This document shows positions 1 to 64,000 of a stretch of 64,000 nt of DNA, piece after piece (position 1 is the stretch's first letter; the number at the start of each line of letters is the position of its first letter). Both the position numbers and the translations under genes were made by a program. Source of the DNA: Thermococcus gammatolerans EJ3 (GTDB taxonomy: Archaea; Methanobacteriota_B; Thermococci; Thermococcales; Thermococcaceae). The notes beneath the pieces were generated by a model. The model did not search any database, was not told where the DNA came from, and saw only the letters and a list, made by a program, of their open reading frames with translations. The DNA lies in assembly GCF_000022365.1 (NCBI RefSeq), contig NC_012804.1, positions 1,364,001-1,428,000 of the forward strand, given 5' to 3'.

Positions 1-681
1 GTCAAGAACCTTCAAAACGTCCGGAACAGGAGTTAAAGCCGTCCTCACGCCGTTCTCCTCAAGGTAATCCCTCAGCGAGTCCATGTCGGTCTTGAGGGTG
101 TTCGCGCGGACGTAGTACCTCTGCGGCCTGTTGTTGCTGAGAAGAAGCCTTACAGCTTCGTCGTAGCCTAAAAGCTCTATCACGTATTCGACGTACCAGC
201 GCGGGTGGGAGAAGCGGACGGAGAGCCATTCTATCCTGTCCCTCTCCTTGAGCCGTTTTAAAGCCCTCTCGACGTCGAACTTCTCTATCGAGTGCATCAG
301 CGCGTTGACGAACTTCGCCCTCGAGAAATCAAAGCGCTCCTTAACGACCCTGATTATAGAGTCGGTAGCTATGGCGGGCGGAACCTTCCGAAAGTGGATT
401 TCAAACGTCCCGATGCGGAGGAGATTAGCCAAATAGGGGTCAAGGTCTTCCACCTTCGAACCCTTCAGCACGGAGTTGATGATGAAGTCTATCTTGGCCC
501 TCCACTTCTCAATCTCAAAGACATAGGCGTGAGCCAATCCACGAGCTTTCTCCCTGTCCTTTCCAGCAACCTTCCGGAAGACCCGCTCAAGGGCGTGCTT
601 CGATGAAAGCTCGCGCTCCTCAACCAAGCTCAAAGCGTCCGCAACGACTTCCTGAAAGCTCACCTTGTAAAACAGCTCCAT
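1..681 (-). CDS. NOL1/NOP2/sun-family rRNA m5C methyltransferase, N-terminal part (runs off the left edge)
   Basis: Reading the minus strand from the ATG at 681 gives 227 codons with no stop before the window edge, so the catalytic C-terminal half is outside. The visible part is an all-helical NusB/RsmB-like N-terminal region (start MELFYKVSFQEVVADALSLV), then the segment WLSVRFSHPRWYVEYVIELL and YYVRANTLKTDMDSL. The latter matches the RVNTLKT element that precedes the methyltransferase core in RsmB/NSUN proteins. By family it methylates a cytosine in 16S-type rRNA using S-adenosylmethionine. It is divergent from polB with 82 bp between the start codons. A second family member lies at 43124. 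The exact target base cannot be judged without the C-terminal half. Confidence 0.8.
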   Translation of the reverse strand, partial: MELFYKVSFQEVVADALSLVEERELSSKHALERVFRKVAGKDREKARGLAHAYVFEIEKWRAKIDFIINSVLKGSKVEDLDPYLANLLRIGTFEIHFRKVPPAIATDSIIRVVKERFDFSRAKFVNALMHSIEKFDVERALKRLKERDRIEWLSVRFSHPRWYVEYVIELLGYDEAVRLLLSNNRPQRYYVRANTLKTDMDSLRDYLEENGVRTALTPVPDVLKVLD

Positions 682-723
682 GCTCGGCCCTCCGAGGGAT
701 ACCTTAAAAACCTGGCGGTGAGG

Positions 724-760
724 TTTATTAGTTCCCAGTTCGATAAACCCTTAGGTGTGA
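724..760 (+). promoter_or_regulatory. Promoter and ribosome-binding site of polB
   Basis: A TATA-like element (tttatta, 724-730) lies 34 nt before the polB ATG at 764. AGGTGTGA at 753-760 is a good Shine-Dalgarno match four nucleotides before the ATG. Both fit the spacing seen elsewhere in the window; no start site has been mapped. Confidence 0.45.
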
Positions 761-763
761 GTC

Positions 764-3091
764 ATGATTCTCGATACCGACTACATCACCGAGAACGGGA
801 AGCCCGTGATAAGGGTCTTCAAGAAGGAGAACGGCGAGTTTAAAATCGAGTACGACAGAACCTTCGAGCCATACTTCTACGCCCTCCTGAAGGATGATTC
901 GGCAATAGAAGACGTGAAGAAAGTAACCGCCAAAAGGCACGGGGCGGTCGTCAAGGTGAAGCGCGCCGAGAAGGTGCAGAGGAAGTTCCTCGGCAGGCCG
1001 ATAGAGGTCTGGAAGCTCTACTTCACCCATCCTCAGGACGTCCCGGCGATTCGAGACAAGATACGCGCCCATCCAGCAGTTGTGGACATCTACGAGTACG
1101 ACATACCCTTCGCCAAGCGCTACCTCATCGACAAGGGCCTGATTCCGATGGAGGGGGACGAAGAGCTCAGGATGCTCGCCTTTGACATCGAGACTCTCTA
1201 CCATGAAGGCGAGGAGTTCGGAACCGGGCCGATTCTCATGATAAGCTACGCCGACGAGAACGAGGCAAGGGTGATAACCTGGAAGAAGATTGACCTTCCG
1301 TACGTTGACGTCGTTTCGACCGAGAAGGAGATGATTAAGCGCTTCCTCCGCGTCGTCAAGGAGAAGGACCCCGACGTGCTCATCACCTACAACGGCGACA
1401 ACTTCGACTTCGCCTACCTGAAAAAGCGCTGTGAGAAACTCGGGATAAAGTTCACGCTCGGGAGAGACGGAAGCGAGCCGAAGATCCAGCGCATGGGCGA
1501 CCGCTTCGCCGTCGAGGTAAAGGGTAGGATACACTTCGATCTCTATCCAGTCATAAGGCGCACGATAAACCTCCCGACCTACACCCTTGAGGCCGTTTAC
1601 GAGGCCGTCTTCGGGAAGCCAAAGGAGAAGGTTTACGCCGAGGAGATAACAGAGGCCTGGGAGAGCGGGGAGGGCCTTGAAAGGGTTGCCCGCTACTCGA
1701 TGGAGGACGCGAAGGTGACCTACGAGCTGGGAAGGGAGTTCTTTCCGATGGAGGCCCAGCTTTCAAGGCTCATAGGCCAGAGCCTCTGGGACGTCTCCCG
1801 CTCAAGCACCGGCAACCTCGTGGAGTGGTTCCTCCTGCGGAAGGCCTACGAGAGAAACGAGCTCGCCCCAAACAAGCCCGACGAGAGGGAACTTGCGAGA
1901 CGGCGCGAGAGCTATGCGGGTGGGTACGTTAAGGAACCAGAGCGTGGATTATGGGACAATATTGTGTATTTAGACTTTCGTAGTCTCTACCCCTCAATTA
2001 TCATAACCCACAACGTATCGCCGGATACCCTCAACCGCGAGGGCTGTAAAGAGTACGACGTCGCCCCGGAGGTGGGGCATAAATTCTGCAAGGACTTTCC
2101 GGGGTTCATACCAAGCCTCCTGGGAGATTTGCTTGAGGAGAGACAGAAGATAAAGAGGAAGATGAAGGCTACGATTGACCCGCTTGAGAAGAAGCTCCTC
2201 GATTACAGGCAACGGGCCATCAAAATCCTCGCCAACAGCTTCTACGGCTACTACGGCTACGCCAAGGCCCGGTGGTACTGCAAGGAGTGCGCCGAGAGCG
2301 TTACGGCATGGGGAAGGGAGTACATAGAAACCACCATTCGCGAGATAGAGGAGAAGTTCGGCTTTAAAGTGCTCTACGCGGACACAGATGGATTTTTTGC
2401 AACAATCCCAGGAGCTGACGCCGAGACCGTGAAGAAGAAGGCCAAGGAGTTCCTCAAGTACATCAACGCGAAACTGCCCGGCCTGCTCGAACTCGAATAC
2501 GAGGGCTTCTACGTGAGGGGCTTCTTTGTCACGAAGAAGAAGTACGCAGTGATAGACGAGGAGGGCAAGATAACAACGCGCGGGCTGGAGATTGTGAGGC
2601 GCGACTGGAGCGAGATAGCGAAGGAGACGCAGGCGAGGGTTCTTGAGGCGATACTCAAGCACGGTGACGTCGAGGAGGCCGTCAGGATAGTCAAAGAGGT
2701 CACCGAAAAGCTGAGCAAGTACGAGGTTCCGCCCGAGAAGCTGGTAATCCACGAACAGATAACCCGCGATTTGAGGGACTATAAAGCTACTGGCCCGCAC
2801 GTTGCCGTTGCGAAGAGGCTCGCCGCGAAGGGCGTCAAAATCCGTCCTGGAACGGTGATAAGCTACATCGTCCTAAAGGGCTCTGGCAGGATAGGTGACA
2901 GGGCGATTCCAGCCGATGAATTCGACCCGACGAAGCACCGCTACGATGCGGAATATTACATCGAGAACCAGGTTCTGCCGGCAGTGGAGAGGATTCTAAA
3001 AGCCTTCGGCTACCGGAAGGAGGATTTGAGGTACCAGAAGACGAAGCAGGTCGGTTTGGGCGCGTGGCTGAAGGTGAAAGGGAAGAAGTGA
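764..3091 (+). CDS. polB: Family B DNA polymerase, intein-free
   Basis: A 775-residue archaeal family B replicative/repair DNA polymerase, the usual length for Thermococcales once inteins are removed. The N-terminal domain includes the region that forms the uracil read-ahead pocket in relatives. The 3'-5' exonuclease has FDIET around residues 140-144 and TYNGDNFDF near 210. The polymerase has motif A ([10 protein letters not shown], about 404-413), motif B ([13 protein letters not shown]) and motif C (YADTDG, about 538-543). All catalytic acids are present. The three sites where relatives carry inteins (motifs A, B and C) are uninterrupted, but codons around motif A are unusually A/T-rich. 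Convergent with the next gene, 16 bp apart. Confidence 0.97.
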
Positions 3092-3107
3092 AGGCCAAGC
3101 TCCTTCG

Positions 3108-3809
3108 CTAGCCCTCCTTTTCTATCCTTTCCAGCACCTCCAGAATCCCCTCGACGCTCGGCACCTCGAAGCCCCTCTCGTGGATTCTCCTCACACCTTC
3201 GGCCTCTGGATTAATCCAGACCGCCCAGAGGCCTGCATTTAGGGCACCTTCAAAGTCCTCAGCATAGGTGTCGCCGATGTGTATGGCCTCCTCAGGCTTC
3301 ACGTTGAAGGTCTCCAGGGGCTTTCTGAACATCTCTGGCAGGGGTTTGTAAGCGAGAACCTCGTCGGCGAAGAAGGTTCTATCGATGTAGTTCATGAGGC
3401 CGAAGCGCTCGAGCAGAAGCCTAGTGTACGAACCCGGCCAGAACATCACGTTGCCCGTGACGGTAACCTTCAAGCCCTTCCGCTTAACTCCCTCAAGGGC
3501 TCCTCTGGCTCCGGGGAGCACTATCTCTTCATCGACCTTGAGAACGGCCCTCGCAACCGCCCGCTTTACCAGCTCGACGTCTATTCCAAGAAGCTCAGCC
3601 AGCATCTCCTGGCTCTCCTCCAGGGCCCGCCTCGGGTTTCCCTCTCCCTTAGCGCGCATGGCCTTTATCCTCTCACGCGTCAGGAGTATTCCCTCGACAA
3701 CATCGAGTATGCAGGCCCCCATGAGCTTGGTGAGCTCAACCGAGAAAGCATCGAGCATAACGTCCATGCTGAGAACGGTGTTCCAGACGTCGAATGAGAC
3801 GAGCTTCAT
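3108..3809 (-). CDS. HAD-superfamily hydrolase
   Basis: 233 residues with the HAD signature in order: motif [10 protein letters not shown] at residues 4-12, motif II VTVTGN near 116, the motif III lysine in YKPLPEMF near 155, and motif [14 protein letters not shown] near 176. The first Asp is the expected nucleophile. The usual second acid of DxDxT is replaced by Asn (DVWNT), as in several archaeal HADs and haloacid-dehalogenase-like members, so a simple phosphatase role is less certain. The long insertion between motifs I and II is a C1-type helical cap. The substrate is unknown. It stands alone, convergent with polB. Confidence 0.8.
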
Positions 3810-3855
3810 GTTCTCACCAAGGGAAGAACGAAACTCCGCTTTAAAAGATAAGCGA

Positions 3856-4113
3856 TTAAGGTTCGACCGCCAGGTACTGGCCGTTTCGCTCGAAGGCCTC
3901 GAAGACCTTTCCCCCTTCTTTCGTCTTCAGCTCGACGAGAACCTTCTTCGGGATCTTTTCAACCTCGGCCTCAACCCGCTGGTAGCTGAGAACCTGGATG
4001 AACGCATCGCCGAGCCTCTCGAACTCAAAAATGAGGTTTCCGTCCTCCCATCTCGTACCGCGGAAGTTCACTCCGCCCATTCTAAAAGTCACCTCAAGAA
4101 CTACCTTCATCAT
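3856..4113 (-). CDS. Small conserved-type protein of unknown function
   Basis: 85 codons beginning Met-Met; the second Met (4110) is an equally good start. The sequence alternates hydrophobic and charged residues ([48 protein letters not shown]), suggesting a small beta-rich cytoplasmic domain. No membrane segment or recognisable motif is seen. It is on the same strand as the HAD gene but about 47 bp upstream of it, so co-transcription is possible. I do not recognise the family. Confidence 0.6.
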
Positions 4114-4244
4114 TGTTCCCCCGTTGTTTGTATATCTATCTCAGCATGGGAGTTTAAAAAGGTGTAGTTGGTCTCTATCCCCACCGAAATTTATTAAAAG
4201 CTATTTTGCTGGGATTACAATTGGAGAACATAAAGGTGACAAAA

Positions 4245-4703
4245 ATGGCCGGAAGGAGAGTGTACGTTGCTGTGGCAACTCTCTTGATAGTGTTGATGTG
4301 TTCCACCGCTTTAGTCAGAGGGTACCTTTCTCCAGAGAACGTTGAGGTTCAGGTAGACACCAAAATTGAGTACTACCGAACTTTCCCCTTGATGAAGCCA
4401 ACCCTGGAGTTCGAACTGCCGGGAAAGGGGCCGAAGAGCCTCAGCATCGGGGGAATCCTCCCGAACGGCTCTTTTGTTGATCTCGGCCTGTACTTCGGAA
4501 AAGGTACCCTTAGAATCCCCCGAAAGAAACTGCTGTGGTACTTCAGGGAATGGGCCGAGTACGGGAAGAGGAACGGTCTAAAGCCGGGGGAAGTTGTTCC
4601 CGGTTTGATACTGCTGGGGACGGTGGTGGAAGGCAATCAAAGCTATTCGATAGCTTCCTCTCTCGTGCTCGATCCAGAGAAGGTTCTTGGGGGTATACCG
4701 TAA
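4245..4703 (+). CDS. Secreted/membrane-anchored protein, N-terminal half (frameshifted gene, part 1)
   Basis: The start is the ATG at 4245, preceded by GGTGAC; an upstream in-frame TTG lacks a ribosome-binding site. The protein opens with a signal/anchor segment (RRVYVAVATLLIVLMCSTAL), then a beta-rich domain (LEFELPGKGPKSLSIGGILP, GTLRIPRKKLLWYFREW). The frame stops at 4703, just after a run of five G at 4689-4693, while a long compatible reading frame continues one base out of register. Together they look like one gene of about 520 codons. The layout (signal, PLSIEG/KSLSIGG-type strand, RRAW or WYFREW helix) recalls the protein at 9746. Function unknown. Confidence 0.6.
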   Translation: MAGRRVYVAVATLLIVLMCSTALVRGYLSPENVEVQVDTKIEYYRTFPLMKPTLEFELPGKGPKSLSIGGILPNGSFVDLGLYFGKGTLRIPRKKLLWYFREWAEYGKRNGLKPGEVVPGLILLGTVVEGNQSYSIASSLVLDPEKVLGGIP

Positions 4704-5818
4704 AGGTAGCCCTCCGCGGAGAGTTAGTTCCGATGGGGAAAACTCCACAGTTATCTAAAGATTCCACGAATAAAGGGTTGGAAAGTGTTGAAACTGAAAT
4801 TCCCACCACCATACCCGACTGGTCAAACAGTTCTATCAATTCTCATGGGTGCAGCGTTACCGAGCAGGACCCCGTCTTGAGGGAGTACTGGAAGCTTGGG
4901 GAAGTCCTGGACAGCGGAAGCTCATTCGTGCCGCTCGGGAACGTCTACCTTCACGGCGACACTTCAAAGATCAACAACGTTGTAATTAAGGAAAAGTTCC
5001 AGAGCACCGAAGACGTTGGGATAAGGTTCTCGGGAGTCCTAGCGTACCAGACAAAGAGCCTGGATATTCACTCGCAGCTTGTAGACACGGTGCTCGAACT
5101 TAGGGGTAACCGCATCTGGCTCAATTACCAGAAGGACTTCTGGAGGAACGCTGAAATAAGGGGCGCAACTCTTCTCGGAATGGGTGTGAGAGGAAGATAC
5201 GTCATCGCCAGGTACTGGAAGTTCGTCGGGAAGGGCTGTCCCTGGGACTGGAATACAAGCGAGTCCGCGTACTTCATAGCGTTCGTCCCCGAAATAAAAA
5301 ACGGGGAAATGGTCGGAGAGTATCGGGTGGAATACAATACCCCCGAGGCCAATGATCCAGTTGAAACCCCGGGAGTGCTGTCAAGGACCATGTACTACGT
5401 CCAGAGGTACTACAGAGGCGAGGAGAGCTGGATGAGCGGGGCGAAGGTAATCGATAGCATAAAAGTTCTCAGCTATGAAAGCGAGAGCCCCCTCTTCAGC
5501 CGTGGGATACCGCTCCTTCCGTTGCTGGGTGAAAGCGTGCCCTCATCGTTGGCGCAGCCTCTGATGTCGGCCACAGTGGGGATAACCTCCAACAAACAGG
5601 AGTTCTCAACTGTGGCAGTGGCGATCTCTCCTGCCTCCAAGGACGTTGAATACAGGGTTACACGTTACGAAAGTCCCGCAGTTTTCTGGTATAAGGGACA
5701 GTACTACCGGATATCGACGATGTTCCTCGACGTCTATGTCCCAGAAGAGAAAGGAGGAGCGCCCGGATGCCTTAAGCCGGGTTCAGAGTTAGTATGTCCC
5801 ACAAAAGAAAATGGATGA
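4688..5818 (+). CDS. Secreted protein, C-terminal half (frameshifted gene, part 2)
   Basis: This frame continues the product begun at 4245 after a -1 shift at the G5 run: ...VLGG then YTVKVALRGELVPMGKTP. Roughly 370 residues follow, rich in Asn/Ser/Thr and aromatic residues (SFVPLGNVYLHGDTSKINNV, AYFIAFVPEIKNGEMVGEYR), typical of an extracellular beta domain. Isolated Cys pairs occur (GKGCPWDW; PGCLKPGSELVCPT). There is no C-terminal membrane segment. The open frame extends back to about 4535 in overlap with part 1, but no good ribosome-binding site supports independent initiation. Function unknown; a pseudogene, slippage product or assembly error are all possible. Confidence 0.55.
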   Translation, partial: WGYTVKVALRGELVPMGKTPQLSKDSTNKGLESVETEIPTTIPDWSNSSINSHGCSVTEQDPVLREYWKLGEVLDSGSSFVPLGNVYLHGDTSKINNVVIKEKFQSTEDVGIRFSGVLAYQTKSLDIHSQLVDTVLELRGNRIWLNYQKDFWRNAEIRGATLLGMGVRGRYVIARYWKFVGKGCPWDWNTSESAYFIAFVPEIKNGEMVGEYRVEYNTPEANDPVETPGVLSRTMYYVQRYYRGEESWMSGAKVIDSIKVLSYESESPLFSRGIPLLPLLGESVPSSLAQPLMSATVGITSNKQEFSTVAVAISPASKDVEYRVTRYESPAVFWYKGQYYRISTMFLDVYVPEEKGGAPGCLKPGSELVCPTKENG

Positions 5819-5834
5819 GTGGCCGTTCATTTGC

Positions 5835-8060
5835 TCATTCTTTTTTCTTCAGCTTAACGACCTGCTTCGCGAACTCCTCGAGAACCTCTTTCCTCATGCC
5901 CTCGAAGAACTTAATTGACCCCGCGTAGCTGTGGCCACCGCCTTCGATTCCTGCCGCGGGCAGTTTCTCCTGGAGCTTTGGAATTATGGCGTTGAGGTCG
6001 AAGTTATAAGCCGCCATTCCGTCGCTCGCTCTAACCACGGCGAAGTCCGGCCCGTAGGCGAGCGTTAGGATTGGAGAATCCTCGCCGTACTTCTCCTTGA
6101 AGTGGTCGTGGATTAAACCGCTCAGCTTGCCCGGTGAAGGATAGCTGAACTTCGGCGCGAAGAGCTCGACGTCGATGGTGTTGAACCTTATGCCGTTTGG
6201 CAGGACGACGCTCTTGACGTGGGGCAGGGAGGCCCTTAAAGCTTTCTCCTGCTTCTCCTTGACCTCTGGATAAATCGCGTTTATCAGCTCGCGGTGCCTC
6301 TGCAGGTTGCCGGTGAGGAGGAGAATCTCGTCTATTATCCCGTGCCCGTCCATGAACTTCCAGTAGAATGCCTCGTGGTCTATGACCTCGGCAATCTTCT
6401 TCAGGTCTTCTTCGGTGAGGCCCTTAGCCTTCTTGGCAATCTCGAGGTACTGGTAGAACTCTGGAGCCTTGCTCCTGTCGCCGGTTCCAGCTATCGCCGG
6501 CAGGTGCTTTATCTTGTCCTCGACATCGGGGTTGACGAAGCGGGCCACTTCAGTTGCCAGCATTCCGGCGGTGAGCTCGTAGTAACCGCGCTTGACGTGG
6601 TGAGGATTGACGTGAACATCGACGTACTCATCGACCTTAGCTTTGTCCTCGCTCACCCATTCGCGCGGGTCGTGGTGGTCTATGACCACTATTGGAACCC
6701 CGTAGGCCTTTATCCTCTTGTAGGCCGGAATGTCCTCGCTCGTTCCGCCGTTGTCAACTATGACGACGAGGGGGAGCGGGTCGCCGAACTTCTCGTGGTC
6801 CTCGACCATGAAGATTATATCCTTGAGAACGTCCTCCAGCTCGTAGAACGGTGCCCTGCTCGGTCTGCGCTTGAAGAGCTTCCACCTCGCCTGCGGGTCT
6901 GGGGATATCTTTTCAATCAGCGGGACTATCGCGTATTCAAGGGCAAGGCCTGAGGTGTATCCGTCGGTATCCGAATGGTGCCTCAGGAGAATCGGCCTGC
7001 CCTCGAAGATGGCCCTGCGTATCATGAAGGCGGCCTTCATAATCTTAGGCTTGAGCTTCTCTAAGACCTCGCTCTGGACGAGGAAGCCAACGTCCTTCGG
7101 CTGGGCGCGCTTGTCGAGCTCGGCCTCTATCTGCTGCTTCACCCTCGCCGCGTCCGGCCCCCAGAGCCTTGCCATGTCGCTGACTTCTATCTGGATTTCA
7201 CCGGAGTGGAAGGCTATCTTGCCTATGACCTCCACGATGTCGCCGACGTTTATGTTCGGGTAGGCCCTCACTCCCGGCGCCTCAAAGGCGGCCGCCCAGG
7301 TTATTCCCGTTCCGTCGGTTATCGTGAAGACCGTAGGCCCGCCGGTTACCTGTATCTGGGTGACCCTTCCCTGTATCCTCACGGTCTTACCTGCCATGTC
7401 CTTGCTGAGCTCGGCTATCGGCGTTACGGGCAGTTCCTTTCTCACAGTCACCGTCTTGTAGTTTTTGAGCGCCGACTCGATTAGGTCTATCTCCCTCTTG
7501 TCGGGCCTGACGTCGAGAACCTGAACGAGTATCTCCTCCCCCGGTTTGTACTCCCTTCCGCCCAAGAGATCCTTCCTCTTGATCAGGCCAACGACGTGCG
7601 GATTAAGCTTGACAAAGACGCCAAAGCGCTCCACCCTGTCGATCGTTCCCTTGTAAACGTTTCCGATCTCAACGTCCTCGTAGTCGCAGGTCTTGTCGAG
7701 GATGTAGACGACCTTGTACTTCCTCAGGCAATCAGGACATACCCACGTCGTCTCCATACCCGGTTCCCAGGGCCCTCTTATCTTGCCGCAGATGTCGCAG
7801 GCGAGTACCTTGCCCGTTCCCCCGCATGTTGGACAGGTGTCGTAAACCGGCACGGTTCCCTTACCGTGACACTCGGGACACGGAATCTCGTCAACTTCGT
7901 CTTCAACGCCAAAGTAATCGAGATTTCTGTAACCTTTGAGCTTGTCCCCGATTTTAAAGTCAGCCGGAACGTAGCCCCAGCCCTCACAAACGGGGCACTC
8001 CTTCTCGCCGACCTTAACCTTTCCCGTTCCGTGACACTCGGGACACTCCTTGACTACCAT
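5835..8060 (-). CDS. DHH-family nuclease with DnaJ-type zinc fingers, S1 and OB domains (archaeal RecJ-like)
   Basis: 741 residues from the ATG at 8060, which has the strong site GGTGGGAG; the open frame extends further upstream without one. Domains in order: paired CxxCxGxG zinc modules (CPECHGTGKVKVG, CPVCEGWGY, CPECHGKGTV, CPTCGGTGKV, CDICGK...CPDC) in residues 1-110, S1 RNA-binding domain (IGNVYKGTIDRVERFGVFVK), OB-fold (VRIQGRVTQIQVTGGPTVF), DHH domain (LRHHSDTDGYTSGLALEYA, VVIVDNGG, VVIDHHDP) and a DHHA1 end with GIEGGGHSYAGSIKF. Motif residues are intact, so hydrolysis of nucleic acid ends is expected. The build resembles the group containing the Hel308-associated nuclease HAN of Thermococcus; the assignment to that subgroup is from memory. 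Confidence 0.88.
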   Translation of the reverse strand: MVVKECPECHGTGKVKVGEKECPVCEGWGYVPADFKIGDKLKGYRNLDYFGVEDEVDEIPCPECHGKGTVPVYDTCPTCGGTGKVLACDICGKIRGPWEPGMETTWVCPDCLRKYKVVYILDKTCDYEDVEIGNVYKGTIDRVERFGVFVKLNPHVVGLIKRKDLLGGREYKPGEEILVQVLDVRPDKREIDLIESALKNYKTVTVRKELPVTPIAELSKDMAGKTVRIQGRVTQIQVTGGPTVFTITDGTGITWAAAFEAPGVRAYPNINVGDIVEVIGKIAFHSGEIQIEVSDMARLWGPDAARVKQQIEAELDKRAQPKDVGFLVQSEVLEKLKPKIMKAAFMIRRAIFEGRPILLRHHSDTDGYTSGLALEYAIVPLIEKISPDPQARWKLFKRRPSRAPFYELEDVLKDIIFMVEDHEKFGDPLPLVVIVDNGGTSEDIPAYKRIKAYGVPIVVIDHHDPREWVSEDKAKVDEYVDVHVNPHHVKRGYYELTAGMLATEVARFVNPDVEDKIKHLPAIAGTGDRSKAPEFYQYLEIAKKAKGLTEEDLKKIAEVIDHEAFYWKFMDGHGIIDEILLLTGNLQRHRELINAIYPEVKEKQEKALRASLPHVKSVVLPNGIRFNTIDVELFAPKFSYPSPGKLSGLIHDHFKEKYGEDSPILTLAYGPDFAVVRASDGMAAYNFDLNAIIPKLQEKLPAAGIEGGGHSYAGSIKFFEGMRKEVLEEFAKQVVKLKKKE

Positions 8061-8144
8061 CGCTCCCACCACCGGTAGAATCTGACATGGTCTTATAGTC
8101 TTTTCCCAAACGGTTTTATAGTGTCGGGAAGAGTGAAAACCGCG

Positions 8145-8666
8145 ATGATGAGTGAATCCAATGCTGATGGGATGATGAGCCCCGAACCTGAGCGCGAGGT
8201 GGTTGAACTGGAAAAACTCCGGAAGAGTGTTGAAGAGCTCACGAAGCATATTGAGAACCTTGAAGAGCAGAAAAAGCCCGACTCCCTCGGCTGGGACGAT
8301 ATAGCGCAGGAGATAGTCGGGGCGATAACCTTCGCCCTACCCTTCATCTTCACGGAGGAACTCTGGGACATAGCCAAGGACATTTCGGTTGGGCGCTCTA
8401 TAGCGATACTCATTATGACACTCGGCGTTGCGTATCTCTTCATAGCCAAATCGCGGATAGGAAACCTGAAGAGGGAGGAGCTCTTTCACGTGCCCAAGAG
8501 GCTCCTGACCGTCACCCTGATAGCCTACCTGACGTCGGCCGTTCTGATATACCTCTACGGGATAAACAACCTCGCCGACTTCACGGCCATTCAGTACATC
8601 AACGCGACCATACTCGTGAGCACCTTCGCGGTCATCGGCGCGATAACGGTTGATATGGTGAGGTGA
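8145..8666 (+). CDS. Integral membrane protein with N-terminal coiled coil (DUF2391-like)
   Basis: An ATTTT-type TATA box (ttttata, 8114-8120) sits about 25 nt before the ATG at 8145, so I prefer a near-leaderless start there over the in-frame GTG at 8121, which lies at the TATA box itself. The product has a charged coiled-coil stretch (EVVELEKLRKSVEELTKHIE) followed by four predicted membrane helices (IVGAITFALPFIFT, SIAILIMTLGVAYLFIA, LLTVTLIAYLTSAVLIYLYG, ATILVSTFAVIGAITV). The pattern resembles DUF2391 integral membrane proteins. It is followed without a gap by the TOPRIM-like gene. Function unknown. Confidence 0.7.
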   Translation: MMSESNADGMMSPEPEREVVELEKLRKSVEELTKHIENLEEQKKPDSLGWDDIAQEIVGAITFALPFIFTEELWDIAKDISVGRSIAILIMTLGVAYLFIAKSRIGNLKREELFHVPKRLLTVTLIAYLTSAVLIYLYGINNLADFTAIQYINATILVSTFAVIGAITVDMVR

Positions 8667-9689
8667 ATGAAACTTGTAACCGGAAAGCACTGGGAGGCCT
8701 TCGCCGACGAAAACTCGCTCCTCTTCCCCGAGTACAGGAAGAACCGTGACGAGCTGATTGGCTTCGTGGGCTCACTGAAGGGAGACGAGACCATCGTGAC
8801 TGCCAGTTTAGAGCTGATAGACCTTATCACAAACCGCTTCAGGAAGGGCGAGGAGAACGTTCTAATTTACTCGGACACGGGCAAGATCTTAACCCTGAAG
8901 GAAGTCTACGAGCTTAGGAAGTACCTCGACTTTGACGTGAGAGGGGGTTTCTCGGGAGAAAGGGCTAAAGTGAGCATACTCTTCGTCGAGGGGAAGACCG
9001 ACGCCAAGTTCTTCAAGGCCGTTTTCAAGAAGCTCTTCGAGTTCAGGGAGAGCCGAAATGCTCCACACCAGTTCCGCTTCATAGAGCGCGTCTTTGAGCG
9101 CGACAACTTCGACCTTCTGAAGAGGGAATCGGACGGAGTTTACCTCGCCGTTATCCCGAGCGAGGGCAACTCGGGGGTAGTTAGAAACCTCGGAAACTTC
9201 CTCAGAGCTATGAAAGTCTTTGACTTCAGCGTTGACAGGGTTGGCGTTGCAATTGACATAGACGAGAGCAGGGAAAGCGCCCTCGCTTCGATAGCTGGGA
9301 AGCTCTCGGGCTTTGAGCAGGGAACGACCGCTATGGGCTACCTCGTTGGAAACACCGAGGTAATTCCGCTCGTTATTGGACTGCCCTTCGAGGACGAGCT
9401 GATAGAGTGGAAGAAGCCGACGGTTGAAGATTTGATGCTCCACCTCATCGAGCGCGAGGGGCTACTTAATAAGGTACGGCCGGGCATTAAAGCGCTCAAC
9501 GGAAGCCTCGGGAGAAAGCTCAAGCCCAAGGAAGTGATGTACTTAGCGCTTTCTGCATACGGCCACTGGGGCAACCTCGAGGGCTTTTACGAGCTGTTCG
9601 TCATGCGCTCCCGCTTCAGGAACATTAAAGCCGTCCTGAGGGAAGCCGGGCTTATGGAGGGGCTGAGATATCTTGCATTCATGCCCTAG
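8667..9689 (+). CDS. TOPRIM-like domain protein, possible nuclease/primase-fold
   Basis: 340 residues. The ATG follows the stop of the upstream membrane gene directly, so the two are translationally coupled. A central VSILFVEGKTDAKFFKAVF segment (about residues 103-121) and VGVAIDIDESRES (about 193-205) match the Glu and DxD elements of a TOPRIM fold, as found in OLD-type nucleases and DUF3226-like proteins. The N-terminal part has no recognised motif; the C-terminal part is helical. By fold it could act on nucleic acid, but no partner helicase or ATPase is adjacent. It is not the usual length of DnaG or RNase M5. Function is inferred only from the motif. Confidence 0.6.
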   Translation: MKLVTGKHWEAFADENSLLFPEYRKNRDELIGFVGSLKGDETIVTASLELIDLITNRFRKGEENVLIYSDTGKILTLKEVYELRKYLDFDVRGGFSGERAKVSILFVEGKTDAKFFKAVFKKLFEFRESRNAPHQFRFIERVFERDNFDLLKRESDGVYLAVIPSEGNSGVVRNLGNFLRAMKVFDFSVDRVGVAIDIDESRESALASIAGKLSGFEQGTTAMGYLVGNTEVIPLVIGLPFEDELIEWKKPTVEDLMLHLIEREGLLNKVRPGIKALNGSLGRKLKPKEVMYLALSAYGHWGNLEGFYELFVMRSRFRNIKAVLREAGLMEGLRYLAFMP

Positions 9690-9745
9690 TTTTCGGATTT
9701 ATTTGGCGGATTACTGAGAACGGTAACGTAATTGGAAAGGGGTTG

Positions 9746-10921
9746 TTATCCCCCAATGCGAAACGCAACAAGGGGAACGCCGTGATATTTCCCCTGAGCT
9801 TTGGATAGTCCTTCAAAGACCGGGTGGCACGAACCTCTCTCACCGTAAAGGTCGAGGGTGAAGGTGAAGGCGCTCATGTTACCGCTTTTGTACTTCACGT
9901 CAATGGAGAAGTTCCCAGGCCAAACGCCGGGAATTGCTCCTTCTGAAGACAGGGCTGAGACAAAACCGGAGGCATCAATTGAGAAATAATCACTGGGAAG
10001 CTCGTTCAGCGAGAACTGGTAGTATGGATACGTGATGGTATCTGAGGTGTATCTGCCCGCGAGCTTCCACGAACTAACCGGGGCGGGCATTACGTTGGGC
10101 GGCCTCTCGTGTCCCCACGAAAGCGAGGCGGGTTCGAAGCCCTTTACGAAGACGTACTCCTCGTAAAAATTGCCACCGTTTACGTGCACACTCCAGCGTT
10201 CGTACCTGTAGATAAAGTTCATCCAGACGTACACGCTTTCACCGCGGCCAAAAGCCGCGTGGGAAACACTACCCCCACGGGGGCTGTAGAGGTAGATCGT
10301 CCCGACCTTCATCAATTCGCCGTTGAGGAAGACGTAAACTCCGAATCCAACGCGCGCGTTTTGGAGATAACCCCAGGTCACCTGCCCCCAGCTGTTGCGG
10401 TCAAAGTTTAGAACCTCCGCAACGACCGCTGGGATAGTTCTTTCTTCCGAGTTTTCCAAGATCTCGTAGACATCATCTGAGCTGGAAGTACGGGAAGTGC
10501 CTCCACTCTGCCCAAGCGACGCGTTAACCTGCGAAAGCCGCCTATAGCTTGGGACGATCGTTATTTTTGAAGAGCGGGCCTTTTCTCCCAGAGAGATCCC
10601 GTGAACGGCAACTTTACCGCCCCGCACAACGGTCAGCACGATGAAGGGCTCGCCTCCGTAGGATCTCCTCTCTACCACCTCTCCCCATGCTCTTCTCAGC
10701 CCTGATACGTCCAGATAAACGGTTTCTCCCTCAATCGAGAGGGGCCGAATTTCCCTAAAGCCATCGGGATAGAGGGCCTTAACAAGAATTCTCGCCCCCG
10801 TAGAATTCCGAATCTCAATCGCCACGACCTCCGAGGGGGACGAGTGAGCGTGAAGTGCTATCACAAGAACCCCCAACACGGCGAGGATCGTCGTCAACAG
10901 TACAATTGCCTTACCCTTCAT
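9746..10921 (-). CDS. Secreted protein of unknown function with N-terminal anchor
   Basis: Start at the ATG at 10921, with AGTGAT just upstream, rather than the in-frame GTG three codons earlier; a TATA-like gttaaatatc lies about 40 nt before. 391 residues: a signal/anchor (GKAIVLLTTILAVLGVLVIA), a beta-rich domain (ILVKALYPDGFREIRPLSIE), a Ser/Thr-rich linker (GQSGGTSRTSSSDD) and a second beta-rich domain rich in Tyr/Trp/Asn (VGFGVYVFLNGELMKVGTIY). The order signal, small domain, linker, aromatic-rich domain parallels the split protein at 4245-5818. No enzyme motif is visible. Probably a surface protein; function unknown. Confidence 0.7.
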   Translation of the reverse strand: MKGKAIVLLTTILAVLGVLVIALHAHSSPSEVVAIEIRNSTGARILVKALYPDGFREIRPLSIEGETVYLDVSGLRRAWGEVVERRSYGGEPFIVLTVVRGGKVAVHGISLGEKARSSKITIVPSYRRLSQVNASLGQSGGTSRTSSSDDVYEILENSEERTIPAVVAEVLNFDRNSWGQVTWGYLQNARVGFGVYVFLNGELMKVGTIYLYSPRGGSVSHAAFGRGESVYVWMNFIYRYERWSVHVNGGNFYEEYVFVKGFEPASLSWGHERPPNVMPAPVSSWKLAGRYTSDTITYPYYQFSLNELPSDYFSIDASGFVSALSSEGAIPGVWPGNFSIDVKYKSGNMSAFTFTLDLYGERGSCHPVFEGLSKAQGKYHGVPLVAFRIGG

Positions 10922-11118
10922 GGGAATCACTAAAACAATGTATGCTCATCATGATATTTAACAATTGCCATTCATAGCTAGTATTCTGTGCAAGCATACT
11001 ACCCTTTCAACGGCACAGTGTAGCCAGCAAAGCTCCGCTGGAGCTATTTATGGTTTGGGGCATTAAGGCCGCTTGGAGTTTATGAATCACACAAAAACAT
11101 AATCACTGAATTAAATAA

Positions 11119-11601
11119 TTATCGAGGCCAAACCCCAAGCAGGAACTTCCAGAGGGGGACGACCCTTATCTTCCTCCCATCAGACTCAACGATGCCCTCT
11201 TCGTCAAGGGTCACAACGGTGAGGTTCTTGCAGTTGAGCGTTTTGGACGCGCGGGTAAGGGCCAAAATCTCGCGTTCCCTGGCATCTTCGAGGCTTAGGG
11301 TGACCTGAATCAGTTCAACGACCCTCCCGGATTCAGAAACCACGAAATCAACCTCCTTCTCGCCGGAGCCGCCATAGTAGTGAATCCCCATGATGAGAGG
11401 ATTGGTGTAGTGCTTCCTCCTGAGTAGCTCAAGGAAGACCGCGTTTTCCATGTCCCTTCCGGCCTCTTTACGCGAGAAGAGGGCAAGGCCAGTGTCCACT
11501 AGGTAGACCTTCTTCGGCGCCCTGAGGGATTCCTTCTCGGAGCGGGCGAACCTGGGGAGGAAGAAAACGAAGAACAAGTCTTCAAAACAACGAGAGAACA
11601 T
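11119..11601 (-). pseudogene. C-terminal remnant of a DUF4143-type AAA ATPase
   Basis: 160 codons in frame, matching only the end of archaeal ATPases with a DUF4143/PD-(D/E)xK-like tail: KKVYLVDTGLALF, ENAVFLELLRRKHY, the nuclease-fold pair EVDFVV and VELIQVT, then LTVVTLDEEG near the end. Full-length relatives are about 400-480 residues with an N-terminal Walker A, which is absent here. The reading frame starts exactly at the stop of the phosphofructokinase gene (TGATG overlap), so the 5' part seems to have been deleted against that gene. Translation is possible by coupling, but loss of the ATPase makes normal function unlikely. Confidence 0.65.
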
Positions 11602-12983
11602 CAGAGCGCGCCCTTCTCCTTCAACAACGCGAGGTAGCTCGTGAAGGCTCCCGTCGAGATTGTATCGCCGAGGCCGACCGTCGAAACCGGGTTCTCCACG
11701 AGCCTCGTCGGAATTATCACAACCTTGTACTCCCTCGTGCGGAGCCGTCTCTTGGCCTCCTCAAAGCGGAGCTTGACGTACTCTCCACGCTCGTTGTAGG
11801 GGACACTCAGGCCAACCTTGAAGTCCTCGGGCGAGCGGATGTCGCCAAGCGAGGCCCTCGCCGCCGCTAAGGTCGTCGCCAGCTCAAGGCTCTTCCTGAG
11901 CTCCTCCTCGCTCAACGGATTGTCGGCGTGGGTGATGTACATGAGGTAATAAATCGTGTGAATCTGCAGAACTTCGAGGTTCATCTCGTCTATGAGGATT
12001 TTTCCACCCAAGACGGTGTCCTCGATGCGGTTGTAAGTGAATATCCTGTCGGCGAGCTTGGAGTAGCCAAGGGCACTCAGGACGTAAGCTATCTCCGACT
12101 CGTCCATGCCAACGCTGTCCACGAGCGGGAAGAGGTTGTAGATGACCTTCTTCCTGAGTTCCCTGCTCTGTATCGAGGCGAACTCAAGGTGAACCTTGAC
12201 GTCCTTCTCACGCTTGAGCAGGAGGATGTCCTTCTTGGCCTCCCTTAGATAATAGTTCGCGTCCTTTCCGTCGGAATAGCGAAGTCTTATCCCCTGGTAG
12301 CCCGAGAGGATTGCGCCGTCAACCTGGAGGCCGATTTCGGAAAGGAAGGGCTTCAGCTCCGGCCTAGTGTAAACCCTTATGCTCTCGAAGCGGGCAGAAA
12401 CTATGAAGCGGCCCGAATAGGGGACGGTAATCGTCTCGTCGCCAAGCTTGAACCTCATCCCCGCGCGGAACTCAAAAATCCGGTTAACCTTGACCGGGTC
12501 GTTCTCGCGGTAGGCCTCGTGGGGATGCTTCAGAACGAGCTTTCCGTTCTCGACTACGGGATAGAAGAGATTCTTTTTTGGTACGAACATCTCCGCCTGT
12601 CTCCTCGCGAGGTGGGGCGTGTAAACGATTACCTTCCTGAAGTCGAGGTTGGCTAAGAGGTTCGCTATTATTCCCGCCTGACCTCCGATTCTCTCAACGT
12701 CGTACTTAAAGTGGCTATCAAACCAGCTCTGGAGCTCCTCGTTGACGAGGGGAACCGCCATCGGCTTTCCAGTCTTGAGGGCGTGAACGAGCCTCGCGAC
12801 GAAGTCTATCGGCTCGTTTATCTCCCTGGGGTACTCGTCCATTCTCCTCCTGACGGCCTCGGCACCGAACTCGTCGATGAGACCCTGAACTATCTCACCC
12901 GTGAGATAGACTATTGCATCAACGTTAGCGTTGTAGGCTGTGAAAATCGATAGCTTCCTTGCCTCGTCGAGGAGCTCCATCAT
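11601..12983 (-). CDS. pfkC: ADP-dependent phosphofructokinase
   Basis: 460 residues matching the archaeal ADP-dependent sugar kinase family: TAYNANVDAIVYLTGEIVQ near the N-terminus (sugar binding), FERIGGQAGIIANL-like ERIGGQAGIIANLLANL near 97, VDGAILSGYQGIR, SVGMDESEIAYVL, and the C-terminal STVGLGDTIS with the catalytic Asp. Close residue matches to the P. furiosus enzyme (YPREINEPIDFVARLVHALK) point to phosphofructokinase rather than glucokinase. It phosphorylates fructose 6-phosphate with ADP as donor in the modified Embden-Meyerhof pathway. The start at 12983 follows GGGTGATA. TATA-like ttttaaga lies near 13017-13027 and two palindromes resembling the Thermococcales glycolytic motif flank it. 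Confidence 0.95.
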   Translation of the reverse strand: MMELLDEARKLSIFTAYNANVDAIVYLTGEIVQGLIDEFGAEAVRRRMDEYPREINEPIDFVARLVHALKTGKPMAVPLVNEELQSWFDSHFKYDVERIGGQAGIIANLLANLDFRKVIVYTPHLARRQAEMFVPKKNLFYPVVENGKLVLKHPHEAYRENDPVKVNRIFEFRAGMRFKLGDETITVPYSGRFIVSARFESIRVYTRPELKPFLSEIGLQVDGAILSGYQGIRLRYSDGKDANYYLREAKKDILLLKREKDVKVHLEFASIQSRELRKKVIYNLFPLVDSVGMDESEIAYVLSALGYSKLADRIFTYNRIEDTVLGGKILIDEMNLEVLQIHTIYYLMYITHADNPLSEEELRKSLELATTLAAARASLGDIRSPEDFKVGLSVPYNERGEYVKLRFEEAKRRLRTREYKVVIIPTRLVENPVSTVGLGDTISTGAFTSYLALLKEKGAL

Positions 12984-12987
12984 TATG

Positions 12988-13004
12988 TATCACCCTCAGT
13001 GAGT
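12988..13004. promoter_or_regulatory. Candidate Thermococcales glycolytic motif between TATA and start of the phosphofructokinase gene
   Basis: TATCAC-N5-GTGAGT matches the published consensus TATCAC-N5-GTGATA in 10 of 12 defined bases. It lies downstream of the TATA box and overlaps the ribosome-binding site of the phosphofructokinase gene, the position expected for repression of a glycolytic gene by the TrmB-like regulator Tgr. Because one half coincides with a GGTGATA ribosome-binding site, part of the match may be fortuitous. Confidence 0.4.
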
Positions 13005-13041
13005 AGCAAGTTCAAAATCTTAAAAGGGTTTCGGGGAGTGT

Positions 13042-13058
13042 TATCACCTCCCGTGTTC
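13042..13058. promoter_or_regulatory. Second glycolytic-motif-like palindrome in the divergent promoter region
   Basis: TATCAC-N5-GTGTTC, 10 of 12 consensus bases, lies between the TATA boxes of the phosphofructokinase gene (leftward) and of the protease operon (rightward; tcttaaaag, 13066-13074). If real it could link expression of the secreted-protease locus to sugar status; weak on its own. Confidence 0.3.
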
Positions 13059-13116
13059 AGGTAAATCTTAAAAGCACGTACACGTAATTATCCTGTTGAA
13101 TTTTGAGGTGATGAAC

Positions 13117-13266
13117 ATGGGAAAAAGAAGAGCCGTTACGTCGATGGCTGTGGCCCTTCTCCTACTCATGAGCGTGGGGGACCGTTGCGCTTTTGGAGCC
13201 ACAGCCAAAGCCGGACCTAATCCAGGACATGCCGAGGCCCGTGATAACGGGAATGAGGGTGCATAA
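13117..13266 (+). CDS. Signal-peptide frame of the metalloprotease gene, cut off by a frameshift
   Basis: An ATG at 13117 preceded by AGGTGAT opens a 49-codon frame that begins MGKRRAVTSMAVALLLLMSV, a classic signal peptide. After five G at 13176-13180 it continues as unconvincing sequence to a stop at 13266. Removing one G joins it smoothly to the long protease frame (...SVGTVALLEPQPKPD). A TATA box at 13066-13074 fits this start. The long frame has only a TTG at 13193 and no ribosome-binding site, so this is most likely the true 5' end of the protease gene. Confidence 0.65.
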   Translation: MGKRRAVTSMAVALLLLMSVGDRCAFGATAKAGPNPGHAEARDNGNEGA

Positions 13267-15715
13267 AACCGTCTGCAACGGAAAAGCAACCATAGACGTC
13301 ACGGTGAACAACTATGGATGGACCACCGCCGTGGGCACCCTGAAGGCCTACGTCGATGGAAACGCCGGGAACAGCGTGGGCATTGAAGTTGACCCCTACC
13401 ACCCGGAGACCTATACACTCACCGCCCCCGCGGAGCCGGGCGAGCACACCGTTAAGGTCGTTCTCACATATCCGGGAGGGAGTGATTCAATGAACAAAAC
13501 GGTGACACTCCTCAGGGATTCGGACTGCGAGTACCTCAGCGATCAGGAGGAATACGATTACGGAACAAATCCAAACGATCCAGACACGGACGACGATGGT
13601 GTCATAGACTCCAAGGATATGAACCCCCTTGGCGACTACAGGATAAAGATCTACATCCTCAGGGCGAGGGCGCTGGACGACGTTGACAGCGCTTTGGTTG
13701 GCCACAACCCCGCGGACATGAACCTTACCCTCACAGTAAACGGACAGACAAGGACGCTCTTCCTCACAAACGACCAGGACGACAAGGAAAATAAAATCCT
13801 CCCAACAGACGATCCCCTCCTCAACCTTGAGGACTACGCGATAGCCAAAGCCACTTTCGACGTCCCGGACGATAAGGTTTTCATCCCGATAACTTTCCAC
13901 CTTTATGACAAAGAGGGCAATAAAAAGGGAGAGGACATTGACATCTCCCCCGGCCCCGGAACCGTTGCGAGAATAATGTACAACCTCAAAACCGGAACCT
14001 GGAGCGGCGACGATTATCCGGGGGACGAGGAGAGATACTTCGGCTACGGCCACCTGAGCGGCTGCGGCGACGGCTCGTGCGGCGTTTCTTCCCACGATCC
14101 GAAAAAAGACCTCAAGGTCTACGTCAAGTACGAGAGCATCCTGGAAGAGAAAGGAATCAAGGGCGAGATCCTCAACATCACAACCATCCAGGATGTCAAA
14201 GAAGTCAGGGTAGGGGGCGGAAAAGGAGTGCTTTCAATATCCAGGCCGGGTAGCGTTAAAATAGCCACGGTAAGGCTCGAAAACGGCAGTGTGGTTAACG
14301 TCACCCTCGTCAACACCTACAACGCGAAAGTCCTCAGGGTAAATCCGATAAAGCCACCCCAAGGGCCGGACGCTTCTCTGGCCAGGGAAAACACAACCAC
14401 CGTGGAGTTGGTGGGCACGGCTCCGGATGAGCCGTTAAAGGGTGAAGTCGAGATAATCCCGATGGAAGGAGACCTCATTGATCCCGGCCTTGGGGAAGTC
14501 ATCACGTACTCCTCAAGGGAGGAGCACGACGGGGAGATCTGGTTCGTCATCGTGCCGGACGAGCCGGACGGGATACCCTTCTGGCGCGAGGTCGAGCTCA
14601 ACAAAGAGCTGGAAGCCAGCGGAATCTCAGAGAGGTTCGACCCGAGCGACGGCTATTACCTGCTGGAGACAAATTCGGGGGACTTCTGGTCCTGGCTTGA
14701 GCAGTTTTTGAAGTGGACGGACATAAATAACAAAGAGAAACTTGGGGACTACGATGGCGACGGTGTTCCGAACGCCGTCGAGGTCTTGATCGGGAAGGAT
14801 CCGGCGAAGAGGGATATACTCGGCATTGAGCTCACGGTGTCGGTGGAGTGGGACATGAGCGAGGAGGACAAGAGGAACTTAGCTTACAGCATCAGGAAAG
14901 CGAGTGATTTCGTCTACGACCACACGGACGGCTACGCGATGATAACCAGGGTTACGATCTGGGACGACAAGAAGAACTGGGATAAGGCTGATGTGAGGAT
15001 CTACAACACAGGCTGGCAAATTCTAATAATAAATGATGACCACTGGCCTTCCTCTTGGATTGGGGCATACTGGAACTCCACCTTGTTCATAGAGATGCCT
15101 AGAAGATTTTTCAGGTACTCCACAGATTCCAAAGGCGAAATGGGGAGTAGTAAGTGGGGTAAGACTTTAGGACATGAGATAGGTCATTATGTTTTCTGGT
15201 TTTGGGATGAGTATCAAGACTGGAACAGGCATAAATATAAGACTTGGTATACTACACAAATGGCACTATATTATCGGGGTGAAAGTGCATTCGATATAAG
15301 CAGAATTCTCTCCGATAAACTCCTAAGCATACATAGCGTTATGAATAATGAGTGGAAGTGGAGTGAACTGAGCACGCCAGGTGATTACAGTAGTTTTAAA
15401 GAGGATGCAATATACATATGGAGGACTTATTCCCACGCTTGGATTGTGGCAGGATATAAATCATGGGAGTACATGTTGCCAGAGCAATGGGGGAACTTAA
15501 CTCATAAAGACAAATGGCACTGTTCATCGTGGGAAGCGCTGTTTAAGTTCTTAACAGGATATGATAGGCCAGAATGGGTTAGAGGGCCATCCGTAGACAT
15601 TTGTATGGATCCGAATCTTGATGGCTCTTGCGACAAAGCGCTTCCACAAGATTACACTCCAAAAACCGGCCCGTACACTGGTGTTGGCTACTTTATGGAG
15701 GTGGTTTGGGGATGA
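13193..15715 (+). CDS. Large secreted zinc metalloprotease, CLCA-like HExxH...DEY motif, calcium repeats
   Basis: About 840 residues in this frame; its signal peptide is in another frame at 13117. Order: a CARDB-like beta domain (KATIDVTVNNYGWTTAVGTL), a DxDxDG calcium repeat (DPDTDDDGVIDSKDMNP), beta domains, a second calcium repeat (DYDGDGVPNAVEV, nt 14748-14787), then a catalytic region with LGHEIGHYVFWFWDEY (His codon at 15173). HExxH plus DEY at this spacing matches the protease motif of CLCA proteins. It should be an extracellular zinc endopeptidase. The 3' third (from about 15000) is clearly more A/T-rich than the 5' part. The last codons encode KTGPYTGVGYFMEVVWG, found again upstream of five downstream genes. 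Its stop overlaps the next start (ATGA). Confidence 0.8.
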   Translation: MEPQPKPDLIQDMPRPVITGMRVHKTVCNGKATIDVTVNNYGWTTAVGTLKAYVDGNAGNSVGIEVDPYHPETYTLTAPAEPGEHTVKVVLTYPGGSDSMNKTVTLLRDSDCEYLSDQEEYDYGTNPNDPDTDDDGVIDSKDMNPLGDYRIKIYILRARALDDVDSALVGHNPADMNLTLTVNGQTRTLFLTNDQDDKENKILPTDDPLLNLEDYAIAKATFDVPDDKVFIPITFHLYDKEGNKKGEDIDISPGPGTVARIMYNLKTGTWSGDDYPGDEERYFGYGHLSGCGDGSCGVSSHDPKKDLKVYVKYESILEEKGIKGEILNITTIQDVKEVRVGGGKGVLSISRPGSVKIATVRLENGSVVNVTLVNTYNAKVLRVNPIKPPQGPDASLARENTTTVELVGTAPDEPLKGEVEIIPMEGDLIDPGLGEVITYSSREEHDGEIWFVIVPDEPDGIPFWREVELNKELEASGISERFDPSDGYYLLETNSGDFWSWLEQFLKWTDINNKEKLGDYDGDGVPNAVEVLIGKDPAKRDILGIELTVSVEWDMSEEDKRNLAYSIRKASDFVYDHTDGYAMITRVTIWDDKKNWDKADVRIYNTGWQILIINDDHWPSSWIGAYWNSTLFIEMPRRFFRYSTDSKGEMGSSKWGKTLGHEIGHYVFWFWDEYQDWNRHKYKTWYTTQMALYYRGESAFDISRILSDKLLSIHSVMNNEWKWSELSTPGDYSSFKEDAIYIWRTYSHAWIVAGYKSWEYMLPEQWGNLTHKDKWHCSSWEALFKFLTGYDRPEWVRGPSVDICMDPNLDGSCDKALPQDYTPKTGPYTGVGYFMEVVWG
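15641..15715 (+). repeat. Protease-tail element, parent copy (in the protease gene)
   Basis: Encodes LPQDYTPKTG followed by PYTGVGYFMEVVWG and a stop. The end of this coding sequence holds GGAGGTG, the ribosome-binding site for the gene starting at 15712. Related copies occur at 21624, 22547, 23543, 24536 and 25506. Confidence 0.85.
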
Positions 15716-16620
15716 GGCGGAAGTTGTTTGCTCTCTTTCTTTTACTCACTCTCCTGCTCGGGTATTTGGCTTATTTGAACTCCCTCCCACTAGCAGTCAG
15801 AGCTTACAAACTCGCAAGAATCCCCAGCGACGAACAGTTAATAGCAGTTTACCACGACAAGGACTTCTGGCAGTTCGCGACTTATAACGAGAAGACTAAC
15901 ACGCTCAAGCTTTACACGGTTGAGCAATCATCTCCCCTCTGGCTGAAGAGGAGGAATGTAGAGAGCGTAAAAGCGCTGGTAAACTACACTCCCTTAGCTT
16001 TAGACTTAAAACTTCTCAAGAGCTATGAACCACACAGTAAAGCACTCCTCTTCAAAACCCTCGGCTGGAAATACGAAGAAGACATCAGCGGCTCATACTG
16101 GGCAAACCTGAGCGAAGTCATCCGGCCGGGAGAAAAATATTATCGGATTTACGGGCTCGGGAGCAGTTCTGGACTGTGGATTAAGTCAAAAGCCGTGTGC
16201 AGAAAAACCAACCTCGACATAGTATGCTACGGAACAGCGGGAACTAATGGGATTCTTGTGATCCCAGGATTTAAGGATAGTAAAATGCTGTGGGTAGTTG
16301 AAGGCATTAAGGGAAATCCCCAAGTGGCGTTCTTTTACCCTGGAGTGGTGCTCAAGAATGTGACAGAGGAGAACAAAGTGTTCACGTACTCCAGCGAAGA
16401 TAGGGAAGTAATTAAAAGCATTGTCCAAAAGCTTGAGGGGAAAAATCCCTCCTACTTGGAAGTATGGTTTTTAAGAAAAACCAAGTGCCCAGGCTACGGA
16501 CAAATTCTGACCAACAGGGGAGATTTCTGCGAGCTCTATGCTTGTTACAGCGGCAATTCAGCAAGCATAGAACTTGGAAACATCTCCTGCATTTCAAACC
16601 TCGAACTGAGAAACAGGTGA
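15712..16620 (+). CDS. Membrane-anchored cluster protein 1 (type A)
   Basis: 302 residues from the ATG at 15712, which overlaps the protease stop and has GGAGGTG upstream. N-terminal anchor RKLFALFLLLTLLLGYLAYL, then the type A signature RAYKLARIPSDEQLIAVYHD, FWQFATYN, NYTPLALDLKLL and ALLFKTLGWKY. The C-terminal half differs from other type A members: it is Cys-rich (VCRKTN...DIVCYG, TKCPGYG, DFCELYACYSG, NISCIS) and includes GILVIPGF and FFYPGVVL, variants of two motifs shared by the whole cluster. Its first 190 bp are nearly identical to the gene at 23581. As the gene coupled to the protease it is the best candidate for a dedicated partner or inhibitor. Function unknown. Confidence 0.8.
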   Translation: MRRKLFALFLLLTLLLGYLAYLNSLPLAVRAYKLARIPSDEQLIAVYHDKDFWQFATYNEKTNTLKLYTVEQSSPLWLKRRNVESVKALVNYTPLALDLKLLKSYEPHSKALLFKTLGWKYEEDISGSYWANLSEVIRPGEKYYRIYGLGSSSGLWIKSKAVCRKTNLDIVCYGTAGTNGILVIPGFKDSKMLWVVEGIKGNPQVAFFYPGVVLKNVTEENKVFTYSSEDREVIKSIVQKLEGKNPSYLEVWFLRKTKCPGYGQILTNRGDFCELYACYSGNSASIELGNISCISNLELRNR

Positions 16621-16625
16621 GGGAG

Positions 16626-17621
16626 ATGAAAAAGCTTACTGCTGTTTTAGGGCTTCTCTCAATCCTCCTTTTGCTCTTAGCTTACGCTTACTCTAACCAG
16701 CCTCACGAGACCATGAGCAGTCTCTATCAAAAAATCCCAGAACAAGTTAGAGAGAACGCACAGCTAATAGCGGCCTACTACTCCTCACAAAACGGGGACA
16801 GAGAGTACCAATTCGCGTTTTACGATCCAAAAGAGAGAACACTCAGCATTTACACTTTTAAGATTTCAAACTTTCTCAAAATCTTTTGGGACAAAGAGGA
16901 GAACAAGATAACCTGCGAAACGCCATTCAATTATTCTGTACTGGCCACCAGCCCAGAAAAACTCAAAAACTTCGAAAACTGCGACAACTGTAAGCTATTC
17001 CTTTACAAGGGCAGGATTTACAAGAATAAAGAAATCGAGAGCATTTACCCGTCAATCGAGCAGGTAATCAAGGAGAACACTACCTACGTTAATTTTGTGC
17101 TACTCAAGGATGAAGAACTATCCATTGGAGGAATAATTGAAAGACACGGGGACATGGGACTAGGGCCCGCATACTTTGGGTACAAGGGATTACTTCATCT
17201 ACCTACAACTATGCATAATCCGAGTAGAGGAGTCATAGTAGAGTTCATCGCAAAAAACGATACAATTCATGTAGTTATTCACTATCCAAAAAACATGACA
17301 TTTTCGACTATTTCAAGTGTCAGATTGAGAAAGGATTGGAACTCTACATGGAATCTAAAAGAAGTTCCACTCAGTGAAATCCTCCAAAAATCTAAATCCA
17401 AAGAACTTTCCCAAGAGATCAAAGGAAGTTTACGCTTTGAATTCTCTATTACCAAACGAGACAATAGAGCGGAAGCGTGGGCATCATGGATAAACTCTCG
17501 CAAACAGGCTCATGGTTACTGGAGGCTGTACCCACCAGACAAGATAGAGTGGAGAAGATTTACCTGCATTGAGAAAAGCTGTAGATGGACTGAAGAAAAC
17601 ATATTCGACCCATTTCCCTGA
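16626..17621 (+). CDS. Membrane-anchored cluster protein 2 (type B, IYPS class)
   Basis: 331 residues; start ATG 16626 with GGGAG upstream, not the upstream in-frame codons inside the previous gene. Anchor LTAVLGLLSILLLLLAYAYS, then the type B signature NQPHETMSSLYQKIPEQVRE, LIAAYYSSQNGDREYQFAFY and LSIYTFKIS. TPFNYSVLATSPEKL corresponds to NYSPLALD of type A, and NCDNCKLFLYKGRIY carries a CxxC pair. The C-terminal half belongs to the IYPSIEQV class (also at 18651 and 26585), with GLLHLPTTM and IHYPKNMT as its versions of the cluster motifs. Predicted single-pass protein with an extracytoplasmic, probably disulfide-bonded domain. Function unknown. Confidence 0.78.
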   Translation: MKKLTAVLGLLSILLLLLAYAYSNQPHETMSSLYQKIPEQVRENAQLIAAYYSSQNGDREYQFAFYDPKERTLSIYTFKISNFLKIFWDKEENKITCETPFNYSVLATSPEKLKNFENCDNCKLFLYKGRIYKNKEIESIYPSIEQVIKENTTYVNFVLLKDEELSIGGIIERHGDMGLGPAYFGYKGLLHLPTTMHNPSRGVIVEFIAKNDTIHVVIHYPKNMTFSTISSVRLRKDWNSTWNLKEVPLSEILQKSKSKELSQEIKGSLRFEFSITKRDNRAEAWASWINSRKQAHGYWRLYPPDKIEWRRFTCIEKSCRWTEENIFDPFP

Positions 17622-17653
17622 GAAGATACCCCCACTAATACACGGAGGCCACG

Positions 17654-18637
17654 ATGATGAAAAATACAAAACTCCTTGCTCTCTTTGCATTCTTTTTGAT
17701 CATTCTTTTGCTCTTTGCTTATGCTTACTCTAACCAGCCCAACGAAACCATGAGCAGTCTCTACCAAAAAATCCCAGAACAAGTGAGAGAGAATTCCCAG
17801 CTAATAGCCGCTTACTACTCTTCACAGAATGGGGACAGAGAGTACCAATTCACGTTTTACGATCCAAAAGAGAGAACACTCAGCATTTACACGTTTAAAA
17901 TCTCCAAAATATTGAAAATTTGGCCGAGAATGACAGAAGACAAAATCTTCTGCAAGACCCCATTCAACTACTCAGTATTAGCAACAAGCCCAGAAAAGCT
18001 AAAAGACTTCGAAAACTGCAACAACTGTCGACTATTCTTATACAAGGACAGAATTTACAAGAACGAAGAAATTGAGGGGATCCAACCAAGACTCTCGGAA
18101 GTGTTAAAGGTGAACGAAAGCTACTGGCGAATTCAAATCCTCGGCGCCAGCGAACTATCAACAGGAAACATAATAGGCTCCTCTGGCGATGCTGGAGAAA
18201 TGTTTGGTCTTTCAGGTTATCCGGGATTGTTGATTCTTCCGGCAGGGAACAACGCGAGTAGAGGGGTAATCATCGCGATTCAACCGTTGAATGAAACTCA
18301 TGAGGTTATTAGAATACACTTCCCGCTGAACGTTACTTTTGAATTCGTGGAGAGACATTATGACAACCCAGATTTCCCCCTCTGGAGTTTGGAGAACTTG
18401 TCCAGTGCTGTTAAGCGTTTGCAGGCTTTCAAAATCGAGCCGAAACCATGGCGATGGGAGACTACACTAAGCGGCAAATACGCCGGAATAGCATGGTTCA
18501 CACAATCAGGGGCGTACTATGAATACGAAATACATCCTCAGTCAAAGTGGATTTATAATGGTGACTTCACAATATCACGGTTCGAGTTCAGGTGTAGGAG
18601 AGGAGGTGCATCCCCATACTCATACTACTACCCATAA
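17654..18637 (+). CDS. Membrane-anchored cluster protein 3 (type B, IQPR class)
   Basis: 327 residues; starts Met-Met at 17654 (17657 also possible) after GGAGG. N-terminal anchor and type B signature are almost the same as in the previous gene (NQPNETMSSLYQKIPEQVRE), but the C-terminal half switches to the IQPRLSEVLK class, shared with the gene at 25580: LGASELSTGNIIGSSGDAG, YPGLLILPAG, IHFPLNVTF, WSLENLSSAVKRLQAFKIEP. The change of class next to a common N-terminus indicates domain exchange. CxxC pair in NCNNCRLFLY. Function unknown. Confidence 0.78.
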   Translation: MMKNTKLLALFAFFLIILLLFAYAYSNQPNETMSSLYQKIPEQVRENSQLIAAYYSSQNGDREYQFTFYDPKERTLSIYTFKISKILKIWPRMTEDKIFCKTPFNYSVLATSPEKLKDFENCNNCRLFLYKDRIYKNEEIEGIQPRLSEVLKVNESYWRIQILGASELSTGNIIGSSGDAGEMFGLSGYPGLLILPAGNNASRGVIIAIQPLNETHEVIRIHFPLNVTFEFVERHYDNPDFPLWSLENLSSAVKRLQAFKIEPKPWRWETTLSGKYAGIAWFTQSGAYYEYEIHPQSKWIYNGDFTISRFEFRCRRGGASPYSYYYP

Positions 18638-18650
18638 CGGAGGTCGGAAG

Positions 18651-19664
18651 ATGAAGGAACTTCTCGTAGTTTTAGTTTTTGTTTCAATCCTTTTGCTCTT
18701 TGCTTACGCTTACTCTAACCAGCCCAACGAAACCATGAGCAGTCTCTACCAGAAAATTCCAGAGCAAGTTAGGGAAAATTCGCAGTTGATAGCGGCTTAT
18801 TACTCGTCCCAAACAGGCTTTGGCGGCTTTAGAGAGTATCAATTCGCCCTCTACAATCCAAACGATCGAACAATCAGCATTTACACGTTCAAAATCTCCA
18901 AACTCCTGAAAATCTGGCCGAGAATAACGGAAAACAAAATAACCTGTAAAACCCAGCTTAACTACTCCATCCTAGCCACCAGCCCAGAAAAACTCAAAAA
19001 CTTCAAAAACTGCGGCAATTGCAGAATACTCCTCTACAAGGACAGGATTTACAAGAATGGGGAAATCGAGAGCATTTACCCGTCAATCGAACAGGTAATC
19101 CGGGGCAAGGAGAACACTACTTACGTGAAACTCTCCCTCCTCAAAGACTCAGAAATCACCACTGGAGCAGTAGGGTTCGTCATTGGAGACATGGGATTCT
19201 ACACTGATGATGTTTATTATGGGAGGGGTTTGCTTTATTTGCCCAGTCCTATTGTGAATCTCACGAGGGGTGTTGTGGTTGAATTCCTGCCAGTGGACAA
19301 CGAGACCATTAAGAGGGTAATTCACTACCCGGGCAACGTTACCCTCTCCGACGAGTTCAAAATCACAAAATACTACAGGGTTAACATCACGCGGAACTTG
19401 ACTTGGACGTTAAAGGAAGTTCCAATCGAGCAGATTCTTCAAAAACTCGACTCTAAACAGCTCCAAAAAACCATTGGAGAGGACTCGAGAGTTAGGCTCG
19501 AAATATCCAAGGAACCCTTATGGGCCAAAACACCAAAACTCGAAGCCTGGCTAATATGGATAGACAAAGGGAAAACTGTGTATATAGAAAAACGAATATA
19601 TCCCACTGAAAAAACTTACAAGGAAAAATTCAGCTTCATCAGTGGTTATTACTGCGGCTGGTAG
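18651..19664 (+). CDS. Membrane-anchored cluster protein 4 (type B, IYPS class)
   Basis: 337 residues from ATG 18651 (GGAGGT upstream); the open frame extends back into the previous gene without a signal. Anchor VVLVFVSILLLFAYAYS, type B signature with a small insertion (SSQTGFGGFREYQFAL), TQLNYSILATSPEKL, NCGNCRILLYKDRIY, then the IYPSIEQVIRGKENTTYV class. Shared motifs RGLLYLPSPI and VIHYPGNVT are present. The end is WSYYCGW-like (SGYYCGW). Its stop region overlaps a possible upstream start of the next gene. Function unknown. Confidence 0.78.
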   Translation: MKELLVVLVFVSILLLFAYAYSNQPNETMSSLYQKIPEQVRENSQLIAAYYSSQTGFGGFREYQFALYNPNDRTISIYTFKISKLLKIWPRITENKITCKTQLNYSILATSPEKLKNFKNCGNCRILLYKDRIYKNGEIESIYPSIEQVIRGKENTTYVKLSLLKDSEITTGAVGFVIGDMGFYTDDVYYGRGLLYLPSPIVNLTRGVVVEFLPVDNETIKRVIHYPGNVTLSDEFKITKYYRVNITRNLTWTLKEVPIEQILQKLDSKQLQKTIGEDSRVRLEISKEPLWAKTPKLEAWLIWIDKGKTVYIEKRIYPTEKTYKEKFSFISGYYCGW

Positions 19665-19674
19665 AGGTGAAAAA

Positions 19675-20631
19675 ATGAGATCCTTCCTTGCTTTCCTCCT
19701 TGTTTTCCTCCTTTCCTTCCTTGCTTACAATGCTTACACTTACCACCAGCTCTCCTCAGCGGAAGGAGCTTACAAGTTAGCAGGAATTCCAAGCAGTGAA
19801 AAGCTCATTGCGGTCTATCATGATGAGAACTTCTGGCAGTTCGCCACCTACAACCCGAAAGCCCGAGAACTCAAAGTCTATTACGTTGGTCAGGATTTTC
19901 CTCTGCTCTTCAGGATAAAGAAAACAAAAACCGTGAAGACACCATTAAACTACTCCCCACTCGCTCTTGACTTGAAACTCCTCGAAAAAGCTCCAAAAGA
20001 AACTCCTGCATTACTCTTCGCCGGAAAATGGTACACTAAAGAAAACCCACCAGAATTCCCAACAGTAGAGCAAATACTCCAACAATACAACAACAAAACA
20101 ATGAGGAGATTGAGTGCTTATTATGCCGAAAAAGAACTCTGGATTGGGGCAATAACCATGCAGACAGGCGATGCAATTTATGGAGGAATAGGGCCCGGGC
20201 GAATTCTCGTAATACCAAGTTTGAAATCCTACATGGAAAAACCCTTTGTGTGGCGTGTTGAAATTCCAGCTGGAGGGGATAAGTCCCAGCACATTGTCTA
20301 TTACCCAGACGGAATTACAATCAAGGGATATGGAGAAGTTGTTCTCCCAAAAGCGTTTGTGATAGAGAAATGGGTTCTTGAAAAGTCTTTAAACGCAACA
20401 TTGAAAGCACTGGCAAAGCCTACCCCAATCTCAGGCTCTGCAAGGAGTTTTGTCGATCTAACGATATCCTGCTGGGACTCAAACTCAATAGAATGGAGCA
20501 TCATGTATATTACCAGATACTGGCCCGGTATCTCAATGCAGAACAAAATACCGGAAGGTTACGTTCTTAGTGACTATGGTCAAACCTCCGGAAAATGCCA
20601 AATAATTAGAACAGCCAATTCACAGGGGTGA
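19675..20631 (+). CDS. Membrane-anchored cluster protein 5 (type A)
   Basis: 318 residues from ATG 19675, preceded by GAGGTGA. Anchor SFLAFLLVFLLSFLAYNAYT followed by YHQLSSAEGAYKLAGIP, LIAVYHDENFWQFATYNPKA, TPLNYSPLALDLKLL and PALLFAGKWYTKENPPEF. C-terminal half of the class shared with 23581: KELWIGAITMQTGDAIYGGI, RILVIPSL, VYYPDGITI, YWPGISMQNKIPEGYVL. Nearly identical blocks to 22591 in the first 140 residues show recent duplication or conversion. It has no protease-tail element upstream. Function unknown. Confidence 0.78.
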   Translation: MRSFLAFLLVFLLSFLAYNAYTYHQLSSAEGAYKLAGIPSSEKLIAVYHDENFWQFATYNPKARELKVYYVGQDFPLLFRIKKTKTVKTPLNYSPLALDLKLLEKAPKETPALLFAGKWYTKENPPEFPTVEQILQQYNNKTMRRLSAYYAEKELWIGAITMQTGDAIYGGIGPGRILVIPSLKSYMEKPFVWRVEIPAGGDKSQHIVYYPDGITIKGYGEVVLPKAFVIEKWVLEKSLNATLKALAKPTPISGSARSFVDLTISCWDSNSIEWSIMYITRYWPGISMQNKIPEGYVLSDYGQTSGKCQIIRTANSQG

Positions 20632-20638
20632 TCCAGGG

Positions 20639-21622
20639 ATGAAGCGCTGGCTTTCACTTTTCTTTATTCTTCTCCTTCTTGCATGGGGAGTTAAAGCATA
20701 CCAAGTTCACACAAGCCTTACAACCCCCAGCAGAGTGCTCCAACTCATAAAGCACAACGAAAGCGAGGAGCTCATAGGAGCATACGTAAAAGAAGGAACG
20801 CTCGGCCCTAAATGGCAGTTAATATTCTACAACCCCAACAGCCAGAAAATCAGGATAGTCTCTTTAAGTGAGAAACTTGGATTAATTCCCGGACTCCTCA
20901 AAGAAACATATCTAAACCCAACGCCATATAACTACTCCCCGCTCTCAACTAACTTAGAACGCCTGAAAGATTGGGACGGAAAAACGCCCGCGCTTCTGTT
21001 TCACGAAAAGTGGTATTATAAATCAACCTTTCAAGGAATCCGCAACTTTCAGAACATCCAGAGCGAAAACCTCACCTTGCTTGGCATTTTTTACTCCAAA
21101 AACAGTTTCTGGATGGGAGTCCAAGGAATCAGAGTTTGCAACGCAGATTTCGGCTACCCCCCAGCTGGTCCCGGCGGAATCATAGTGCCGCCCAATCTCG
21201 CGGGTGACGGTGCCCCAACAGTTCTCGCGACTGTTAGGAACAAGGGAAACCATTCAGAAACATCGATAATATTCTTCGATGGATCTACTATCAACATAAC
21301 TGGGGCAGTTCACCCAGAGTGCATCATGGCCATCTTTGCAGATAGATTTGGAATGGTGTTCTGTGGCGATGCACGGAAAGAATTTTTGAAGGAAACTCAT
21401 GAAATTCCTAATTGCCCCTTTGAATTGAAGGACGTGAGCGAACTCGCCCAAATTTGGTATCGAGATGCGAGACAAAACCCAAGTAGGATGGCAATGTTTG
21501 TGGCCAGACCCGTGAAGGGTACTTCGAAGGACTGCAGTGCTGAGATAAGATGGGTGGTCATAACCCTAAAGGGAGAGGGTTATTGTGGCGACGAATACTC
21601 AGGAAAACTTGAGAACACGTAA
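20639..21622 (+). CDS. Membrane-anchored cluster protein 6 (type C)
   Basis: 327 residues; ATG 20639 follows the previous stop by seven bases, with GGGGTGA upstream. Anchor WLSLFFILLLLAWGVKAY, then type C features: VHTSLTTPSRVLQLI, ELIGAYVKEGTLGPKWQLIF, TPYNYSPLSTNLERLKDW, PALLFHEKWYYKS, and GPGGIIVPPNL in the position of the shared Gly-hydrophobic-Pro motif. The C-terminal half holds about seven Cys (VCNADF, HPECIM, VFCGD, PNCPF, KDCS, YCGD), likely disulfides outside the cell. One homologue lies at 24610, which lacks a roughly 30-residue segment around HPECIM. Function unknown. Confidence 0.78.
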   Translation: MKRWLSLFFILLLLAWGVKAYQVHTSLTTPSRVLQLIKHNESEELIGAYVKEGTLGPKWQLIFYNPNSQKIRIVSLSEKLGLIPGLLKETYLNPTPYNYSPLSTNLERLKDWDGKTPALLFHEKWYYKSTFQGIRNFQNIQSENLTLLGIFYSKNSFWMGVQGIRVCNADFGYPPAGPGGIIVPPNLAGDGAPTVLATVRNKGNHSETSIIFFDGSTINITGAVHPECIMAIFADRFGMVFCGDARKEFLKETHEIPNCPFELKDVSELAQIWYRDARQNPSRMAMFVARPVKGTSKDCSAEIRWVVITLKGEGYCGDEYSGKLENT

Positions 21623-21623
21623 C

Positions 21624-21695
21624 ATCCAAGGATACAAACCCAAAACCGGCCCCTACACCGGCGTCGGCTACTTCATGGAGGTGACTTGGGGATGA
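21624..21695 (+). repeat. Protease-tail element, copy before gene 21692
   Basis: In-frame it encodes IQGYKPKTGPYTGVGYFMEV then TWG and a stop that overlaps the next ATG (21692). Compared with the parent it differs mainly at third codon positions (ccc for ccg, acc for act, ggc for ggt, gtc for gtt, ttc for ttt) plus Thr for Val near the end. No ATG opens the element. Confidence 0.8.
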
Positions 21696-22540
21696 GGAAG
21701 ATAGCTGCCCTCTTGCTTTTGCTTTTTACCCTTACGGCATCTTGGATACTGTGGGAGAGTCATGAAGCCGTGTCCTGTTTTAACTCTCCATATTGCATGA
21801 CGGAACATCTTAACATAACAGACCACATACTCATCATGCAACACAACGGAAACGAATGGAGAATCGTCACATACACCACGGGGAAATTGTCCCTCCATAG
21901 AATCGAGCTCAGCGGTTCTATAATACCTGATATTAAAGACTCCACGAAAAGTGTCAGAACGCACATTGATTACTCACCCCTAACTTTTGAAAACAATGCC
22001 CTCAAAGGCTTGAAAGGAACAATCGGGCTCATTGCGAAGTTCAACGGAAGCGTTAAGGCTGTCCCACTCAAAGAACTCCAAAAGCCCCTTACCTGCTCCG
22101 AACTCCTGAAACTGTGTTCTTCATGCAAGCTCGTCCTCGGAGAAGGTGGGGACAAAGTGAGACTTGGATACACGAACCTCACAAGTGGTTACTTAGTCGT
22201 GCCCTCTCCCAGAGGTAGCTCCAGATTCGTCCTTGAAATCAAATCTTACAACGCAACCAAAGATGCCATAATCGCTAAATACCCAATGGGAATTGTCAAG
22301 GGTTATACCTCGAAGCTCAACCTCCCCCCGATTGAAAACACGAGCCTTCCAGCCAACGTTTCCCAGTACCTGGAGCCCGCATGGGGGATCCTGATAACAG
22401 GAAATGAAGTGGTGCTCAACCCCGACCCCTGGAGCATTGTTGAGGAACTGGGAGAATGCAGAACCGTGTACAAAATTACAATTCACAACAACGGAACAAT
22501 AGAAAAAACAGAATATGGGCTGCCCTGCTGGAGAAGGTAA
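21692..22540 (+). CDS. Membrane-anchored cluster protein 7 (type D)
   Basis: 282 residues from ATG 21692 (ribosome-binding site GGAGGTG supplied by the tail element). Anchor KIAALLLLLFTLTASWIL, then a divergent version of the cluster domain: HILIMQHNGNEWRIVTYTTG corresponds to LIAVYHDKDFWQFATYN, and HIDYSPLTFENNALKGLK to NYSPLALDLKLL. Cys-rich middle (TCSELLKLCSSCKLVLGEGG), GYLVVPSPRG and IAKYPMGIV match the two C-terminal motifs. It is the only member of its type here and the most divergent. Function unknown. Confidence 0.76.
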   Translation: MRKIAALLLLLFTLTASWILWESHEAVSCFNSPYCMTEHLNITDHILIMQHNGNEWRIVTYTTGKLSLHRIELSGSIIPDIKDSTKSVRTHIDYSPLTFENNALKGLKGTIGLIAKFNGSVKAVPLKELQKPLTCSELLKLCSSCKLVLGEGGDKVRLGYTNLTSGYLVVPSPRGSSRFVLEIKSYNATKDAIIAKYPMGIVKGYTSKLNLPPIENTSLPANVSQYLEPAWGILITGNEVVLNPDPWSIVEELGECRTVYKITIHNNGTIEKTEYGLPCWRR

Positions 22541-22546
22541 AACTAA

Positions 22547-22594
22547 AACCCCTACAATAGTGTTGGTTACTTTATGGAGGTGATGTGGGGATGA
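22547..22594 (+). repeat. Protease-tail element, copy before gene 22591
   Basis: Encodes NPYNSVGYFMEVMWG and a stop overlapping the ATG at 22591. It is shorter than the other copies (the KTG part is eroded) but keeps GYFMEV and the GGAGGTG ribosome-binding site. Confidence 0.75.
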
Positions 22595-23487
22595 AGAAGC
22601 TCCTTGCTTTGGTTTTACTTTTCCTTCTTTTCTTTGCCTATAACGCGTGCACTTACCACCAGCTCTCCTCAGCGGAAGGGGCTTATAAACTGGCGGGAAT
22701 TTCAGGAGATGAAAAGCTCATTGCAGTCTATCACGATAGTAATTTCTGGCAGTTCGCAACGTACAACCCGAAAGCCCGAGAACTCAAAGTCTACTACCTC
22801 AGTCAGGCTCATCCATTAGACTTCAGAATCAAGAAAACAAAAACTGTGAAGACACCTTTGAACTATTCCCCTCTCGCCCTTGACTTAAAACTCCTTGAAA
22901 AAGCACCAAAAGAAACTCCTGCATTACTCTTCGCCGGAAAATGGTACACTCCTGAAAACCCGCCAGAATTCCCAAGCTTTGACGAGATAATCAAAGGATA
23001 CACCAACAAAACGATCCGAAGGATTGCCCTCTTATACGCGAGGAAAGAACTCTGGATACAAACATACCTCCAAGTGACCGCAAGAGCCTATGAGGTGGGA
23101 ACGAAGGATGTACTAGTAATTCCAAGTTTTGGAAATACCTCCGGGGGAATCTGGGTTGTTGAGACTCCGCAAGGAAAGAACTCTACCAAAACTGTGTACT
23201 ATCCGGGCACTAAAATAGTAGGGAACGTTACCCCGGTGTACTTAGGTTCATTTGTTTTAAACAACAGAAATTCTATTGAGAGTGCACTTTATGAAGCGCT
23301 TTCAAATCTCAGCAAAACCACCAGCTTCGCAAAGATCGAGGTTTACTGCTTCTCCCCACAAGCCGATGTTGATACTGTAACCATCAAAAGATACTACCAA
23401 GGGATCTCTATGGAAAAATACTTCCAATTCTACTACCTCCACAGGGACACAATTAAAGTTTTAGGGGGATGCAAGACTACTCGCTAA
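22591..23487 (+). CDS. Membrane-anchored cluster protein 8 (type A)
   Basis: 298 residues from ATG 22591. Anchor KLLALVLLFLLFFAYNACTY (with a Cys) and the type A signature SSAEGAYKLAGISGDEKLIA, FWQFATYNPKARELKVYYL, TPLNYSPLALDLKLLEKAP, PALLFAGKWYTPENPPEFPS. The C-terminal half is its own class: RKELWIQTYLQVTARAYEVG, DVLVIPSFGN, VYYPGTKIVG, KRYYQGISMEKYF. Its N-terminal half is closest to the gene at 19675, its middle to 23581. Function unknown. Confidence 0.78.
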   Translation: MKKLLALVLLFLLFFAYNACTYHQLSSAEGAYKLAGISGDEKLIAVYHDSNFWQFATYNPKARELKVYYLSQAHPLDFRIKKTKTVKTPLNYSPLALDLKLLEKAPKETPALLFAGKWYTPENPPEFPSFDEIIKGYTNKTIRRIALLYARKELWIQTYLQVTARAYEVGTKDVLVIPSFGNTSGGIWVVETPQGKNSTKTVYYPGTKIVGNVTPVYLGSFVLNNRNSIESALYEALSNLSKTTSFAKIEVYCFSPQADVDTVTIKRYYQGISMEKYFQFYYLHRDTIKVLGGCKTTR

Positions 23488-23542
23488 TTCAGGTGAGGAT
23501 CTAAAAATGATTTGAGGGAAGGCCAATATTGAGATTTGGAAA

Positions 23543-23584
23543 CTAACGAGCGTCGGCTACTTTATGGAGGTGGTTTGGGGATGA
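23543..23584 (+). repeat. Protease-tail element, copy before gene 23581
   Basis: Encodes LTSVGYFMEVVWG and a stop overlapping the ATG at 23581. From 23555 onward it is identical to the parent copy (15686 onward), and the identity continues into the coding sequence. Confidence 0.8.
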
Positions 23585-24504
23585 GGCGGAAGTTGTTTGC
23601 TCTCTTTCTTTTACTCACTCTCCTGCTCGGGTATTTGGCTTATTTGAACTCCCTCCCACTAGCAGTCAGAGCTTACAAACTCGCAAGAATCCCCAGCGAC
23701 GAACAATTAATAGCAGTTTACCACGACAAGGACTTCTGGCAGTTCGCCACTTACAACCCCAAAACCCAAAAACTGAAAGTTTACGCCCTTTACACTGACA
23801 AACCAATCCTCCCCTGGGGAAGAGACGTAAAAACCGTAAAAACACCATTAAACTACTCCCCACTCGCCCTTGACTTGGACCTTCTTGAAGAAGTACCAAA
23901 GGAAACTCCCGCATTACTCTTCGCCGGAAAATGGTACACGAAAGAAAACCCGCCAGAATTCCCAAGCTTTGACGAGATAACCAAAGAATACAAGAACAAG
24001 ACCCTACGGGAACTCACGGCATACTACGCTAAAAAAGAACTGTGGATTGGCAGCATAACACTCCAAACGGGAGATGTCCTTTATGGAAGTATTGGGCCCG
24101 TTTGGACCCTCACAGTTCCAGATCTTCAAGATGAGGGAAATTCAGGTTTTGTATGGGAGGTTGAAGTTGTTAAGGAGAAGAACGCATCATTGTGGGTCGT
24201 CCATTATCCCGGGGACGTGAAGGTGAGCGGAGTGGGTGAAGTCCTCTACAGACAGAGCTCCATAGCAGTCTCAAAAGCTTATACTAGCCTAGATAATGCA
24301 TTCAAGTGGCTCAACAGAACTTCGTATCCAAAACAGAACCCAGTGTTCCTGCAATTCACAGTTTACTCAATGAAGTCCAAAACGATCCAAGCGGGCGTTT
24401 TAGTTCTCAAATACTACCAAAAGGGTATTTCAATGAAGAAAAAGTTACCAGACGGATATGTGCTGATGGATGGTACCGATATCCCAGTGAATAACAGTTC
24501 ATAG
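23581..24504 (+). CDS. Membrane-anchored cluster protein 9 (type A)
   Basis: 307 residues from ATG 23581. The first 55 codons are the same as in cluster protein 1 (RRKLFALFLLLTLLLGYLAY; AYKLARIPSDEQLIAVYHDK), with one base difference over about 190 bp. After that it follows the class of 19675: TPLNYSPLALDLDLLEEVP, PALLFAGKWYTKENPPEFPS, KELWIGSITLQTGDVLYGSI, WTLTVPDLQ, VHYPGDVKV, KYYQKGISMKKKLPDGYVL. So it is a hybrid of the front of protein 1 and the back of protein 5. Function unknown. Confidence 0.78.
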   Translation: MRRKLFALFLLLTLLLGYLAYLNSLPLAVRAYKLARIPSDEQLIAVYHDKDFWQFATYNPKTQKLKVYALYTDKPILPWGRDVKTVKTPLNYSPLALDLDLLEEVPKETPALLFAGKWYTKENPPEFPSFDEITKEYKNKTLRELTAYYAKKELWIGSITLQTGDVLYGSIGPVWTLTVPDLQDEGNSGFVWEVEVVKEKNASLWVVHYPGDVKVSGVGEVLYRQSSIAVSKAYTSLDNAFKWLNRTSYPKQNPVFLQFTVYSMKSKTIQAGVLVLKYYQKGISMKKKLPDGYVLMDGTDIPVNNSS

Positions 24505-24535
24505 GCTCGAAACATTAAATGGGAGCGGAGACCCA

Positions 24536-24613
24536 ATGAACTCTCGGCAAGCTTCATCCGTTGGCCCCCCCTACACTGGTGTTGGCTACTTCATGGAGGT
24601 GGTCTGGGGATGA
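24536..24613 (+). repeat. Protease-tail element forming a 25-codon mini-ORF before gene 24610
   Basis: Starts with its own ATG (24536) and encodes MNSRQASSVGPPYTGVGYFM then EVVWG; its stop overlaps the ATG at 24610. It could be translated as a leader that couples to the next gene through the internal GGAGGTG. Confidence 0.75.
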
Positions 24614-25509
24614 AATGGATTGGGACTCTCTTTATTTTTATTCTCCTCGCAGTATCCCTGTGGGGCCTCCAGGCTTACAGAGTCCACGAGACGTTAACAA
24701 GTCCAGATAAGACCTTTGAGATGGCAACCGGAGAGAACGCACAACTAATTGCCGCATACGTCGATAAAGGAATGCTCGCCCCCACATGGCATTTCGCCTT
24801 CTACAATCCAAAAACGCGGAATATTTTTGTTACCAGCGTAAAGGAAAGCCTCTGGCCTTGGCCCCACATAACTCTCAAAAAACAGGCCTGCCCAACAGAG
24901 TACAATTACTCCTCTCTGGCCATTCAAAGAACACTCTTGAAAAACTGGAGGGGGCAAGCTCCTGCACTCCTCTTCAATGGCACATGGTACTCTCGGGATG
25001 ACCAAAAAGATGCACTTTCAATGCTCACAAGTCTCAGGATTCAAAACGCATCATTTGGTAAAATTGGATTGTTCTACTCTAAAAATGGCTTCTGGGTGGG
25101 GCTAGATGAGATAAAATCCTGTGGAGGAGACTACTCTTTCCCACCCGCTGGGCCTGGAGGCATTTTAGTTCCTCCAGAGTTGTCAGACAAAAATCTCCCG
25201 ACAGTCATAGAGATTACGTGGAACTCCCCCTACGGCTCAGAAAGAGCATTGGTGTTTTTTAATGGAGCCATAATTAAAGCCCATACAACAAAACCCCTTA
25301 CCTGTCCGTTCGAACTTCGAAACCTTACCGGCGCTTTGAGAATCTGGAGGGAATACTTTGAATACAACCCCAATAGAATGGCACTGTGGGTTTCCCGTCC
25401 CCTTGATACTTCGTCTAAGGAGTGCACCAACAAAACAACATGGGTCATCATTGCCCTCCGTAATGGGGATTGTGGAAACGAATGGTGGGGAAAACTTGAG
25501 GACACATGA
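24610..25509 (+). CDS. Membrane-anchored cluster protein 10 (type C)
   Basis: 299 residues from ATG 24610. Anchor WIGTLFIFILLAVSLWGLQAY, then RVHETLTSPDKTFEMATGEN, LIAAYVDKGMLAPTWHFAFY, TEYNYSSLAIQRTLLKNW, PALLFNGTWYS, GPGGILVPPEL. Shorter than its homologue at 20639 by a Cys-containing insert, but with the same end (IWREYFEYNPNRMALWVSRP, ECTNKTTW, DCGNEWWGKLEDT). Several Cys suggest disulfides. The stop overlaps the mini-ORF of the next tail element. Function unknown. Confidence 0.78.
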   Translation: MKWIGTLFIFILLAVSLWGLQAYRVHETLTSPDKTFEMATGENAQLIAAYVDKGMLAPTWHFAFYNPKTRNIFVTSVKESLWPWPHITLKKQACPTEYNYSSLAIQRTLLKNWRGQAPALLFNGTWYSRDDQKDALSMLTSLRIQNASFGKIGLFYSKNGFWVGLDEIKSCGGDYSFPPAGPGGILVPPELSDKNLPTVIEITWNSPYGSERALVFFNGAIIKAHTTKPLTCPFELRNLTGALRIWREYFEYNPNRMALWVSRPLDTSSKECTNKTTWVIIALRNGDCGNEWWGKLEDT

Positions 25510-25583
25510 TGCCAAAAGATGTTAATCCAAAAACCGGCCCCTACACCGGCGTTGGCTACTTCCTGGAGGTGGTCCGAGGATGA
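25506..25583 (+). repeat. Protease-tail element forming a 25-codon mini-ORF before gene 25580
   Basis: Begins ATGATG overlapping the stop of the previous gene and encodes MMPKDVNPKTGPYTGVGYFL then EVVRG; the stop overlaps the ATG at 25580. MPKDVNPKTG lines up with LPQDYTPKTG of the protease, so homology covers at least 24 residues. Confidence 0.8.
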
Positions 25584-26551
25584 GGAAACTCCTCGCCATC
25601 TTGGGTTTTCTTTTTGTGGGTTTTCTCTTACTCTTTGCCTACGCTTACTCTGACCAGCCTCATGAGACTATGAGCACTCTCTACCAAAAAATCCCAGAGC
25701 AAGTTAGAGAAAACTCCCAACTCATCGCAGCTTACTACTCTTCACAGAATGGGGACAGAGAGTACCAGTTCGCGTTTTATAATCAAAAAAACCAGACGCT
25801 CAGCATTTACACGTTCAGTATTTCAAACTTCCTCAAAATCTTCTGGGACGAAGAGAAAAACAAAATAACCTGCAAGACCCCATTCAACTACTCCATACTA
25901 GCCACTAGCCCTGAAAAGTTAAAAGACTTCACAAACTGCGACAATTGTAGAATACTCCTCTACAAGGGCAAGATTTACAGGAATGAGGAGATTGAGGAGA
26001 TTCAACCAAGACTTTCGGAAGTGTTAAAGGCAAACGAAAGCTACTGGCAGGTTGAAATCCTCGGCGCCAGCGAACTATCAACAGGAGACATAATAGGTTC
26101 CTCTGGCGATGCTGGAAGAATATTTGGTCTTTCAGGGTACCCAGGATTGCTGATTCTCCCAGCTGGCGATAACGCAAGCAGAGGAGTAACCATCACAGTC
26201 CAGCCTTTCAACAAAACTAAGGACGTTGTCAAAATACACTTTCCACTCAACATTACTTTTAAGTTCAAGCAAAGGCATTATAGCGACAGTTATGATTACT
26301 CTCCTTGGAGTTTGGAGAACTTGTCCAGTGCTGTGAAGCGTTTGCAGGCTTTTAAGATTGAACCAAAACCATGGCGCTGGGAGGCCACACTCAGCGGGGA
26401 ATACGCAGGAATAGCATGGTTCACACAATCCGGAAGATACTACCAATACAAAATCTACCCACAGATAGAATGGGAGGATAGAGGACACTCCCAGTTGTCT
26501 GTTCACGTCAGATGCCGGAGTGGAGGATGGGTGCCCTTCCGCTATCCCTAA
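25580..26551 (+). CDS. Membrane-anchored cluster protein 11 (type B, IQPR class)
   Basis: 323 residues from ATG 25580. Anchor LLAILGFLFVGFLLLFAYAY, type B front (DQPHETMSTLYQKIPEQVRE, AAYYSSQNGDREYQFAFY), TPFNYSILATSPEKLKDF, NCDNCRILLYKGKIY, then the IQPRLSEVLKANESYW class shared with 17654: LSTGDIIGSSGDAGRIFGLS, PGLLILPAGDN, IHFPLNITF, WSLENLSSAVKRLQAFKIEP. The two C-terminal halves differ by scattered substitutions, so the duplication is older than that of the type A fronts. Function unknown. Confidence 0.78.
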   Translation: MRKLLAILGFLFVGFLLLFAYAYSDQPHETMSTLYQKIPEQVRENSQLIAAYYSSQNGDREYQFAFYNQKNQTLSIYTFSISNFLKIFWDEEKNKITCKTPFNYSILATSPEKLKDFTNCDNCRILLYKGKIYRNEEIEEIQPRLSEVLKANESYWQVEILGASELSTGDIIGSSGDAGRIFGLSGYPGLLILPAGDNASRGVTITVQPFNKTKDVVKIHFPLNITFKFKQRHYSDSYDYSPWSLENLSSAVKRLQAFKIEPKPWRWEATLSGEYAGIAWFTQSGRYYQYKIYPQIEWEDRGHSQLSVHVRCRSGGWVPFRYP

Positions 26552-26584
26552 CGACTAAAGACCACAAAACAAAGGGGGCATAAA

Positions 26585-27583
26585 ATGAGGGCTCTAACGG
26601 TCTTTGGATTCTTTTTAATCATCCTTTTACTCTTTGCATACGCTTACTCTAACCAGCCTCATGAGACTATGAGCACTCTCTACCAGAAGATTCCAGAAGA
26701 GGTTAGAGAGAACGCACAGCTAATAGCGGCCTACTACTCCTCACAGAATGGGGACAGAGAGTACCAATTCGCGTTTTACGATCCAAAAGAGAGAACACTC
26801 AGCATTTACACGTTTAAAATCATCACTCTCTTCAAAATCACCTTGAATGAAAAAAAGAGCAGAATATCCTGCAAGACTCCATTCAACTACTCCATCCTGG
26901 CCACCAGCCCGGAAAAACTCAAAAACTTCACAAACTGTGACAACTGCAGAATACTCCTCTACAAAGACAAGATTTACAAGAACGAGGAAATCGAGAGCAT
27001 TTACCCGTCAATTGAGGAGATGATCCGAGGCAAAGAGAACACCACTTACGTGAACCTTGTACTCATGAAAGACAGGGAGATCTCAATGGGAGTAATAATA
27101 GAACGTGTTGGAGATCATGGACTTGTGCGGGGCTTCCTCGGTTACTGGGGACTGCTCCACATGCCATCCACCATGAGCAGCCCGTGGAGGGGAGTAATAA
27201 TAGAATTCACTACGAAAAGCAATGGGACGATTAACGTGATCGCACACTACCCGGGCAACGTTACACTCTCAACAATAGCCGAAGTTAAAGCACTAAGCAA
27301 CAAGACTTGGGAATTAAAAGAAGTTCCCTTAGAAGACGTTATTCAGGCGTTGAAGTCCAAAAAGCTCGTGGGCAGTGTTAAGGGCTCGCTCCGATTTGAG
27401 TTCTCAATCACGAGGGAGGGAGAGAGAATTGAAGCGTGGGCAGCCTGGGTGAACCCGGAAAAGGGCGTTTTAGCGTTCTGTAGAATATCGCCCCCCGGAA
27501 AAATCACGCGCAACGAGTTCAACGAATTTGACGGGTACCTGTGCACTCGGTATGGAAGTGACATTTTGGAAAAACTACCATAA
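26585..27583 (+). CDS. Membrane-anchored cluster protein 12 (type B, IYPS class)
   Basis: 332 residues from ATG 26585. Anchor ALTVFGFFLIILLLFAYAYS, type B front, CxxC pair in NCDNCRILLYKDKIY, and the IYPSIEEMIRGKENTTYV class with ISMGVIIERVGDHG, GLLHMPSTM, AHYPGNVTL. Stretches of its N-terminal coding sequence are base-for-base the same as in the gene at 16626 (for example the segment encoding YQFAFYDPKERTLSIYT), pointing to conversion between members 10 kb apart. It is the last intact member. Function unknown. Confidence 0.78.
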   Translation: MRALTVFGFFLIILLLFAYAYSNQPHETMSTLYQKIPEEVRENAQLIAAYYSSQNGDREYQFAFYDPKERTLSIYTFKIITLFKITLNEKKSRISCKTPFNYSILATSPEKLKNFTNCDNCRILLYKDKIYKNEEIESIYPSIEEMIRGKENTTYVNLVLMKDREISMGVIIERVGDHGLVRGFLGYWGLLHMPSTMSSPWRGVIIEFTTKSNGTINVIAHYPGNVTLSTIAEVKALSNKTWELKEVPLEDVIQALKSKKLVGSVKGSLRFEFSITREGERIEAWAAWVNPEKGVLAFCRISPPGKITRNEFNEFDGYLCTRYGSDILEKLP

Positions 27584-27647
27584 TGTCAAGTTTGACGTGT
27601 GGTGAAAGCACTTCCTCGTAAGCCAGGAATTAAGGAGGCGTAAAAAA

Positions 27648-27764
27648 ATGAAAAAAACGGCCGCACTACTCCTGCTCTTTTCCCTTTTCGCGTACAATGC
27701 TTACACTTATCATCAGCTCTCTTCGGCGGAAGGAGCGTATAAACCGGTGGAATCACAGGGATAA
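27648..27764 (+). pseudogene. Degenerate type A cluster gene
   Basis: A good ribosome-binding site (AAGGAGGCG) and ATG open a 38-codon frame: an anchor TAALLLLFSLFAYNAYTYH and SSAEGAYK, clearly type A. It then shifts frame (one base lost) and stops. In the shifted frame LAGITG follows, then unrelated sequence. The rest of the domain is missing, so this is a 3'-truncated relic marking the right end of the array. Confidence 0.75.
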
Positions 27765-27813
27765 GAAACCTCCCTGCCAAAGAACTTAAGAACTTGGAAA
27801 AGGGAAGGCAAAA

Positions 27814-28527
27814 CTAATACTCCGTCAAAAGCCTCCCAAGCTCAGGAATTCTTTCCATGACATCCATCTCCCTGAGTGCGAGCCACAGGGAAGCCTGGTT
27901 GCTCGTCACGACGGGAACGCCAAGGTCGTCCTCGAGCGCCTCGATTATCTCAAAGGTCCTCCAGTTAGTGCAGCTTATGAAAATCCCCTCAACCTCGTCC
28001 ATAAAGGCAGACTTAGCGAGGCGATAGGCCTCGTACGGCTCAAGCCGTCCGATCTGAAGGTTGTCCGTGAGGCCAAGGCCGATTATGTCAAGGACGTTGA
28101 ACTCGTTCGCTTCCAGGAACTCCTTCTCCCGCTGGTTTATCTCGTCGGTGTACGGGGTAACAACGAGGATATCCCTAACGTCGAGGATCTTCAGGGCCTC
28201 AACGACGGCTGTGCTGGTGCTTATCACAGGGACGTTCACCTCGTCCTCTATTCTCGCCTCGAGCTCCTTTTCGAAGTCCTTTCCACCGATGAATGAGCCA
28301 CTCGTGCACCCGTAGAGTATCAGCTCAACCCCCGCATCGCGGAGGAGCTTGGCGCTCTCAACGGCCATGCTACTCATCTTAAGGAGCTCCTCTTCAGTGA
28401 CGTCCCTCAGGGGCATCCTTGAGACATGGAGTGAGACCCCGTAGGGCAGGTAGCTGTGAAGCTCCATTTCCATCGTGGTGTTAGATGACGGCACTATGAG
28501 ACCGAACCTTCCTCTCCATCCGTACAT
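27814..28527 (-). CDS. Asp/Glu racemase-superfamily enzyme (maleate isomerase/arylmalonate decarboxylase-like)
   Basis: 237 residues. LIVPSSNTTMEMEL near the N-terminus is typical of maleate cis-trans isomerases and arylmalonate decarboxylases. The two catalytic cysteines of the superfamily are in YGCTSGSFIGG (about residue 74) and FISCTNWRTFE (about residue 190). Between them are PVISTSTAVVEAL and VVTPYTDEINQRE. By family it would isomerise or racemise a small dicarboxylate in the cytoplasm without cofactor; the true substrate in this organism is unknown. Convergent with the array to its left; divergent from 28620. Confidence 0.82.
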   Translation of the reverse strand: MYGWRGRFGLIVPSSNTTMEMELHSYLPYGVSLHVSRMPLRDVTEEELLKMSSMAVESAKLLRDAGVELILYGCTSGSFIGGKDFEKELEARIEDEVNVPVISTSTAVVEALKILDVRDILVVTPYTDEINQREKEFLEANEFNVLDIIGLGLTDNLQIGRLEPYEAYRLAKSAFMDEVEGIFISCTNWRTFEIIEALEDDLGVPVVTSNQASLWLALREMDVMERIPELGRLLTEY

Positions 28528-28619
28528 GCTTTCACCCTTTGAAGTTCCTCGGGACTTCTATTAAACCTTTGGTTCATCTAAACTTTTTTATCCCCTTCAA
28601 CCAAGCAAGGACGATAGCC

Positions 28620-28940
28620 ATGATAGAGTTCGTGATCCTGCTGGGCGTCATAGGCGGCTGGTTTATAGCCACAACGACCCTAATAGCCATGTTAATCTTC
28701 GGGAAAATGTGGGGGTTGGTGGGCGTCCCCCTGCTCGTGCTGGGCGTTGAGCTCAACAAATTCCTGAAAAGGAGATACATGGACGTTGTGGTCTCCAGCT
28801 CTCCCCGCGCGAGGGAGATAGCCAAGCACATCTTCGAGATGAACGAGCTGATAATACTCTCCTCCTACGCCGCCGCCCTTTTCCTGTACATTGTCGTCCA
28901 GAAATACGTGGAAGTCATCATTAAGGTTCCACCGGGGTGA
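28620..28940 (+). CDS. Small membrane protein in the ThiI operon
   Basis: 106 residues. A TATA box (aactttttta, about 28581-28590) lies some 30 nt before the ATG at 28620, favouring this start over an in-frame one at 28539 that would precede the promoter. Two hydrophobic segments near the N-terminus (FVILLGVIGGWFIATTTLIA; GLVGVPLLVLGVEL), a charged loop, and a third at the C-terminus (IILSSYAAALFLYIVVQKYV). The stop is followed at once by the ribosome-binding site of thiI. No known family recognised. Confidence 0.65.
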   Translation: MIEFVILLGVIGGWFIATTTLIAMLIFGKMWGLVGVPLLVLGVELNKFLKRRYMDVVVSSSPRAREIAKHIFEMNELIILSSYAAALFLYIVVQKYVEVIIKVPPG

Positions 28941-28944
28941 TTTC

Positions 28945-30087
28945 ATGAACGTCGTCATAGTCCGCTACGGCGAGATTGGAACGAAGTCGAGGCAGACGAG
29001 GAGGTGGTTCGAGAACATACTCATGAACAACATACGGGAAGCTTTGGTGAGCGAAGGAATCGAGTTTAAAAAGGTCGAGGCCAAGCACGGGAGGATTCTC
29101 GTGAGGACGAACAGAGCCAAAGAGGCCGTTGACGTCCTGACGAGGGTTTTTGGCATAGTCTCGCTCTCACCCGCGATGGAGGTCGAGGCGAACCTTGAGA
29201 AAATCAACAAAACCGCGCTAAAGCTCTTCCGGAGGAAGAAGAGGGAGCTCGGCCTTGAGAGGCCACGCTTTAGAGTCACGGCGAGGAGAATCACCAAGGA
29301 GTTTCCCCTGAAGAGTCCAGAAATTCAGGCAAAGGTGGGGGAATACATCCTCGAGAACGAGGAGAGCGAGGTTGACCTTCACAACTACGATATCGAGGTA
29401 GGCGTCGAGCTGATGGAGGGCAAAGTGTACGTCTTCGTTGACAAGGTTAAAGCCTGGGGAGGACTGCCGATAGGCACGCAGGGCAAGGTTGTTGCGCTCC
29501 TCAGCGGGGGCATAGACTCACCCGTCGCTGCATTCCTAATGATGAAGCGCGGTGTCGAAGTGATTCCAGTTCACATCTACATGGGCGAGAAGACCCTTGA
29601 GAAGGTCAGGAAAATCTGGAACCAGCTGAAGAAGTACCACTACGGCGGAAAGGCCGAGCTAATCGTTGTCAAGCCGAAGGAGCGCAAGAGAATCATTGAG
29701 AAGCTGAAGGAACTCGGGAAGGAGAAGTACACCTGCGTGTTCTGCAAGTTCATGATGGTGAGGCACGCGGATAAGATAGCCAAGGACTTCGGCGCGAAGG
29801 GCATCGTGATGGGCGACTCCCTCGGGCAGGTGGCTTCGCAGACGCTCGAAAACATGTACATCGTCAGCCAGGCGAGCGATTTACCGATTTACAGGCCGTT
29901 GATAGGCATGGACAAGGAGGAGATAGTTAGCATAGCGAAGAGAATCGGAACCTTCGAGCTGTCCACCCTGCCTGAGGACGAGATACCCTTCATCCCGAGG
30001 CACCCGATAATAAGGGGCTCGTGGGAGGAGTTCAGGAAGCTCTACAGGGCGGTCTTCGGAGAGGAGCCGAGGAAGAGGGAGTGCTGA
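28945..30087 (+). CDS. thiI: tRNA 4-thiouridine synthetase ThiI (THUMP + PP-loop)
   Basis: 380 residues from ATG 28945 (GGTGAT upstream). N-terminal ferredoxin-like and THUMP domains (VRYGEIGTKSRQTRRWFENI; DIEVGVELMEGKVYVFV), then a PP-loop ATPase: LLSGGIDSPVAAFLMMKRG near 187, CVFC near 264-267, MGDSLGQVASQTLENM. There is no rhodanese domain, as usual in archaea. It adenylates and thiolates U8 of tRNA. The third Cys that archaeal ThiI proteins can use for an iron-sulfur cluster is not at its usual place (PEDEIPFIPRHP), though the last residue is Cys. The paralogue at 30884 has a Cys at that place. Confidence 0.92.
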   Translation: MNVVIVRYGEIGTKSRQTRRWFENILMNNIREALVSEGIEFKKVEAKHGRILVRTNRAKEAVDVLTRVFGIVSLSPAMEVEANLEKINKTALKLFRRKKRELGLERPRFRVTARRITKEFPLKSPEIQAKVGEYILENEESEVDLHNYDIEVGVELMEGKVYVFVDKVKAWGGLPIGTQGKVVALLSGGIDSPVAAFLMMKRGVEVIPVHIYMGEKTLEKVRKIWNQLKKYHYGGKAELIVVKPKERKRIIEKLKELGKEKYTCVFCKFMMVRHADKIAKDFGAKGIVMGDSLGQVASQTLENMYIVSQASDLPIYRPLIGMDKEEIVSIAKRIGTFELSTLPEDEIPFIPRHPIIRGSWEEFRKLYRAVFGEEPRKREC

Positions 30088-30299
30088 TGAAGAAGAAAAG
30101 CATTGAGAGAGACCCTATATGGAAAGCCGTGGGAGCGCTAACGATATCCGACGAGAACGCCAGCGAGAGGGAAGATTGGTTGCTCACAGAGGAATGGGCG
30201 GGCTTCAACTCCACCAAATCGAACGTCTTCGGCATTTTAAAGGGCTGGAAAACCGACCCGCAGAAGCTCAAAGACAAACTTCGGGGGGAGTGGGAATGA
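30087..30299 (+). CDS. Small charged protein, unknown function
   Basis: 70 residues; its ATG overlaps the thiI stop (TGATG) and its stop overlaps the next start, so it is translated within the operon. Sequence: IERDPIWKAVGALTISDENA, EDWLLTEEWAGFNSTKSNVF, then a Lys/Asp-rich end. Soluble, no Cys. It resembles short archaeal operon proteins of antitoxin size, but no DNA-binding motif is seen and no toxin gene is adjacent. Confidence 0.6.
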   Translation: MKKKSIERDPIWKAVGALTISDENASEREDWLLTEEWAGFNSTKSNVFGILKGWKTDPQKLKDKLRGEWE

Positions 30300-30847
30300 G
30301 TCCCACACGCTTCGCCTCCTACGTAGCCCTCTCCCTCCCCATCATCTTCATCGTGGGCCTAACAGTGGTTATCCACGCAAACCCCTGGTTCTCGCTCCAG
30401 AACAACGCGCTGAGCGACATGGGGTCGCTCAAGAACCCCAACCGCTGGCTCTTCAACGGCCTCCTGATGCTCTTCGCCGTGATTGCAATGGTTCCGTCAG
30501 TGGTAGCATTCAAACACGGACTCTCCTACCTGATGCCCCTCGCGCTCCTTTTCCTATTCCTTGTTGGGGTTTTCCCCGAGGAGCTCCCCTATCACGCTCC
30601 CTCGGCAGTGTTATTCTACGTTCTGGCACTGGCAGACATAGCGCTCGTCGGGATAAAGCTCGGCCGTCAGAATTCGGTCAACTACCTCTGGAGCGTTCTC
30701 TCGGTTGTCGTGTTCATCACGATGCTCTACCTGATTAGGGCGAGGGTGTTCAAGGGGCTGGCGATTCCGGAGCTGATAGGAGCGTCCTTCATCCTCGCGT
30801 GGTTCGTTTACATTGGCATCTTGCTGAGGTTTGAAACCCTGAGTTGA
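30296..30847 (+). CDS. DUF998-type membrane protein
   Basis: 183 residues from ATG 30296, overlapping the previous stop by 4 bases. About six membrane helices (ASYVALSLPIIFIVGLTVVI, WLFNGLLMLFAVIAMVPSVV, YLMPLALLFLFLVGVF, AVLFYVLALADIALVGI, SVLSVVVFITMLYL, GASFILAWFVYIGILL). ALSDMGSLKNPNRWLFNG after the first helix and FPEELPYHAPSA are the hallmark loops of DUF998 proteins (LSDLG...N...F). Function unknown. Confidence 0.75.
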   Translation: MSPTRFASYVALSLPIIFIVGLTVVIHANPWFSLQNNALSDMGSLKNPNRWLFNGLLMLFAVIAMVPSVVAFKHGLSYLMPLALLFLFLVGVFPEELPYHAPSAVLFYVLALADIALVGIKLGRQNSVNYLWSVLSVVVFITMLYLIRARVFKGLAIPELIGASFILAWFVYIGILLRFETLS

Positions 30848-30883
30848 GGAAAGCCTCATAAAAGCCCACCCGAAGTTTCGGCC

Positions 30884-31477
30884 ATGAAGGCGGTTGCACT
30901 GCTGAGCTCGGGCATTGACTCACCCGTCGCGGTTTACCTGATGCTCCGGAGGGGGGTAGAGGTAGTTCCGGTTCACTTCAGGCAGGATCCCATCAAAGAA
31001 GAAAAGGTCCGCGAGCTCTGGGAGGTTCTGAGTAAATACGGCAAGCTCGACGAGCTAATAGTTGTAGATTTTGCGGAGGAGCATGTTCCGGTGTTTGAGA
31101 GGCTGAAGGAGCTCAAGAAGGAGCGCTGGACGTGCATATTCTGCAAGTGGCTGATGCTTAGAAGGGCCTGCAGAATTGGGCACGAGGTCGGGGCGAGCGC
31201 GATAATAACCGGCGACTCCCTCGGCCAAGTGGCAAGTCAAACCCTCGACAACCTCATGATAGTGAGCTCGGCCAGCGACCTACCTGTATTGAGGCCCCTA
31301 ATCGGAATGGACAAGGAGGAAATTGTTAAGATAGCCAAGGAGATAGGGACGTTCGAAATAAGCGCCCGTGAGGAACCGCCTTGTCCCTTCACGCCGAGGT
31401 ACCCCATAGTGAGGGGCTCACCGGGAGGGTTTAGAAAGGTACTGGAAGAACTCCGAAGATGTGGGAATAGTTTATAA
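30884..31477 (+). CDS. THUMP-less ThiI paralogue (PP-loop sulfurtransferase domain)
   Basis: 197 residues: only the PP-loop half of ThiI. LLSSGIDSPVAVYLMLRRG, CIFC near residues 85-88, TGDSLGQVASQTLDNLMIVS and LIGMDKEEIVKIAKEIGTFE align one-to-one with the gene at 28945, 0.8 kb away, so this is a tandem duplicate that lost THUMP. The second Gly of SGG is Ser. It has the third Cys (EEPPCPFTPRYP) at the place used in CxxC-plus-Cys iron-sulfur ThiI/TtuA-like enzymes, which the full-length neighbour lacks. It may need another protein to bring tRNA, or act on a different substrate. Confidence 0.8.
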   Translation: MKAVALLSSGIDSPVAVYLMLRRGVEVVPVHFRQDPIKEEKVRELWEVLSKYGKLDELIVVDFAEEHVPVFERLKELKKERWTCIFCKWLMLRRACRIGHEVGASAIITGDSLGQVASQTLDNLMIVSSASDLPVLRPLIGMDKEEIVKIAKEIGTFEISAREEPPCPFTPRYPIVRGSPGGFRKVLEELRRCGNSL

Positions 31478-31502
31478 ACCAAATGCCTCCATTGAGTGCA
31501 AC

Positions 31503-31517
31503 GGTCCAATTTGGACC
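31503..31517. promoter_or_regulatory. Perfect 15-bp palindrome at the expected transcription start of the DUF835 gene
   Basis: GGTCCAA-T-TTGGACC, an exact 7-1-7 inverted repeat, lies about 25 bases after the TATA box gtttataaac (31470-31479) and just before the gene. The position suits a repressor operator; it could also form a hairpin at the mRNA 5' end. Confidence 0.45.
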
Positions 31518-31532
31518 TAGATGGTGATGTTA

Positions 31533-32627
31533 ATGCAGGACTCTTTGATTGTGATCGCGGGTGCCCTAATTGTGATGGGCATCGACGTGCTGGCGGCACT
31601 GCTGATATTCTCAATTTACCGCAAAAACAGGAGAACTTCCGCACTTCTCTTCTCCATGGCATGGCTCTGCGATTTTCTGGCTATAGCGACGTCGTCCTCC
31701 CTGACCTTAAAGCCCCTCGGCCTGTTGCTGCTACCGCTCTTCTCATCCTTCATGTTCGCGGCTTCTTTCCACCTCGTCGAAGAAGAGGGAGTCAAAATTG
31801 ACAAGGGAACACTTAAAGTACTCTCAACGGCCCCTGTTGCCTACATGATTTATCTTCTCATGGTGTACTGGTACACGCAGGATCCAGAGTGGACGGCGAC
31901 GGCTGCGGCTTCACTCGGCATCACAGGGGTTTTCGTGACAGCGTCCGGACTCATAGTGAAAAACGTTGTTAGCATATACCAAAGCGCCGCAAAATACCTC
32001 TACATCGGGATAACCCTGTTCGGCCTCCACCTCATTCCCGCCGCCCTCTTCGGCCAGGAGAGATGGTATATACCGATAGGGTTCATGCTCTCCGCGAGCC
32101 TGATAGTGCTGATGACAACGGCGATGGTCAAAATAATGCGCTCGGAGAGCTTCAGGAGGATACCCCTCCAAGAGCTTCCCCAGGAACCTGAGACGGAACT
32201 TGAGAGCCCAGTGGCCATACTTCATCCAGAGGAGCTGCAGAAGATAAAAGAGGAGTTCAAGGATTTTCCCGTTTTGGCGTTCCTCAGAAACACCCGCGAT
32301 GTTCCTGAAGCATGGAGGGTTTATTTCATGACCACAGCCCCCCTCAGCGGGGAGAGGGAGAAAACGATAGGACCAACGGAACTTCCTAGGATTGGGGAGA
32401 TAATCTACCGCTACCTTCAGGAGATGAAGTCAAAGAACCTCAGGGGTGTTGTGCTGTTCGATTGTATCGAATACCTGCTTGTGTACAACAGTCAGGAAAG
32501 CCTGCTTAAGTTTCTGGCAAAGGTCAGGGACTTCGTGGTGATGAGCAACGGTTTCCTGATACTGGCGGTTGATCCCCGGGGGGTTGAGCCCCACTTTATT
32601 GCCCAGCTCAGGAGGATCCTCCTCTGA
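31533..32627 (+). CDS. DUF835-family membrane protein
   Basis: 364 residues if the start is the ATG at 31533, which has GGTGAT four bases upstream; ATGs at 31521 and 31527 are alternatives. About seven hydrophobic helices in residues 1-195 (LIVIAGALIVMGIDVLAALL to LMTTAMVKIM), then a soluble domain. Its end, GVVLFDCIEYLLVYNSQESL and VMSNGFLILAVDPRG, is the DUF835 domain, common in Thermococcales and related to the nucleotide-handling fold of KaiC/DUF835 proteins. Likely a membrane sensor or scaffold; function unknown. Preceded by a perfect palindrome near the transcript start. Confidence 0.75.
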   Translation: MQDSLIVIAGALIVMGIDVLAALLIFSIYRKNRRTSALLFSMAWLCDFLAIATSSSLTLKPLGLLLLPLFSSFMFAASFHLVEEEGVKIDKGTLKVLSTAPVAYMIYLLMVYWYTQDPEWTATAAASLGITGVFVTASGLIVKNVVSIYQSAAKYLYIGITLFGLHLIPAALFGQERWYIPIGFMLSASLIVLMTTAMVKIMRSESFRRIPLQELPQEPETELESPVAILHPEELQKIKEEFKDFPVLAFLRNTRDVPEAWRVYFMTTAPLSGEREKTIGPTELPRIGEIIYRYLQEMKSKNLRGVVLFDCIEYLLVYNSQESLLKFLAKVRDFVVMSNGFLILAVDPRGVEPHFIAQLRRILL

Positions 32628-32633
32628 GCTCAA

Positions 32634-32643
32634 CTTTTTATAC
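32634..32643 (+). promoter_or_regulatory. TATA box of the H/ACA RNA gene
   Basis: aactttttat lies about 25 bases before the first stem at 32664 and has no protein start downstream in range, so it should drive the structured RNA. Confidence 0.55.
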
Positions 32644-32659
32644 CCCTCTTCTCTACTCC

Positions 32660-32880
32660 CTCTGCCCCCGCGCGAGGACCCCGGGGAGAATGAACCGGGG
32701 GGCGATGCGGGGGCAACAGCCCGGTCTCAGCGAGGTCCCCGCGGGAGGGCCTTCCGCGTCCCGGAGCGCTATGACCGCGGGAAACCCAGACCGGGCACAA
32801 TTCTCGGCCCGCCTGGGTTAGCCCGTCCGATTCTGCCGTTCGGCTGGGATGAGGACGGGAGTTACGGGCGGGCCACAACA
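32660..32880 (+). ncRNA. Three-hairpin H/ACA guide RNA
   Basis: A G+C-rich block with no reading frame. It folds into three hairpins, each with an outer stem, an internal pocket, an inner stem and a GA/UGA kink-turn or loop, and each followed directly by ACA. Outer stems: 32664-32671 with 32707-32714 (ACA 32716); 32719-32727 with 32788-32796 (ACA 32797); 32806-32813 with 32867-32874 (ACA 32875). Inner stems: 32679-32684 with 32695-32700; 32738-32744 with 32775-32781; 32822-32828 with 32853-32859. In all three the inner stem ends 15 nt or so before ACA, the rule for archaeal H/ACA guides. It should direct pseudouridylation of rRNA with Cbf5, Nop10, Gar1 and L7Ae. Targets not determined. Confidence 0.85.
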
Positions 32881-32923
32881 AAAACATTAAATTCTCCCAC
32901 CCAATCTGATCCGGGGATAGAGC

Positions 32924-34219
32924 ATGAAAAACAGAAAAATCCCGATGATGCTCGCAATCGTTCTCCTCTTCACCATAACCCCTGCGGTAACCGCACAGCC
33001 CCACTGGAGCTGGAGATACGACGACGAGTGCATGGTCTTTGCCATGGACTTCAACAGCAGGGGCCACCTCGCACTCGCCTTTGGCTATTACGCGGTTCTG
33101 CTCACACCGGAGGGGAAAAGGGTTTTCAAGTCTCCCACGCGGGATCTGGCCTACTCAATTGCGGTGAGCGACAACAACTACGTCTTAGCCGGCACAAGGG
33201 GGAACTTTGTCCAGCTCTTTAACCCAACGGGAAAGCTCGTCTTCGAGTACAAAACCGGCGATCAGGTGTGGGCCGTTGACATATCAAAAGACGGGACGAG
33301 ATTCGTTGCAGGCAGTAACGATGGATGGGTTTACTACTTCTCCGGAAAAGAACTCCTGTGGAAGGCCAACACCGGTGCCCCCATCTGGGGAGCCCTCATG
33401 ACGCCAAGGGGGATAATCACCGGCAACGACGCTGGCTCTCTGATCCTCTATTCCTACAATGGCAGTGTGGTTTGGAAGAAGAACCTGAACGGAAGGATCT
33501 GGCGCGTTAGAGTTTCCGGAAACTACGTGGCGGTTCTCTCCCTGCACACGGGGGAGGCCGTAACCTCGGACGTGTACCTCTTAACCCTCGATGGGAACAC
33601 CGTGTGGAGAAGACATTTTGAAGAGTACGTGAGGGACGTGGACGTTGATAATGGAACGGTGGCAATTACAGGAGACATCGGTGAAATCCTAGCGGTGGGG
33701 TTGAACAACGAAACCCTGTGGGAGTTCCCCAACTTCAACCCCGCGTGGCACATCGCTTTTAGAAAGGGCTACACCCTCGCAGGAGGTGGAGGACAGGTTG
33801 CTTTCTTCATCGACCCCTCCGGAAACCCGGTCTGGATCTTCGAGGACAACCTGAGCATAACGGCCGTCGCCATGAGCCCGAACGGGAGGTACCTGGCCGT
33901 TGCCGACAGGACTTTTGAGCAGATAAACTGCAGGGGACACGTCTACTTCCTCGACAGGTTCCCTGGGGGAGAGCTCGTTTCAACAACCTCAACGTCGGGC
34001 GTTCCCGGAAGCGGGCCCTCTGAAGGAGAGCTAACTTCTACATCCCCAACCGGGAAAACTCCACCGATGGATTCAGACGCAATCCACACCCACACAACGG
34101 CTCAGACGGCCGGGGAAAACGGCGAGAATGGATTCCCCCGGGAGAAAATATCCTTTATCGCGGTTACCGGCATCGTCCTGCTCCTCCTGGTCCTTCTCGT
34201 TAGGGAGATGAGAGAATGA
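32924..34219 (+). CDS. Secreted/anchored beta-propeller protein next to an ABC transporter
   Basis: 431 residues. Signal peptide PMMLAIVLLFTITPAVTAQP, then six or seven propeller blades with PQQ/WD-like strands (GKRVFKSPTRDLAYSIAVSD, GKLVFEYKTGDQVWAVDISK, ELLWKANTGAPIWGALMTPR, SVVWKKNLNGRIWRVRVSG), a Ser/Thr/Gly-rich linker (STTSTSGVPGSGPSEGELTS) and a C-terminal membrane helix (ISFIAVTGIVLLLLVLLVRE). So the propeller faces outside and is anchored at the C-terminus. Its stop overlaps the ATG of the ABC ATPase (34216), implying a joint role, for instance a binding or sensing subunit of the exporter. Ligand unknown. Confidence 0.8.
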   Translation: MKNRKIPMMLAIVLLFTITPAVTAQPHWSWRYDDECMVFAMDFNSRGHLALAFGYYAVLLTPEGKRVFKSPTRDLAYSIAVSDNNYVLAGTRGNFVQLFNPTGKLVFEYKTGDQVWAVDISKDGTRFVAGSNDGWVYYFSGKELLWKANTGAPIWGALMTPRGIITGNDAGSLILYSYNGSVVWKKNLNGRIWRVRVSGNYVAVLSLHTGEAVTSDVYLLTLDGNTVWRRHFEEYVRDVDVDNGTVAITGDIGEILAVGLNNETLWEFPNFNPAWHIAFRKGYTLAGGGGQVAFFIDPSGNPVWIFEDNLSITAVAMSPNGRYLAVADRTFEQINCRGHVYFLDRFPGGELVSTTSTSGVPGSGPSEGELTSTSPTGKTPPMDSDAIHTHTTAQTAGENGENGFPREKISFIAVTGIVLLLLVLLVREMRE

Positions 34220-35160
34220 AGTACGCCATAGTAGCCGAGAACCTGAGGAAGAGGTACGGCAACACCGTAGCGGTCGATGGAATAAGCTTTAAAGTCAAGA
34301 GAGGGGAGATATTCGCCCTCCTCGGACCGAATGGGGCGGGAAAAACCACTACTGTGAGGATGCTCACGACCCTGACGAGGATAGACGAGGGGAACGCCTA
34401 CGTAAACGGATTCAGCGTGAAAAGCGAGAGGAGAAAAGTCAAGGAGAGCATAGGGGTCGTCCTCGACGTCTCAAACCTCTACGAGGAGCTAACAGTAGAG
34501 GAAAACCTTACCTTCGTTGCGGAGCTCTACGGGGCTCCAAGGGAAAACGTGAAGAAAATCATACAGGAGTTCAACCTGCCGGAAAAAAAGAAGTTCGGAA
34601 AGCTGAGCTCGGGTTTCAAGAGAAGGGTCGCGATAGCGGCGGCGCTTGTTCACGATCCCCCGATAGTCTTCATGGATGAACCTACGGTGGCCCTCGACGT
34701 TCGATCCGCAAGGGCCCTTCGGGAGCTGATCTCGAGCTTAAACCTCAGGGGCAGGACGATATTTCTGACGACCCACAACATGGAGGAGGCAGAGAAACTT
34801 CCCCACAGGATAGCGATCATAAACAGGGGCAGGATAGTGGCCATCGGAACGAGAAACGAGCTTAGGAAACTCATTGGGGCGAGGGTGAAGATAAGGATAA
34901 AGATCGAACCCCTTCACTCGAAACTCCTAACGGATCTTCAGGAATTCAGGCCACGTTTTGACGGTGAGTACCTGACCTTTGAAAGTGAAGATGTAGATGA
35001 GTTCATGGAGAAACTCCTCAAGCTCAAAGGAGAGCTCGGCTTTAAGTTACTCCACGTGTCCACCGAGCTACCGACCATTGAAGAGATCTTCCTGGAACTG
35101 ACGGAGGAAGTCGAGAACGGTGGGACGAAGTCCTGCGGGGGGTGTCCGGTTTGCGGATGA
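34216..35160 (+). CDS. ABC transporter ATP-binding protein
   Basis: 314 residues with Walker A LLGPNGAGKTT (about 37-47), Q-loop region, signature LSSGFKRRVAI, Walker B IVFMDEPTVALD and switch His in TTHNMEEAE. The signature is LSSGF rather than LSGGQ, as in DrrA/YhaQ-type exporters of the ABC-2 class. A C-terminal domain of about 90 residues follows, ending with the Cys-rich tail KSCGGCPVCG, unusual for this family and perhaps metal-binding. It overlaps both neighbours: 4 bases with the propeller gene and a few with the permease. Confidence 0.93.
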   Translation: MKYAIVAENLRKRYGNTVAVDGISFKVKRGEIFALLGPNGAGKTTTVRMLTTLTRIDEGNAYVNGFSVKSERRKVKESIGVVLDVSNLYEELTVEENLTFVAELYGAPRENVKKIIQEFNLPEKKKFGKLSSGFKRRVAIAAALVHDPPIVFMDEPTVALDVRSARALRELISSLNLRGRTIFLTTHNMEEAEKLPHRIAIINRGRIVAIGTRNELRKLIGARVKIRIKIEPLHSKLLTDLQEFRPRFDGEYLTFESEDVDEFMEKLLKLKGELGFKLLHVSTELPTIEEIFLELTEEVENGGTKSCGGCPVCG

Positions 35161-35861
35161 TAGCAATAGTCAGGAAAGAGCTCAAGGAGTACCTTTTAAA
35201 ACCGGGATCGATCAGCTGGGGGTTTGTGTTTCCCGTAGTCTTTACGTTTTCGTTCATAGTTAGACTGGGAAGCGTGGATCAGGTCGCCCCGGGAATGGTG
35301 GCAATAGCCTCACTCTTTGGAACGACCTCCTTCGTTTCTTCCTCCATAATCTTCGAGAGGAGACTCAGGACTATTGAAAGGCTCCTGCTGGCCCCCCTAA
35401 GCTACGGAGAGATAGTTTTGGGAAAGATACTCGTCGGGACAATATTCGGGAGCATTGTGAGCCTAACAACGCTTGCACTCCTGCTGTGGTTCATGGTGTA
35501 CCCCGTGTGGAACTGGCCGCTTACGCTCCTCGCGATACTGCTCTCCGGCTTTGCCTTCTCCGCTCTCGGCGTATACATCTCGCTGAAGGTTAGGAACCCG
35601 ATAAACGTCATGACATGGCTCAACGTGCTGAGGCTCCCTATGATCTTCACGAGCAGTGCGCTGGTATCGTTCGGCCTCTTCCCCAACTGGTTCCTCGCCG
35701 TCGGGCTTTTGACACCGATGACCTACGCGGTGGAATCCATAAGGTACGGTATGCTCTACTATACGGACGCAATCCCACCGGTCACCGCGTTCCTGGCGAC
35801 CATCGCGCTAGGGCTGCTCTTCACTCTCCTTGCGACGAGAGCGTTGAAAAACCTGTATTGA
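35157..35861 (+). CDS. ABC-2 type transporter permease
   Basis: 234 residues from ATG 35157, which overlaps the ATPase stop (ATGA); an in-frame GTG at 35142 is an alternative. Six hydrophobic segments (SWGFVFPVVFTFSFIVRLGS, MVAIASLFGTTSFVSSSIIF, ILVGTIFGSIVSLTTLALLL, LLAILLSGFAFSALGVYISL, FLAVGLLTPMTYAVESI, VTAFLATIALGLLFTLLAT) and the FERRLRTIERLLLAPLSYGE loop are characteristic of ABC-2 permeases. With the ATPase it should form an exporter of an unknown substrate. Convergent with the ribosomal genes. Confidence 0.88.
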   Translation: MIAIVRKELKEYLLKPGSISWGFVFPVVFTFSFIVRLGSVDQVAPGMVAIASLFGTTSFVSSSIIFERRLRTIERLLLAPLSYGEIVLGKILVGTIFGSIVSLTTLALLLWFMVYPVWNWPLTLLAILLSGFAFSALGVYISLKVRNPINVMTWLNVLRLPMIFTSSALVSFGLFPNWFLAVGLLTPMTYAVESIRYGMLYYTDAIPPVTAFLATIALGLLFTLLATRALKNLY

Positions 35862-35905
35862 CAAAACCCCAAAGGGAAGAGAAGAAAACAGGTGAAAAGC
35901 TGAAT

Positions 35906-36103
35906 TCACTCAAGAACTTCGAGGATTTTGGCCTTGATGACACCCTTTCCGCCGGTCGGTTCGACGAGCGTTGCACCGCAGACGAGGCAGCGGACCTTAG
36001 TAGCAGGGTGGCTGAAGACTATCTGCTCGTTGCCGCAGTCAATGCACTTGACGCGGAGGAACCTGCTCCTCGGCATCGGGATGAGGTTCTTCGGGAGCGC
36101 CAT
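35906..36103 (-). CDS. rps27e: 30S ribosomal protein S27e
   Basis: 65 residues; ATG 36103 with GGAGGTGTGA upstream (an in-frame GTG two codons earlier is part of that site). Starts [20 protein letters not shown] and has the zinc-ribbon cysteines CIDCGNEQ and RCLVCGATL, all four present. Standard length for archaeal S27e. It is co-transcribed with L44e just upstream, 2 bp away. Confidence 0.96.
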
Positions 36104-36105
36104 GT

Positions 36106-36390
36106 TCACACCTCCACCAGCTCGAACTTCTTAACGCGGAAGCCCTTTCCTCTGGTGTGGGCCTTGCCGCAGACGGTGCACCGGAAGCGGAGGTCGAGCT
36201 TCTTGACCGGCTTCTCCCTGCCAGCGGGGTTTGGCCTCGGGAAACCGTGGTAACCCTTCATGATCCTCCTGAAGCGCCTCTGACCCTGGCTGAGCTCGCT
36301 CCTTGGCCTCTTCTTAACTTTCTCCACCTTGTGTATGGTGTGCTTCTTACAGTATGGGCAGTAGGTCCTTATCTTCTTGGGATACTTCAT
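36106..36390 (-). CDS. rpl44e: 50S ribosomal protein L44e
   Basis: 94 residues from ATG 36390 (GGTGGGTGAG upstream), beginning [20 protein letters not shown]. Zinc-finger cysteines CPYC and CTVC, and [20 protein letters not shown], the L44e signature near the E-site tRNA end. Promoter: TATA-like ctttttaaagc on the minus strand near 36484-36496, giving a leader of roughly 70 nt. In several relatives an aIF2-alpha gene follows S27e; here the operon ends after S27e. Confidence 0.97.
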
Positions 36391-36551
36391 CTCACCCACC
36401 TCCACAGGGGCCCGGTAGGTTCCTCTACGGATACCCCCGAGCCATGAGGCGTGATAGTGCCTTCGCCTTCGGTTGGGGGGAAGCTTTAAAAAGTTTTGCC
36501 GGGGAAAAGTTTAAGAACAAAAAGTAACTAAAAACTCCGGAGGTGGTTGAA

Positions 36552-37145
36552 GTGGTCGGGATCGAGGAAACCCTTAGGGAAATTGAGGAGGTTGAAAAGA
36601 GGGCAGAGAAAGATTACCGTTCAATTCTCAAAAAGCTCAAAGATCCGCAGTACGCCGACTTCAGGGTCCTCCTTCTCAGGATGGCCATAGACACTGCCCT
36701 CCACAGGCATCTCATAGAGGCCCTGCGGAAGGCATACAGGGAGGCTGTTGAGCTCGTCGATGAGTTCGGCTATACAGACAACATCGAACTGCCAGAGGAC
36801 GCCCCAAGAAGGCAGATGAACGAGGAGATAGTCATAATACCCGGCCTGCCAAGCATGGTACTCCCCGGTGGCGAGTTCATGGGTGGAAAAATACCCCCTG
36901 AGGAGGCACTCAGAGAACTTCTCAACCTCAAGCTTGAGAACGTCGTTATACCCTTTGAAAAGAAGAAGGAAATAGCCAAGGTCGTGGACGAGATCCTGAG
37001 GCTCGAAGGAAAGATGAGGGACGGCTATTCCCACCTCGAGAGTAAGGCAATACACCCCCTGATAAAAGCAATCGCCGTGGAGAGCAAAAACAACGAGGAG
37101 CAGCACATAAGCGTTCTCCAGAAAATCAAGGAAAGGATGGAATAG
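36552..37145 (+). CDS. Ferritin/rubrerythrin-like helical protein
   Basis: 197 residues if the GTG at 36552 is the start, six bases after GGAGGTG; another GTG lies three codons earlier. Mostly helical with Glu/His motifs placed as in four-helix-bundle di-iron proteins (LLLRMAIDTALHRHLIEALR; AVESKNNEEQHISVLQKIKE), separated by a Pro/Gly-rich insert (VIIPGLPSMVLPGGEFMGGK). Ligands are not complete enough to be sure it binds metal. Cytoplasmic. A TATA-like gtttaagaac lies at 36508-36517. Confidence 0.6.
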   Translation: MVGIEETLREIEEVEKRAEKDYRSILKKLKDPQYADFRVLLLRMAIDTALHRHLIEALRKAYREAVELVDEFGYTDNIELPEDAPRRQMNEEIVIIPGLPSMVLPGGEFMGGKIPPEEALRELLNLKLENVVIPFEKKKEIAKVVDEILRLEGKMRDGYSHLESKAIHPLIKAIAVESKNNEEQHISVLQKIKERME

Positions 37146-37148
37146 TGA

Positions 37149-37475
37149 TTATCCCTTCATCTTTTTGTCCCAGTTCTCGAGCATCTTGTCCAAGGCTAGA
37201 AGGCTGTTCAGTCTAAGGCGAATCCTCTTGTTCTCCCAATCCACCGAGCCCTTGAACTCGTTGAGGAGCTCAAAGACCTTCTCTGCTTCTTCCCTCGGCA
37301 GGTACCTGCCGTAGAACTCCTCCCCGCAGTGGGGGCACTTGAAGGCGAACTCCTCGATGGCCTTCAGGAACTTCTCCCTGTCCCTCAGCGTTTCTTCGGC
37401 GTTCTCAAGGCTCAGCATCTGCTCAACCAGCTCCCCCCAGTCGAGGGGCTTTCCGCACAGCGGGCACTTCGCCAT
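37149..37475 (-). CDS. Zinc-ribbon protein of unknown function
   Basis: 108 residues from ATG 37475 (GGTGATTGAG upstream). Two CxxC pairs, KCPLCGKPL at the N-terminus and FKCPHCGEEF near residue 49, form a likely zinc ribbon, separated by a helical segment (EQMLSLENAEETLRDREKFL). The last half is helical and charged. It is the end of the operon prefoldin beta, DUF3194, DHH enzyme, this gene. Function unknown. Confidence 0.7.
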   Translation of the reverse strand: MAKCPLCGKPLDWGELVEQMLSLENAEETLRDREKFLKAIEEFAFKCPHCGEEFYGRYLPREEAEKVFELLNEFKGSVDWENKRIRLRLNSLLALDKMLENWDKKMKG

Positions 37476-37480
37476 CTCAA

Positions 37481-38464
37481 TCACCCGTTCTCCCTGAGGA
37501 AGTTCTCAATCTCCTTTAGGATTAGTTTTATGGCCTTATCAAGGTTGGCCTTTCCGTTCGCCCCGGCGGCTCCCGCATGTCCTCCACCAGAACCTTCAAT
37601 GACGGGCCCGACCTTCTCCATGATTTTTCCGAGGTGGAGGCCCTTCTTCACGAGGCTCTCCTTGGCCCTCGCGGAAATTCTAACGCCCTTCTTCTCGCTC
37701 CCGACTATCGCGATGTCGGCCCCGAGCTGGAGGAAGACCTTGCAGGCGTAGGACTCGTAAGCGGAAACCTTCGAAATCGCTATAATGTACCTCCTGAACT
37801 TCCTGATTTCGAGCCTCTGGCAGGCCTTCAGGACGGCCATCCTTTTGGCGTTGTCGGTGTTTTCGTCGCTAACTGGGGCAACGAGGGAGAATATCTCCCC
37901 CATCTGGAGCGGAAACCTCTCCAGTATCTCGCTCACCGCTTTGAAGGTCTTCGCGTTGGCGAAGCGGAAGTTGGCTGTATCGGTAACGATTCCCGCCAAA
38001 AGGGCCCTCGCGCTTTCCTCGTCGGCAAAGCTAAAGTATTTGAACAGCTCCCACACGATTTCAGCCGTTGAGGTTCTGGAGGAGTCAACGACAGATATCT
38101 CGGCCTTAATCGGCTTCTCCTTCTCGACGTGGTGGTCAATCACTATAACCGTCTTTCCCCTAGGGATTTCAATCGGTTCGAGCTGTTCGAGGGAGGAGGT
38201 GTCGAAGATCACGACAACGTCTTCCTCAACGGTCGGGTTTTTCTCAACTGGAACGGGCGAGAGCGTCAAAAGCCTTTTCGCGTAGGAGGAAACGCTCTGG
38301 GCAACGCCTATCCTGACACTCTCAACGCCGATAAACCTGAGGTAGCGGGCGAAGGCTATCGCCGAGCCGAGGGAATCGGGGTCGGCGTTGTGGTGGCAGA
38401 GGAGGAGATAGGATTTATCCCGCGAGCGCTGGAGGAAGCGCTTAAGCTTGAGCTTTCCCTTCAT
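37481..38464 (-). CDS. DHH-family phosphoesterase (NrnA/RecJ-like)
   Basis: 327 residues from ATG 38464. DHH motifs in order: LLCHHNADPDSLGSAIAFAR (about residue 23), VVIFDTSS, VIVIDHHVEKEK, AGIVTDTANFR, and the DHHA1 end GSGGGHAGAAGANGK. All metal ligands are present, so it should cleave small phosphodiesters such as short oligonucleotides or cyclic dinucleotides, or act as a pAp-phosphatase; I cannot choose between them. It lacks the OB/zinc parts of the DHH nuclease at 5835. The start overlaps the end of the DUF3194 gene. Confidence 0.85.
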   Translation of the reverse strand: MKGKLKLKRFLQRSRDKSYLLLCHHNADPDSLGSAIAFARYLRFIGVESVRIGVAQSVSSYAKRLLTLSPVPVEKNPTVEEDVVVIFDTSSLEQLEPIEIPRGKTVIVIDHHVEKEKPIKAEISVVDSSRTSTAEIVWELFKYFSFADEESARALLAGIVTDTANFRFANAKTFKAVSEILERFPLQMGEIFSLVAPVSDENTDNAKRMAVLKACQRLEIRKFRRYIIAISKVSAYESYACKVFLQLGADIAIVGSEKKGVRISARAKESLVKKGLHLGKIMEKVGPVIEGSGGGHAGAAGANGKANLDKAIKLILKEIENFLRENG

Positions 38465-38762
38465 TAGCAATCTCCCTCAGCTTCCTCTCTACCGCTTCGT
38501 AGGCCTTCTCGAGGGCCTCGTCAATCAGCCTCTCGACGTCCACCTTGACGAAGACCGGGACTTCGAGGTACACCTCGATTTCTAGGTTCAGTGTCTCGTC
38601 CCTGTTTATCCTCGTGGTAACCTCGATGTCCTTGACGTCGCTTCTGTTGAGCTCGCTGAAGACGTGCTTTATTATGATCCCCTGGGCCAGCTCTCCGATT
38701 TCGATGAGCTGTTCTTCACTCAGCTCTGGAAGGCCTATGTTGATAACGCCCCTCTGCTCCAT
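38442..38762 (-). CDS. DUF3194-like protein
   Basis: 106 residues from ATG 38762 with GGTGGTGGGC upstream. Acidic, alpha/beta (LPELSEEQLIEIGELAQGII; LEIEVYLEVPVFVKVDVERL). It lies 26 bp after prefoldin beta, a gene order common in Thermococcales, and matches my memory of DUF3194. No catalytic motif. Its 3' end overlaps the DHH gene by 23 bases. Confidence 0.7.
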   Translation of the reverse strand: MEQRGVINIGLPELSEEQLIEIGELAQGIIIKHVFSELNRSDVKDIEVTTRINRDETLNLEIEVYLEVPVFVKVDVERLIDEALEKAYEAVERKLREIANEGKAQA

Positions 38763-38788
38763 GCCCACCACCAAGGAGAAAAGGGAAA

Positions 38789-39142
38789 TCAGCCCGCGAC
38801 GGGCGGCTTGAGGGAAGCCTGAATCTTTGCGGTAAGCTCCTTGAGCTTCTCGTTGAGCTTCTTCTCCTGCCTCTCAAGTGCGTTAAGGCGGACCTCCAGC
38901 GTTTCGACCTTCTCCTTGAGCTCCTCGACGGCCTTGGCCTTCTCAGTCTTGACGATGAGCGTCCCAACGGTCTTGTAGATGACGGCATCGTCGGGGAGCT
39001 TCTCAATCTCCTCAAGGGCCTTCTTGGCTTCGTTGAGCTCAAGCTGGACCTTCTGCTTCTGCTGGACGAGGAGCTGGAGCTGCTGCTGGTAGCTCTCAAG
39101 CTGGGCCAGCATGGACTGAACCTGAGGCGGGATGTTCTGCAT
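38789..39142 (-). CDS. pfdB: Prefoldin beta subunit
   Basis: 117 residues. Coiled-coil arms (NIPPQVQSMLAQLESYQQQL; LRKKEKKLNEKLKEL-like LERQEKKLNEKLKELTAKIQ) flank the beta-hairpin core LPDDAVIYKTVGTLIVKTEK, the prefoldin beta signature. It forms the alpha2-beta4 hexamer that holds unfolded proteins for the thermosome. First gene of the leftward operon; GGAGGTG lies before its ATG. Confidence 0.95.
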   Translation of the reverse strand: MQNIPPQVQSMLAQLESYQQQLQLLVQQKQKVQLELNEAKKALEEIEKLPDDAVIYKTVGTLIVKTEKAKAVEELKEKVETLEVRLNALERQEKKLNEKLKELTAKIQASLKPPVAG

Positions 39143-39238
39143 AACAACACCTCCGTTATCGTGACTTCCGCTTAGAATAAGGGCGGGGCTTTAAATAGTT
39201 TAGGTAAGGACAACACAGAACCCTTCAAAAATTTAAAC

Positions 39239-39640
39239 TCATGCGGGAGAACTTCTGGAACCGAGCTTCTCGGTTAACTTGTACAGGAGGGCCCCAATCA
39301 GGAAGCCCAGGAGGACGAGGGCAGTTACGAAAAACCAGATTATCGCATTCTCGTAACAGGTCGTTGGAGTGCAGTTCATCGTAAGGAGGGCGTAGATAAT
39401 GCTGGACGCAAGCACTGTAGTAATTGTTGAGGCCACCCAGAAAGCCCCTGGATCAACCTTCACTTTTCGAAGGAACAGAAACGACGCGAGGGCTGGCACC
39501 ATAATGATGAGGCCAATTTGAAGGAACTCCTCGACAGGACTAGGCCCTTCGTCAGAGGGCGGAAGGAGCCTTATGGCAGCAATTATGGAAAGGTAAACAA
39601 TGAGGGAAAAGAGAAACGTAGTCATGGCCCGGTTCATCAT
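39239..39640 (-). CDS. Four-helix membrane protein, unknown function
   Basis: 133 residues starting Met-Met. Four hydrophobic helices: TTFLFSLIVYLSIIAAIRLL, FLQIGLIIMVPALASFLFL, FWVASTITTVLASSIIYALL, IIWFFVTALVLLGFLIGALL. One external loop has two Cys (NCTPTTCYEN), likely a disulfide. Monocistronic; I do not recognise the family. The ribosome-binding site is GGGGTGAT. Confidence 0.65.
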   Translation of the reverse strand: MMNRAMTTFLFSLIVYLSIIAAIRLLPPSDEGPSPVEEFLQIGLIIMVPALASFLFLRKVKVDPGAFWVASTITTVLASSIIYALLTMNCTPTTCYENAIIWFFVTALVLLGFLIGALLYKLTEKLGSRSSPA

Positions 39641-39647
39641 AAATCAC

Positions 39648-39760
39648 CCCTTCTGAATTACGGTTGTCTCTGTATCCCCTCGGGCATATTATATGCGACC
39701 ACCGTTATAAGTCTTACTACTGGTTGCTATTAACTAATCATCTGCTAATTTTCAGAAGGG
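39648..39760. repeat. 113-bp intergenic segment bounded by 10-bp inverted repeats
   Basis: CCCTTCTGAA at 39648-39657 is repeated as its exact inverse TTCAGAAGGG at 39751-39760. The segment between is A/T-rich and non-coding. No target-site duplication is visible. It may be a small transposon relic, a long-range mRNA stem, or chance. Confidence 0.3.
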
Positions 39761-39779
39761 TTCTTTCCTCATAGTGGAA

Positions 39780-40052
39780 TCAGAGCTCAAGGGAATCCAT
39801 CGCGACCTTAATCCACCTTAGATAAGAGTTCAGCGTTCCCCGTAAGGCCGAGTTATCTTTAGCCAAAAAGCGGATTACGATTTTCCTCCCGTCGAGAAGG
39901 AAATCAATCCTGCTCCGCCTGTAGGGGACGGTCTTGTGCTCGTAGAGGACGCTCTCGTAGACAACCCTAGCCGTTTCCTCGTCGGGGAAAACCAGCTCAA
40001 TCACTCCCTCGATTGGCCAGACTTCCTCAGAAGGGCTTCCTTGTAGTCCCAT
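39780..40052 (-). CDS. KEOPS complex subunit Pcc1
   Basis: 90 residues; the core EGVIELVFPDEETARVVYES and RSRIDFLLDGRKIVIRFLAK, ALRGTLNSYLRWIKVAMDSL is the Pcc1 fold and its C-terminal signature. The ATG at 40052 lies inside the upstream Brix gene (52-bp overlap); a shorter start cannot be excluded. Pcc1 dimerises KEOPS, which makes threonylcarbamoyladenosine at position 37 of tRNA. TrmO at 55081, which further methylates that base, is in the same window. Confidence 0.88.
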   Translation of the reverse strand: MGLQGSPSEEVWPIEGVIELVFPDEETARVVYESVLYEHKTVPYRRSRIDFLLDGRKIVIRFLAKDNSALRGTLNSYLRWIKVAMDSLEL

Positions 40053-40636
40053 CTCCGCCCGTCCTCCATAATCCAGATTTTCACGAGGATTAACGGCCCG
40101 ACGGGTCGCTCCTTGGTGACGTCGAAGCGGTAGAAGTTGATTGCCATCCCCCTCGGGTAGTTCTCGATTACGCCGATTACGTCCGTGTTGTTCTTGTCCG
40201 CTATCGTCTGGAGGCTTTTATTACCGCGCGGGACGAACTTTCCGCCGGTGAGCTCGGCGAAGGCCTGGGCGAAGGCGGTGTGGTCGATGCCAACGCGCTT
40301 GGCGGTGGTCACGACGAAGGGCATCTCCTCGCGGATTGGTCTGAGGTTTCTGAAACCGATTTCGCGCTGGAGCTTGATACCGTGAAGGTAGAGGTAGCCG
40401 AGGTAGCCCCAGTCGTCGGGGTCAACCTTGATGAAGGTCATCTTGAGCGGGTTGCCCTTCCAGACGTTGATTATCAGAAGTCGCTCGTAGTTCCTGTCGT
40501 AGGCCTCCATGAGCAGGTCCTGGATGGTCTTCTTTCCCCTGGTTAAGTAGAGGGAGTTGGGGAAGACTCGCTCTAGGTCGTGGCCGAAGCTTCTCGTCCT
40601 CCTTGTAGGCCGGTGGGAAGTCGTTATCAGCATCAT
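40001..40636 (-). CDS. Brix-domain ribosome-biogenesis protein
   Basis: 211 residues from the ATG at 40636. A TATA box (gctttttaa on the minus strand near 40660-40668) implies a near-leaderless message, so the longer upstream frame is not used. LITTSHRPTRRTRSFGHDLE is the conserved Imp4/Brix start; FVVTTAKRVGIDHTAFAQAF and VIGVIENYPRGMAINFYRFD follow. It should bind pre-rRNA in ribosome assembly. Overlaps pcc1, as often seen in archaea. Confidence 0.9.
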   Translation of the reverse strand: MMLITTSHRPTRRTRSFGHDLERVFPNSLYLTRGKKTIQDLLMEAYDRNYERLLIINVWKGNPLKMTFIKVDPDDWGYLGYLYLHGIKLQREIGFRNLRPIREEMPFVVTTAKRVGIDHTAFAQAFAELTGGKFVPRGNKSLQTIADKNNTDVIGVIENYPRGMAINFYRFDVTKERPVGPLILVKIWIMEDGRRWDYKEALLRKSGQSRE

Positions 40637-40797
40637 GGCATTTCTTAGCTTTGAGGCATGGTTAAAAAGCTTTCTCATGGGGTAAATCTTTATCCAAATC
40701 CCCGGAGCAGGCACAGTCCTCGGGACGTACTGGAACTGTATTCTCCCCAACCTTCCTTAGAAAAATAACAGGAGTTTAGCACCGGGAGCAGGAGGGT

Positions 40798-41466
40798 TCA
40801 AAACTTAAGATACGCCCGTACAAATCGAAAAACATCCCTAACACTAAAGCGCCCCTCCCTTCTAGGGTCGTATATCATGCTTACCGGTACTTCCTTTATT
40901 CTAGCTCCCATCTTCGCGGCCTTTATCAGCATCTCAGTCTCGACCTCGTAGCGGTCGCTCTCTATCTCCGGGAGAAACTCCCGCCTGTAAGCCCTGAACC
41001 CGCTCTGGGTGTCGTAAACATACGTTCTGAGCTTGAGGCGGATCAGACGGGTCGTGATCACGTTGCTCAGTCGTCTTACCCAGGGCCTCTTCCCAACTTC
41101 CTGAATCCTGCGGGCCCCTATAACCATATCGGCTTCCCCTTTCGCTATGGGCTCGACGAGTTTAATTATCTCCCCTGGCCTGTGTTGGCCGTCAGCGTCC
41201 ATAAAGACCACGATATCCCCTGTGGAGTGTCGGATTCCTTCACGCATCGCACAGCCCTTACCACAGTTCTTCTCCAGCCTGATCGCCTTTATCCGGGTGT
41301 CCTTCTCAGCAAAGGCCTTTGCCACGTTGTAGGTCCCGTCTAAAGACCCATCATCGATCACAATAACCTCATCGACGAAAGCTGGGATCCCCTCAAGGAC
41401 CCTCGGCAGACGATCCTCCTCGTTGTAAGCGGGGATGATAACGCTTATTTTCTTCCCTTTCAGCAT
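40798..41466 (-). CDS. Family 2 glycosyltransferase (dolichol-phosphate-mannose-synthase-like)
   Basis: 222 residues: KKISVIIPAYNEEDRLPRVL, the nucleotide-sugar segment EVIVIDDGSLDGT, GKGCAMREGIRHSTGDIVVF, the metal-binding MDADGQHRPGEI, and TQSGFRAYRREFL with the acceptor loop. This is the single-domain GT-A form lacking membrane helices, so it would act at the cytoplasmic membrane face on a lipid phosphate, probably feeding glycan synthesis. It abuts panB, with no functional link known. Confidence 0.9.
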   Translation of the reverse strand: MLKGKKISVIIPAYNEEDRLPRVLEGIPAFVDEVIVIDDGSLDGTYNVAKAFAEKDTRIKAIRLEKNCGKGCAMREGIRHSTGDIVVFMDADGQHRPGEIIKLVEPIAKGEADMVIGARRIQEVGKRPWVRRLSNVITTRLIRLKLRTYVYDTQSGFRAYRREFLPEIESDRYEVETEMLIKAAKMGARIKEVPVSMIYDPRREGRFSVRDVFRFVRAYLKF

Positions 41467-42321
41467 TCATTTTTCCTCCAGCCTCTCAAGTGCCCTTTTG
41501 GCCTTCCTCTCGAAGTCCTCCTTGTCCTGGTACTCCCAGTAGTGCTCCTTTGCGGGGAACTTTCCGCTTTTGACCTCCTCGCGGTATCTCTCGAGGGCAA
41601 GCCTGATTATGCTTGATAAATCCGCGTACTTCTTGACAAAGGGCGGGACGTTCTCGTATATCCCGAGCAAATCGTGCCAAACTAAGACTTGACCGTCAAC
41701 CCACGGTCCAGAGCCTATGCCGATTGTAGGTATTGACACTTCCTCGGTCACAAGTTTTGCAACGTCCGCAAGGGTGAACTCAAGAACCACCGCAAAGGCC
41801 CCCGCCCTTTCCAGAGCCTTCGCATCGCGCAGGATTTCCTCTATCTCCTCTTCCGTCTCACCCATTAGCCTGTAACCGCCCAAACGGAGGTACCGTTGCG
41901 GCGTTAGACCGGTGTGTCCCATAACCGGAATCCCCATCCTAACGAGCTTTCTGACGAGCTTCTCGTGGTCTGCTCCACCTTCAATCTTCACCGCATCCGC
42001 TCCCGCCTGAATCAGCCTCACGGCGTTCTTAACACCCTCCTCGACGCTCACCTCGTAGCTCGAAAACGGCATGTCCGCTAGAACCAGGGCCCTCTTAACG
42101 GCTTTTGCCACTGCCCGTGTGTGGAAGACCATCTGCTCCATCGAGACGTTCAGAGTGTTCGGCTCGCCATAAACGACCATACCAAGGGAATCGCCGACGA
42201 AGACGATGTCGATTCCCGCTTTGTCAGCCAAGAGCGCCGAGGGGTAATCATAGGCCGTCACCATCGTGATTTTCTCCTTCCCCTTCATCTCGCGGATTCT
42301 CTTCGGCGTTATCTCCCTCAT
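41467..42321 (-). CDS. panB: Ketopantoate hydroxymethyltransferase
   Basis: 284 residues with PanB landmarks: [40 protein letters not shown] (metal-binding Asp), [27 protein letters not shown] and [20 protein letters not shown]. It transfers a one-carbon unit from methylene-tetrahydro(methano)pterin to ketoisovalerate on the way to pantothenate and CoA. ATG 42321 has GGTGGTGG upstream. Full length for archaea. Confidence 0.96.
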
Positions 42322-42685
42322 ACCACCACCTTCAGAGGCTTCGACGGCGGTCTAATTAACGGTTTCGATGGTGGAGTTTATTAAGGTCTTAAAACGAAGG
42401 AGAGATTGAATGTAGAACAGGGAATCCCTTTGAATCAGTTGACACTAAGAAGAACCCTCCATCGAAGTTGGTGAAAAAGATGAGAATTTGGAGTACTTGG
42501 CCCGCAGAACACGTTAAAAGGGACAGCGTTGGAAAGGTTCGCAATCTCACGCCCGAAGGGCATATTTCAAGTGCGAACACAGACAAGGAGGTGTTAGTTA
42601 CTGCCTTCCTTCCCGTAGGAGCAATTTGGGCAGTAATGAGATTTCCGCCAGCACTTTCGTTAGAAAGGGCTGTGGGGGTGAGAGA
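42322..42685. other. 364-bp intergenic region with a doubtful 73-codon reading frame
   Basis: Holds the panB promoter (TATA-like gttttaag on the minus strand near 42387-42394). A plus-strand frame from 42468 to 42689 (start [20 protein letters not shown]) ends in an ATGA overlap with the archease start, but its codons look non-coding, its product matches nothing I know, and archease has its own ribosome-binding site (GGGGGTGAG). I see no tRNA, C/D box RNA or mobile-element end here. Confidence 0.35.
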
Positions 42686-43114
42686 ATGAGAAGGTGGGAG
42701 CACTACGAGCACACCGCCGACATAGGCGTTCGCGGTTACGGCTCAACGCTGGAGGAGGCCTTCGAGGCGGTAGCGCTGGGCCTCTTTGACGTGATGGTGG
42801 ACGTGAGGAAGGTCGAGCCGAGGGAATGTCGCGAGGTTGAGGTTGAGGAAGAGGACCTGGAGGCACTCCTGTACAGCTTCCTTGAAGAGCTCCTCGTGCT
42901 CCACGACATGGAGGGGCTGGTCTTCGGCGACGTCAGAGTCAGGATAGAGAAGACAGAGAACGGCTACCGCCTTAAAGCGAAGGCCTGTGGCGAGGTTCTC
43001 GACTACGAGAAGCACGAGCCGAAGGAGGAAGTCAAGGCAATAACCTACCACGACATGAGGATTGAGAAACTGCCGGACGGGCGCTGGATGGCGCAGTTCG
43101 TTCCCGACCTGTGA
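42686..43114 (+). CDS. Archease
   Basis: 142 residues from ATG 42686. [20 protein letters not shown] is the conserved metal-binding start (His/Asp), and [20 protein letters not shown] the end signature. Archease activates RNA ligase RtcB and also acts as chaperone for the tRNA m5C methylase encoded next to it, as shown for Pyrococcus abyssi. It lies 9 bp upstream of that methylase; rtcB is 4.3 kb downstream on the same strand. Confidence 0.95.
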
Positions 43115-43123
43115 GGTGATTGG

Positions 43124-44062
43124 ATGAGCGCGAGAGACGTTATTAGGGAAACCAATCCTGCATTTTACGAGCGCTACTCAAAGCTTAACGATTCGGACGA
43201 GTTCTGGGAGTTCATGGTTAGGCCACTCAGGCAGAGCATCAGGGTGAACACCCTCAAGGCCCCACTGGAGATAGTAGTTGAGAGACTCAGAGAGGAGTTC
43301 GAGCTCGAGCCGATTCCCTGGGTTCGCGAGGGGTTCTTCATTGACGTTGACAACCTCGCAAAAGTCCCGGAGCACGGCCTTGGTCTGATATTTGGTCAAG
43401 AAGCCAGCTCGATGATTCCCCCGGTGGTTCTCGAGCCGAGGCCTGGAGAGCTTGTCCTCGACATGGCTGCCGCGCCGGGCTCGAAGACCGGACAAATAGC
43501 CCAGTACATGGAGAACGATGGGTGCATAATAGCAAACGACCCCAACAGGGACAGGGCCAACGTCCTCATAGCAAACCTCAACAGGATGGGGGTTCTGATA
43601 GCGAGGGTAACGACGAGGGACGGTGCTAAATTCGCGCGCTTCGAAAACACTTTCGACAGGGTTCTATTGGATGCACCATGCTCCTCAGTCGGAATGATAC
43701 GAAAGAGCTGGCGCTTCCTGAGGGAGTGGCGTGAGAAGGCCGTCGTCAAGTACATGAACATCCAGAAGAGGCTCATCTTGGCCGGTTACAAAGCGCTCAA
43801 GCCAGGGGGAGTTATGGTTTACTCAACCTGTACCATAGACCCGCTTGAGAACGAGGAGGTCGTTGACTACCTCCTGAGGAAGACCGACGCGAGGCTGGAG
43901 CGCATAAAGTTACCCGTGAAGACGAGCGAGCCCGTCCTTGAGTGGGAGGGGAAGACCTACTCTGACGAGCTGAAAAAGGCTCTGCGCATACACCCGAACG
44001 ACAACGACACCGAGGCGTTCTTCATAGCGAAGATAGTCAAGCCGGGTGATGCCTATGAGTGA
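43124..44062 (+). CDS. tRNA (cytosine-5) methyltransferase, Trm4-like
   Basis: 312 residues: the RVNTLK element (SIRVNTLKAPLEIVVERL), SAM motif LDMAAAPGSKTGQIAQYME, motif IV LLDAPCSSVGMIRKSW and motif VI VYSTCTIDPLENEEVV. Both Cys (PC and TC) needed for m5C formation and release are present. Its place after archease equals the P. abyssi arrangement where the enzyme methylates several tRNA cytosines. Overlaps the PUA-like gene by 8 bases. Confidence 0.93.
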   Translation: MSARDVIRETNPAFYERYSKLNDSDEFWEFMVRPLRQSIRVNTLKAPLEIVVERLREEFELEPIPWVREGFFIDVDNLAKVPEHGLGLIFGQEASSMIPPVVLEPRPGELVLDMAAAPGSKTGQIAQYMENDGCIIANDPNRDRANVLIANLNRMGVLIARVTTRDGAKFARFENTFDRVLLDAPCSSVGMIRKSWRFLREWREKAVVKYMNIQKRLILAGYKALKPGGVMVYSTCTIDPLENEEVVDYLLRKTDARLERIKLPVKTSEPVLEWEGKTYSDELKKALRIHPNDNDTEAFFIAKIVKPGDAYE

Positions 44063-44510
44063 TGGAAAGGGAAATCCCAGAAACGAGATCGGCAAGACCA
44101 GTGATGCCGAGCTCGTCAAGAGGCTCCTTATGGAGAACTACGGCTATGCGCCTGACCTAATCTACGAGATAAGGGGCAACCACCAGAAGGTCTACGCCTA
44201 CAAGCCCTGTGAACTCAAGATAAGCGACACCGGCAGGAGGGGAGTCTACTTCGGCAGGATAGAGAGCGACGGAATAAGGCTGACGATTGAAGGTGCCTTC
44301 CTCGTTGGACCAAAGGCAACGAAGAACGTCGTTGAGCTGGACGACGAGAGGGCGAGGCGCTACTTGGCCGGGGAGAGCGTGGAAGTTGACGTGCCGGACG
44401 GCTGGGTGCTCCTCAAATGGCGCTCCTACTACCTCGGCTCGGCCAAGGCCAAAGCTGGAAGGCTGCTCAACTACGTGCCAAAGGAGAGAAGACTAAGGAT
44501 TGGGAGGTAG
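44055..44510 (+). CDS. PUA-like RNA-binding protein coupled to the tRNA methylase
   Basis: 151 residues from ATG 44055 (GGTGAT upstream; a GTG at 44046 is in frame). The sequence ends DGWVLLKWRSYYLGSAKAKA and RLLNYVPKERRLRIGR, the pattern of the C-terminal PUA-like domain of NOL1/NOP2/sun rRNA methylases (RsmF type). Here it is a separate gene overlapping the end of trm4, so it may supply RNA binding in trans. Cytoplasmic. Confidence 0.75.
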   Translation: MSDGKGNPRNEIGKTSDAELVKRLLMENYGYAPDLIYEIRGNHQKVYAYKPCELKISDTGRRGVYFGRIESDGIRLTIEGAFLVGPKATKNVVELDDERARRYLAGESVEVDVPDGWVLLKWRSYYLGSAKAKAGRLLNYVPKERRLRIGR

Positions 44511-44669
44511 GGGGCACTACCCTAAGATTGCTTTTCCTCTTTTCCTAGGGCTTGTTACGGCAGTTAAACAACCGAAAGCTTTAACGTGTAAAAATTCTAT
44601 TATTGTGGACTGACATAACTAAGGATGAAAGTAGGTTTGAGGTTGGCTCAACTTATAGGAGGCAAAAGG

Positions 44670-47246
44670 ATGAAGAGGCTCATCGCGGTGGTGTGGATTG
44701 CCCTGCTCTTGGGGTTTTTGGTGGTTACGCTGAAAATGGCAAAGGCCGAAGATGCAAAGTGGTGGGCGAAAACTTACAGAGGGAAGGCTTACGCGATTGC
44801 TGTTGCTCCAAATGGTGACGTAATAGTTACAGGCTACACTTACAGCTTCGGCGCGGGTAAGAGTGATGTTTGGGTTCTTAGGCTTGAGAAGAATGGCAAT
44901 GTTAAATGGCAGAAGACTTACGGCGGAAGTGACTTAGATAAGGCTACCGCGGTTGCCGTTGCCCTAAATGGGGATATCATAATAGCGGGCTCCACTGAAA
45001 GCTTTGGCGCGGGTAGAAGAGACATTTGGGTTCTTCGTTTGGATGGGGAGGGGGATGTTAAATGGCAAAAAACTTACGGTGGGCGTATCTATGATGACGC
45101 TCATGCGGTTGCAGTTGCTCCGAACGGGGATATCATTGTTCTAGGCTCCACTGAAAGCTTTGGCGCTCCATATCATTCAGACGTTTGGATTCTCAGGCTT
45201 GATGCTAATGGAAACGTTAAATGGCAAAAAACTTACGGCGGGAGTGATTATGATTGGGCTTACGCGGTTGCCATTGCCCCAAACGGGGATATTATTGCCG
45301 CAGGCGGCACTGAACGCTTTGCCGCTGGTATAGTGGATGTTTGGATTCTTCGTTTGGATGAGAACGGTAATGTCAAGTGGCAAAAAACGTACGGTGGGAA
45401 TAGTTATGACAAGGCTACCGCGGTTGCCGTTGTAGAAAACGAGGATATTATTGTCGCAGGGTATTATGGGGCCACAGATTTTCAGGGCGCTGGAGCTGAT
45501 GTTTGGATTCTTCGTTTGGATGAGAACGGTAATGTCAAGTGGCAAACGACTTATGGAGGGCATTACAGGGATAATGCTTACGCTATCGCTGTTACTCCAA
45601 ACGAGGATTTGATAGTAGCAGGCTGCACTGAAAGCTTTGGCACTGGAAATTATGACGCTTGGATTCTCAGGCTTGATAGCAAGGGTAACGTTAAGTGGCA
45701 AAAAACGTACGGCGGAAGTGACGATGATAGCGCTCATAGAGTCGTGGTTGCTCCGAACGGGGATATCATTGTTCTAGGCTCCACTGAAAGCTTTGGCACT
45801 GGATATTATGACACTTGGATTCTCCGTCTTCCGTCGGATGGTAATCTACCCAAGTGCGACTTCTGCGGGGATTCAAATGCCAAAATTAGCGTTCCAGACA
45901 TAAAAGTGGGCAATTTCAGTGTGACTATTATGAATACGAACGCGACCGTGCAAACAACCAACGTTTATCCTCACTCCTCGGAGGATATCGGGGTGGAGAC
46001 ACAATACATTTCCGTTGGAACTATCAGCGTCACCACGAACCCCTCTGGTGCGAAGGTTTACGTTAACGGAACATACATCGGAGCAACTCCCCTTACTACG
46101 AACTTATCAGTAGGAACCTACGAGATTACACTTAAAATGAAGAATTACAAGAATTACACAACGACTGTAGCAATAAACCCTAATGAGGAAGTGGAACTCA
46201 ACGTGATCCTAACACCCTTGCCAGCCCATTTAACACTCAACTCAACCCCCTCCGGGGTTGAGATTTATGTTAACGGCACTTATAGGGGAGAAACTCCGGT
46301 GACCTTGAAGCTTTCTCCAGGCACGTACACTGTAAAATTCATCAAAGACGAGTATGAGAACTACACCATGAGCGTTACCCTTTCGGCAGGAGAGGCCAAG
46401 AATATCTCTGTGACACTAAATCTTGCCTACGGTTACCTAAGCATTGAATCCTCACCTTCCAAAGCTGAAGTTTACGTTGATGATAATTACATTGGCAAGA
46501 CACCAATTGACCAATATAAACTATCTACTGGTGTGCATGAGGTCAAGGTGGAGAAGAGTAATTATAACTCCCTCACAAAGATGGTTACACTAAACTCCAG
46601 CGAGAAAACGAAACTCAATGTGATCCTAACGCCATTACCAGCGCATTTAATGGTTAACTCAAACCCCTCTGGAGCGGTGGTCTACATTAATGGAACCTAC
46701 AAAGGAAAGACTCCGTTGACTTCGGAGCTTGAACCTAATACTTACAACCTGAGGGTTTCGAAAGAAGGTTATGCAAATTACACTACAACAGTAATCATTA
46801 ACCCGGGAGAGAATAAAACCATAAACGTCGAGTTGGAGCCAATGATCGCCCACATTGAAGTTTCCTCGGATCCAGCCGGCGCGAAAGTTTACGTTAACGG
46901 GACTTATAAGGGAACGACCCCATTGACTTTGGAGCTTGGATCTGGGTCCTATAAAGTAAGGGCGACCAAGGAGGGTTATGAGGATTACGTGATAACAGTT
47001 GAGTTGAAGGCTGGTGAGTCCAAAGAAATCACGGCTCAATTAAAAGAAAAATCCACAACTACGACAACCACAACAACGGTCGCTACTTCTACGTCGGCCG
47101 GCGAGACTACAACGACAGCCACGTCGAACGGTAGTGGAACGACTAAAACAACCTCTCCAAAGGAAGGTGGTGGAATATGCGGACCGGCACTGGTTATTGC
47201 CCTAGCCTTAGTTCCCATCCTCCACAGAAAACGCAAACACAGGTAA
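44670..47246 (+). CDS. Cell-surface protein: beta-propeller, five PEGA domains, CGP-CTERM anchor
   Basis: 858 residues from ATG 44670 (GGAGG upstream). Signal peptide RLIAVVWIALLLGFLVVTL; seven propeller blades repeating NGNVKWQKTYGGSDxD and VAPNGDIIVxGSTESFGAG (about residues 35-400); a linker with CDFCGDSN; five PEGA repeats (SGAKVYVNGTYIGATPLT and variants, residues about 460-790); a Thr-rich stretch; and GGGICGPALVIALALVPILH, the Thermococcales CGP-CTERM sorting signal. Many Asn-Gly-Thr sequons in the PEGA part suggest N-glycosylation. It should be anchored outside the cell; ligand unknown. A short hairpin plus T run follows. Confidence 0.88.
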   Translation: MKRLIAVVWIALLLGFLVVTLKMAKAEDAKWWAKTYRGKAYAIAVAPNGDVIVTGYTYSFGAGKSDVWVLRLEKNGNVKWQKTYGGSDLDKATAVAVALNGDIIIAGSTESFGAGRRDIWVLRLDGEGDVKWQKTYGGRIYDDAHAVAVAPNGDIIVLGSTESFGAPYHSDVWILRLDANGNVKWQKTYGGSDYDWAYAVAIAPNGDIIAAGGTERFAAGIVDVWILRLDENGNVKWQKTYGGNSYDKATAVAVVENEDIIVAGYYGATDFQGAGADVWILRLDENGNVKWQTTYGGHYRDNAYAIAVTPNEDLIVAGCTESFGTGNYDAWILRLDSKGNVKWQKTYGGSDDDSAHRVVVAPNGDIIVLGSTESFGTGYYDTWILRLPSDGNLPKCDFCGDSNAKISVPDIKVGNFSVTIMNTNATVQTTNVYPHSSEDIGVETQYISVGTISVTTNPSGAKVYVNGTYIGATPLTTNLSVGTYEITLKMKNYKNYTTTVAINPNEEVELNVILTPLPAHLTLNSTPSGVEIYVNGTYRGETPVTLKLSPGTYTVKFIKDEYENYTMSVTLSAGEAKNISVTLNLAYGYLSIESSPSKAEVYVDDNYIGKTPIDQYKLSTGVHEVKVEKSNYNSLTKMVTLNSSEKTKLNVILTPLPAHLMVNSNPSGAVVYINGTYKGKTPLTSELEPNTYNLRVSKEGYANYTTTVIINPGENKTINVELEPMIAHIEVSSDPAGAKVYVNGTYKGTTPLTLELGSGSYKVRATKEGYEDYVITVELKAGESKEITAQLKEKSTTTTTTTTVATSTSAGETTTTATSNGSGTTKTTSPKEGGGICGPALVIALALVPILHRKRKHR

Positions 47247-47318
47247 AAACCCTTGAAACTCCATGAATCCCTGACGAAGAACTTCCTCCCTCACGTTTTC
47301 TCCCTTTTCCTTTCCCAT

Positions 47319-47351
47319 GTGTCTCGATATTGAGGGTATGAGACACTTTTT
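47319..47351 (+). terminator. Hairpin followed by T5 after the surface-protein gene
   Basis: GTGTCTC (47319-47325) pairs exactly with GAGACAC (47340-47346), followed at once by five T. Archaeal RNA polymerase stops mainly at oligo-T, so this could end transcription before the rtcB promoter (gtttaaaat, about 47396-47404). Confidence 0.45.
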
Positions 47352-47436
47352 GGTGAATGCGGGTATACTCTTACTTGGGTCGTAGCCTCCGTAAGTTTAA
47401 AATAACTTTAGGCCCACCTAAAGAGGGGGTGAGGGA

Positions 47437-48876
47437 ATGGTTCCGCTGAAGAGGATTGACAAAATCCGCTGGGAGATTCCCAAGTTCGACAGGAGGATGC
47501 GCGTTCCGGGCAGGGTTTACGCTGACGACCAGCTCATCGAGAAGATGCGTCAGGACAGGACTCTGGAGCAGGCCGCCAACGTCGCCATGCTCCCGGGCAT
47601 CTACAAGTACTCAATCGTCATGCCTGATGGACACCAGGGCTACGGCTTCCCGATTGGAGGCGTCGCGGCCTTTGACGTGAAGGAGGGCGTCATAAGCCCC
47701 GGAGGCGTCGGATACGACATTAACTGCGGCGTCAGACTGATTAGAACGAATTTAACGGAAAAAGAAGTCAGACCACGCATCAAGGAGCTCGTTGACACGC
47801 TCTTCAAAAACGTCCCGAGCGGACTTGGAAGCAAGGGAAGGGTGAGGCTCCACTGGACCCAGCTCGACGACGTCTTAGCGAACGGCGCCAAGTGGGCTGT
47901 TGACAACGGCTACGGCTGGAAGGAGGATTTGGAGCACCTTGAGGAAGGCGGAAGGATGGAAGGGGCCGACCCGAACGCCGTCAGCCAGAGGGCGAAGCAG
48001 AGGGGAGCGCCACAGCTCGGCTCCCTCGGTTCCGGAAACCACTTCCTCGAGGTCCAGGTCGTCGATAAGATATTCGATGAGGAGATAGCCAAGGCGTACG
48101 GCCTCTTCGAGGGGCAGGTTGTGGTAATGGTTCACACCGGTTCGCGCGGTCTCGGCCATCAGGTGGCGAGCGACTACCTCAGGATAATGGAGAAGGCCAA
48201 CAGGAAGTATGGAATCCCCTGGCCCGACCGCGAGCTGGTGAGCGTTCCCTTCCAGAGCGAAGAAGGCCAGAGGTACTTCAGCGCGATGAAAGCTGCCGCG
48301 AACTTCGCCTGGGCCAACAGACAGATGATAACCCACTGGGTCAGGGAGAGCTTTGAGGAGGTCTTCAAGAGGAAAGCAGAGGACATGGAGATGCACATCG
48401 TCTACGACGTGGCCCACAACATAGCGAAGGTTGAGGAGCACGAAGTTGATGGAAAGAAGGTCAAGGTCGTCGTCCACAGGAAGGGAGCGACGAGGGCCTT
48501 CCCTGCAGGCCACCCGGACGTGCCGAGAGCCTACCGCGACGTCGGCCAGCCCGTCCTTATTCCGGGCTCGATGGGAACGGCGAGCTACATTCTGGCCGGA
48601 GCAGAGGGTTCAATGAAGGAAACCTTCGGTTCGAGCTGTCACGGCGCCGGAAGGCTCCTAAGCAGAAAAGCCGCAACGAGGAGGTACCGCGGTGACAGAC
48701 TGAGAAGCGAGCTCCTTCAGAGGGGGATCTACGTCCGCGCGGCCTCGCTCCGCGTTGTGGCCGAAGAAGCTCCCGGAGCCTACAAGAGCGTCGATAACGT
48801 CGTCAACGTCGTCCACCAGGCTGGCATAGCAAAGCTCGTCGCGAGGATGCGCCCGATGGGCGTCGCCAAGGGCTGA
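47437..48876 (+). CDS. rtcB: RNA-splicing ligase RtcB, intein-free
   Basis: 479 residues. Metal ligands are in [11 protein letters not shown] (Asp, Cys), GSGNHFLE (His), VMVHTGSRG (His) and VYDVAHN (His); the His that becomes guanylated is in [12 protein letters not shown]. It joins tRNA halves with a 2',3'-cyclic phosphate using GTP and Mn(2+), with archease as activator. Relatives such as P. horikoshii have an intein in this gene; none here. Preceded by TATA gtttaaaat and GGGGGTGAG; followed by T-rich sequence (48883-48907). Confidence 0.96.
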
Positions 48877-48924
48877 TGCCTTCGGTCTTCTTTTGATTTT
48901 GTTTTTGAGTGAAGTCAGCAGTTC

Positions 48925-49182
48925 TTAAACTTGAAAAAACTCGAATTTCGTTCTTTTCCAGTCCCTGCAAAAAGTTATTGCGACAATATGCTTGTCCTCC
49001 ATTGTAAACTCTAAATAGTGCCATTTTTCTAATATTTTTTCTTTTGGGATGCCGTATCTTTTGCTTAATTCTTCGAGTTTCTTTTCGTACTCTTCTCGCT
49101 CGTTTCTCTCGTCCGCTTTTTCTTCTTCCCTCCGAAGATGAACATCCCTGCCAACGGCAAAAGCGACAAGGACATCACCCAT
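48925..49182 (-). CDS. Short protein, probable frameshifted N-terminal paralogue of the 51749 gene
   Basis: 85 codons if read from the ATG at 49182. The DNA before and around the start is very similar to that of the gene at 51749, but there the frame is another: a TTG at 49169 preceded by GGGTGAT would give LSLLPLAGMFIFGGKKKK, matching MSLLPLSGMFIFGGKKKKK. That frame meets the present one only if the A5 run (49117-49121, minus strand) had one more A. The rest (EEYEKKLEELSKRYGIPKEK) resembles VFQELAKKYDLPVEI of the paralogue. No homology is seen after about residue 60. Probably a truncated relic. Confidence 0.45.
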   Translation of the reverse strand: MGDVLVAFAVGRDVHLRREEEKADERNEREEYEKKLEELSKRYGIPKEKILEKWHYLEFTMEDKHIVAITFCRDWKRTKFEFFQV

Positions 49183-49219
49183 CAAACTTCGCCTTCATGG
49201 GAGATAAGCCTTTCGAAGC

Positions 49220-50068
49220 TTAAAGGCCGGCACTGGCTATCTCCTCAAGCTCCCTCAGCCGCCTCTGGAAGAGCCTCTCCTCGAAGACCCCAAAGCCCAC
49301 GTAGTTGGAGATTATCGCCTGGATATCGTTCTTGTACGGGCTGTCTTCGAGAACCCGATAAATGGCGGTTGGCCTGTAGGCCTTAACGCGGTAGAGCTCC
49401 CTCAGGACGTCCCTCCTCAGGTAGAATCCCTCGCCGCGCCACCTGTCTCGTCTCCTGTAAAACCCCATAACGAGGGAGTAAACGTCAACCACGTCCTTCC
49501 AGTGCTTTGCTCGCTTGTCGTCGGGATAGTCTGTGATGTTTGTGTAGATGTCGAACTTCAAAGCTAAAATCGCCTCTGGAAAGGCTACGTCGAGCTTTCC
49601 GTCCGCTATTGGAGTGCCCTCGAAGTCATTCACGGCAAAGTGAACCCTGGAATGGTAGCGGTTCGCGAAGAGTGGCGATGCAAAGGGCGTATCAAAGCTA
49701 AGCCCCGACGGCCTCTCGTCGAAGAGAAAGTCCACCTTCACTTCCTCTCTGACGATGAAGTCTTCAACCGGCTTCACGAACCTAAAGCCGGCGCTTTGAA
49801 AGCCGAGGTTTTCCATGACCTCCCTGATTTCGTCGAAGCTCTCCGCTTTCGCAAGGAAATCTATGTCAATGGACGGAACTCCGCGGTAGCCGAGAAAGTT
49901 GTCCACCCAGTAGTAAACGCCCCATCCACCAACGAGAACCACCTTTCCCTTCAGCTCCCGGGCGATGTCAAACATTGCCCCAATGGATTCCCTAATGACC
50001 CTGTTTCCGTAGCTCCTCGAATCGTACATCTCGATGGCGATATCGCTGGAGAGCTCAAGCCTCCTCAT
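49220..50068 (-). CDS. AbiEii-like nucleotidyltransferase toxin
   Basis: 282 residues from ATG 50068, with GGGTGGGAAAG upstream. VVLVGGWGVYYWV and SIDIDFLAKAESFDEI are the Gly-Gly and DxD elements of the DNA-polymerase-beta-like nucleotidyltransferase fold in AbiEii/Sav1826 toxins; EVKVDFLFDE holds the third acid and ILALKFDIYTNITDYPDDKR a KxxD/HxxD-type helix. Its start lies inside the upstream gene (14-bp overlap), the usual order antitoxin then toxin. Family members block growth by modifying tRNA or similar targets. Activity here is inferred. Confidence 0.75.
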   Translation of the reverse strand: MRRLELSSDIAIEMYDSRSYGNRVIRESIGAMFDIARELKGKVVLVGGWGVYYWVDNFLGYRGVPSIDIDFLAKAESFDEIREVMENLGFQSAGFRFVKPVEDFIVREEVKVDFLFDERPSGLSFDTPFASPLFANRYHSRVHFAVNDFEGTPIADGKLDVAFPEAILALKFDIYTNITDYPDDKRAKHWKDVVDVYSLVMGFYRRRDRWRGEGFYLRRDVLRELYRVKAYRPTAIYRVLEDSPYKNDIQAIISNYVGFGVFEERLFQRRLRELEEIASAGL

Positions 50069-50654
50069 CTTTCCCACCCTTGATGATGGAAACCACGGTT
50101 TCAAAAACGTCATTAAATAGCCTTGCGTACATCCCCTGAACGAGAGTATCTGCCACAATCATCCCCCAGCTCGGGATGTAGTAGCCGCTGAGCTCCTTTC
50201 GGATTCTGAAGTAGAACTCGTCGTAGATGTAGAGCTTGAAGGGGTAGCCGTTGGGGTCTTTGAGCTCCATGACCTCCTCAAACCTATCGGCGGTCGTGTA
50301 GAGGATTCCGCCCGCGGGGCTGATTATCTTACCGAGGAGCCAGAGCGCGGAGTTTCCGGAGAAGAGCACGAGCTCCCTGAGGTCGTAGTCCGGGATGAGC
50401 TTAACAGTCGCGTAGCCAAGGGAGCCCAATATTCTCTCCTTGTCCCCGGCCCATTTGAAGAGAAAGCCCTTCCTGTCAAGAAAGACGACCCTTCCCCCGA
50501 CGACCGTTACGTAGCCCTCCCTCACGAGAGACCTCACGACCTGGTAGGTGTAGGTGTAGTTCAGCCCCGTTATTCGGGCAATCTCGGGTATTCGAAGCCC
50601 CTCTCGGTCAAACATCACGCTGTATATCTTCTCCCTCGACACTGGCGGTCTCAT
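50055..50654 (-). CDS. AbiEi-like winged-helix antitoxin/regulator
   Basis: 199 residues from ATG 50654 (GTG 50663 also possible). A winged-helix domain at the N-terminus (SVMFDREGLRIPEIARITGL, YTYQVVRSLVREGYVTVV) is followed by an alpha/beta domain as in AbiEi antitoxins. Its promoter (TATA ctttttaaag, 50684-50693) is bracketed by two pairs of ATTAGC/GCTAAT half-sites, fitting autorepression. Paired with the nucleotidyltransferase gene just downstream. Confidence 0.72.
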   Translation of the reverse strand: MRPPVSREKIYSVMFDREGLRIPEIARITGLNYTYTYQVVRSLVREGYVTVVGGRVVFLDRKGFLFKWAGDKERILGSLGYATVKLIPDYDLRELVLFSGNSALWLLGKIISPAGGILYTTADRFEEVMELKDPNGYPFKLYIYDEFYFRIRKELSGYYIPSWGMIVADTLVQGMYARLFNDVFETVVSIIKGGKDEEA

Positions 50655-50663
50655 GGGAACCAC

Positions 50664-50712
50664 ATTAGCAATATTAGTAAAACCTTTTTAAAGATTTGCT
50701 AATTTCGCTAAT
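50664..50712. promoter_or_regulatory. Operator/promoter of the AbiE-like pair: phased inverted half-sites around a TATA box
   Basis: ATTAGC (50664) and ATTAGT (50673) on one side and GCTAAT (50698) and GCTAAT (50707) on the other, each pair spaced 9 bp start to start and inverted relative to the other pair. Between them lies the palindromic TATA element CTTTTTAAAG. Binding of a dimeric winged-helix protein here would block TBP/TFB. Confidence 0.7.
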
Positions 50713-51412
50713 CCCCGAACCTTTTAATCCCCTCAATATCGCCCCGCTGAACCAGCCTGAGGAGCTTGACCGCGTAGAAAACTTCCACCGCGTTGGCCTC
50801 ATCGTCAAGAAGGCCGTCTATCATCTTCAAGAGCTCTTTCTCAGCCTTTTCCATTGCCTTCTCCGAGAAGTCCGAGAACTCAAGGGCCTTCGCTATCGAG
50901 AGAACTTCGGGCGGGATTTCTTCACTGATGACCTTCTTGGTTTCTGGGTACTTTGGTTTCCGCGGTTCTATTTTCTTCATTCCCCTCTTTTTGGCGGTTT
51001 TTGGTTTCTTTCCCGTTACCTCCGCAATCGTGTTTCTCAGTTCCTCGAGCTCCTTTGTGACATCTATTCCCGCTGCTTTCAGAGTTCGAACGGGATCTTT
51101 AGTATCTGGTGAGAATGCCTCTTCCATCGCCCTTAGGTGCTTAATGTTGTGGTCCTTCGGCCACATCTTGTTGATGAGCTTTATCGTGGCAGGGATGACT
51201 TCTTTTATTGCTTTCTGCGTAGACCTTGCGACTGTTGGTCCAACTACCTCGCGCTCCTGTAGTTTTTTCACGACGAGCTTTGCGAATTCTGATGGGTTCT
51301 TCTCAACATCTTCTACTGTTTTTCCCTGCTTTACAAAATATTCGTATATTGCATCGCCTACTGCCCATCCAATGTCTTTATGCTCCTTGCCGACGTGGTT
51401 TGCTATAAGCAC
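50708..51412 (-). CDS. Helical protein of unknown function, main part of a frameshifted gene
   Basis: 234 codons from a GTG at 51412, but the frame is open and plausible further upstream (GYHILHGALAVLIANHVGKE spans the putative start), so 51412 is not a true start. Helical, charged, with a Lys-rich middle (TGKKPKTAKKRGMKKIEPRK) and a helical end. It looks like the 3' part of one gene of roughly 340 codons that begins at 51749; two shifts, near 51456 and 51540, break it. No family recognised. The last codons overlap the outer AbiE operator half-site. Confidence 0.55.
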   Translation of the reverse strand: MLIANHVGKEHKDIGWAVGDAIYEYFVKQGKTVEDVEKNPSEFAKLVVKKLQEREVVGPTVARSTQKAIKEVIPATIKLINKMWPKDHNIKHLRAMEEAFSPDTKDPVRTLKAAGIDVTKELEELRNTIAEVTGKKPKTAKKRGMKKIEPRKPKYPETKKVISEEIPPEVLSIAKALEFSDFSEKAMEKAEKELLKMIDGLLDDEANAVEVFYAVKLLRLVQRGDIEGIKRFGD

Positions 51413-51533
51413 CGCCAGCGCACCGTGTAGTATGTGGTATCCACGGGATTTTGGGTCTCTCTCGTGATATGTGCGTGATACTCATGATCTCTGACAGCAC
51501 GGGCTGCCCAGAGATCGCTTGTTTCTTTGACAT

Positions 51534-51749
51534 CTAGTATTTTTTTACCCTTTCTATTTTTCCCTCCGGATCCATTCTTTTGATGAACTCAATGTAACCG
51601 TTATGTGATACGTGCGCATCGTCCAATGCTTCTATAATCTCTACCGGCAGATCGTACTTCTTCGCGAGTTCCTGAAACACTTCTGCCCAGCTCTTCTTTT
51701 TCTTCTTTCCTCCGAAGATGAACATCCCTGACAGCGGCAAAAGCGACAA
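51534..51749 (-). CDS. N-terminal part of the frameshifted gene at 50708-51749
   Basis: Probable TTG start at 51749 after AGGTGGT (GTG codons just upstream are alternatives): MSLLPLSGMFIFGGKKKKK, then SWAEVFQELAKKYDLPVEII and IEFIKRMDPEGKIERVKK. It stops after a run of seven A (51540-51546, read on the minus strand). With one more A the frame would continue as ILDVKETSDLWAARAVRDHE, an open stretch up to about 51460. The 5' end is duplicated near 49182. Function unknown. Confidence 0.55.
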   Translation of the reverse strand: MSLLPLSGMFIFGGKKKKKSWAEVFQELAKKYDLPVEIIEALDDAHVSHNGYIEFIKRMDPEGKIERVKKY

Positions 51750-51805
51750 TCTCACCACCTATCAAACTACGGCGGAAGAAGAGAAAAGGGTTTCGAAAAA
51801 AGGCC

Positions 51806-54025
51806 TCACCTTATCCTCGCGCCGAGCTTTACCTCCTTGTCGGGCATGAGCAGGGCGACGTTCTCGCCGTCATCAGCGGCCAGAAGCATTCCCTGGCTCT
51901 CGACACCGCGGAGCTTCTTGGGCTCGAGGTTCGCTATGACGATAACTGTCTTGTTGAGGAGCTCTTCGGGCTTGTAGTACTTCTTAAGGCCAGCCACCAG
52001 CTGTCTGACCTCGTCTCCGAGGTCAACCTTGACCACGTAGAGCCTGTCGGCGTTCGGGTGGTCTTTGACCTCGATTATCTTTCCAACGCGGAGGTCGAGC
52101 TTCGCGAAGTCGTCAAAGCTGACGTAGTCCATCTTTCCGCCCTCCTTTTTCTTCACCTTCTCCTTCTTCGAGGCCTTTCCGGGCTTTTCGGACTTGACCT
52201 CGAGCTCCTCACCGTAGACGCTCTTAAGGATTGCCCTCGCTTCCTCCTCGTTCTTGAAGCGCTCCAGGGCGACCTTCACGACGTCGTCGCGCTTGTAGTA
52301 CTTGTCGAGGAGTATTTTAGCGCTCTCCGGGTTTCCGCGCGCTATGTAGTTGAGGATGAAGTAGATGATGTCCTCGTCGGTGACCTTCCTGAACATCGGC
52401 GTTGCCTTCCTGACGCGGTGTCCCGCGGGAATCTCGGTGAACTCCCAGCGCTTGAGCTCCTCCAGGTTGAGCAGGTGCCATATCTTCTCACTGGCGTCGG
52501 GCAGGAACGGCTCGAGGAGGATTCCGAGGGCCTTAACAATCTGGAGCGAGACGTTGACCGTTGTGGCCGTCCTCTTGCGGTCGGTCTTTGCCGTCTTCCA
52601 GGGCCTCTGGTGGTCGAAGTAGCGGTTGCCGAAGATGGCCAGCTCCATGACCCTTCTGAGCGCGTCCTTGAAGCGGTACTGGCTTATGAGCTCGCCGACC
52701 TCCTCGAAGGCCCTCTCAATCTCTTCGAAGGCCTGTTTGTCTAGCTCGTTCAGCTCGCCCCTCTCAGGCACGATTCCGTCGAAATAGCGGTTCACGAAAG
52801 TGAGAGCGCGGTGCACGAAGTTGCCGAGGTTGTTCACCAGCTCCTCGTTTATCTTCACCTTGAAGTCGGCGAAGCTGAAGTCGCTGTCGCGAGTTTCGGG
52901 CATTATCGCGGTGAGGTAGTAGCGCAGGTAGTCGGCCGGGAATGCATCTAAGAACTCGTGAACCCAGATGGCCCAGTTCCTGCTCGTTGAGAACTTCTTG
53001 CCCTCGAGGTTGAGGTACTCGTTGGCGGGAATGTCGTAGGGCAGGTTCCAGTCGGCCTCGACTTCCTCGTCCTTATACTTGCCGTAGGCCATCAGGAAGG
53101 CGGGCCAGAATATCGCGTGGAATGGTATGTTGTCCTTGCCGATGAAGTGTATTACTCTGGTCTCGCCCTCAAGGTTGAGCCAGAACTTCTTCCACTCCTT
53201 CTCCTTTCCAGCCCTCTTGAGGGCCTCGATTGTTATGGAGATGTATCCAATTGGAGCCTCAAACCAGACGTAGAGCACCTTGCCCCTCATATCTTCGTCG
53301 TCCAGAGGGACTGGAATTCCCCAGTCGAGGTCGCGCGTTATGGCCCTCTCCTCCAGCCCCTCGTTAATCCAGCCGAGGACGGTGTTCTTGACGTTGGGCT
53401 TCCAGGGCCTGCTCTCAATCCACTTCTTGAGCCTCTCCTCGAAGTCCTGCATTTTGATGTAGTAGTGGGCCGAGTCCTTGAAGGTTATCGGGTTGCCACA
53501 GATGTTACAGCGCGGGTTGATGAGGATTTCTGGCGTTAACGGCCTCCCGCAGACCTCACACTGGTCGCCACGCTGGTTCTCGGCACCGCAGTAGGGGCAG
53601 GTTCCGATGACATATCTATCTGGTAGAAACATCTTGTCGTGCTCGCAGTAGGCCTGCTTGGTGACCTTCTTGACGAGGTGGCCGTTTTCTAGGGCCTTTA
53701 AGAAGAACTCCTGGCTTATTCTATAGTGGACGGGCAGTTCAGTCCTCCCGAAGTAGTCGAAGCTTATCTTTGCCCTCTCGAAGGTCGTCTTTATGTGCTC
53801 GTGGAACTCGTCAACGATTTCCCTCGGGCTCCTACCCTCCTTGAGCGCGCGGAAGGTTATCGGCGTTCCGTGCTCGTCGGTTCCGCAGATGAAGAGCACT
53901 TCTTCGCCCTTGAGCCTCAGATAGCGGACGAAGATGTCCGCTGGAAGGTACGCTCCCGCCAGGTGGCCCGCGTGAATCGGGCCGTTAGCGTAAGGGAGTG
54001 CCGAGGTTACCATGTACCTGACCAT
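51806..54025 (-). CDS. metG: Methionyl-tRNA synthetase with C-terminal tRNA-binding domain
   Basis: 739 residues from ATG 54025 (GGTGATTAAA upstream). HIGH motif as HAGH in SALPYANGPIHAGHLAG; zinc knuckles CPYCGAENQRGDQCEVCG and NPRCNICGNP; KMSKS as KFSTS in LEGKKFSTSRNWAIW; an anticodon-binding helical domain; a Lys-rich linker (PGKASKKEKVKKKEGGK); and an EMAP-II/Trbp111 domain (FDDFAKLDLRVGKIIEVKDH). In some archaea that last domain is a separate gene; here it is fused. Charges initiator and elongator tRNA(Met). Confidence 0.97.
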   Translation of the reverse strand: MVRYMVTSALPYANGPIHAGHLAGAYLPADIFVRYLRLKGEEVLFICGTDEHGTPITFRALKEGRSPREIVDEFHEHIKTTFERAKISFDYFGRTELPVHYRISQEFFLKALENGHLVKKVTKQAYCEHDKMFLPDRYVIGTCPYCGAENQRGDQCEVCGRPLTPEILINPRCNICGNPITFKDSAHYYIKMQDFEERLKKWIESRPWKPNVKNTVLGWINEGLEERAITRDLDWGIPVPLDDEDMRGKVLYVWFEAPIGYISITIEALKRAGKEKEWKKFWLNLEGETRVIHFIGKDNIPFHAIFWPAFLMAYGKYKDEEVEADWNLPYDIPANEYLNLEGKKFSTSRNWAIWVHEFLDAFPADYLRYYLTAIMPETRDSDFSFADFKVKINEELVNNLGNFVHRALTFVNRYFDGIVPERGELNELDKQAFEEIERAFEEVGELISQYRFKDALRRVMELAIFGNRYFDHQRPWKTAKTDRKRTATTVNVSLQIVKALGILLEPFLPDASEKIWHLLNLEELKRWEFTEIPAGHRVRKATPMFRKVTDEDIIYFILNYIARGNPESAKILLDKYYKRDDVVKVALERFKNEEEARAILKSVYGEELEVKSEKPGKASKKEKVKKKEGGKMDYVSFDDFAKLDLRVGKIIEVKDHPNADRLYVVKVDLGDEVRQLVAGLKKYYKPEELLNKTVIVIANLEPKKLRGVESQGMLLAADDGENVALLMPDKEVKLGARIR

Positions 54026-54129
54026 TTTAATCACCGATGCCCCTTGTTTCCCGGTTTTATAAGACCTGCGGGTTTTAAGCATTACGGTGGGTTATTAAGA
54101 CCGAAGAAAAATATGTAGAGTTTGATATA

Positions 54130-54387
54130 TCACTTGCCAAGGGACAGGTTCTTTGCCCTTATCACGATGGCTTTCTCGGGCAGCTCGACTTCCCCGCGCG
54201 TGATTATCACGGCACCGTCGTAGACCGTCATAGTTAGTTTTGCCTTTTTAAAGCCGCCCGTTTCGCCAGTTATCACCAGCGGGCTCTTCTTGAGCTCCAG
54301 GAACTTCTTGAAGTCTTCTGGCTCAACGAAAACGAGCACACCCCCGGCTATAACGCGGTTCGCATCAACCGCCATTCCACAGCCCAT
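54130..54387 (-). CDS. Small conserved-type protein, unknown function
   Basis: 85 residues; ATG 54387, or Met-5 (54375). Begins GCGMAVDANRVIAGGVLVFV, then beta-rich segments KSPLVITGETGGFKKAKLTM and AVIITRGEVELPEKAIVIRA. No membrane segment. It is 13 bp downstream of the HAD gene on the same strand, so probably in one operon with trmO and the HAD gene. Family not recognised. Confidence 0.6.
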   Translation of the reverse strand: MGCGMAVDANRVIAGGVLVFVEPEDFKKFLELKKSPLVITGETGGFKKAKLTMTVYDGAVIITRGEVELPEKAIVIRAKNLSLGK

Positions 54388-54400
54388 ATCATCACCGAAG

Positions 54401-55084
54401 TTACCTTGGTGAAAGGCCTAATGGGTTTTTCGCTCGAAGCTCCTTAACGAGGTTCACCAGCTCCCAAAGGGTGTTCACGTAGTAGTCGGCACCGGGAACG
54501 CGCTCAAAGCGCACGATGTTCACGGTCTTAATTCCCGCGTTTCGCCCCGCCAGAACGTCATTGGAACTGTCCCCGACGAGCAGGACCTCGTCCTTCTTCA
54601 GGCCGAGAACTTTCAAAGCCTTGTTGAGGAGATAGGGGTTTGGTTTTACACCGTCGAGGTACGAGTAGTCCTTTCCGAGGATCACGTCGAAGTACCTGTC
54701 AAGACCAAACGCCTTGAGCACGAGCTCCGTATTGTCCTGAGAGGCGTTGCTAACGGCCGCAAGCTTTAGACCAAGAGCCCTGAGCTCCTCAAGAGCGCCA
54801 GCGTCAGGGAAGGGCTTTATCTTTCCCTCCTCCAGAAGCCTCTCCCGGTAGGCCTTATTGGCCCGATCCATAGCCTTCCAGAACTCAACGTGGTCAATTC
54901 CAAACCGCTCAACGTATCTCCTCGAGAGCTCCCCCCGAACTATTCTCCTGAAGGTCTCCCAGTCCAGGAGAACGCCGAGCTTCTCCATCGCCGGCCTTCC
55001 AACCTCCTCGTACCACCTCCGCAGGGTGTAGCCCTCGTAGTAGAGGAGGGTCTCATCGACATCGAATATGAGTCCCCTAATCAT
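54401..55084 (-). CDS. HAD-superfamily phosphatase
   Basis: 227 residues: motif I IFDVDETLL at 7-15 with both acids, motif II AVSNASQDN, motif III Lys in DGVKPNPYLL, motif IV LLVGDSSNDVLAG. A helical C1 cap lies between motifs I and II. It matches phosphoglycolate phosphatase-like enzymes; substrate unknown. The ATG overlaps the trmO stop by 4 bases. Distinct from the HAD gene at 3108, which lacks the second acid. Confidence 0.85.
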   Translation of the reverse strand: MIRGLIFDVDETLLYYEGYTLRRWYEEVGRPAMEKLGVLLDWETFRRIVRGELSRRYVERFGIDHVEFWKAMDRANKAYRERLLEEGKIKPFPDAGALEELRALGLKLAAVSNASQDNTELVLKAFGLDRYFDVILGKDYSYLDGVKPNPYLLNKALKVLGLKKDEVLLVGDSSNDVLAGRNAGIKTVNIVRFERVPGADYYVNTLWELVNLVKELRAKNPLGLSPR

Positions 55085-55728
55085 TGGAACATCCCCCGCA
55101 GTTTATCCTTTATCTCCACCGGCAGGTTCTCATAGACCTCCTGAAGGGCCTCGATGAGCTCGACGAGTTCTTTGGCTGTAAGTGTCGTCGTCTTCGGGCC
55201 GATTTCGAGTATCAGCGCGTCGTATTCCTCCGGCGAGACCTCCTCAAGCTCGTCCAGGTGGTCGGCTTTCCTCGGGATTATGTTCACCTCGCCAATCGTT
55301 CTCCCGGCCCCTATCTCGGCTTCCCGCTCCTCTATCGGCACCTCCTTGGGGCAGTCGTAGCGCTCGACGAAAATCTTAATGTCCACCACGGGAGTTCCGT
55401 CCTCGGCGTCAATCTCGTCTATGTAGAGCCTGCTCCCCTCGATGCGGTGGATTCTGACGGTGTAAAGCGCCACTGGATTCGGCCTGCAGGGCGAGCGGGT
55501 TGCGAAAACACCTGTGAGCGGGTTCTTCGGGTTCCCGTATGGATGTACCTTGAGGGTTCTCCTCTTCTCCGGCGTGTCGCTCTCGTGGAACCAGAGGACG
55601 AGCTTGACCCAGTCGCCTTCCCTGAGGCCCTCCGTTGCCTCCCGGAACTCGGGCAGAATTTTGATGTGCGTTTCTGGTTCCTTCCTCACGTAGCCAACTG
55701 GCACGATTTTGAAGGGTTCGAAGTTCAT
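55081..55728 (-). CDS. trmO: tRNA t6A37 N6-methyltransferase TrmO (TsaA-like)
   Basis: 215 residues from ATG 55728 (GTGATG upstream; Met codons two or three positions earlier are alternatives). The VirR/TsaA beta-barrel shows in IVPVGYVRKEPETH, VKLVLWFHESDTP, and the signature GVFATRSPCRPNPVALYTVR. It adds a methyl group to threonylcarbamoyladenosine in tRNA, the base made by KEOPS (Pcc1 at 39780). A C-terminal helical extension of about 60 residues is longer than in bacterial TrmO. Confidence 0.88.
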   Translation of the reverse strand: MNFEPFKIVPVGYVRKEPETHIKILPEFREATEGLREGDWVKLVLWFHESDTPEKRRTLKVHPYGNPKNPLTGVFATRSPCRPNPVALYTVRIHRIEGSRLYIDEIDAEDGTPVVDIKIFVERYDCPKEVPIEEREAEIGAGRTIGEVNIIPRKADHLDELEEVSPEEYDALILEIGPKTTTLTAKELVELIEALQEVYENLPVEIKDKLRGMFQ

Positions 55729-55847
55729 TGGCATCACATTTTATACTTCCAAACACTAACTTATAAATCCAAAACGCTCCGTAACTTTTAAAAATGGCTG
55801 TTGTTTTTAAGTAGCGATGGTAAACTGAGAATAAATGTGGGGTGTAT

Positions 55848-56825
55848 ATGGTGGAGCCCCGTGAATTCATGAACGTTGTGAATGAAATCGTGTCGGAGAT
55901 TTCCACGGTTTACATCGGCAACACGGAACCTATTCGAAAGACTCTCACAGCTCTCCTCGTGAATGGAAACGTTCTCTTTGAGGACTACCCGGGTCTTGGA
56001 AAGACGCTGCTCGCGAAAGCGTTTGGCAAAACGCTGGGACTCAGTTACACGAGAATTCAGTTCACTCCCGACCTGCTTCCTGCGGATATAACAGGAACAA
56101 AGGTGTGGCGCCACGATAGGGGCGTTTTTGAGCTTGTTAAGGGCCCAATATTCACCAACGTTCTGCTCGCGGACGAGATAAACCGTGCCCCTCCAAAGAC
56201 CCAGTCGGCACTGCTCGAGGCAATGGAGGAGAGGCAGGTAACGATAGAGGGCGAAACCTACAGGCTTGACAGGCCGTTCTTCGTCATAGCCACCCAGAAC
56301 CCCATTGAGTTTGAGGGAACGTATCCCCTCCCAGAGGCCCAGCTCGACCGCTTTCTCCTCCGTTTGAGCGTTGGCTATCCCAGGAGCCTTGACGATGAGA
56401 TAGCCATTATGGAGGCCCGTCTGCGCTGGGGTAAGGATGACCCCACTGAGGACTTGGAACCGGTGATTGACAGGGAAACCCTCTTGGAGATGCAGGCCCT
56501 CGTTGAGAAGAACGTCTTCGTCGGGAGGGAAATCCTGACCTACATCGCGATGCTCGTGAGAACGGCACGTTCGGACGGCAGGGTTGAGGCAGGGCCGAGC
56601 CCGAGGGGTGCGCTGGCCTTGATGAAGATTGCCAAAGCCAACGCCCTTATGGAGGGCAGGGACTACGTTATCCCCGACGACGTGAAGGCCTTCGCCGTTG
56701 ACGCGCTGGCTCACAGGATAGTTATAAAACCTGAACATGCCTTTGAAGGTGTTACGGGCAGGGACGTGGTTCTGAGCGCCCTCCAGAAAACGCCTGTGCC
56801 GAAGGGAGACGGCGATGAGGCGTGA
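55848..56825 (+). CDS. MoxR-family AAA ATPase
   Basis: 325 residues from ATG 55848 (GGGGTG upstream; TATA gtttttaag near 55802-55810). Walker A FEDYPGLGKTLLAKA, Walker B LLADEINRAPPKTQSALLEA, sensor VIATQNPIEFEGTYPLPEAQ and the lid PSPRGALALMKIAKANALME. MoxR ATPases act as chaperones that mature or insert partner proteins, typically with a DUF58 protein encoded in the same operon, as here. First of five overlapping genes. Confidence 0.94.
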   Translation: MVEPREFMNVVNEIVSEISTVYIGNTEPIRKTLTALLVNGNVLFEDYPGLGKTLLAKAFGKTLGLSYTRIQFTPDLLPADITGTKVWRHDRGVFELVKGPIFTNVLLADEINRAPPKTQSALLEAMEERQVTIEGETYRLDRPFFVIATQNPIEFEGTYPLPEAQLDRFLLRLSVGYPRSLDDEIAIMEARLRWGKDDPTEDLEPVIDRETLLEMQALVEKNVFVGREILTYIAMLVRTARSDGRVEAGPSPRGALALMKIAKANALMEGRDYVIPDDVKAFAVDALAHRIVIKPEHAFEGVTGRDVVLSALQKTPVPKGDGDEA

Positions 56826-58743
56826 AAGATACGCACTGCTGTTGCTCCTCCTCATCCTCCTCGCAACCCTAACCCTTGGGTACGGTTCCAATTCCACCGG
56901 AGGAGATGGTAAAACGCGAAACGCCCTTAGCAGACTCTTCAAAGAAGCGTTTCAAAGCCCTACAAAGACCGGTTCAAGGCCGGCCCAGATGGGCTCGTTC
57001 AGTTCGGGCTCCTTTGGTGGGGGCAACTATCGCCCCGGTGTCCCGACGTCAAACTTCAGTTTCAAACCCACCGACAAGAAAACCCGTTGCCCCGTTGCAA
57101 TCCTCCCGGAGGATCCCATGCTGGTCTGCGTTGGAAGACCCGCCCGGAGTGCTCCCATACTCTCTTGGAACCTTCCCCGGGAATTTGACATGATAGTCTG
57201 GTATAGGGGAACCTACTACATTCCCTACGTCGAAAGCCCCTCCAGTCCAGTCTCTTTGAAGGGTGTTAACGGCCATCTCGGATACAGCCTCGACACAGAT
57301 ACCCCACTCGTGATGACGACCTACGGGGTTTCGAAGGAGTTTACAGTCTATACCAACTTCACGGGCCCGCTCAACTACACCTCCGGCCTGCCTCTAAGGG
57401 TTATTTCCCGAACTGAGAACGGCTCCACAGCTGTTTACACCTTTGAGATCCCTCCAGTTGGTAGAAACTACACCCCCGGCTACTACCCGGTCTTCATTTT
57501 CACATCGAACAAAGCCGGTAGGACTGCCCTCCTAATGTGGGTGGCTCTCCTTGAAAAGCCCGTTGTTAAGATAACGAACTATCCAGAGGTTCTCTCAGGC
57601 AATGGCAACCTCCAAATGCCCATCAAAGGAACCGTTATGTATCCAAACGGAAGCCCCGTGCGGGACGGCCTTGTAACCATAACCCTCAACAGGACGAAGA
57701 GCACAGCGGGCACTATAGTTGGCGTTGTCCGGGTCAGTAACGGCACGTTTAACCTAGCGGCGGTTGTCCCCGAGGATGAGATGCCGGGAAGTTACCACAT
57801 CGTCGCCCACTACAGGGGCTACCTTGCTTACCCCTCCAACAGCGACCCATTAGTTACGATAAAGCGGGTTCCAGAAGTTGAACTTGAGCGCATGAACGGA
57901 ACCCTCGCGATTTTTCTCAACTGGAACGGCAATCCCCTGCCCAACAGGACGATAGGAGTTACCGTAGGAAACATGAGTTTGAACCTGACGACGGACGAGA
58001 GGGGTTACGCCTATCTGAGAATAGACAATGCCACGGGAACGGTTAGGATAGTGTATCCCGGTGATGACCTGTACCTGCCCCTCAACGAAATCCTTGAGAT
58101 TCCTCCACTGGAGAAAGGAAAGGAAACGACATCATCTCCTGAGTTTAAGACAAAACACCTCCTCGACATTTCTCGCATCATAAAGCTTGTATCGGGCCTG
58201 TTCCTGGCCGTTGGCATTGCCTACGTTGTGCTGAAGCGTAAAAACCTCCCCGAGTTACCCCTGCAGTCTCCTCAAGTTTTCAGGGAGCCGTTGAAGGTTC
58301 TCAGCCCTGTTAGGAGGGTTTTCCTACCTAACGAGCCGGTAAGGGTCGTGTTAAACAGGCCCGCGGAGACTTTCCTCGATGGCGAGCTCCTTGGAACTGG
58401 AAAAGTCTTTGAACTTCGGCCGGACGTTGGAACCCACGTTTTCTCAGGGGAGGACGTTAGCTTTGAGTTCCACGTCCTTCCCCCGCGCGAGGCCGTGATT
58501 ACGGCCTACAACCTGCATTTTCTTCCCTACGTGGAGTCCCTTGGAGTGCCCACCGAGAGGAGGACGCCCTTTGAGATAGTCCGCGCCCTTAGGAGAAAGG
58601 GACTCGATGGTCCGGCTCTGGAAACAGTCGCGTTGCTTTTTGTCCTCGCCGACTACGCGGAGCGTCCCCTCGAGAATCATCACTTTCGGGAGTTCGTGGA
58701 TGCCCTTGAGAGACTGGGGGTGTTTGGCGATGGAGAAGAGTAA
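56815..58743 (+). CDS. Membrane-anchored protein of the MoxR operon, Ig-like domains
   Basis: 642 residues; the ATG overlaps the moxR stop. Signal RYALLLLLLILLATLTLGYG, a low-complexity Gly/Ser segment, several beta domains of Ig/CARDB type (VKITNYPEVLSGNGNLQMPI, DGLVTITLNRTKS), then a membrane helix (IIKLVSGLFLAVGIAYVVLK) and a cytoplasmic part of about 170 residues. The large outside part is rich in N-glycosylation sequons. Probably the surface component served by MoxR/DUF58; function unknown. Confidence 0.75.
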   Translation: MRRERYALLLLLLILLATLTLGYGSNSTGGDGKTRNALSRLFKEAFQSPTKTGSRPAQMGSFSSGSFGGGNYRPGVPTSNFSFKPTDKKTRCPVAILPEDPMLVCVGRPARSAPILSWNLPREFDMIVWYRGTYYIPYVESPSSPVSLKGVNGHLGYSLDTDTPLVMTTYGVSKEFTVYTNFTGPLNYTSGLPLRVISRTENGSTAVYTFEIPPVGRNYTPGYYPVFIFTSNKAGRTALLMWVALLEKPVVKITNYPEVLSGNGNLQMPIKGTVMYPNGSPVRDGLVTITLNRTKSTAGTIVGVVRVSNGTFNLAAVVPEDEMPGSYHIVAHYRGYLAYPSNSDPLVTIKRVPEVELERMNGTLAIFLNWNGNPLPNRTIGVTVGNMSLNLTTDERGYAYLRIDNATGTVRIVYPGDDLYLPLNEILEIPPLEKGKETTSSPEFKTKHLLDISRIIKLVSGLFLAVGIAYVVLKRKNLPELPLQSPQVFREPLKVLSPVRRVFLPNEPVRVVLNRPAETFLDGELLGTGKVFELRPDVGTHVFSGEDVSFEFHVLPPREAVITAYNLHFLPYVESLGVPTERRTPFEIVRALRRKGLDGPALETVALLFVLADYAERPLENHHFREFVDALERLGVFGDGEE

Positions 58744-59542
58744 GATCAGCTCAATCCTCTCAGCGGCCTTTACCTGGACTGTGCTTGGCTTGATGTTTAT
58801 GAAGGAACCCGTTCCATCCCTACTCCTTGGGATAGGTGCGGGTGTTGCAATGTTCGCCAGATACGCAAGAAGGTATTACGACCTCCTCATTCGGGGCGTG
58901 GGGTTCGGCGTGGCTTCCCTTGCGTTTCTCCTGTACACTGGCTCACATTGGTACAAATGGTTCTTCGCTGGAATCACCGCTTGGGTCGCTGTTTCCTACG
59001 TCCTGGCCTACCTCCTTAGGGCGATGTTCGATAACGATTTCATTGAGCGGAAATTTCTCGCGTTCCTTCTCGTTGGAGCCGTTTTTTCGTTCCTGCTTGC
59101 GTACCCGAATCCCAGGGGAGCACTGCGTTTCTTGCTCCTGCTGACCATGAGCGGATTAATCCTCTACTTGGCCTACGCCGTCTCCACATACATCTCCACT
59201 CACCTGGGCAAGAAGTCCCGGGTTGAACCACTCCCCCTGCCGTCCGGAAGCGTTCGTGAGGACTACTACTCAAGGGAGCTTAGGAGGGTCGTTGAGGCGT
59301 TCGTTGAGAAGGGAGACAAGGTTCCTCTAACGGTCTTTTTAATCCGAAATGCTCCGGAGGGCCTCGCCGAGGTTCAGCTCCGTGAAATCGTGAGGCCAAT
59401 AGTGGATTACACTCCCCCCAGCCCTTCGCCCCTCCTTCCTCCCTGGGTGGTTGAAAAGAAGCTTGCCGATGAGAAACTCAGACGGCTTGAGGTTCTCAGG
59501 GACACCCTTAGAAAGCTCGGCTTTTCGGGGGTTGACTCATGA
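58730..59542 (+). CDS. Membrane protein of the MoxR operon
   Basis: 270 residues from ATG 58730, overlapping the previous gene by 14 bases. About seven hydrophobic helices (ILSAAFTWTVLGLMF, SLLLGIGAGVAMFARYA, LLIRGVGFGVASLAFLLYTG, WFFAGITAWVAVSYVLAYLL, FLAFLLVGAVFSFLLAYP, FLLLLTMSGLILYLAYAVS), then a soluble C-terminal region of about 80 residues (ELRRVVEAFVEKGDKVPLTV). No known family recognised. Overlaps the DUF58 gene by 4 bases. Confidence 0.72.
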   Translation: MEKSKISSILSAAFTWTVLGLMFMKEPVPSLLLGIGAGVAMFARYARRYYDLLIRGVGFGVASLAFLLYTGSHWYKWFFAGITAWVAVSYVLAYLLRAMFDNDFIERKFLAFLLVGAVFSFLLAYPNPRGALRFLLLLTMSGLILYLAYAVSTYISTHLGKKSRVEPLPLPSGSVREDYYSRELRRVVEAFVEKGDKVPLTVFLIRNAPEGLAEVQLREIVRPIVDYTPPSPSPLLPPWVVEKKLADEKLRRLEVLRDTLRKLGFSGVDS

Positions 59543-60786
59543 GGCGGATGGACGTCCTGCTGTTCGCGACCCTTGCGCCGTTCTCACTCGCGCTGTTCAC
59601 CGGGGTTCTCGGTCTGGCATACGCAAGCCTAATTCCGGCATCAATCCTTGCGTACTCCCTCATGTCTGACCCCCCGTCAGGTTTTCACGTTGAAAGAACT
59701 GTGGAAGCGCGAAACCTTGCCGTGGGCCGGCGCGCCAGGGTTCGCGTTAAGCTCACCGTTGAGCGGGGCGCTGGTTTGGTGTTCATCGGGGACGTTGTCT
59801 CTCCCGGGCTTAAGGTTCACGGCCGAAACCGCAGGGTTTTCGTAAAGCTCCCAGGCGAGGTTCTTCAGGTCGAGTATTCCTATGAGGTCTCCCCCGGAAA
59901 GAGGGGCGTTCACTCAATATCCCCTGTGGAGGTCATAAGTCAAGATTTCCTTGGAATTCTTAGAAAGAACTACGGGATATTCGGAGACGAGGTTACGATA
60001 GAGGCCAGACCGGTCATTGGTAGTCTCAGGGCGAGTTCCCTGCGGAGTATTCGGGCTAAAAGGCGTGGTCTGCCAGTGGTTCTCTCCCGTAAGGGTATAT
60101 CCTCCAAGGACTTTAAGGAGATTAGGGAGTATCAGCCCGGTGACCCCCTAAAAGCAATCAACTGGAAGGCAACCGCCCGCTTTGGGGTTCCCCTCGTCAA
60201 CGAGTACGAGCCCGAGGGTATGGCAACCGTCATGGTGTACGCGGATACGACGACCGATATGGGAACTGGGGACGTCTTCAACGGGGCCCTCGAAAGCGCC
60301 CTTGGCCTGTCGCTCTCCCTCGTCCACACCCTCCTCAAGGCAAACCTGAGGGTCGGCCTTTATCTGGCGGGCTCTAAAAGGTTCGTAACGCCCAGAACTG
60401 GAACTCAGGCATTTTCAAGCTTCCTTAGGGCTGTCCTCTCCGCCGGCCCGTCTCCGAACCCCGAACCGATGCCCCTTGCAGTGGAGCGTTCAAAAAGAGC
60501 TGGAAAAGTTGACCTCGCGATAATCATAACCAACATCACCCCCTACAACGTCTCGGAGCTGAGAGACGCCATTGGAAAGCTCAGGAAAACCTTTAACTGC
60601 AGGGTTCTTCTCGTGGACGTCAATCCATACGGGGCGATTGATAAGGAGGTCATGCAACTTTCCCGTCTCCACAAGCGAAAACTGGCGGGGAAGCTCGGCG
60701 TGCCCGTGGTGGAGTGGGTTCCCTCTCGGGAGGGTCCAAGCACGGCCCTGAAAAAAATCCTCGGGGGTGTCTCCCTTGCCCTTTAG
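59539..60786 (+). CDS. DUF58-family protein (MoxR partner)
   Basis: 415 residues: two N-terminal membrane helices (VLLFATLAPFSLALFTGVLG, LAYASLIPASILAYSL), an Ig-like region (RARVRVKLTVERGAGLVFIG; VEYSYEVSPGKRGVHSISPV), and the DUF58 core EIREYQPGDPLKAINWKATA, followed by a von Willebrand A-like domain (MVYADTTTDM with a DxxT-type site). Fits the MoxR-linked DUF58 family whose role is in protein maturation or envelope functions; the exact task is unknown. Confidence 0.88.
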   Translation: MRRMDVLLFATLAPFSLALFTGVLGLAYASLIPASILAYSLMSDPPSGFHVERTVEARNLAVGRRARVRVKLTVERGAGLVFIGDVVSPGLKVHGRNRRVFVKLPGEVLQVEYSYEVSPGKRGVHSISPVEVISQDFLGILRKNYGIFGDEVTIEARPVIGSLRASSLRSIRAKRRGLPVVLSRKGISSKDFKEIREYQPGDPLKAINWKATARFGVPLVNEYEPEGMATVMVYADTTTDMGTGDVFNGALESALGLSLSLVHTLLKANLRVGLYLAGSKRFVTPRTGTQAFSSFLRAVLSAGPSPNPEPMPLAVERSKRAGKVDLAIIITNITPYNVSELRDAIGKLRKTFNCRVLLVDVNPYGAIDKEVMQLSRLHKRKLAGKLGVPVVEWVPSREGPSTALKKILGGVSLAL

Positions 60787-61678
60787 GGTCTCAAAGAATT
60801 CACTCAAGCTCGCGGTTCTGGTCTCACTGCTCCCACTGGCATGGCTGGCTTCGCTGACGGACGTCCTCAGGTTCCTCTCAGGGGCTATCGAAGCACGGTT
60901 GGGAATCCCAGTTCCTCCCCTGCTCTTGGGAATCGTTCTCGTTATCGTTCCCGTGCTTATCTACGTTTACATGACCGGAGACCTCCTCAAGCCGTTCCTT
61001 TTGGCGCTGGCCCTGTACCTTTTGCCCTCAATCTTTGGGATAGACTTTAACCTGCTCGACAGGTATGTACCCGGAGCAATCGGACTGTTTACGGGTTTCC
61101 TAGTGGCACTTTTTATCACATGGCTCGAGCGGGACGTTGGTTTTGTTGGGGGTGATGAAAGTGAAAGGCTCCTCATCTCGTCCCTCCGTGAGGTTCTCGT
61201 CCCCATGCCCCTCGGAATAATGCTGACGGCCCTGCTCCTGTGGCGCAGTTCCCTCGGAAAGAATCCGCGGAACGTCCTTCCCCTGGCTTTTCTGCTCCCA
61301 CTTCTGCTCTTCGCTGCCGTTGTTCTTGTGATTCACTTTAAAGAGGGGCAGAATGATCACGTACAGCCCGCTAAAAAGTCGTACCTAATTCTCCGCACAG
61401 TTATGAAGGCCGGTGATTCCTTCATTCTCGACGTGTTGGAAAGGACGGAAAGGAGCGTTACTTTCACTCTGTCCGGAGGGTTTCCAGTTGAAAGGCCGAT
61501 ACTCCTCAAACTTGAGTGGGACGATGAAGTTCCGGAGGTGGTCGTTCTAATGTCCCCCTGGGATACGCAAACTCTGCTGAAGACCGAGGAGTTAAGAAAG
61601 GGGGAGGAAACGTATTTCATTTACCTCCCTACGTCCCGTGCTCCCAGCTCTCCAGGTATTTCTTCTGCTCCTCGGTGA
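60767..61678 (+). CDS. Membrane protein at the end of the MoxR operon
   Basis: 303 codons from a GTG at 60767 inside the DUF58 gene; a TTG at 60776 after GGGGGTG is an alternative. Six or seven hydrophobic helices ([100 protein letters not shown]), then a C-terminal domain of about 100 residues ([40 protein letters not shown]). The last 50 bases overlap the 3' end of the convergent ahcY gene. Function unknown. Confidence 0.7.
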
Positions 61679-62894
61679 GCTCCTCAATCTTTATTCCCAT
61701 CGCGTTCAGCTTAATCCTCGCAACCATCTCGTCAATCTCCCTCGGCAGGACGTAGACCTTTGGCTCAAGCTTCTCATGGTTCTCCTTGATGTACTGCGCC
61801 GCTTTGGCCTGCAGGGCAAAGCTCATGTCCATAATCTCCGCCGGGTGGCCGTCTGCCGCCGCTAAATTAACGAGCCTTCCATCTGCCAAGAGGTAGAGCC
61901 TCCTTCCGTCCTTAAGCTTGTACTCCCTGATGTTGGGCCTCGGCTCGCTTATCTCAACGGCGAGCTCCTCAAGGTCGGGCTTCCATATCTCGACGTCGAA
62001 GTGGCCGGCGTTGGCCATTATGACGCCGTCCTTCATGAGCTCGAAGTGCTCCCTGCGAATGCACTTGATGTTGCCCGTAGAGGTGACGAAGATGTCGCCT
62101 ACCTTTGCCGCCTCCTTCATGTCCATAACGAGGAAGCCGTCCATCCTCGCCTCCAGGGCCCTAATCGGGTCAACCTCGACGACTATCACCGTCGCGCCGA
62201 GACCGCAAGCGCGCATCGCTATTCCCCTTCCGCACCAGCCGTAGCCGACAACGACGACGTTCTTTCCGGCGACGAGCAGGTTGGTGGTTCTTATTATGCC
62301 GTCCCACGTTGACTGTCCCGTTCCGTAGCGGTTGTCGAAGAGGTATTTGGTATAGCTGTCGTTGACCGCTATGATTGGGAACTTCAGAACCCCGTCCTTC
62401 TCCATCGCGCGGAGCCTTATTACCCCGGTGGTCGTTTCCTCGCTTGCGCCCCAGATTTCGTCTATTAACTCAGGCCTTTCGCGGTGTACGGTGCTTATCA
62501 TATCGGCACCATCGTCTATGATGATGTTGGGCCTTATGTCCAAAGCCCTGTGCATGTTCTCGTAGTACTCCTCCCTGCTCTCTCCTCTAATCGCGTAGAC
62601 CTTGACGCCGGCCTTTGCCAGGGCCGCGACCACGTCGTCCTGCGTCGAGAGAGGATTGCTGGCCGCGGCCGAGACCTCAGCTCCTCCTGCCTTAAGGGTC
62701 AGGAGCAGGAAGGCCGTCTTCATCTCAAGGTGGAGCGTCGTGGCGATTCTGACGCCCTTAAAGGGCTTCTCCCTCTCGAACTCCCCCCTTATCATCTGGA
62801 GGACGGGCATGAAGCGCGAGACCCAGTCAATCTTCTTCTCCCCGCTCGGTGCCAGGTTTATGTCCTTAATGCAGTAATCCTTCGTGCAGTCCAT
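61629..62894 (-). CDS. ahcY: Adenosylhomocysteinase (S-adenosyl- or S-inosyl-homocysteine hydrolase)
   Basis: 421 residues from ATG 62894 (GGTGGTTGTT upstream). [62 protein letters not shown], the NAD site [20 protein letters not shown] and NAGHFDVEI are all as in SAHH. It lacks the C-terminal extension of bacterial and eukaryotic enzymes, as is normal in archaea. It removes the by-product of SAM-dependent methylation. Some archaeal members prefer the inosyl form; that cannot be judged here. The 3' end overlaps the MoxR operon on the other strand. Confidence 0.95.
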
Positions 62895-62947
62895 AACAAC
62901 CACCGATGGGTTTTTAATTCCGTGAGTTAAAAAGGGTTGGTGTTGTC

Positions 62948-63514
62948 ATGATAGTCGACCTCTCGCTTCCCCTCGGAGAGGAGACGCCGGTTTATCCGGG
63001 CGACCCCGAGGTGAAGGTCAAACCCTGGGCCTTCATCGAGCGCGACGGCTACTACATGAACGCCCTTAAACTCGGAGAGCACTCCGGGACGCACGTTGAC
63101 GCTCCGGCTCACTTCATTCCCGGCGGAAAGACGATAGACGAGATGCCCCTTGAGAAGTTCATCGGCGAGGCCTTTGTCGTTGATGTACGCGACGGGGAGG
63201 GAACCGTTAAGCTCGATGAGATTCCCGACTCGGGCTATTACGGGAAAATCGTCCTTTTCCTTACCGGCGGGAGGGAGCTCTCACCCGAGGTCGCGCTCTT
63301 CCTTGTGGCCGAGGGTGCTAAAGCGGTCGGCACCGACGCGATGAGCATTGGCGACGATACGGTTCACACTATTCTCCTGACCGCTGAGGTGCCGGTCTTC
63401 GAGAACCTCGCCAACCTTGAGGTCCTGCTCGAGAAGACGTTTACCTTCATAGGCCTTCCCCTGAAAATCGAGGGTGGGTCGGGAAGTCCTGTAAGGGCCA
63501 TCGCCCTGCTATGA
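62948..63514 (+). CDS. Cyclase-family metal hydrolase (kynurenine formamidase-like)
   Basis: 188 residues: VDLSLPLGEETPVYPGDPEV, the metal-binding HSGTHVDAPAHFIPGGKTID (His, His, Asp, His), IVLFLTGGRELSPEVALFL, and VGTDAMSIGDDTVHTILLT. This is the cyclase/KFA fold. By family it hydrolyses a formamide or lactone; the substrate in Thermococcales is unknown, and a kynurenine pathway is not expected. Divergent from ahcY with 53 bp between start codons. Confidence 0.82.
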   Translation: MIVDLSLPLGEETPVYPGDPEVKVKPWAFIERDGYYMNALKLGEHSGTHVDAPAHFIPGGKTIDEMPLEKFIGEAFVVDVRDGEGTVKLDEIPDSGYYGKIVLFLTGGRELSPEVALFLVAEGAKAVGTDAMSIGDDTVHTILLTAEVPVFENLANLEVLLEKTFTFIGLPLKIEGGSGSPVRAIALL

Positions 63515-64000
63515 TTCCTCGGATTCCTCCCGTTCTAGGAGCATCTTAAGGGCCTGGGATAGCTTCTCGTTCTTCTCCCGGAGAAAGGCGTTTTCCCGCT
63601 CCAGTTCCTCAAGGCGTTCTTGGAGACGCTTTAGCTCGCTGAGAAGGGGAGCAACCTTTGATTTTGGAACGTATTCCTCCTTCATGCGTCTGACAGCTTC
63701 GAGGGCCTCTTCAAGGGAACCAGCCCCGGTCAGACGGAGAAGCTCACGTTCGGCCTTTGAGAGCCTTCCAGTCTTTTTCTCGTACTCCTGAACCCTTCTC
63801 TGGAGTTCCTCGATCCTTCTGTTCAGCTCGGCGTAGCTGGAAACTTTCTTCCTCAGCTCCGCAAGTTCTCCCTCCTTCTTCCTGAGGGCCCCCCGGAGGC
63901 TCTCAACCTTACGCCTCAACTCATAGTTCTCAATTATGAGCTTCTCGTGGCGCTCCTGTAGCTCCCTCAGGGATTTTGCGAGGTCTCCGCTGACTCCCAG
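63509..64000 (-). CDS. Coiled-coil protein, C-terminal part (5' end beyond the right edge)
   Basis: The minus-strand frame is open from the stop at 63509 to the window edge (164 codons), so the start is outside. Almost the whole visible part is coiled coil with heptads (RRKVESLRGALRKKEGELAE, KRLQERLEELERENAFLREK), with a short non-coiled insert (LTGAGSLEEALEAVRRMKEE). Such tails occur in archaeal DUF460-type nuclease-fold proteins, but the diagnostic N-terminal domain is not visible. Ends with the acidic REESEES. Overlaps the cyclase gene by 6 bases. Confidence 0.65.
   Translation of the reverse strand: MGVSGDLAKSLRELQERHEKLIIENYELRRKVESLRGALRKKEGELAELRKKVSSYAELNRRIEELQRRVQEYEKKTGRLSKAERELLRLTGAGSLEEALEAVRRMKEEYVPKSKVAPLLSELKRLQERLEELERENAFLREKNEKLSQALKMLLEREESEES

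What the first reader, a model, noticed from the sequence alone, without database searches (positions are those of the whole stretch)
21624..25583. Fossil protease tails act as ready-made translation-initiation cassettes
Five elements (21624, 22547, 23543, 24536, 25506) encode versions of KTGPYTGVGYFMEVVWG in frame, end in a stop overlapping the next ATG, and contain its GGAGGTG. Between copies many changes are synonymous (ccg/ccc/cct, act/acc, ggt/ggc, gtt/gtc, ttt/ttc), so they derive from protease genes that diverged under selection for the peptide, not from simple copying of this one tail. Two copies (24536, 25506) begin with their own ATG and form 25-codon leader ORFs.
Basis: seen in the sequence. 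Interest (0 to 1): 0.82.

Follow-up and report, generated by a model that had tools for sequence, protein, structure and literature searches.

The report
Eroded protease ends mark displaced genes
In heat-loving Thermococcus archaea, short leftovers of protease genes sit in front of a row of related surface-protein genes: each seems to be what remains of an older protease variant that was pushed down the row, kept because it contains the ribosome-binding site that starts the next gene.

Summary
Five fossil tails plus the live protease end lie where stated, far above chance. Similar tails occur in other Thermococcales: 33 are still protease-coded and 33 are fossils. Live tails differ almost only at third codon positions (pos1/2/3 = 0.06/0.01/0.60). 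Fossils keep that synonymous variation but have lost peptide constraint (0.24/0.23/0.48). The ATG-GAG-GTG that forms the next gene's Shine-Dalgarno (SD) site stays almost unchanged in both. So the tails do come from diverged protease alleles, and only the SD end is still held by selection. The leader ORFs are not conserved. The wider picture was missed. The locus is a hypervariable module: a lead protease with conserved N part and variable metzincin-like HExxH C-terminal domain, followed by a row of membrane-anchored proteins of one unknown family. The first of these covaries with the catalytic domain (partial Mantel r=0.63, p=0.0003) but not with the N part. Other genomes hold intermediates: displaced catalytic fragments of 103-369 aa, and one species has the intact protease before the orthologue of a gene that carries only a remnant elsewhere. 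This is the orphan-cassette pattern of polymorphic toxin systems. Toxin and immunity functions are inferred, not shown.

The parts
13193..15715 (+). Lead protease body (840 aa ORF): conserved N part with weak CARDB/TSP3-type matches, conserved junction DYDGDGVPNAVEVLIGKDP (from 14747), variable HEIGH catalytic domain, conserved tail
13111..13192 (+). Signal-peptide-like start of the lead protease, in a different frame from the body; apparent frame break at the G5 run 13176-13180
   Evidence: alignment with G032, which has a longer G run
15665..15715 (+). Live tail TGPYTGVGYFMEVVWG*, with SD GGAGGTG at 15697-15703 and TGA overlapping the next ATG (15712)
15712..16620 (+). Downstream-family gene B1, first after the protease; 4-nt overlap
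16626..17621 (+). Downstream-family gene A1 (no tail)
17654..18637 (+). Downstream-family gene A2 (no tail)
18651..19664 (+). Downstream-family gene A3 (no tail)
19675..20631 (+). Downstream-family gene B2 (no tail)
20639..21622 (+). Downstream-family gene C1 (no tail)
21624..21695 (+). Fossil tail 1 (NIQGYKPKTGPYTGVGYFMEVTWG*), SD 21677-21683; closest live tail is that of G032 (L049), 93%
21692..22540 (+). Downstream-family gene D1
22547..22594 (+). Fossil tail 2 (peptide broken by two stops), SD 22576-22582; the same broken tail is shared with G032 (L048 13314)
22591..23487 (+). Downstream-family gene B3; its relative in G024 (83% aa) lies directly behind a live protease
23543..23584 (+). 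Fossil tail 3 (peptide kept only from SVGYF), SD 23566-23572; 23552-23757 is 98.1% identical to 15683-15888 (recent copy)
23581..24504 (+). Downstream-family gene B4
24536..24613 (+). Fossil tail 4, 25-codon ORF, SD 24595-24601
24610..25509 (+). Downstream-family gene C2
25506..25583 (+). Fossil tail 5, 25-codon ORF whose ATG overlaps the stop of C2, SD 25565-25571
25580..26551 (+). Downstream-family gene A4 (AlphaFold2 model, pLDDT 85)
26585..27583 (+). Downstream-family gene A5 (no tail)

Best explanation
The tails are the eroded 3' ends of protease genes that once stood first in this array. The locus works like a polymorphic toxin locus. A lead exported protease keeps a conserved N part and swaps its C-terminal HExxH domain, together with the gene behind it, by recombination. 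Older [catalytic domain + partner gene] pairs are pushed downstream. Shown: displaced catalytic fragments of many lengths; fossil tails; fossils inherit protease-type synonymous variation but no longer keep the peptide; the SD nucleotides stay fixed; the partner gene covaries with the catalytic domain. Inferred: erosion stops at the tail because it holds the SD and start context of the partner gene, which is still useful; the partner protects the cell from, or holds, its matching protease. Confidence is about 0.85 for origin and retention and about 0.5 for the toxin/immunity function.
For: The same tail ends every lead protease of the family, with the stop overlapping the next start in the SD-bearing class. 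Live/fossil codon-position contrast with an invariant SD. GTG is used 17/17 times in the SD Val codon of live MEV tails, against 312 of 1,303 Val codons in protease bodies and 0/17 for the Val of GVGY six codons upstream: the protein end is bent to the SD. Intermediates: displaced C-terminal fragments of 103-369 aa, most keeping HExxH, inside arrays of G014, G029, G041, G055, G067 and G093. Direct before/after pair: in G041 the intact protease precedes a downstream gene; in G037 its orthologue (79% DNA) has only a remnant of about 60 codons including the tail (76% aa), and in G067 a 294-aa fragment. Partial Mantel, catalytic domain vs first downstream gene given N part: r=0.63, p=0.0003; N part given catalytic domain: r=-0.15, p=0.95. 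DNA homology blocks begin inside tails 71 times against 0.4 expected, and end there 8 times: the tail travels with the gene after it.
Against: Catalytic domain and partner do not always match: L053/L056 have 75% identical domains but 48% identical partners, and window/G032 have 80% identical partners but 43% identical domains. No toxin activity, secretion route or inhibition is demonstrated. Six of 12 downstream genes in the window have no tail, so a tail is not required. The window's own lead protease may be frameshifted. The random-shift control does not preserve gene boundaries, so its excess is an upper estimate.
Confidence: 0.75

Rival explanations
1. Plain tandem duplication: a downstream gene with about 60 bp of upstream DNA was copied again and again from the resident protease/gene junction, with no displacement of other protease variants.
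For: One clear case: 15683-15888 vs 23552-23757 at 98.1%. The array is a paralogue family.
Against: The resident live tail is the best match for only 9 of 31 fossils; several match a foreign allele far better. Displaced fragments in other genomes are foreign catalytic domains: the 369-aa fragment in G014 is a different domain from that genome's lead protease. Tails precede genes of all four types.
Confidence: 0.1
2. The tails are functional leader ORFs that couple translation of, or regulate, the next gene through the peptide they encode.
For: Two 25-codon ORFs in the window. A 30-codon ORF with its own SD is kept in G058 and G060 with differences 1/2/8 at codon positions. ATGA overlaps are known to couple translation in archaea (PMC6728339, abstract).
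Against: 9 of 33 fossils have no in-frame start and some carry stops. Peptide constraint is lost in fossils. A plain SD suffices.
Confidence: 0.08
3. The tails are site-specific recombination sites (att- or attC-like) used by a dedicated recombinase to shuffle the genes.
For: Homology blocks start at tails; contents of arrays differ between species.
Against: No gene-sized ORF other than protease and downstream family fits between 13193 and 27583. Conserved bases are explained by the SD and the peptide. Displaced fragments begin at many places, often the conserved protein junction, and not at the tail.
Confidence: 0.04
4. The module is a surface-recognition or nutrient-processing protease system with variable accessory proteins, not a toxin/immunity system.
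For: Thermococcales feed on peptides. The published VARTIG module has a similar layout and its authors leave adhesion, self-recognition and immunity open (PMC8416519).
Against: Long rows of partner genes without proteases, patchy distribution (24 of 94 genomes) and displaced catalytic cassettes are typical of conflict systems; the partner tracks the catalytic domain, not the N part.
Confidence: 0.35

Closest known systems
Polymorphic toxin systems (Rhs / CdiA C-terminal displacement; PMC3482391, PMC3150448)
   Same: Conserved N part, variable C-terminal domain, partner gene directly behind it, displaced orphan C-terminal cassettes, a string of partner genes that are remnants of earlier recombinations.
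   Different: The catalytic domain is a metzincin-like protease matching no known family model; partners are membrane-anchored and probably outside the cell; a conserved short tail follows the variable domain and encodes the next gene's SD; restricted to Thermococcales as far as found.
VARTIG, hypervariable Ig-protein module of Thermococcales (PMC8416519)
   Same: Same order, large lead exported protein at the 5' end, C-terminal variability, row of small membrane proteins, different contents in every species.
   Different: VARTIG lead proteins (arCOG07710) carry Ig domains and a DNNxxxGG C-terminal motif and no toxin was found; here the lead is an HExxH protease ending in PKTGPYTGVGYFMEV. Whether the two share downstream genes was not tested.
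M64 / metzincin metalloproteases (IgA protease 9ekk; myroilysin, ADAMTS4)
   Same: HExxH followed by DEY and a conserved Met; best structural neighbours of the model are metzincins.
   Different: Only weak sequence match (E=0.023) and no structural match at E<=0.001.

Membership tests
Polymorphic toxin system | Conserved N-terminal part with hypervariable C-terminal domain | tested here: met
   Alignments A2 and A3: body and junction conserved, catalytic region variable; identity to the window domain is 29-58%
Polymorphic toxin system | Partner gene directly behind the variable domain and varying with it | tested here: met
   Partial Mantel r=0.63 p=0.0003 given N part; reverse r=-0.15 p=0.95, with exceptions
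Polymorphic toxin system | Displaced orphan C-terminal cassettes behind the full gene | tested here: met
   Internal fragments starting at profile positions 477-520, 619-620 and 694-718; some others are cut by contig ends
Polymorphic toxin system | C-terminal domain is toxic to rivals | not testable with these tools
   HExxH conserved in intact and most displaced domains; no activity data
Polymorphic toxin system | Partner neutralises its toxin | not testable with these tools
   Partner has an N-terminal helix that looks like a membrane anchor and a confident beta-rich domain with no PDB match
Polymorphic toxin system | Lead protein is exported | tested here: inconclusive
   Signal-peptide-like start in G032; in the window it is out of frame
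VARTIG | Lead protein of arCOG07710 type with DNNxxxGG C-terminal motif | tested here: not met
   All lead proteins here end in GPYTGVGY plus a short extension
Metzincin / M64 peptidase | Significant match to a family profile or solved structure | tested here: not met
   Only E=0.023 by sequence and no structural match at E<=0.001; no Pfam peptidase match
Leader-peptide regulator | Conserved short ORF with start codon and constrained peptide | tested here: not met
   Starts missing in 9 of 33, peptide constraint lost

The most novel reading that the evidence does not exclude
An undescribed archaeal weapon system: Thermococcales exchange variable exported metzincin-like proteases with matched membrane-anchored immunity proteins, and a short protein tail that doubles as ribosome-binding site serves as the common adaptor that lets any cassette be expressed after insertion and leaves a readable record of past cassettes.
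Probability: 0.4. Interest if true: 0.78.

Novelty: new variant of a known kind. Interest (0 to 1): 0.6.

Why it matters
Archaeal antagonism is poorly known. The VARTIG authors wrote that the recombination sites of such Thermococcales modules could not be located and that no toxin could be named. Here a module of similar layout has an obvious enzyme as its variable part, a partner that tracks it, and fossils that mark earlier insertions, so the displacement model can be tested by comparing strains. The tail is also a clean case of a protein C-terminus shaped by the next gene's Shine-Dalgarno site, with the two constraints separable because one is lost in the fossils.

Tried and rejected
Chance similarity: rejected. 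Simple copying of the resident tail as the general source: rejected, though one copy is recent. The translated-leader idea: weakened. Pfam, NCBIfam and PDB sequence searches of the downstream family gave nothing useful; the Pfam ETRAMP hit is below its cut-off and sits on the N-terminal helix. Structure search of the downstream protein found no match. The catalytic-domain model is of middling confidence (pLDDT 70), so its metzincin neighbours are only suggestive. A scan of genome contigs found relatives only in Thermococcaceae MAGs, but it relies on two short peptide patterns. Pattern hits in G015 were not tails and had neither gene family nearby. A pairwise DNA alignment of G037 with G041 upstream of the tail failed to align and was uninformative; tblastn was used instead. 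Literature: only VARTIG and general toxin-system papers were found; the 2019 mBio survey of archaeal polymorphic toxins is not held, so prior description of this protease module cannot be excluded.

Full report
WHAT IS THERE. The window lies in a 2.05-Mb Thermococcus-type genome (window = C1:1364001-1428000). A lead protease ORF (13193-15715) ends in PKTGPYTGVGYFMEVVWG*, and its TGA overlaps the ATG of the next gene. Behind it stand 12 genes of one protein family (about 280-340 aa, N-terminal hydrophobic helix, conserved T..NYS.L and a late Cys). Five of the later genes (21692, 22591, 23581, 24610, 25580) are preceded by a piece of DNA homologous to the protease end. Scores are 58-90 against at most 29 in shuffles. 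One further copy is at C1:77485.

HOW WIDESPREAD. A tail pattern was found in 17 of 94 genomes of the order, the downstream family in 19 and the protease in 24. Over the fetched loci I classed 33 tails as still coded by a protease ORF or protease fragment and 33 as fossils.

WHERE THE FOSSILS COME FROM. In live tails of the SD-bearing class (n=18), pairwise differences in TGPYTGVGY are 0.060, 0.012 and 0.597 at codon positions 1, 2 and 3: the peptide is under strong selection. In fossils (n=20) they are 0.240, 0.225 and 0.484: synonymous differences inherited from diverged live genes plus amino-acid changes and stops gained later. The FMEV codons that form the SD hardly vary at any position in either group, 0.03-0.07 in live and 0.05-0.10 in fossils. 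The resident live tail is the closest one for only 9 of 31 fossils; window 21645 is 93% identical to a G032 tail and 81% to its own. Two window fossils (22544, 23534) and partly 24563 are too decayed for a firm match.

THE SD BENDS THE PROTEIN END. In live MEV tails the Glu codon is GAG 17/17 and the Val codon GTG 17/17. In protease bodies GAG is 646 of 1,162 and GTG 312 of 1,303; by simple multiplication GTG 17/17 has a chance near 3e-11. The Val in GVGY six codons upstream is never GTG in the same genes. In protease branches whose next gene uses a different start context the tail reads YYLRV, YYMIV and so on, mostly with other codons. PKTGPYTGVGY is thus a protein signal of unknown role and the last codons are shared with the next gene.

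INTERMEDIATES. Other arrays contain protease C-terminal fragments of 103 to 369 aa between downstream genes, most with HExxH, each ending in a tail, many with the next gene overlapping. Four internal ones begin at profile positions 477-520, at or just after the conserved DYDGDGVPN.VE.LIGKDP junction; others begin at 619-620 and 694-718. Several contigs also break at 474-536, as expected if that junction is repeated in the genome. The clearest before/after case: in G041 the intact protease (tail VPKVGPYTGVGYFMEV) is followed by a downstream gene; in G037 the orthologue of that gene (753 identities, 205 mismatches) follows a remnant of about 60 codons, 76% identical to the G041 protease end; in G067 a 294-aa catalytic fragment precedes it. 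In G019 the same chromosomal site, with the same flanking genes, holds only about 500 bp: a piece of protease end, a tail and the start of a downstream gene.

WHAT TRAVELS WITH WHAT. DNA homology blocks between loci start inside a tail in both partners 71 times (0.4 expected with shifted tails) and end there 8 times. The tail travels with the gene after it. The control ignores gene boundaries, so the size of the excess is approximate. For 21 protease/first-gene pairs the downstream gene's distance follows the catalytic domain's distance (r=0.42, p=0.0005), more strongly when the N part is controlled for (r=0.63, p=0.0003; 0.55 without near-identical pairs), whereas the N part given the catalytic domain shows nothing (r=-0.15, p=0.95). 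There are clear exceptions, so pairing is not strict.

PROTEINS. The catalytic domain has HExxH, a conserved DEY seven residues after the second His and a conserved Met, weakly matches M64 IgA protease (E=0.023; the M64 name is from my own knowledge), and its model (pLDDT 70) finds metzincins as nearest, not significant, structures. The downstream protein model is confident (pLDDT 85, pTM 0.85): one N-terminal helix, which I read as a membrane anchor, and a mostly beta domain without PDB match. I infer that both act on the outer face of the cell; this was not tested.

MECHANISM. Shown: common origin, loss of peptide constraint, SD retention, intermediates, covariation. Inferred: new [catalytic domain + partner] pairs enter at the conserved junction by homologous recombination; the old pair is displaced; its protease part erodes from the 5' side; the last 40-75 bp persist because the partner's SD and start lie in them; partners remain useful, most simply as protection against proteases still carried by neighbours. 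[quoted passage not shown] It differs from VARTIG (PMC8416519) in its lead protein.

VERDICT. Observation confirmed; origin claim supported; leader-ORF claim not supported; the larger finding is a hypervariable protease module of Thermococcales with a fossil record of past cassettes.

Noticed in passing
window 13176-13180: The lead protease's signal-peptide start and its body are in different frames; the break falls at a run of five G, where G032 has a run of eight. It may be a sequencing error, a pseudogene or a length-variable switch.
   Followed up: partly
L064 10517 and L065 7849 (G060, G058): A 30-codon ORF ending in a tail, with its own GGAGG and ATG, is kept in two genomes with 1/2/8 differences at codon positions 1/2/3; a possible real small peptide.
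   Followed up: partly
L044 7770-8310 (G019): The same chromosomal site as the window's array holds only a scar: protease end, tail and first part of a downstream gene. The site looks like a hot spot shared by G000, G019, G029, G032 and partly G055.
   Followed up: partly
G000 C1:77485-80154 and C1:1830128-1830787 (L043, L077): Two further clusters of the downstream family in the same genome without a recognisable protease; the first begins with a fossil tail.
   Followed up: no
L038/L045 (G001, a different genus, and G023): Protease end (98% aa) and first downstream gene (95% aa) almost identical across genera, while the next fossil tail differs: likely recent transfer.
   Followed up: no
window 15712-16620 and 23581-24504: Downstream genes are themselves mosaics: near-identical N-terminal parts joined to different C-terminal parts.
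   Followed up: no

Follow-up and report, generated by a model that had tools for sequence, protein, structure and literature searches.

The window (the whole stretch of 64,000 nucleotides that was analysed) belongs to a complete 2.05-Mb genome of the family Thermococcaceae. It carries a candidate toxin-antitoxin pair transcribed on the minus strand, and a 49-bp putative operator lies immediately 5′ of the winged-helix gene. The features are as follows.

50055-50654, minus strand: candidate antitoxin and autorepressor of 199 aa, with a winged helix-turn-helix at about residues 3-58 (recognition helix 33-45) and a C-terminal domain.
49220-50068, minus strand: candidate nucleotidyltransferase toxin of 282 aa, the start of which overlaps the antitoxin end by 14 nt.
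50664-50712, 49 bp: whole four-half-site operator, from pattern match, fixed-geometry score and conservation in relatives.
50664-50678, plus strand: promoter-downstream arm ATTAGC-AAT-ATTAGT, comprising ATTAGC at 50664-50669 and ATTAGT at 50673-50678 in 9-bp phase (sequence, pattern match).
50698-50712, plus strand: promoter-upstream arm GCTAAT-TTC-GCTAAT, comprising GCTAAT at 50698-50703 and GCTAAT at 50707-50712 in 9-bp phase (sequence, pattern match).
50684-50693: palindromic core CTTTTTAAAG, a TATA-like box with its dyad centre on base 50688 (sequence, dyad analysis).

The earlier note had described four half-sites around this core at 50664-50712, and the description is correct to the base. 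The 9-bp phase is exact in both arms, and the gapped pattern occurs once in the window and in none of 100 dinucleotide shuffles. When up to two mismatches are allowed, a single arm matches the two arms of the operator and one weak site at 15016. On a four-unit score with fixed geometry the operator reaches 45 out of 54; the next best position in the 64,000 bases has 33, and the next best of the 56 gene upstream regions of the window has 30. The labels TATA and BRE at the core are presumed from the archaeal consensus.

The upstream ORF 50708-51412 has its TAG stop codon at 50708-50710, within the outermost half-site. By eye, this ORF and ORF 51534-51758, which are in different frames and have coding-like sequence between them, resemble a decayed longer gene. 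A direct repeat of 102 nt (49116-49217 and 51696-51797, 81% identical, 2580 bp apart) brackets the pair and its upstream ORF, and spans the starts of the minus-strand ORFs 48925-49185 and 51534-51758. The core 50684-50693 is palindromic with AAA/TTT on either side, so that the promoter could fire in both directions; a plus-strand transcript would enter the upstream ORF antisense.

Judging from its motifs and its model, the 282-aa protein would be the toxin. The residues G47, G48 and S66-x-D68-x-D70 are, by eye, invariant in 13 of 13 aligned relatives (the alignment omits two of the 15 intact toxins, L015 and L020, for their start choice). The motif I-II pattern hGG...DhD is present, with the MenT serine two residues ahead. 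The gap from GG to DhD is longer than the quoted spacing of x9-13, as is also reported for AbiEii (PMC3985639, partial text). A Foldseek search with the toxin model finds Rv1045 (E 1.8e-4), and VIA gives MenT1 (Z 13.7, rmsd 3.3, 171 aligned), Rv1045 (Z 13.5, 4.1, 222) and MenT4 (Z 12.4, 4.2, 215), with MenT3 also listed (MenT1/MenT3/MenT4 at Z 12-14), followed by ANT(2″) at Z 11.1 and LnuA at Z 9.7. The model also matches AbiEi 6y8q (VIA Z 10.1), in line with the nucleotidyltransferase-like C-terminal domain described for AbiEi (PMC7319586, partial text). The AbiEii model PF08843 has no match in the window toxin, nor in G000, and matches 3 of 13 toxin relatives weakly (best E 3e-4). Of 94 Thermococcaceae genomes, 55 carry canonical AbiEii (PF08843), and the genome of the window is not among them.

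The antitoxin matches the Pfam models TrmB (26.2 bits) and HTH_IclR (24.1 bits), both over their cut-offs. Its AlphaFold2 model has a pLDDT of 90.8, contains the helices and the wing, and gives VIA Z scores of up to 7.0 over residues 1-80. AbiEi is not among the 8 Pfam families that match the window antitoxin at E≤1, nor among 25 of the 29 Pfam families listed for the 26 members. PADLOC gives a weak HTH match only. A profile comparison with hhalign finds weak similarity to six canonical thermococcal AbiEi proteins over both domains (E 2.4e-4, probability 44%, 162 columns), and E 0.14 with two others. The VIA matches listed are taken up by the winged helix and contain no AbiEi entry, so that this absence says nothing either way. 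A derivation of the antitoxin C-terminal domain from the toxin is not supported by profile comparison (E 0.0075, in an unrelated region).

Plain AbiE assignment is rejected, since the AbiEi and AbiEii Pfam models fail on the window proteins. The pair is AbiE/MenAT-like, as the match of the toxin model to MenT/AbiEii toxins indicates, and is not filed as AbiE because it misses the curated models. The name 'AbiE-like' in the earlier note thus stands in part: the toxin fold and the weak similarity of the antitoxin to thermococcal AbiEi agree with it, whereas the Pfam matches do not.

Antitoxin homologues are present in 24 of 94 Thermococcaceae genomes. They form 30 loci, 26 of which are start-intact copies and were used; the fragments L023, L024 and L030 and the copy L029, which has lost its 5′ end, were excluded, and matches without a locus number are fragments. 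All 15 intact toxins found in the 94 genomes by a search started from the toxin adjoin an intact antitoxin. Conversely, the 26 intact antitoxins are accompanied by an intact toxin (15), a frameshifted toxin (2), a remnant or no toxin (8), or a contig end (1). In the class III loci without a toxin (L013, L014; the classes are defined below), the next ORF resembles, by eye, the repeat-rich protein at 44625-47246 of the window. No convincing homologue was found beyond Thermococcaceae in 115 genomes of the phylum (weak HTH matches only), and none in the viral contigs, plasmids and phages searched. The first scan of genome contigs gave no locus and the second gave 10, all from Thermococci except L094, a metagenome-assembled genome labelled 'Archaeoglobus'. 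L094 carries a class III module with an operator region almost identical to that of the Thermococci contig L093, and is probably a case of mis-binning or recent transfer.

The DNA upstream of the 26 start-intact antitoxins falls into four operator classes. Class I has ATTAGY units and comprises the window and two relatives from other genera, L002 and L003, with antitoxins 71-72% identical to that of the window. Class II has ATCAAC-like units (9 copies, antitoxin identity 65-70%), class III ATAACA-like units (6 copies, 44-47%), and class IV GTATCC-like units (8 copies, about 31-35%). The earlier note had named absence of the repeats from close orthologues as a refutation; the check was passed, as the two nearest orthologues have the same half-sites.

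When anchored on the dyad, the units occupy the same places in all four classes: they recur every 9 bp and form a mirror image around the TATA-like box. The centre of symmetry is a single base in classes I-III and lies between two bases in class IV. Among lags 4-14, lag 9 gives the best self-match in every class (0.83, 0.78, 0.61 and 0.78 for I-IV). Counted by hand, the centre-to-centre distance in classes I-III is 25 bp for the inner units and 43 bp, or about 4.1 turns, for the outer ones; in class IV both are one less. With the geometry fixed from the window, 25 of the 26 upstream regions score 36-50, higher than each of 300 shuffles of the same region, while the class III copy L017 (score 28) does not show the four units at the corresponding place. 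Conservation sets in at the distal unit's outer edge, 24 bases before the dyad. There the mean pairwise identity, taken in a 9-bp window starting at -24 with each class aligned on its dyad, steps from 0.42 to 0.98, 0.30 to 0.74 and 0.61 to 0.81 in classes II-IV, and from 0.48 to 0.78 in class I, where the upstream values are uninformative because two of the only three members are near-copies. The 36 bases upstream of this edge show no comparable conservation in classes II-IV. Many modules of classes II and IV are preceded by a short motif like ATGAGYGAGGC (the upstream regions of L005, L006, L007, L009, L012, L020, L024, L026 and L028).

A C at position 6 is common to the aligned units in most copies, so that the four codes look like the products of drift from one ancestral site. 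The AT-rich composition of the region, and the fact that L002 and L003 are 94.5% identical to each other, would fit a promoter coincidence or shared ancestry without function. That reading has a negligible chance of being right in view of one geometry kept in four different sequences, the empty shuffles, and scores of at most 30 in the 55 other upstream regions of the window.

Pattern scans of the 94 genomes find 3 sites of class I, 10 of class II and 9 of class IV. All 22 are directly 5′ of an antitoxin gene (20 start-intact, 2 remnants, G046:C60 and G039:C1:152680). As the patterns were built from these sites, their recovery is partly by construction, and the informative part is only the absence elsewhere: class I, II and IV patterns have no site away from antitoxin genes in the 94 genomes, and reversed-pattern controls have none at all. 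A wider regulon is rejected on the same grounds, no class I, II or IV operator being found off the antitoxin. The limitation of these three classes to the antitoxin promoter fits an autorepressor with one target. Upstream regions of ten canonical thermococcal AbiE loci (from 14 fetched; L102, L104, L105 and L106 were left out as near-copies) score 23-35 on the four-unit scale and have no comparable four-unit operator.

The half-site class tracks the N-terminal DNA-binding domain of the antitoxin. Recognition residues 33-38 vary by class (YTYTYQ or YIYTYQ; YKYVFQ; YPYVHR; RPYLYR). Y35 is the same in all copies, and R41 in almost all. Since the domain adjoins the operator, travel together is also expected from linkage. 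The earlier note's proposal that the winged-helix protein of the pair is the likely reader of the site gains from both results, i.e. half-sites limited to antitoxins in the 94 genomes and changing with the DNA-binding domain. Host regulators in archaea often bind palindromes that overlie promoters, and the site could be bound by such a regulator instead of the antitoxin. The archaeal autorepressor YtrA of Sulfolobus, which covers its own promoter, may be counted on that side (PMC6746942, partial text). We regard another regulator as very unlikely, given sites of classes I, II and IV only before the antitoxin gene and half-sites that change with its DNA-binding domain.

It is even harder to see the repeats as the terminus of a mobile module or as a site of recombination. 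The homology among class members does start near the outer half-site and the contexts of the modules differ, but in all classes the repeats keep a fixed position relative to the TATA-like box and the start codon. The specific candidate of a mobile-element end or attachment site was rejected, as a partner repeat is absent at the toxin end and there is one site per genome.

L002 and L003 look mosaic, with a class I operator and DNA-binding domain joined to a class II C-terminal domain and toxin. Their antitoxins are 44-49% identical to class II antitoxins over residues 1-58 and 84-93% beyond, versus 64% and 74-76% for the window antitoxin. Their toxins share 82-86% identity with those of class II and 72% with that of the window. 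At this boundary the silent-site difference between L003 and L009 drops, with 0.81 before it and 0.37 after it. In 17 of 18 comparisons, DNA similarity to class II starts between +169 and +180, counted from the first base of the antitoxin gene, the exception being the alignment of L002 and L010, which reaches back to +1. In loci that have a toxin, the similarity continues to its end. In these two loci, where the antitoxin domains disagree, the operator class matches the DNA-binding domain.

The simplest account of these sequences is that an operator and DNA-binding domain were swapped onto a shared C-terminal domain and toxin. Maximum chi-square tests favour the swap (p 0.001-0.012 in 18 of 18 comparisons, breaks at columns 50-64), with one of three class II controls reaching p 0.014. 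AU tests on trees of the N- and C-terminal domains leave both groupings standing (p 0.34 to 0.47). Four genomes have two start-intact antitoxins (G083, G084, G059 and G052), and in all four the operator classes differ. This tendency is suggestive of insulation but, with a probability of about 0.3 estimated by hand from the class frequencies, not significant. A broader proposal is that operator and DNA-binding domain form an exchangeable cassette, with at least four codes in one TATA-centred frame, swapped by recombination onto other C-terminal domains and toxins and insulating modules that reside together. It is tentative, and we give it somewhat less than even weight.

The 49-bp site is very probably the autoregulatory operator of a two-gene toxin-antitoxin module, with the antitoxin repressing its own promoter. 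The winged helix of the antitoxin would read a half-site of about 6 bp that recurs every 9 bp. Two half-sites lie head to tail on each side of the TATA-like box, with the two pairs facing each other, so that up to four subunits could bind, perhaps cooperatively. By general archaeal promoter rules, the AAA beside the proximal unit would be the BRE, and transcription would start close to where the downstream arm ends on its outer side. A fully occupied site would then hide BRE, TATA and start. The cooperative binding and the block of TBP/TFB proposed in the earlier note are compatible with this layout. An abundant antitoxin would occupy the DNA from about -50 to the expected start site and exclude TBP/TFB and polymerase, keeping both genes silent, and a drop in its level would derepress the operon. 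Steric hindrance of this kind is common among archaeal repressors (PMC6746942, partial text).

The number of subunits may be smaller. Two antitoxin monomers, one per 18-bp arm, would suffice if the 9-bp repeat were a less favoured register or were contacted by the C-terminal domain. Bacterial AbiEi offers a precedent: two inverted repeats of 23 bp, separated by 3 bp, are bound by two monomers, and the full-length protein is needed (PMC7319586, partial text). In classes II and III, moreover, the outer units are the weaker ones. This arrangement is rather unlikely, since the outer unit repeats the inner one at a 9-bp lag in four sequence classes, which points to one reading head used twice.

Autorepression via inverted repeats is established for AbiEi and Rv2827c, as described in PMC3985639 and PMC7319586. 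In the AbiE system of Streptococcus agalactiae a winged-helix antitoxin precedes a nucleotidyltransferase toxin, and inverted repeats over the promoter are bound by the autorepressing antitoxin (PMC3985639, PMC7319586), which resembles the gene order and the putative operator of the window. It differs in having two 23-bp repeats 3 bp apart at a bacterial promoter, whereas the window has four 9-bp units around a TATA-like box and proteins without an AbiEi/AbiEii Pfam match. Rv2827c/Rv2826c (MenAT4) of M. tuberculosis also has four repeats per promoter and an autoregulating antitoxin, and MenT4 is a fold match of the window toxin (Z 12.4). It differs from the TATA-centred mirror of 9-bp direct repeats seen here in that its 23-bp inverted repeats form two sets, span about 130 bp and show negative cooperativity (PMC7319586, partial text). 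YtrA(Sa) of Sulfolobus acidocaldarius has a palindrome with flanking half-sites, the secondary ones being weaker, and hindrance of polymerase is proposed. In contrast, it belongs to the GntR family, its site is downstream of TATA over the start site, and it does not belong to a toxin-antitoxin pair (PMC6746942).

PygAT from Pyrococcus yayanosii is, like the window pair, an antitoxin-toxin pair from Thermococcales, and it is of the COG5340/COG2253 kind (PMC5126054, PMC11375011). It differs in being annotated by conserved domains as canonical AbiEi/AbiEii. The earlier note's statement that no archaeal AbiE operator had been described is doubtful, since PygAT is cited as a functional archaeal system of the AbiE kind (PMC11375011, partial text). 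The abstract of Li et al. 2018 (Extremophiles 22:347) reportedly describes binding of PygA to the pygAT promoter in P. yayanosii. A T. barophilus relative of PygAT was looked for in G086, where the two canonical pairs fetched lack the reported lengths. A literature search that covered few subscription papers found neither a four-half-site, TATA-centred operator of an archaeal toxin-antitoxin system nor the operator classes of this family.

Autorepression keeps toxin-antitoxin pairs balanced, and it is hardly worked out in archaea, where promoters use TBP/TFB. The occurrence of one operator frame in four natural spellings, each with its matching protein, means that a small set of proteins and 49-bp DNAs could test specificity. 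Such a set bears on how winged-helix specificity changes, how many subunits bind, and whether related modules in one cell are insulated. The mosaic of L002 and L003 suggests that specificity is able to move as one unit.
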